A DNA stretch of 13,515 nucleotides from an uncultured Halomicronema sp. (GTDB lineage Bacteria; Cyanobacteriota; Cyanobacteriia; Phormidesmidales; Phormidesmidaceae): NCBI GenBank assembly GCA_937897665.1, contig CALCPB010000056.1, forward strand, positions 1 to 13,515, written 5' to 3'. The translations under genes and the position numbers were made by a program. This document shows, piece after piece, positions 1-13,515 of the stretch (position 1 is its first letter; each line of letters starts with the position of its first letter). Below the pieces are notes generated by a model that was not told the DNA's origin, searched no databases, and saw only the letters and a list, made by a program, of their open reading frames with translations.

Positions 1-381
1 GGTGAGCACAACCCCGTAGCTATCAAGACTTTGGATGCTGTCAATGGCGTTCAACAATGCCTCGATGGCCATAGCATCGGCAGTTGTGGGCAATAGCACT
101 AAGTCTGAACCGGTTGCGAAGTCTTCTAAGTCCTCAGCGTTGGGATTGCCTGCTGTGTCGATGATTGTGTGCTCCATGCCCCGTGACTTTTTAGGCGCTG
201 CCATGAGGGAGCAAACGCCAAAGGGTAGGGAGCCACGCTTAGCCCAGTTGAGACAGCTATGGTTAGGGTCAGCATCGACTAACAGAACATGTTCTGATGA
301 TTGAGCAAAGTAGGCGGCAAGGTGTAACGCTGTGGTTGTCTTGCCAATTCCGCCCTTAAAGCCCGCTACGGTGATTATCAT
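1..381 (-). CDS. parA: ParA-family partition ATPase (partial, C-terminus outside window)
   Basis: This is the N-terminal 127 residues of a ParA/MinD-type ATPase; the frame is still open at the left edge. Members of this family bind DNA non-specifically in the ATP form and, with a centromere-binding partner, distribute plasmid copies to daughter cells. Visible motifs are the deviant Walker A KGGIGKTT (residues 9-16, signature Lys9 and Lys14), the A' motif LLVDADPN (33-40) and Walker B TIIDTAG (72-78). Motif A lies almost at the N-terminus, so there is no N-terminal helix-turn-helix domain; this fits the small type Ib ParA class. ATG at 381 is preceded by AAGG seven bases upstream. It is the last visible gene of the minus-strand cluster, 29 nt after the ATPase gene. 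A GAACATGTTT palindrome sits in that gap and a perfect GAACATGTTC lies inside the gene, suggesting autoregulation or partition-complex binding. The family call is firm; the partner protein is not in view. Confidence 0.93.
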
Positions 382-405
382 CTGCCCGCCTTTAGGAACA
401 TGTTT
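285..405. promoter_or_regulatory. Two GAACATGTTC-type palindromes at and inside the parA start
   Basis: A GAACATGTTT site (396-405) lies between the stop of the upstream ATPase gene and the parA ATG. A perfect AGAACATGTTCT (284-295) lies within the parA coding region. Both match the palindrome repeated about ten times at 13154-13490. An operator beside parA that matches a distant array is the usual arrangement when a centromere-binding protein also represses the partition operon. The protein that binds these sites is not identified. Confidence 0.5.
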
Positions 406-410
406 TAAGT

Positions 411-2120
411 TTATGCTGACTCTTTGGGATCGGCGTAGCTTTGCTTTCCACAGTCATGGCAGTAGATTCGCTGCCGTCCTTTGGGTGCCCCAGCCTTTTT
501 AGTGTTGGTCGATTTGCACTTAGGGCATGTCAGCACCTCACTGGCGGCGCGGGGGAATAGCAGTTTGGGAACGGTCACACAGAAGGGCTTAGCGCTGCCC
601 TGGTGCTTGGCAATGGCATAAAAGGGGGATTGCTCCGATAGGGCTTCCAGTTCCCCTAACAGGGTGTTTTTAGCCCTGCCCTTGAGCCCATTCTCTACAT
701 AGTCAATGGCGACCTCAGATAGATAAATCTGGGCCATGTTGCGTACATCAGACCATTGAAAGCCGGGTAGGCAGTTGCCATTTTGGCCCAGCAGGATTAG
801 GAACCGGTTGCGATGCCGTCCCATCTTCACCAGGTCTTTAATGGGGCTTTTCAGATCATGGTCTTTGATGAGGGTATCTGCTTCATCAATCACCAGCACA
901 TGGGGCTTAGGTAGCTTGTCGCCTTTGGCTGATTGTCCCCATTCCCTAACCACTTCGGCGGCGGTCTCGGCATCGTCGTAGACGCTGGGTTGCTGTGCCC
1001 AGTCGGTATCACTGCCGTATGGGTCAAGCACGGTAAAGACGGCATGAACCCCCAGAGACGCTAGGCCACCGTCGATAATCTGATTGACCATGTGAGACTT
1101 GCCGCTACCAGACTGGCCCGCTATCCGTAGGTGGATGGGGGCGGCTCCCTCACCCCAGTCGTGAGTTAAGAGGCCCTTCAGTTGCTCGATGGTGAGCAGG
1201 GTAGACTTACCGGCTTTAGCCAGCTTCGATTGGGCCTTGGCTAGTTGGATGGATAGATGATTGATTTCTGCCAGCAATGGCCCTTCAATCACTGGCCTGA
1301 CTTCATCGATCACGGCCATCTTGGAGCGGCCTAACCATTCCTCGGTTTGCAGTTTTTCCCGTTGCAGCTCATTGATGGCGGCTTGTTGCTCATTGCTGAA
1401 TTGAGCCCTGGCAATATCAATCTGCTCTTGAGCTTCGGATATCAGCCGGGTTCTGATATCCCGATATTGGGCAGTGATGGCGGCAAGCTGTGACTTGCGC
1501 TTTTTCAAGTCGGCATCGATAGCTTTAATAGCTTGAACGTACCGGCCTCTGATCGTTTCGAGTTGCTGGGTGAGGGTGGCCACGGCGGCTGATTTGGCCC
1601 GCTCATGTTCCGTATTGAGTCGATTAAGTTCTAAGTTGCAGTCGTGCCTTAGGGTCTCGATTTCCATCGTCTGAGCTGTCTTAGCCTCAGCGATCGCTCG
1701 ATTATTCCACTCCTCAATATGGGCTTTTGCCTTAGCTTCCAGTTCCCGGAGCTGGGTTGTGTGGCGGGTTTCCAGTTCGCTGATTGAGCGCTGTATGTCG
1801 TTGCGTTGCAGTTCTAGGCTACGGATTTCCTGCTGTATGGCGTGGCGTTGGGCCTCATCCATGTTCACCGGCACAATCACCGGCCCTTGCAGTTTTGTCC
1901 TGGCAGCTCTGGCTACGGCCCCGACCGGTGAGCGTGATTTGAGCACCTTTGAGCCGATAGCAAGGGTGCCAGCGGTGACCAGGCCCAAGGCTCCCAAGCC
2001 ACCCAGACCGGCACCGCTACCACTGGCATAAGCTTGGGCGTCCTGACAGGGGTGCCAGAGCTGTTGACCACCGGGGGGTGATTGGGTTTCCCAGCATTGC
2101 CCATCTATCTCTTTACGCAT
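411..2120 (-). CDS. Predicted membrane-anchored coiled-coil P-loop ATPase with C-terminal zinc ribbon
   Basis: A 569-residue protein. In order: a Cys-containing N-terminus; a Gly/Ala-rich hydrophobic stretch at about 32-58 that could cross the membrane once; a long coiled coil at about 88-305; a P-loop NTPase core with Walker A GQSGSGKS (335-342), Walker [10 protein letters not shown] (407-415) and a polar strand LILLGQNG (441-448); and a zinc ribbon with CPKC (532-535) and CHDC (554-557). The ribbon's [17 protein letters not shown] pattern resembles the N-terminal ribbons of IS1 InsA-type transposases, so DNA binding is likely. The core resembles HerA/FtsK/VirD4-type ATPases, but the exact family is not certain. 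A longer reading frame begins at 2225, but ATG 2120 is preferred: GGAGG lies 8 nt upstream and it overlaps the previous gene by 8 nt. Its place directly before parA suggests DNA movement, membrane tethering or transfer of the replicon. Confidence 0.85.
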
Positions 2121-2544
2121 CGGGAGACCCTCCAAAGAGGTTTGCCCCGATGCGCTGACCAACCTTGTGATTGAGCTGTTTGGCAACAGTTTCGAGCTGC
2201 CGTAGGCGTTCCTGGGAGCTGGCAAGCTCTAGTGATTGAGTCTGGAGTGAGACCGCCCAGTCTTGCTCTAGGAGCTTATGCTGAGCCCCCAGGTACTTAA
2301 CCCGTGATTGTTCAGTAGAGAGCTGCTGTTGCTCTCCCTTGAGCTTGGTTTCAGCGCTTTTGACTTTGATATCCGCTGATTGTATTGACAGCTCCATGAG
2401 CCGGTCTTGACGGTCTTCTAGGGCCAGTGACCGGCGTTCACGGGTGACTTGGCGCTTAGCTCTATCGGCTGCAATTGAGGCGATTTGAGCCTTAGCGGAT
2501 TCGGTTTCCGCTTGCCATTCTGCGGTTGATTTTCCCTGGTACAT
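2113..2544 (-). CDS. Small coiled-coil protein of the maintenance cluster
   Basis: 143 residues, highly charged and Gln/Glu/Lys-rich. It is predicted to be almost entirely alpha-helical, with a coiled coil over about residues 10-125 and a short Gly-containing tail. No signal peptide, membrane segment or enzymatic motif is visible, and the family is not recognised. Its stop codon lies inside the start region of the following ATPase gene (8 nt overlap), and that partner also has a long coiled coil, so a direct complex between the two is a reasonable inference. The ATG start has no clear Shine-Dalgarno sequence, which is common in cyanobacteria. The 20 nt gap from the previous gene suggests one transcript. 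Confidence 0.7.
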   Translation of the reverse strand: MYQGKSTAEWQAETESAKAQIASIAADRAKRQVTRERRSLALEDRQDRLMELSIQSADIKVKSAETKLKGEQQQLSTEQSRVKYLGAQHKLLEQDWAVSLQTQSLELASSQERLRQLETVAKQLNHKVGQRIGANLFGGSPDA

Positions 2545-2564
2545 GATTTGTTTTTTCTAGAAAG

Positions 2565-2792
2565 TTATAGAGAGCCGGACCGTTTAACCTCCATCAGGGC
2601 GTCTAACCCTTCATAAACAAGGCGACGTGCAACCTTGACGGCCTGGTCACCGTTGATTTCCTTTTCATGGGTTGAGTGCTCTTCGATGTATTGCCTAATG
2701 GCAACTTCAGTCACGCTCAAGATGTCAGCCGCGCTCATTAATGCAGAAATACCGTTTTCAACTTTGTCGAGCTGAGCAGGTTGAGTTTTCAT
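2565..2792 (-). CDS. Hypothetical small protein (75 aa), coupled to upstream gene
   Basis: 75 residues, mostly helical and acidic, with no membrane segment. The segment ADILSVTEVAIRQYIEEH (about residues 22-39) could form a helix-turn-helix or helical hairpin, but no family is recognised. ATG at 2792 overlaps the stop codon of the preceding gene in an ATGA arrangement, a strong sign of translational coupling and so of a real gene. It lies in the minus-strand cluster that leads to the ATPase and parA, suggesting a maintenance role without showing which. Confidence 0.65.
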   Translation of the reverse strand: MKTQPAQLDKVENGISALMSAADILSVTEVAIRQYIEEHSTHEKEINGDQAVKVARRLVYEGLDALMEVKRSGSL

Positions 2793-3091
2793 GCTTCATC
2801 CGGCCCTGACAAAGGGTTGAATTGGTCCAACCTTTCTCTTTGAAAGCCGTAATTTAGGAATGAAGTAGCTTTATCAATGGGGTTATAGGCTTCGTCGAGA
2901 ATGCAGATTGCGTCATCAACCACGTCACTGAAACCCAGATAGGCATTAGTCTCGTTTTCCGATTGCTCACAGGCCAAGCGGAGTACGTTTAGGTAGCTCC
3001 TGAGCTTTAACAACCGGATGCAAGATTTCTGGGCCTCATGAGCGTGTTTTTGGATGTCGCCTTTGGTTAGTTGGCGCGGTTTGCTATTCAT
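2789..3091 (-). CDS. Hypothetical small helical protein (100 aa)
   Basis: 100 residues, Leu-rich and helical (segments near 15-45 and 55-80), with no recognisable motif or membrane segment. Two in-frame ATGs compete. The one at 3091 has GAAGG 8 nt upstream; the one at 3106 would add five residues (MKASL) and has no ribosome site, so 3091 is preferred. The gene ends in an ATGA overlap with the next gene. It follows the helix-turn-helix gene after a gap of about 150 nt that contains nested inverted repeats. The function is unknown; context places it in the plasmid maintenance operon. Confidence 0.65.
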   Translation of the reverse strand: MNSKPRQLTKGDIQKHAHEAQKSCIRLLKLRSYLNVLRLACEQSENETNAYLGFSDVVDDAICILDEAYNPIDKATSFLNYGFQRERLDQFNPLSGPDEA

Positions 3092-3120
3092 CAGAGATGC
3101 CTTCAATAGGGTGTTTAATG

Positions 3121-3155
3121 CCCGTTAAATGGGGTTTGAACCCGCTATAAACGGG
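3121..3155. repeat. Nested inverted repeats in the gap before the second gene of the minus cluster
   Basis: Outer arms CCCGTT (3121-3126) and AACGGG (3150-3155) enclose a GGGTT-TG-AACCC palindrome (3132-3143). The structure lies in the only sizeable gap of the minus-strand cluster (3107-3239). No T-run follows on either strand, so it is not a standard terminator. An operator, attenuator or RNA processing site is possible. No convincing promoter was found in the gap. Confidence 0.4.
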
Positions 3156-3239
3156 GCTTGTGGCAGTAGAAGCGGTCCCTGATTCAGGTTGATGTTGTCT
3201 AGAGCGCGAGGATTGCCAGTATTACTAGAGCCCTCCAAA

Positions 3240-3779
3240 TCAAGCGGCAGATTGAGGCTTTGGGGCAGTGGTTACCCCCTGAGAACGTAGGTATTCACCC
3301 ACCATCGCGTTCTTGCGACTCTCAGCACTTTGGATGATTTGAGCCCCTAGAGCTGCTCCTAGTTGGTCACCCAGGTTTTGACCATTCACTAGGAGTTGAT
3401 GGGTGAGGTTTTGGGTATTGGCGGCGCTGGCCTGACAGAGGTCTGAGATTTGGCCGGTCAAGGTGGCGACGGCGGCGCTCCGGTCGGTGGCTTGGTAATC
3501 AATGGGGACCAATGCGCCCCCAGTTCCTAGCCCAGTGAAGGGATCGGCGTAGGTAGGGGTCTCAACAGTCATGGACACATGATGTCCAGACTGTTGTTCA
3601 AGTGCTTTTTTCCAAAGGGTTGCAGGGTATTTCTTGGCTTTGCCTTGTTCAATGCAAGCAACATTAAATTCCTTTTGCCCAAAAGCTTGAATCCACTGAT
3701 AGATAACAGTTCGAGAGCTGCCGGTTAGGCGGTGAATATCGCTTACGCTGTACGGCTCATTGTTCAGTTTGATGTTCAC
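3240..3779 (-). CDS. Helix-turn-helix DNA-binding protein, probable regulator heading the minus-strand cluster
   Basis: 179 residues starting at GTG 3779 with GAGG 11 nt upstream. Residues about 9-35 (YSVSDIHRLTGSSRTVIYQW) read as an N-terminal MerR/excisionase-like helix-turn-helix. A basic segment follows, then a low-complexity Ala/Gln/Leu-rich helical C-terminus (about 98-165) that may oligomerise. The gene sits 29 nt downstream of the predicted transcription start of the 3815-3844 promoter. Two 12-bp direct repeats 22 bp apart overlap that promoter and are natural candidates for its own operator. The octapeptide SAAVATLT (101-108) recurs in the coiled coil of the membrane ATPase. It could also be a centromere-binding or replication accessory protein; regulator is the best guess. 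Confidence 0.75.
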   Translation of the reverse strand: MNIKLNNEPYSVSDIHRLTGSSRTVIYQWIQAFGQKEFNVACIEQGKAKKYPATLWKKALEQQSGHHVSMTVETPTYADPFTGLGTGGALVPIDYQATDRSAAVATLTGQISDLCQASAANTQNLTHQLLVNGQNLGDQLGAALGAQIIQSAESRKNAMVGEYLRSQGVTTAPKPQSAA

Positions 3780-3814
3780 GGTTGTTCAGTCCTCTGTCTT
3801 ACTTCGACTCTAGA

Positions 3815-3844
3815 GTTGTAGCAATCTTCTCAAAAACTTGTCAA
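3815..3844 (-). promoter_or_regulatory. Sigma70-type promoter for the minus-strand maintenance cluster
   Basis: Read on the minus strand, a perfect -35 TTGACA (plus 3839-3844) is followed after 18 nt by TACAAC (plus 3815-3820), a 4/6 match to the -10 consensus. Transcription would start near 3808, leaving a leader of about 28 nt before the GTG at 3779. The direct repeat TTTTGAGAAGAT lies both in the spacer (3824-3835) and just upstream of the -35 (3846-3857). A protein bound there would block RNA polymerase. Confidence 0.65.
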
Positions 3845-3857
3845 TATCTTCTCAAAA
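3824..3857. repeat. Pair of 12-bp direct repeats, 22 bp apart, in the divergent promoter region
   Basis: ATCTTCTCAAAA occurs at 3824-3835 and 3846-3857. The 22 bp period is two helical turns, so both copies face the same side of the DNA. They straddle the -35 box of the minus-strand promoter and lie upstream of the plus-strand gene at 3936, so a bound regulator could control both directions. The helix-turn-helix protein encoded next door is the obvious candidate. Confidence 0.55.
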
Positions 3858-3935
3858 TGTTTTCATTAGGTATCAAGTCGCAGAGCAAGTCAGGGCATGT
3901 ACCCTATATGTGAAGGTTTTGGGAAGTTATCAGCT

Positions 3936-4229
3936 ATGCCAGAACGGCTTAATATCAGGCACCCTGGGGAGTTTTACGGTGACATGCTGGCCATTGAGGC
4001 GTTTCTTAAGGGCGGGCGCTCCCTGTCAGAAGAAGCTTGCAATCTGCTGTGTGCTCGCCTGATGCAGAGACGGGAGATTAGAGGGGAAATGCTGGGGCAT
4101 CTTGCCGCAAAGAGAAAAATCACAGTCAATGCTTTGGTTGATCAAATCCTCAAGGGTCAAGCGATCTCTCTAACTCCCGAAGAATATAAAGCGATGCCGT
4201 CAGATGAAGAACCGGAGGCTGCGCCATAA
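3936..4229 (+). CDS. Hypothetical small protein (97 aa), divergent from the maintenance cluster
   Basis: 97 residues, helical and charged. A segment near residues 57-77 (KRKITVNALVDQILKG) looks like a short DNA- or protein-binding helix pair, and the tail is acidic. The family is not recognised. ATG at 3936 is preferred because GGGAAG lies 9 nt upstream; an earlier in-frame ATG at 3897 would add 13 residues (MYPICEGFGKLSA) and has only a poor ribosome site. It is transcribed away from the minus-strand cluster, probably from a promoter overlapping the 3824-3857 repeats. A short inverted repeat (GCGCC...GGCGC, 4221-4241) spans its stop codon. The function is unknown. Confidence 0.65.
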   Translation: MPERLNIRHPGEFYGDMLAIEAFLKGGRSLSEEACNLLCARLMQRREIRGEMLGHLAAKRKITVNALVDQILKGQAISLTPEEYKAMPSDEEPEAAP

Positions 4230-4276
4230 CTGATAAGGCGCAACGAGTAGAACGCCACAAACTTTTGAACAATTGA
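4226..4276 (+). pseudogene. Possible decayed duplicate of the start of the downstream gene
   Basis: Reading from ATA 4226, the sequence gives I-TDKAQR-VERHKLLNN and then a stop. The downstream gene at 4342 begins M-TDKAQR-ETIF. The DNA also matches around this hexapeptide (ACTGATAAGGCGCAACG versus ACTGACAAGGCACAACG). The copy starts with ATA instead of ATG and overlaps the previous stop codon. It may be a remnant of a tandem duplication. Confidence 0.3.
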
Positions 4277-4302
4277 GCAAAAACGACTTTCAAGTCGAAT
4301 TT

Positions 4303-4314
4303 CCGCAATTGCGG
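4303..4314. promoter_or_regulatory. CAATTG-core palindrome upstream of the 4342 gene
   Basis: CCGCAATTGCGG is a perfect 12-bp palindrome within TTTCCGCAATTGCGGGAA. It belongs to the same family as the sites at 5213-5230, 5342-5355 and 12683-12696. A weaker relative (TTTTG..CAATTG..CAAAA) lies at 4263-4282. It is 27 nt upstream of the preferred start codon, a typical operator position. Confidence 0.45.
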
Positions 4315-4341
4315 GAAGAGAAAACTAGAGGCCACAAGTTC

Positions 4342-4899
4342 ATGACTGACAAGGCACAACGGGAAACAATATTTGTCGGAAGTCTTGAGATAGAGGGCTT
4401 TCAGATGCCTGACGGCTCTTATCGAATGAGTCAGGCACAAGCTGCTGAATGCATCGGTACCACCGCTCAGAACGCATCAAACTTTTTGCGCTCAAAGGTA
4501 TTCAAAGCCTTGCGGGGTGAGGAAAGCACGGATCAAGGTTTTGAGACAATCGACGTTGAATCGTCGCAGCAATCCACAGGGGGAACCCGAATCAATGCTG
4601 TCCCTCTTGATGTCGTCATGCTGTTTTGGCTTTACCAATGCTCACGGGGGAATAAGCCAGCGCTCGGCCTATTAGCAGCCCTGGCCACGGAGACATTAGA
4701 ACGACGTTTTGATAGTGCTTTTGGCGTTGCCCACTCTGAAGGGGAGTATAACCAGCGGCTTGCAAATCGCTTGCAGCGCGTAGAACAGCAACTAACCTTG
4801 TTAGCCGATGCCTATGCAGAGCCCGACATCCTCAGAGAGGAGAATGAACGGCTCAAAGACCAGATCCGGCAACTCGGACAGAAACCTTTTGCGGGTTAA
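4342..4899 (+). CDS. Hypothetical protein with an N-terminal helix-turn-helix-like region and C-terminal coiled coil (185 aa)
   Basis: 185 residues. Residues 20-60 (around MSQAQAAECIGTTAQNASNF) look like a DNA-binding helix-turn-helix of the kind seen in phage antirepressor-like proteins. The middle part (85-128) is hydrophobic and helical, ending ATETLERRFDSAFG. The C-terminus (about 138-178) is a coiled coil, suggesting a dimer. The exact family is not recognised. A longer frame starts at TTG 4273, but ATG 4342 has AGAGG 10 nt upstream and follows the CAATTG palindrome at 4303-4314, so the palindrome is more likely an operator than coding sequence. The gene stands alone between the divergent region and the rep control region. 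Its product could recognise the CAATTG palindromes; this is only an inference. Confidence 0.72.
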   Translation: MTDKAQRETIFVGSLEIEGFQMPDGSYRMSQAQAAECIGTTAQNASNFLRSKVFKALRGEESTDQGFETIDVESSQQSTGGTRINAVPLDVVMLFWLYQCSRGNKPALGLLAALATETLERRFDSAFGVAHSEGEYNQRLANRLQRVEQQLTLLADAYAEPDILREENERLKDQIRQLGQKPFAG

Positions 4900-4940
4900 C
4901 CTGGTTCAGTTTTCCAGCCTTGCCCTAAGATCGGCACCCA

Positions 4941-5026
4941 AAGGAGGTGATGACAATGTGACCCTAACTACCCCAGATACACGAAGACCCCAGGCAAAGG
5001 TTTGGCGACCGCCTGAGGACTCGTAG
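4941..5026 (+). other. Very strong ribosome binding site followed by minimal ORFs
   Basis: AAGGAGGTGAT (4941-4951) is complementary to the 3' end of bacterial 16S rRNA. ATG at 4950 gives only M-T-M before a stop. An overlapping GTG at 4958, 10 nt after GGAGG, opens a 22-codon frame (start VTLTTPDTRRPQ) ending at 5026. It could be a leader peptide, a decoy site or the remnant of a lost gene. Confidence 0.35.
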
Positions 5027-5125
5027 GGGATATTTAAAATTTCTGACCCCATCGTACACGCCCCAATCGGGACGTGCAAGGTTTTGCATGGTTGTCAACA
5101 GGAAACGTTTCATGTTGGAGGCGAA

Positions 5126-5165
5126 GGCTTCTGAGCCTAGATTTAGGCGGGTTCCTCAGAAAGCC
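5126..5165. repeat. Bulged stem-loop with inner hairpin
   Basis: GGCTTCTGAG (5126-5135) pairs with CTCAGAAAGCC (5155-5165) with one bulged base. Inside, GCCTA-GATT-TAGGC (5135-5148) can form a second hairpin sharing the base at 5135. No T-run follows. It may be a structured RNA element or a cruciform in the control region. Confidence 0.35.
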
Positions 5166-5212
5166 GTATTCAGCCATCAGCCTCATGGAGCGTCCAGTTA
5201 ACACAACGCAAG

Positions 5213-5230
5213 TTTCTGCAATTGCAGAAA
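5213..5230. promoter_or_regulatory. Perfect 18-bp palindrome with CAATTG core
   Basis: TTTCTGCAATTGCAGAAA is fully self-complementary. A related 14-bp palindrome, TCTACAATTGTAGA, lies at 5342-5355. Both are followed by ATCAAA (the first G/C-flanked copy shares AGAAATCAAA with the second), so homology extends beyond the symmetric core on one side. Close copies occur at 4303-4314 and 12683-12696. It is probably the binding site of a plasmid-encoded dimeric protein. Confidence 0.55.
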
Positions 5231-5236
5231 TCAAAC

Positions 5237-5262
5237 CAAATGCGTCATGCATGTCGCATTTG
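5237..5262. repeat. 26-bp palindrome with a single central-flank mismatch
   Basis: Arms CAAATGCG (5237-5244) and CGCATTTG (5255-5262) are perfect inverse complements. The centre CATGCATG (5246-5253) is itself palindromic, and only the T at 5245 and the T at 5254 fail to pair. It lies 6 bp after the 18-bp CAATTG palindrome. It could extrude as a cruciform or bind an initiator or regulator. Confidence 0.5.
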
Positions 5263-5341
5263 AAGAACAACAGAGTGAAAACAGCAGAATGGACATCGCG
5301 ATTATTGAGCTAGCGTCCCTATTAGCAGCACCATTGATGTC

Positions 5342-5355
5342 TCTACAATTGTAGA
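5342..5355. promoter_or_regulatory. 14-bp CAATTG-core palindrome
   Basis: TCTACAATTGTAGA is perfect; compared with the 5213-5230 site, both arms changed in a compensatory way (G to A, C to T), so symmetry is kept. A third, imperfect CAATTG site (TTGCAATTGAAA) is centred 26 bp downstream at 5372-5377. Confidence 0.5.
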
Positions 5356-5383
5356 AATCAAATAAATGTTGCAATTGAAATTC

Positions 5384-5424
5384 TTTAAAAGGGGGTTTAA
5401 AGGGGGGTTTAAAGGCCCTTTAAA
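5384..5424. repeat. TTTAAA repeats separated by G-runs, with a 17-bp palindrome
   Basis: TTTAAA occurs four times, separated by G5, G6 and GGCCC. The last two form TTTAAAGG-C-CCTTTAAA (5408-5424). Alternating easily melted TTTAAA and G-runs is unusual and would suit an origin unwinding or protein-loading site. Confidence 0.4.
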
Positions 5425-5552
5425 GATTTGGGCGTCAAATTTTTCACCACCCCTAGGGGGACAAGCGTTGGCAAACTTGTGAACTGGCGCTACCCATGCG
5501 AACAGGTGTACAATAGGTCGATGCTTTTTACGGGACTCTGGTCTTGATATCG

Positions 5553-5569
5553 TTTCAACCCAGTTGAAA
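5553..5569. promoter_or_regulatory. Inverted repeat TTTCAAC-CCA-GTTGAAA upstream of the copG-like gene
   Basis: Two perfect 7-bp arms around a 3-bp centre, 34 nt before the ATG of the ribbon-helix-helix gene. It lies between the possible -10 (5509-5514) and the start codon. This position fits an autorepression site or a leader hairpin. Confidence 0.4.
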
Positions 5570-5603
5570 AGCAAATGCTGGATAAACACTTACATTTTGA
5601 TCC

Positions 5604-5750
5604 ATGGCATCTCAACCCATCACCATTCGCATACCAGACGATCAGTTATTAGCTATTGAAACCAAGGCTAAGACTGAAAATGTCAAAAGGCAAGTCATTT
5701 TAAAAATGGCTATTGCCAGGTTTGTTGAATCGCAACAACTGAATACTTAG
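5604..5750 (+). CDS. Small ribbon-helix-helix (CopG/Arc-like) protein, probable copy-number or rep regulator
   Basis: 48 residues. After a short lead, PITIRIPDD (5-13) forms the antiparallel beta-strand typical of ribbon-helix-helix repressors. Two helices follow (about 14-24 and 28-45), separated by a turn at ENVK, where the family normally has a short polar turn. Full length matches CopG-like proteins (about 45-60 residues). These bind operators as dimers, often repressing plasmid rep genes. ATG at 5604 is the only sensible start; no clear Shine-Dalgarno is present. The gene lies 98 nt before rep, with a terminator or attenuator between them and an inverted repeat upstream, closely resembling copG-rep or copR-rep control modules in other bacteria. 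The fold assignment is by eye. Confidence 0.75.
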   Translation: MASQPITIRIPDDQLLAIETKAKTENVKRQVILKMAIARFVESQQLNT

Positions 5751-5761
5751 CAAATTAAAAA

Positions 5762-5798
5762 CGTCCGCAGTTAATTAATAACTACGGACGCTCTTTTT
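5762..5798 (+). terminator. Bidirectional intrinsic terminator / possible attenuator between copG-like gene and rep
   Basis: Arms 5762-5773 and 5779-5790 form a 12-bp stem with one C-A mismatch and the 5-nt loop ATTAA, followed by CTCTTTTTAT. On the minus strand the same stem is followed by TTTTTAATTTG, so it can stop transcription both ways. It begins 11 nt after the small regulator's stop codon and ends about 50 nt before the rep ATG. No good promoter lies in that short gap, so rep may depend on read-through. Confidence 0.75.
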
Positions 5799-5848
5799 AT
5801 TAAACGCACAAGGGTGTCGATTGGAACCCGTCCCCCTAGTGCCATTCG

Positions 5849-8800
5849 ATGAGTACTGCGACACGCAAATATCGCTGGTACTCTGCCAACCCCATCCAGG
5901 CAGCAACCATGGACCGAGTTATTAATAAGTTAACACTACCGTTAACGCCGTCAACTAAATCGTCACCCGCCCCAGACAAAAGGCCCGTAAACATTGACCT
6001 AGGCCCACATTATACCGTGAACAAACATGTTCACAAGGGGGTCTCGGGTGACGATGACAGAAGCCTTAGGCACCAAGTATTTGACGCTCTTGATAATAAC
6101 CAGGGGCTACCTGACTCAGTGCTTCAAGAGTTCAGAGAAAGTGGCATCCCTGATCACCTAACTTTGGCCAATATCCAATGGCTCGAAGGGGATGCGGCCC
6201 TTGAGTACCTGCTAGGAGACAAGCTGGCCAGCTACAAGGGCCATGCTCAGCAATACGCTACCGGCCCGGTTCGGTCGCTGCTAAAGCGCTACGAATCAAT
6301 CAGAGCAGGGATGTGGTGTACCCGTGACGGTGTGCCCTATGCCAAGCCGGTCAACCCACGGCCTGACCCTAACAAGCTTGGGGGAGGAATTAAGTATGAG
6401 ACGGCCCCAGGTGCCGTGGCCTCTCCAGAGCTACCTCATCTCACCACCTGGGAACTGCAAGCCATTTGCGACCGGTTTGGATTGGCGATTGATGAAGCAT
6501 TGCAAGCTATCAAGCAACAGGCGTTGGAGCTGGGGGGCAGTTCTGAAGCATTAGCCCAGTCGTTTCATGGGCAGCTCTCCGATGGCTACACACTCCCCAG
6601 AGAAGCCTTTTGGGCATGGTGGCAAGCCAGCGGCAATCCTATCGCCATTGTTGAGGGATTCAAGAAAGCGCTGGCATTGCTGGCCAATGGCTTGCCCGCG
6701 ATCGCTGTTCGCGGCATCACTCAATGGCATCTCAAAGGGGGCATTGAACTGCATCCCGAGCTGGCCCGGTTTGCCACCAAAGGGCGGCTGATTTATGTGG
6801 TGTTCGACCAAGACACCAAGGCTAAGACCATTGCCAACGTGCGGATTCAGATTCGCAAACTGGGAGCAGTGCTAGAGGGGCGGCGGTGTAAGGTGCTGGT
6901 TCCCACCTGGGGCAGCTCCGAGGGGAAGGGAATTGATGATGTCATTTATGGGACACAAGATGAAGCAGAAAGCGCTCAACTGTCTCGACTAGATCAAATC
7001 CTGGGGGATGCCCCCACCCTGAAGCAGTTCAAACGGAGCTGTCAGACCTGGGCGGCATTCAACAACATCAAGCGGTACAACACCCTGAGCTTTCCGATTG
7101 AGCGGGAAACCGAGGGGCAGTATCTGCCTGAGCTGCCGCCGCTTCAACCCGGCGCAATCCATGTGGTAGCCGCCACGATGAACACCGGTAAGACCTACCG
7201 CATCGGTCGGGACTATGTTCAGAGCGCCTTAGCCAGCGGCTATCACGTCTTGGTCCTGTCTCCGCTGAATAGCTTGGGCCAGCAGACCGCTAAGGATTGG
7301 CAGATTGCCCATATCCACGACCAAGGAGCCAACGGCAAAGACCAAAAGGAGTTCTGGGAGTCGATACGAACGAAACCCGGCGTCGTGCTCTGCCCTGACT
7401 CCATTGCCAAACTGCCCCAATGGTTTTGGGATAAGCCCCTGTTGCTGATCTTGGATGAAGCCAACCAGGTCACCGAACATATCTGCCAGGGCGATACCCT
7501 CAAGAGCCGCTATGGCGTCGTCAATGAGCACCTGTCAAAAGTAGCCAAGCTGGCCATTGAATCAAACGGGGCCATCGTGTTGAGCGAGGCCAACATCCCA
7601 GACCGAGCGGTGAAATTCTGGCAAAGTCTTTCCGGCGCTGAGTCAGTGCGCTGCATTCGCCACCGCAAACAGGGAAGCCCCTGGGATTGCACCGTCTTTG
7701 TAGGTATGGCCTCAGGCTTCCGAGCAGAGTTGATCGCCAAGGTTGACCAGGGAGAACGGCTGCTGTTTGTGACCACATCCCAGCGGGAAGCCAAGCGACT
7801 GGAAAAGGTGCTGGCGGTTGAGGGTCGCAAGGTGGTGCGTATCGATTCAGAGACCAATGAAGGCGGTGCATTCAAACTGTTTTTCCAGGCCCCTGACACC
7901 TGGCTAGAGGTCAATCAGCCTGACATTCTCATCCTCTCTCCCAGCGCCAAAAGTGGGGTGAGCATTCAGGGCGGGGTACCGGTTGGTGAGGCTTATTTTC
8001 AAGCGGTGTGGGGATACTTCCCATCACTGGCCACAGACACCCACATGCAACTGCTGGGGCGGTATCGGCCCGCTGTTCCTCGGGTAATGTTCTGCCCTGG
8101 CTTCATTCGAGGCACGGCAGACGAATCGCTGTTCACCCCCCAGGCCATCAAGAAACGGCTCAAGAGTAACTGTCAAACCCTATCCACAGCACTAGAACTG
8201 GCCAGCACTGGCGATCAGGATTTGATGGAACTAGAGGCCACCATCCTTGAATACTTGGCTGAGAGCAAGGCCGTCAGCGGCGCTCAAAAGTCTATTGCCC
8301 ATGACGCCCTGGTGGACCGCTTAGAGGCATCGGGGCACCTGGTCACCTGCCTTCAGACCAAACTGCACAAGCCCACATCAGAACTCTGGAAACAGGTTCA
8401 AGAGGGCATCTGGCAGGATGAAGCCCTAGAACTATCCCAGACCCAGATCGAATCAGGTCAGGATGCTGACTGGGCCTATCGCGCCCTCGACTCCATTGAG
8501 TCCACCAGAGAGATCCGGCTGATTGCCCATAAGGTGCTCTGGCGTGAGGAGTTCCCAGGGGTGTCATTCGATGAACCAGACGAGGTTTACCAGGCGCTCT
8601 GTGCAGACTATGGGGCGATGCGGCGCGGGGTGCTGCTCCAAGCTAGGGCCGAGAATCTAGAGGCCACCAAGGCTGAGGATAAGGAGCACCTAGAGGCGCT
8701 GCTATCAGGTAAGGTCCGAGCCCTTCACCGGGCACCGAAAAACTTTGCCAAGGCAGCAATCATTCACCACTTGGGCTTATTGGATTTGCTCGACGGTAAG

Positions 8801-9319
8801 TCATGGAGCAATCGCGACCCGAGGGCCATTGCCATCAAACAGAAGGCGCTGAAGTATTCAAGGGAGATCAACTACTATCTACGGCTCACCATCAACGACG
8901 ATCAGACCCCCTCAGAGATTTGCAACAAGCTACTTAAGAAGCTGGGTCTAGAAGCCGAGGTCATCGGACGCCCCGGCCCCCGTGGGGTAGCTCGCGACAA
9001 GGTCTATGCCCTTGAGAATGCCGACAATGCAGTACGGATGCGATTGCTGAAAGCTTCACGGGATAGGCTTTCTGATTCCGTGTCCCCGATTTGCAATAAA
9101 GAAACTGATTCTTATACGAATCAAGGACACGCCCCCTCAAACCCCCAAGCCGTAGGCGATAGAGGGGGCGGTTGGGCTCCAGGCTGCATGGTCAGGGTGC
9201 TGGCCACAGGGGTGACCGCCCTGATTGAGGACATCAGAGACGGTTTGGCCACCTTGGGCACGGTAACCGGTGAGTTAATCGCCGATCCCGTCCCTGTTAA
9301 TGAGTTGGCACCGGCCTAA
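5849..9319 (+). CDS. Plasmid replication protein, CyRepA1-like primase-helicase (Toprim/DUF3854 + SF helicase)
   Basis: 1156 residues. The N-terminal third ends in a Toprim-like fold: IAIVEGF with Glu269 and VVFDQD with Asp320/Asp322 are the metal-binding residues of primases. A helicase follows: Walker A ATMNTGKT (442-449, Lys448), Walker B LLLILDEAN with Asp536/Glu537, SPSAKSGVSI, and MQLLGRYRP (733-741) as a motif VI with arginine-finger candidates. The C-terminal quarter is helical; a Gly-rich linker then leads to a small beta-rich end domain (from about 1114, GCMVRVLATGV). This order matches the cyanobacterial plasmid replication family CyRepA1, thought to start replication by priming and unwinding. 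ATG 5849 is the first start in frame, with a weak ribosome site; ATG 5909 is an alternative. The stop overlaps the terS start (TAATG), so replication and terminase genes are co-translated. The family call is confident, the biochemistry inferred. Confidence 0.88.
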   Translation: MSTATRKYRWYSANPIQAATMDRVINKLTLPLTPSTKSSPAPDKRPVNIDLGPHYTVNKHVHKGVSGDDDRSLRHQVFDALDNNQGLPDSVLQEFRESGIPDHLTLANIQWLEGDAALEYLLGDKLASYKGHAQQYATGPVRSLLKRYESIRAGMWCTRDGVPYAKPVNPRPDPNKLGGGIKYETAPGAVASPELPHLTTWELQAICDRFGLAIDEALQAIKQQALELGGSSEALAQSFHGQLSDGYTLPREAFWAWWQASGNPIAIVEGFKKALALLANGLPAIAVRGITQWHLKGGIELHPELARFATKGRLIYVVFDQDTKAKTIANVRIQIRKLGAVLEGRRCKVLVPTWGSSEGKGIDDVIYGTQDEAESAQLSRLDQILGDAPTLKQFKRSCQTWAAFNNIKRYNTLSFPIERETEGQYLPELPPLQPGAIHVVAATMNTGKTYRIGRDYVQSALASGYHVLVLSPLNSLGQQTAKDWQIAHIHDQGANGKDQKEFWESIRTKPGVVLCPDSIAKLPQWFWDKPLLLILDEANQVTEHICQGDTLKSRYGVVNEHLSKVAKLAIESNGAIVLSEANIPDRAVKFWQSLSGAESVRCIRHRKQGSPWDCTVFVGMASGFRAELIAKVDQGERLLFVTTSQREAKRLEKVLAVEGRKVVRIDSETNEGGAFKLFFQAPDTWLEVNQPDILILSPSAKSGVSIQGGVPVGEAYFQAVWGYFPSLATDTHMQLLGRYRPAVPRVMFCPGFIRGTADESLFTPQAIKKRLKSNCQTLSTALELASTGDQDLMELEATILEYLAESKAVSGAQKSIAHDALVDRLEASGHLVTCLQTKLHKPTSELWKQVQEGIWQDEALELSQTQIESGQDADWAYRALDSIESTREIRLIAHKVLWREEFPGVSFDEPDEVYQALCADYGAMRRGVLLQARAENLEATKAEDKEHLEALLSGKVRALHRAPKNFAKAAIIHHLGLLDLLDGKSWSNRDPRAIAIKQKALKYSREINYYLRLTINDDQTPSEICNKLLKKLGLEAEVIGRPGPRGVARDKVYALENADNAVRMRLLKASRDRLSDSVSPICNKETDSYTNQGHAPSNPQAVGDRGGGWAPGCMVRVLATGVTALIEDIRDGLATLGTVTGELIADPVPVNELAPA
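9131..9169. repeat. GC-rich inverted repeat inside the rep linker
   Basis: GCCCCCTC (9131-9138) and GAGGGGGC (9162-9169) are perfect arms around a 23-nt loop that contains GCC-GTA-GGC. The segment encodes the low-complexity linker between the helicase part and the C-terminal end domain. It may be an inserted small repeat or an mRNA structure affecting rep versus terS expression. Confidence 0.35.
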
Positions 9320-9813
9320 TGAGCAAGGAATCAGCGCTCGAACAGAAGCACCATTTGGTTGCTGAGGCTTTGGCCAATGGCAAAACCAATAAAGCTGCCG
9401 GTCAATTGGTGGATGTCTCCGAATCATCGGTGATTCGGTGGAAGCGGCGGCAAGACTTCAGGGACTTGATAGAGCACTATCGCCCTGCCAGCCGGGTTGC
9501 TCAGGTGGTGCAAGCCCAGCAGCACAATTACGACCTGCTCAAGGAAGCCAGGGACGCTGAAATCCTTCTGACCGTTGAGCTAAGGAACGCCCTCGAAAAA
9601 GTGATTGGCGTCATCTCGAAACGACTTGAGCACATGAGTGATGAAGAAATGGAGAACCTTGCTATCAGGCATCTATCGCCCCTGCTCAAGGTGGTGGGTG
9701 AGGGCCTTGGCATCGTGCAACTGAGTCACGACCGCTTTACCGGATACGGATTGCTGATTAAAGAGCTAGAGGCCATCCTTGAAAGTCGCCAAACCCTCAC
9801 AGACGCTAATTAA
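9319..9813 (+). CDS. terS: Probable phage terminase small subunit
   Basis: 164 residues. The N-terminus (about 12-50: LVAEALANGKTNKAAGQLVDVSESSVIRWKR, here split into two helices) is a homeodomain-like helix-turn-helix as in many small terminase subunits, which recognise the packaging site on DNA. Helical, coiled-coil-prone sequence follows (about 62-135), fitting the oligomerisation core that forms a ring, then a short tail. Length is typical (about 150-190). The identification leans on the gene immediately downstream, a clear large terminase subunit, which is the standard order. The start ATG overlaps the rep stop by one base and the 3' end overlaps terL by 35 nt. A plain DNA-binding regulator is the alternative. 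Confidence 0.72.
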   Translation: MSKESALEQKHHLVAEALANGKTNKAAGQLVDVSESSVIRWKRRQDFRDLIEHYRPASRVAQVVQAQQHNYDLLKEARDAEILLTVELRNALEKVIGVISKRLEHMSDEEMENLAIRHLSPLLKVVGEGLGIVQLSHDRFTGYGLLIKELEAILESRQTLTDAN

Positions 9814-11269
9814 TCGCCCGCCATTGCTGGGGCCGCTGCAAACCTTCAGGGTGAGCAGCACTAGCCTGGGTGTTGAGCCGCCCAAGACTTGGGCCAAATG
9901 GGCTGGGTTTGTCCCGTCGATTGAGATTCGCAGCGGCGGCAAGATTCAACCGATGAAGCCCTGGCCTTGGCAAGTGGCCCTAGTCGATCAGGTGCTCCGG
10001 GATTGGGCCTATCGGTCTGCTTATGTGTTTGGCAAAAGCCGCCAGTGCGGAGCCTCTGAGGGGCTTCTCAGCCTGATTCTGTGGCTGTGCTTAATCTCGG
10101 GCTCTGGCTTGGTCCCAGGTGTTGAGCGGGGGTTTACCGCCCTGGTGGCCAGTCGCACCTATCAAGACGCCATGCTGTTGGGCCGTCGTCTCCGCAGGAT
10201 GGTCAAAAGCTTAGGGCTCAAACTGGACACGGATTCCCTAAACCTGGTGGCACTTCCTAACGGGTCAACCGTGCTATTTAGAAGCGCTGACCCTGACTCG
10301 ATTGGACGCGGTATCGAGTCGGTCAACATGGTGGTTCTGGATGAGTTCAGTTTCTACTCGGAGCAGGCCCGCACATTGGAAGCGATCGCGCCTTCCATGA
10401 CCTCAGTTCCTAACAGCAAACTGTTCACTGTCAGCACCCCCAACGGCAAGGGGGATGAGTTTTGGCGACTGCTCACCTCAGCCGTGCCAGAGCTTGAGCT
10501 TGAGCGGATGCTTGAGGAGATTCGCACCGAGCAAACCGCCCCCTTCCAAATCATCCAAGGTTCCCCCCGCCTGATTCTCCTGAACTGGAGAGAGGTCTAT
10601 GGCCACAAAAAGGACACCTTTCTTCAGGAGATTAAAGAGGAGTTCAACCTGACTGAAGTCACCATCAGGCAGGAATACGAAATGGAGTTCCTAAGCGAGT
10701 CAGACAACTTCATTTTCCCCCTCGGTCTGGTCAAAAGTTGCACCGCTGGCACCCTGCTACCGGCTGAGGATGGGGCTATCTATTACGCCGGTATCGACGT
10801 AGCCACGTCTTCAGATCAGAACAGTGACTACACCGTCTGCATCATTATTGAGAAGCTTTGGGCAAAGGGTTCTGAGCGGTATCGAGTCGTGGCCTTGTAT
10901 CGCCGTCGCACCGGCTCAAGCCCTCAGCACCTGAGCGCCATAGCCAAGCTCATCGAAGCCTATGAGCCCATCTCTACAACCATCGAGACCAATGGCCCCG
11001 GCAAGGTATGGGCAGAGTCGCTATCAGGCTTAAGCTTGCCGACCGAGTTAGAAAGCTTCACCACTTCCCGCAATTCCAAAGAGGCGCTGATATCGCGCCT
11101 GGTCTTAGCAATGGAAGCAGAAAAGCTATGGATCCCAGAGGGGCCAATCACCGAAGAATTGTTGAGCTTTAGGAGGAATAAGAACGGCCAAATGGAAGCC
11201 GCAAATAATAGCCACGATGATTGCGTTATCAGCTTAGGACTCGCGTTAACTGGAGCCACAAAGACATGA
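9779..11269 (+). CDS. terL: Phage terminase large subunit (ATPase and nuclease)
   Basis: 496 residues with both terminase domains. ATPase: a deviant P-loop KSRQCGAS (86-93), with the lysine at the front as in lambda-type terminases, Walker B VVLDEF (185-190, Asp188/Glu189) and coupling motif TVSTPNG (217-223). RNase H-like nuclease: GIDVA (Asp340), TIETNG (Glu403) and HDD (Asp480/Asp481), the expected three acidic clusters. All key residues are present, so the motor looks intact. TTG 9779 is the assigned start: GAGG lies 6 nt upstream within terS; a GTG at 9851 would shorten it by 24 residues. In phages this protein cuts concatemeric DNA and pumps it into the procapsid. Here it is co-operonic with a plasmid replication gene, with no portal or capsid in view. 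Confidence 0.9.
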   Translation: MKVAKPSQTLINRPPLLGPLQTFRVSSTSLGVEPPKTWAKWAGFVPSIEIRSGGKIQPMKPWPWQVALVDQVLRDWAYRSAYVFGKSRQCGASEGLLSLILWLCLISGSGLVPGVERGFTALVASRTYQDAMLLGRRLRRMVKSLGLKLDTDSLNLVALPNGSTVLFRSADPDSIGRGIESVNMVVLDEFSFYSEQARTLEAIAPSMTSVPNSKLFTVSTPNGKGDEFWRLLTSAVPELELERMLEEIRTEQTAPFQIIQGSPRLILLNWREVYGHKKDTFLQEIKEEFNLTEVTIRQEYEMEFLSESDNFIFPLGLVKSCTAGTLLPAEDGAIYYAGIDVATSSDQNSDYTVCIIIEKLWAKGSERYRVVALYRRRTGSSPQHLSAIAKLIEAYEPISTTIETNGPGKVWAESLSGLSLPTELESFTTSRNSKEALISRLVLAMEAEKLWIPEGPITEELLSFRRNKNGQMEAANNSHDDCVISLGLALTGATKT

Positions 11270-11883
11270 ATTATCGAAGCATGATGAATGACTGGGCCAA
11301 CATGGGAATGCCCAATCGCAGCTCATACGGAACCCACAGCCCCCGCTTCCCTGAACGGGATGAGGACAGCAAACCTCGATACATTGCCTCGGTTTGGATG
11401 GACGGGGCAAAAGCTTCAGCCGTCAAATTTGCTTGCAATGGGAACAGTATCGCCCCGTTGATTGATTGGCAGTCTCACACTAAAACAATGGACTTTAGCC
11501 TCTCTAAAGTCATTGAGCAATGGCATTCTGAAACGGAGCTAACTAAGGTTCTGGCACCTACGAGACCCAGTACAGAAGACAAAGACCATCCTCTGAAGCG
11601 ACTAATTAAGTCGGCTCAAGTTGCGATTGTCCCAATCACCGATATTTTTGAGGGCCTTGCCGCCTATCAGGAGTCTACAGAAGCGAGTCAGGTCGATTGG
11701 TCACAATGCAAGCTCAAGGGAAGGATTGAGGAGCTGGTTAGACGTGCCGACAATGGTCCCAGCCCGCTCCTAATGGCTTTTCTTCAGGGGATCTTGCACA
11801 GAGACAAGAGTGAGGGGGGGGATTTGTGCCACACCTTTGGGAGCCCCTACAGCTCAACTCTCCTGGACGACTATTTGATATGA
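11266..11883 (+). CDS. Unknown protein translationally coupled to terL (205 aa)
   Basis: 205 residues from ATG 11266, which overlaps the terL stop as ATGA and has GGAG 10 nt upstream; a TTG 45 nt earlier is in frame but less likely. No family is recognised. The N-terminus is rich in Met, Asn and aromatic residues; residues about 40-70 (YIASVWMDGAKASAVKFACNG) look like a beta-sheet; the middle and C-terminus are mixed helical, and the end is LLDDYLI. No signal peptide or membrane segment is seen. In phages the gene after terL is often the portal, but this protein is far too short for one. It is the last gene of the rep-terminase operon and probably works with packaging or the helper interaction. 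Confidence 0.72.
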   Translation: MNYRSMMNDWANMGMPNRSSYGTHSPRFPERDEDSKPRYIASVWMDGAKASAVKFACNGNSIAPLIDWQSHTKTMDFSLSKVIEQWHSETELTKVLAPTRPSTEDKDHPLKRLIKSAQVAIVPITDIFEGLAAYQESTEASQVDWSQCKLKGRIEELVRRADNGPSPLLMAFLQGILHRDKSEGGDLCHTFGSPYSSTLLDDYLI

Positions 11884-11904
11884 CCCTCATCAAGAAATGG
11901 GCCT

Positions 11905-12000
11905 TGTGCGCACAGAGCACATTGCTTGAGGTAAAAAGCTGGGTTAAGGGTCTATGTACATAGAGCGCATTGCTTGACGTAAAAAAGGGCTGGATTGAGG
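11905..12000. repeat. Two diverged tandem repeats (period 48 bp) with compensatory palindromic heads
   Basis: Each copy begins with a perfect 10-bp palindrome: TGTGCGCACA (11905-11914) and TATGTACATA (11953-11962). After it come GAGCRCATTGCTTGA and then SGTAAAAA and GCTGGRTTRAGG (a 3-nt insertion in the second copy). The two palindromes differ at four positions, and every change is matched in the other arm, so symmetry was kept while the sequence drifted. Confidence 0.65.
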
Positions 12001-12020
12001 TTGAGAAATATAGAAAAGCT

Positions 12021-12077
12021 GGGCCAATTTGGGCCAATTTGGGCCAGCTCGGGCCAATTTGGGCCACAAAGTCAGGC
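12021..12077. repeat. Array 1 of 10-bp GGGCCAATTT repeats
   Basis: GGGCCA recurs at 12021, 12031, 12041, 12051 and 12061, exactly 10 bp apart; most units are GGGCCAATTT and one is GGGCCAGCTC. The array ends CACAAAGTCAGGC. All units lie on one face of the helix, as in protein-binding arrays. Confidence 0.75.
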
Positions 12078-12140
12078 AAAAAGGGCTGTTTTTGTTGCCT
12101 TCCAAGTTTCCGAAAGAGGGAGATGGTTCAGGTTCTTTGT

Positions 12141-12204
12141 CCAATTTGGGCCAATCTAGACCAATTTGGGCCAATCTAGACCAAATTGGGCCACAAGGTC
12201 AGGC
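12141..12204. repeat. Array 2 of 10-bp repeats, alternating GGGCCAATCT and AGACCAATTT forms
   Basis: CCA recurs every 10 bp from 12141 to 12191. Units alternate between GGGCCAATCT and AGACCAATTT, creating TCTAGA palindromes between them. The array ends CACAAGGTCAGGC, the same terminal motif as array 1, exactly 127 bp later. The shared ending shows that the two arrays arose by duplication. Confidence 0.75.
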
Positions 12205-12276
12205 CGCTGAGTAAAGCGCAAATTAGACTCTTTTGTTGTATCCAGTCTTTTGAGTAGTTACTCAAGAAGCGCAGCT

Positions 12277-12465
12277 TTATGGCATGTGAACGCCAATATC
12301 AACGCCAATTCCAAGGCTTTCGAGTATTGCAATTATTTGAGATATTCGTGCTAGTTCATTGCCATCAAGATCAAGGCTTCCGGATTGATTAGTGTATTCC
12401 TCAAGCTCTTTGATTAGATGTTCGGCTAATGAAACTAAGCTTTGCTTGTACTTTCTGTCTGACAT
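12277..12465 (-). CDS. Hypothetical small acidic protein (62 aa)
   Basis: 62 residues from ATG 12465 (MSDRKYKQSLVSLAEHL...), with a helical, Leu/Ile/Glu-rich body and a short hydrophobic end (SLGIGVDIGVHMP). No family is recognised. The frame extends upstream to a GTG at 12585, but that extension crosses the ACCGTCA cluster and has an unlikely composition (RRVGGDRQEYRHTRV), so the shorter form is preferred. No clear Shine-Dalgarno. A palindrome (12250-12265) lies just after its stop codon. It is the only minus-strand gene in the right half. The composition looks protein-like; its reality is moderately supported. Confidence 0.5.
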   Translation of the reverse strand: MSDRKYKQSLVSLAEHLIKELEEYTNQSGSLDLDGNELARISQIIAILESLGIGVDIGVHMP

Positions 12466-12577
12466 TTGACTGTACTTGGGGAGGAATTTTGACGGTGGAC
12501 AAACTCTAGTATGACGATATTCCTGCCGATCTCCACCAACGCGCCGAAAAGGCTTTTCACCGTGGCACACAGCCAGC

Positions 12578-12680
12578 ACCGTCACCAGTGGCCATGAGTG
12601 TGGTGCAGCAGCAGTTTAACCCCTCAGCCTGCCCTAGACACCGACCGTCACCAGGCAGTCATCACCGTCATGCACCGTCA
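12578..12680. repeat. Four phased ACCGTCA direct repeats
   Basis: Copies start at 12578, 12644, 12664 and 12674. The first two extend to ACCGTCACCAG, the last two to CACCGTCAT. They abut the CAATTG palindrome at 12683. Candidate iterons for Rep binding; the short length (7 bp) limits certainty. Confidence 0.45.
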
Positions 12681-12682
12681 TT

Positions 12683-12696
12683 TCTGCAATTGCAGA
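12683..12696. promoter_or_regulatory. CAATTG-core palindrome beside the ACCGTCA cluster
   Basis: TCTGCAATTGCAGA is a perfect palindrome; the wider TTTCTGCAATTGCAGACA differs from the 5213-5230 site at one base. It is more than 7 kb from that copy, so a common binding protein is likely. Confidence 0.5.
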
Positions 12697-12973
12697 CATG
12701 CCGATCTCGAATTCCGCGTTCTCCTTCCTATCTCACCCTCTTCAACCCAGCGAGGACGCAGACCTAAAATTACTAAAAAGACTGAATTAACCTACTTTTA
12801 AGAGTATTTAAAAGACCTAAAAATTAATTTTTAAGATATTACATAAACGCGAATCTGTGCGCTACAATATTATAAGAAACAGTAAAAATTAATTCCAAAA
12901 TTTTTAAAAGCTGCCTAGATGCATTTCAATGCAAGCGCATCATACTTTATTGTTAATATTAAATAGTGAAATA

Positions 12974-13045
12974 ATGAAATTAAAATTTAAGTTTGATTCA
13001 GAGCTGGTCTTAGCTTTGGTCATGCTGCTACTGATAATCCTTTAG
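12974..13045 (+). CDS. Possible 23-residue hydrophobic membrane peptide
   Basis: A 23-codon ORF: a basic start (MKLKFKF), then DSE, then an uninterrupted hydrophobic helix (LVLALVMLLLIIL) long enough for most of a membrane span. A strong intrinsic terminator begins 12 nt after its stop codon, so a transcript ends just here. There is no clear ribosome site and the upstream sequence is very AT-rich. Size, charge pattern and plasmid location resemble the short membrane toxins of type I toxin-antitoxin systems, but no antisense RNA has been identified and a chance ORF cannot be excluded. Confidence 0.4.
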   Translation: MKLKFKFDSELVLALVMLLLIIL

Positions 13046-13057
13046 AATTTCTCGTTT

Positions 13058-13085
13058 GCCCTGCCCCTTGGCAGGGCTTGTTTTT
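13058..13085 (+). terminator. Strong rho-independent terminator
   Basis: GCCCTGCC (13058-13065) and GGCAGGGC (13070-13077) form a perfect 8-bp GC-rich stem with a CCTT loop, followed by TTGTTTTT. It stands 12 nt after the 23-codon ORF, and no other plus-strand gene precedes it for more than 1 kb. Confidence 0.85.
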
Positions 13086-13153
13086 GCCCTGCCTGCCAAT
13101 TCCGCGATCGCTGATCCCACCCCTACTGCAACCGGGCACCGGGCGGCGACCGG

Positions 13154-13490
13154 CAACATGTTCTAAATAGTACTGCATTACTAGAACATGTTCTATAAGC
13201 CTTAAACCAATAGAACAAGTTGAAGCTATATGTCAAGCCTGGAGAATTAGAACATGTTCTATACATAAGGAATCCGTATCATTCAGGAACATGTATAGAG
13301 ATTTTGAGTTCAAAAACATGTTCTGATTTGAATTTCTGATGATACATGTTTCTCGCCTGAATCGCCAGAACCCTTGTATACCAATGCTTTCAGCGATTAT
13401 TAAGATTCACAGCGCCGCCCTTAGAACATGTACATTAATTATTGCAACACAAAACATGTTCTGATTGATAGGATATTCTGATACATGTTC
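13154..13490. repeat. Array of about ten AGAACATGTTCT-type palindromes, probable partition centromere
   Basis: Perfect 14-bp TAGAACATGTTCTA occurs at 13182-13195 and 13248-13261. Variants around ACATGT or its near match are at 13154, 13213, 13287, 13314, 13342, 13424, 13452 and 13481. Neighbouring centres are mostly 27-30 bp or 37 bp apart; one 82-bp gap is close to three such steps. The pairs at 13314/13342 and 13452/13481 also share flanking CTGATT, suggesting duplication. The same site lies at parA (396-405 and 285-294). Repeated palindromes of one family near a ParA gene point to the centromere where the ParA partner binds. The stretch 13086-13153 before it holds a HIP1 octamer and no gene. 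Confidence 0.7.
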
Positions 13491-13515
13491 TGGCAGAGAT
13501 TTATGGCTGTAAAAA

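Follow-up and report, generated by a model that had tools for sequence, protein, structure and literature searches.

A plasmid replication gene followed by phage terminase genes in an uncultured Halomicronema: a candidate phage-satellite plasmid of cyanobacteria

The window (the whole analysed stretch of 13,515 nt, contig CALCPB010000056.1 of an uncultured Halomicronema sp.) carries a plasmid-type replication gene directly followed by a putative small-subunit gene and a complete large-subunit gene of a phage DNA-packaging terminase. What does such a motor do on a plasmid? The answer that we favour, and consider reasonably probable, is that the window is part of a cyanobacterial phage-satellite plasmid that depends on a helper but brings its own specificity of packaging.

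Gene content of the window

The features of the contig are as follows.

1..381, minus strand: parA, partial, 127 aa seen, cut by the contig end (phrog_164, E 9e-21; PF01656)
411..2225, minus strand: coiled-coil P-loop ATPase with a C-terminal zinc ribbon, N-terminal start uncertain, FtsK-like by weak matches
3240..3779, minus strand: ORF, small plasmid-backbone gene, no Pfam or PHROG match
4273..4899, plus strand: gene in a phage family of unknown function (phrog_32599, E 3.9e-14)
4900..5848, no strand: intergenic, between the 4273..4899 gene and rep; direct repeats, and a near-palindrome of 26 nt at ~5249
5849..9319, plus strand: rep, CyRepA1-like replication initiator, 1156 aa, DUF3854 and helicase-like region, stop TAA
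9319..9813, plus strand: terS-like, putative small terminase subunit, 164 aa, HTH and helical protein, ATG start
9779..11269, plus strand: terL, complete large terminase subunit, 496 aa, ATPase and RNase H-like nuclease, TTG start
11266..11883, plus strand: gene X, 205 aa, ATG start, without family match
13154..13461, no strand: right contig end, cluster of six palindromes of the GAACATGTTC type (motif scan)

The overlaps reported in the earlier note, all on one strand, were borne out by the ORF coordinates: 1 nt between rep and terS, 35 nt between terS and terL, and 4 nt (ATGA) between terL and X. The term "fused" used there describes overlapping genes, without any fusion protein. A chimeric assembly near position 9319 was rejected, because the order Rep-TerS-TerL-X recurs on a complete 37.6-kb plasmid (G015:C68), and contig G059:C833 has TerS and TerL preceded by a Rep-like gene and followed by another ORF; moreover, GC content is even across the rep-terS junction (0.55-0.57). 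Both genomes belong to the host family of the window. The suggestion that Rep and the terminase are co-translated fared less well, since the 1-nt overlap is not conserved: the Rep-to-terS distance is -1 nt in the window, whereas the six further elements that share this order have 63, 308, 377, 396, 945 and 1500 nt. Translational coupling was therefore rejected as a conserved mechanism. In 7 of 10 elements rep precedes the terS-terL pair on the same strand; for the other three, the large candidate rep, recognised by its size, is not upstream of terS (in AP018286, NC_014535 and NC_019679, terS was named from its position and rep from its size alone).

The earlier reading of Rep as a cyanobacterial plasmid-type initiator agrees with its matches: DUF3854 (PF12965) scored 109.6 bits, above cut-off, and CyRepA1 (NF042913) 191.3 bits, slightly below its cut-off of 200, over model positions 4-593 of 595. 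The best plasmid matches were to S. elongatus plasmids (36-38%), one of them annotated as a DUF3854 protein. Two S. elongatus plasmids, NZ_CP143854 and CP143530, carry Rep and a TerS-like HTH gene without a TerL match and are a possible SaPI-like comparator.

The TerS-like protein matched phrog_7344 at E 0.0013, which is weak when taken alone, and HTH_23 at 21.3 bits, below the cut-off of 24.6. Its gene is directly upstream of terL, and a BLAST cluster of eight unites it with one S. elongatus plasmid gene and with the genes found at the TerS position in six other elements. In PHROG, three Nostocales relatives reached TerS-family scores of up to E 1.7e-9, and the window protein is 23% identical to TerS of G015:C68 (pairwise E 3e-8). 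Gene X had no match in Pfam, PHROG or NCBIfam; a homolog (27.7%, E 2.5e-4) also follows terL on G015:C68, and the same position on contig G015:C51 is occupied by a 154-aa gene, followed by a portal gene.

TerL was identified by Terminase_6N (PF03237; 34.9 bits, cut-off 22), Terminase_6C (PF17289; 45.4 bits, cut-off 22.6) and phrog_2 (E 7.9e-33), with no NCBIfam match; its family profile matches T4 gp17 structures (3EZK, E 3.6e-29). The TTG start at 9779 is backed by the aligned N-terminus of relative P0002, the next in-frame start being TTG at 9824. The two-domain architecture is present, as are Walker B, the coupling motif and the acidic residues of the nuclease: in a wider TerL set of 27 rows, window included, 26 have D340, E403, D480 and D481, the 27th being a partial sequence without this region. 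The earlier claim that all terminase residues are intact thus stands for these motifs and not for a canonical Walker A. The window motif is deviant (KSRQCGAS), with Ala at the T4-type Lys position and Lys K86 at the motif start, an arrangement that we take to be lambda-gpA-like; K86 is invariant in all 15 rows of the TerL alignment.

Plasmid maintenance is represented by both parA and rep. The partial ParA scored 73.3 bits against NF041546 (cut-off 180), and the coiled-coil ATPase, with an FtsK/SpoIIIE-like match (phrog_1358, E 3e-5), clusters with proteins of seven other TerL elements. The intergenic region 4900..5848 is a possible origin or control region. Palindromes of the GAACATGTTC type have nine matches in the window at ≤1 mismatch, against 0.45 expected; besides the terminal six, two lie near the start of parA (285 and 396) and a single one at 6023. 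The terminal cluster is a putative centromere or subtelomeric array. No integrase was found among the scanned proteins of this incomplete contig; integrase genes are present on AP018286 and NC_014535. The genome from which the window derives contains 20 PF00502 matches, representing phycobilisome genes, which marks the host as a cyanobacterium.

Relatives on plasmids and in phages

TerL was found on seven small cyanobacterial plasmids in PLSDB (13.8-26.8 kb); a Thioclava match (24%, 61% covered, 620-kb record) was dropped from this set. TerL matches came from eight PLSDB records, one of them outside this plasmid family, and every one is typed non-mobilizable. The protelomerase family PF16684 scored above cut-off in 8/8 complete TerL elements, and terminal inverted repeats or end palindromes occur in seven of them. 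Since they encode a protelomerase and their ends are mostly inverted, the complete relatives are probably linear plasmids; four of the seven with such ends are records marked circular, which suggests that several records so marked represent linear molecules. The replicon of the window may be linear by extension only, because its contig is truncated in parA and neither the contig nor its incomplete 1047-contig genome shows PF16684. The window has no exact end overlap of 11-200 nt that would indicate circularity. A link to the published pNPM8-10 telomere motif AAATTAACRGAC was rejected, with 0 matches in the window at ≤2 mismatches.

Kinship with phages is shown by a Nodularia phage, whose TerL lies inside a 100/100 clade of the tree with five plasmid TerLs and is 61.5% identical to that of AP018306 and 58.7% to that of AP018215. 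For comparison, the TerLs of AP018305 and AP018306, from one strain, are only 53.6% identical. The tree requires five changes of plasmid/phage label, at least four of them forced by starred branches. Judged from the sequences, plasmid and phage TerLs interleave, without a single plasmid clade. By BLAST (E<1), the TerS of AP018306 matches neither of the two genes that precede terL in the Nodularia phage, and the two elements thus appear to have the motor in common and a different recognition subunit. In the one pair compared, AP018286 and NC_014535, TerL is 77% identical and the presumed Rep and protelomerase 62%, with synonymous sites saturated; by this measure TerL appears strongly constrained and more conserved than either.

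The window TerL itself gave no match in protein scans of the genome-contig and viral-contig sets, and a profile of a second alignment (A2) found two weak loci in the viral contigs and none in the genome contigs. Viral contigs L046/L179 (one contig) and L178 encode TerLs 63-64% identical to the Gloeothece plasmid TerL, and L046 is phage-like, with anti-repressor and DNA-metabolism genes (6 ORFs scanned). These contigs were not called helpers, because the portal profile described below found no portal in the stretches examined.

Virion genes and rival explanations

Virion genes were sought in 166 proteins of the ten elements, covering 128 of the 164 listed CDS of the seven plasmids and 17 of the 29 ORFs of G015:C68. 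No portal, major capsid or connector PHROG was among the families listed for 64 + 64 + 38 proteins (E 1e-3), nor any portal, capsid or connector among those listed in re-scans of 43 and 47 of these proteins (E 0.01); three of these five listings cover 25 of 60, 37 and 35 families. PF05065 and PF04860 were found in 0/9 of the seven plasmid records and genomes G015 and G059. A two-sequence cyanophage portal profile detected the portal of G015:C51 (E 3e-23) but had no match on any of the ten TerL elements; its reach is short, because all seven phage-like stretches scanned (L035, L046, L047, L048, L050, L178 and L179) also gave no portal. Weak PHROG matches, one protein each, to tape-measure (E 2.3e-4 and, for another, 0.0043), Rz-like spanin (0.0014), endolysin (0.0036) and head scaffolding (0.0086) families are probably due to chance. 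The scanned proteins of the incomplete window contig include no capsid or capsid-remodelling gene of the PICI/cf-PICI type, and no helper phage or cos/pac site was seen in the sequences analysed. The PF04860 portal and PF05065 capsid families are likewise missing from the 1047-contig genome of the window; these absences say little either way, because the assembly is incomplete and PF04860 fails to detect even the portal-like gene of G015:C51, which makes this family uninformative as a helper marker.

Thus, among the families listed, these elements have neither a complete virion gene set, as is the case for satellites, nor the virion structural genes of telomere phages, and they do have TerS-like and TerL genes that would redirect packaging. 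This, with the phage-interleaved and constrained TerL, fits best with the capsid-less satellite plasmid proposed in the earlier note; the use of a helper would follow from it. The ordinary phage-plasmid considered in the same note is disfavoured. Its virion genes would have to be located beyond the contig end or be too divergent for recognition. The window is indeed truncated in parA and for the same TerL a longest contig of 16,949 bp is on record (one DNA pattern scan for that 16.9-kb contig gave no match), orphan genes are many on these plasmids (110 of the clustered proteins are singletons), and PF04860 has the blind spot noted above. However, none of the eight complete relatives shows a portal or capsid among the families listed, the complete NC_014535 is 13.8 kb long and has 11 listed CDS, and the gene after terL is X, with no family match, so that we regard this as quite improbable.

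Somewhat less improbable, though still doubtful, is a domesticated terminase that handles plasmid DNA (concatemer or telomere resolution, partition) and has no packaging role. The position of terS-terL downstream of rep and a backbone with ParA and the coiled-coil ATPase would suit such a function, but the complete relatives already have a protelomerase for end resolution, no TerL match was obtained for 21 of the 24 PLSDB records that one protelomerase query hit, and the plasmid TerLs are mixed among those of phages. The earlier idea of terminase reuse for concatemer resolution is disfavoured on the first two grounds. The strongest rival, which we still hold to be unlikely, is descent from N15-like telomere phages with loss of the virion genes, the terminase being a functionless leftover. 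Protelomerase and terminase form an N15-like pair, which speaks for this descent. On pNPM9, one of the seven TerL plasmids and itself protelomerase-bearing, terL is broken by an insertion sequence, and its loss is therefore tolerated there; a phage origin was proposed in 2018 for the linear plasmids of Nostoc N6 (PMC5987646). Against a relic, nine of the ten capsid-less elements have an open TerL that keeps its catalytic residues, the eight besides the window sharing only 27-44% identity with the window protein. In the pair compared, TerL also changes less rapidly than the protelomerase and the presumed Rep, and repeated retention of the motor alone is unexpected.

Proposed packaging route and known systems

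Under the satellite-plasmid explanation, the element, which has a motor without recognised shell genes and complete relatives that are small and probably linear plasmids, may spread in the particles of another virus. The element would be maintained in the cell as a plasmid by CyRepA1-like replication and ParA, and a tailed phage growing in the same cell would serve as helper. The plasmid TerS would mark plasmid DNA, TerL would dock on the helper portal, cut this DNA and pump it into helper proheads, and the plasmid would leave in helper particles and be transferred. Whether the elements form an unnamed satellite class we rate as an even chance. It would comprise linear, protelomerase-ended cyanobacterial plasmids with a full TerS-TerL motor as their sole recognised virion-related function, which swap TerL with large cyanophages, keep their own TerS, and send their DNA into another phage's heads without encoding a shell, the window being a member from a further host lineage. 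A plasmid that brings its motor and no shell would make the TerL-portal interface the point at which satellite and helper have to match, and would open a transduction route in cyanobacteria to plasmids typed non-mobilizable. Named strains are open to study: Fischerella sp. NIES-4106, Calothrix brevissima NIES-22, Gloeothece verrucosa PCC 7822, Chondrocystis sp. NIES-4102 and Rivularia sp. PCC 7116.

The telomere phages N15, PY54 and phiKO2 are linear hairpin plasmids with protelomerase, terminase and full virion gene sets. The complete relatives described here share the protelomerase and terminase, but show no portal or capsid among the families listed. These phages are named in the 2018 paper on pNPM8-pNPM10 of Nostoc sp. 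N6, the available text of which presents the linear plasmids as possible phage remnants and pNPM9 as having hairpin ends and an IS-disrupted terminase (PMC5987646); in contrast, terminases of the same kind are intact on six other plasmid records and three contigs. Group G8 of glacial viromes, putative satellite phage-plasmids of <16 kb, is likewise plasmid-like and satellite-like, and one member lists ParB and terminase; however, the G8 scaffolds are circular and carry an integrase and a P4-like prim-pol, a phage tail gene is listed for that same member as well, and the available text mentions no protelomerase, which the complete relatives here possess (PMC4490671).

The PISP/cf-PISP of Vibrio are described in the accessible part of the paper as small extrachromosomal elements with parA, repA and packaging genes and without tail genes, for which vertical plasmid maintenance combined with horizontal spread in helper-made particles was proposed (PMC13230959). 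The window element resembles them as a plasmid with parA, rep and packaging genes. PISP/cf-PISP are circular and carry capsid protein E, capsid-related genes or a full head set, whereas the plasmids described here have TerS and TerL with no recognised head gene; the complete ones encode protelomerases, and most of them show inverted repeats at their ends. By analogy with PICI/SaPI, whose own TerS redirects packaging to satellite DNA (PMC10690885, in the part available), the TerS-like protein of the element would do the same; unlike the chromosomal SaPIs, which use the helper's TerL, the element is a plasmid with its own complete TerL. The satellites known to date borrow the helper's terminase, bring TerS alone, or carry a whole head with TerL (cf-PICI). 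If the proposed explanation is true, a plasmid with a motor but no shell is an intermediate among these satellite types.

Gene order of the window and distribution of its TerL

The window constitutes an entire contig of the Halomicronema sp. genome (5.2 Mb in 1047 contigs), the host of which is a cyanobacterium, since phycobilisome genes are present (20 PF00502 matches). The following features were considered:

Genes of the window
parA, cut by the contig end, - strand: partition gene
411-2225, - strand: coiled-coil P-loop ATPase with zinc ribbon
5849-9319, + strand: rep, DUF3854/CyRepA1-like (191.3 bits against a cut-off of 200)
9319-9813, + strand: terS, HTH TerS-like protein
9779-11269, + strand: terL, two-domain TerL
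11266-11883, + strand: X, ORF after terL

The ORF coordinates reproduce the overlaps of 1, 35 and 4 nt on one strand that the earlier note had described for rep, terS, terL and X, and the Rep, TerS and TerL families are as first read, the TerS match being weak by itself. A profile of the window TerL family matched T4 gp17 structures. The ATPase and nuclease residues of TerL had been called intact; this holds for the Asp-Glu of Walker B, for the coupling-motif Thr-Pro and for the acidic nuclease residues, but the Walker A motif is deviant (KSRQCGAS), with its opening Lys invariant in an alignment of relatives.

A tblastn search with the window TerL against 72,556 plasmid records gave eight matches, seven of them to small cyanobacterial plasmids of 13.8-26.8 kb (AP018305, AP018306, AP018215, AP018286, NC_014535, NC_019679 and NZ_CP026691); the identical seven were recovered with the AP018305 TerL as a second query. 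The eighth, a 620-kb Thioclava record, was set aside. One strain, Fischerella sp. NIES-4106, has two plasmids of this kind with TerS-TerL intact. Within the taxonomic order of the host, five TerL matches were found in 4 of 63 genomes (its own counted), three of them plasmid-type: the window, contig G015:C68 and contig G059:C833. The other two are in G015:C51 (see below) and in G019:C11, where a tail J protein is encoded nearby on a contig of 7.7 Mb. In a phylum-wide sample, 13 of 386 genomes had TerL matches, the 12 besides the window scoring at most 34.4 bits, and a profile built from six plasmid TerLs had the window as its sole match at E 1e-20, so the family is rare.

The Rep-terS overlap as a conserved link did not withstand comparison of these ten elements, as among the seven with that order the gap ranges from -1 nt up to 1500 nt. 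terS and terL overlap or lie at most 39 nt apart in all nine elements with a whole terL (three terS genes being assigned by position only).

Linear ends and plasmid upkeep

The gene content of the ten elements was compared by clustering their listed CDS or ORFs with BLAST and by Pfam scans. All eight complete elements (the seven plasmids and G015:C68) encode a telomere resolvase (PF16684, 83-192 bits, cut-off 27), and seven of the eight carry terminal inverted repeats or end palindromes.

Ends of the complete elements
G015:C68: inverted repeat exact from the ends, 1040 nt
AP018286: inverted repeat exact from the ends, 1099 nt
AP018305: inverted repeat exact from the ends, 1491 nt
AP018306: inverted repeat exact from the ends, 186 nt; 40-nt palindrome at each end
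AP018215: palindromes at both ends
NZ_CP026691 and NC_014535: imperfect repeats
NC_019679: no terminal inverted repeat or end palindrome as deposited

For pNPM9 (NZ_CP026691), a 2018 study described hairpin ends (PMC5987646). The collection labels AP018305, AP018306, AP018215 and NZ_CP026691 circular. Protelomerases are encoded by the circular-labelled AP018305, AP018306, AP018215, AP018302 and AP018304, and the annotation of the last two has mirrored features at both ends; these five are probably linear molecules. The protelomerase is absent from the incomplete contigs of the window and G059:C833; genome G059 has two on other contigs, and none was found in the incomplete genome of the window (1047 contigs).

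Nine GAACATGTTC palindromes (at most one mismatch) occur in the window against 0.45 expected, mostly grouped at its right contig end (13154-13461) and next to parA (285-294, 396-405), and may represent a partition site or subtelomeric array. Downstream of X, a 10-bp tandem motif (TGGGCCAATT-like) occupies two blocks at 12020-12204 and also forms inverted repeats. Upstream of rep (5212-5362) are two 24-nt repeats, 88% alike, and a 26-nt near-palindrome at ~5249, possible replication control sites.

The coiled-coil P-loop ATPase, mostly zinc-ribbon tailed, was seen in eight of the ten elements (window 411-2225; AP018305 4455-6527; stretch L034 11298-13424; others). Because this family also occurs on several protelomerase plasmids with no TerL match, it was assigned to plasmid upkeep, not packaging. 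TerL itself is not required for linear maintenance: one protelomerase query matched 24 records, of which 3 have TerL (AP018305, AP018215 and NZ_CP026691).

Search for shell genes and the proposed packaging route

For PHROG families, 128 of the 164 CDS listed for the seven plasmids were scanned (the shortest CDS and all TerLs and IS transposases were omitted), together with 16 of the 29 G015:C68 ORFs that reach 100 aa (TerL not counted among the 16), 10 ORFs from G059:C833 and 12 window proteins, in batches of 64, 64 and 38 proteins; 43 and 47 less explained ones were scanned again. No portal, major capsid or connector family was among those listed for the ten elements, these being the best 25 of 60, of 37 and of 35 families for the two 64-protein scans and the 43-protein re-scan, and all nine families for the re-scan of AP018305, AP018306 and AP018215. 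The families listed included terminase, replication, partition, repressor, integrase, endonuclease, toxin-antitoxin and hemolysin-named. Weak matches, of one protein each, to tape-measure families (E 2.3e-4 and 0.0043), an Rz-like spanin (0.0014), endolysin (0.0036) and head scaffolding (0.0086) were read as chance or coiled-coil similarity. PF05065 and PF04860 had no match in the seven plasmid records and genomes G015 and G059 (0/9), PF04860 also missing the portal-like gene of contig G015:C51; a two-sequence portal profile found that gene, none in the ten elements and none in seven phage-like stretches. The strongest size argument for missing shell genes comes from NC_014535, whose complete sequence is 13.8 kb long and has 11 listed CDS.

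In G015:C51 (4188-8053), TerS-TerL is followed by a 154-aa gene and a portal-like protein of 454 aa, which shares 29% identity with a portal from a Cylindrospermopsis phage (E 4e-37) and is unmatched in PHROG and Pfam scans. This cluster is a candidate prophage or helper. The same genome holds both it and the linear plasmid G015:C68, which has no recognised capsid gene.

Most likely, the plasmid replicates via its own Rep; upon helper infection TerS would pick plasmid DNA, which TerL would cut and pump through the portal of the helper, and helper particles would carry it out of the cell. The packaging steps beyond gene content are those we infer. A TerS-like HTH gene with Rep and no TerL match was also seen on the circular Synechococcus elongatus plasmids NZ_CP143854 (4739-5179) and CP143530 (3413-3859), possible TerS-only satellites.

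Kinship with phage terminases, and comparison with known satellites

In a tree of 27 TerL rows, including the ten plasmid TerLs, the plasmid label needs five changes, at least four forced by starred branches. A Nodularia phage TerL and five plasmid TerLs share a 100/100 clade, inside which the phage sequence is nested, and the TerL of viral contig L046 forms a 100/100 group with two Chroococcales linear plasmids. At 61.5% identity, the AP018306 TerL is closer to that of the Nodularia phage than to that of AP018305 from the same strain (53.6%). Against the two genes preceding the Nodularia phage terL, the AP018306 TerS gave no BLAST match (E<1), and the window TerS matched one of them at no better than E 0.026. 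The motor is therefore common to plasmids and phages, and the recognition subunit different. In the pair AP018286 and NC_014535, whose synonymous divergence is saturated, TerL identity is 77%, versus 62% for the protelomerase and 62% for the presumed rep (a large gene with no Pfam match), so the motor has been kept by selection.

A description of the linear-plasmid terminase family as such was not found in the open literature, a scope outside which most subscription papers and bioRxiv preprints fall. In 2015 a group of putative satellite phage-plasmids was described (PMC4490671), and a 2018 Nostoc study found one linear plasmid whose terminase is disrupted, with phage remnants as the suggested explanation (PMC5987646). 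Unlike the ten TerL elements, in which no shell gene was recognised, the Vibrio plasmid satellites named in April 2026 encode capsid or head genes (PMC13230959); they are also circular.
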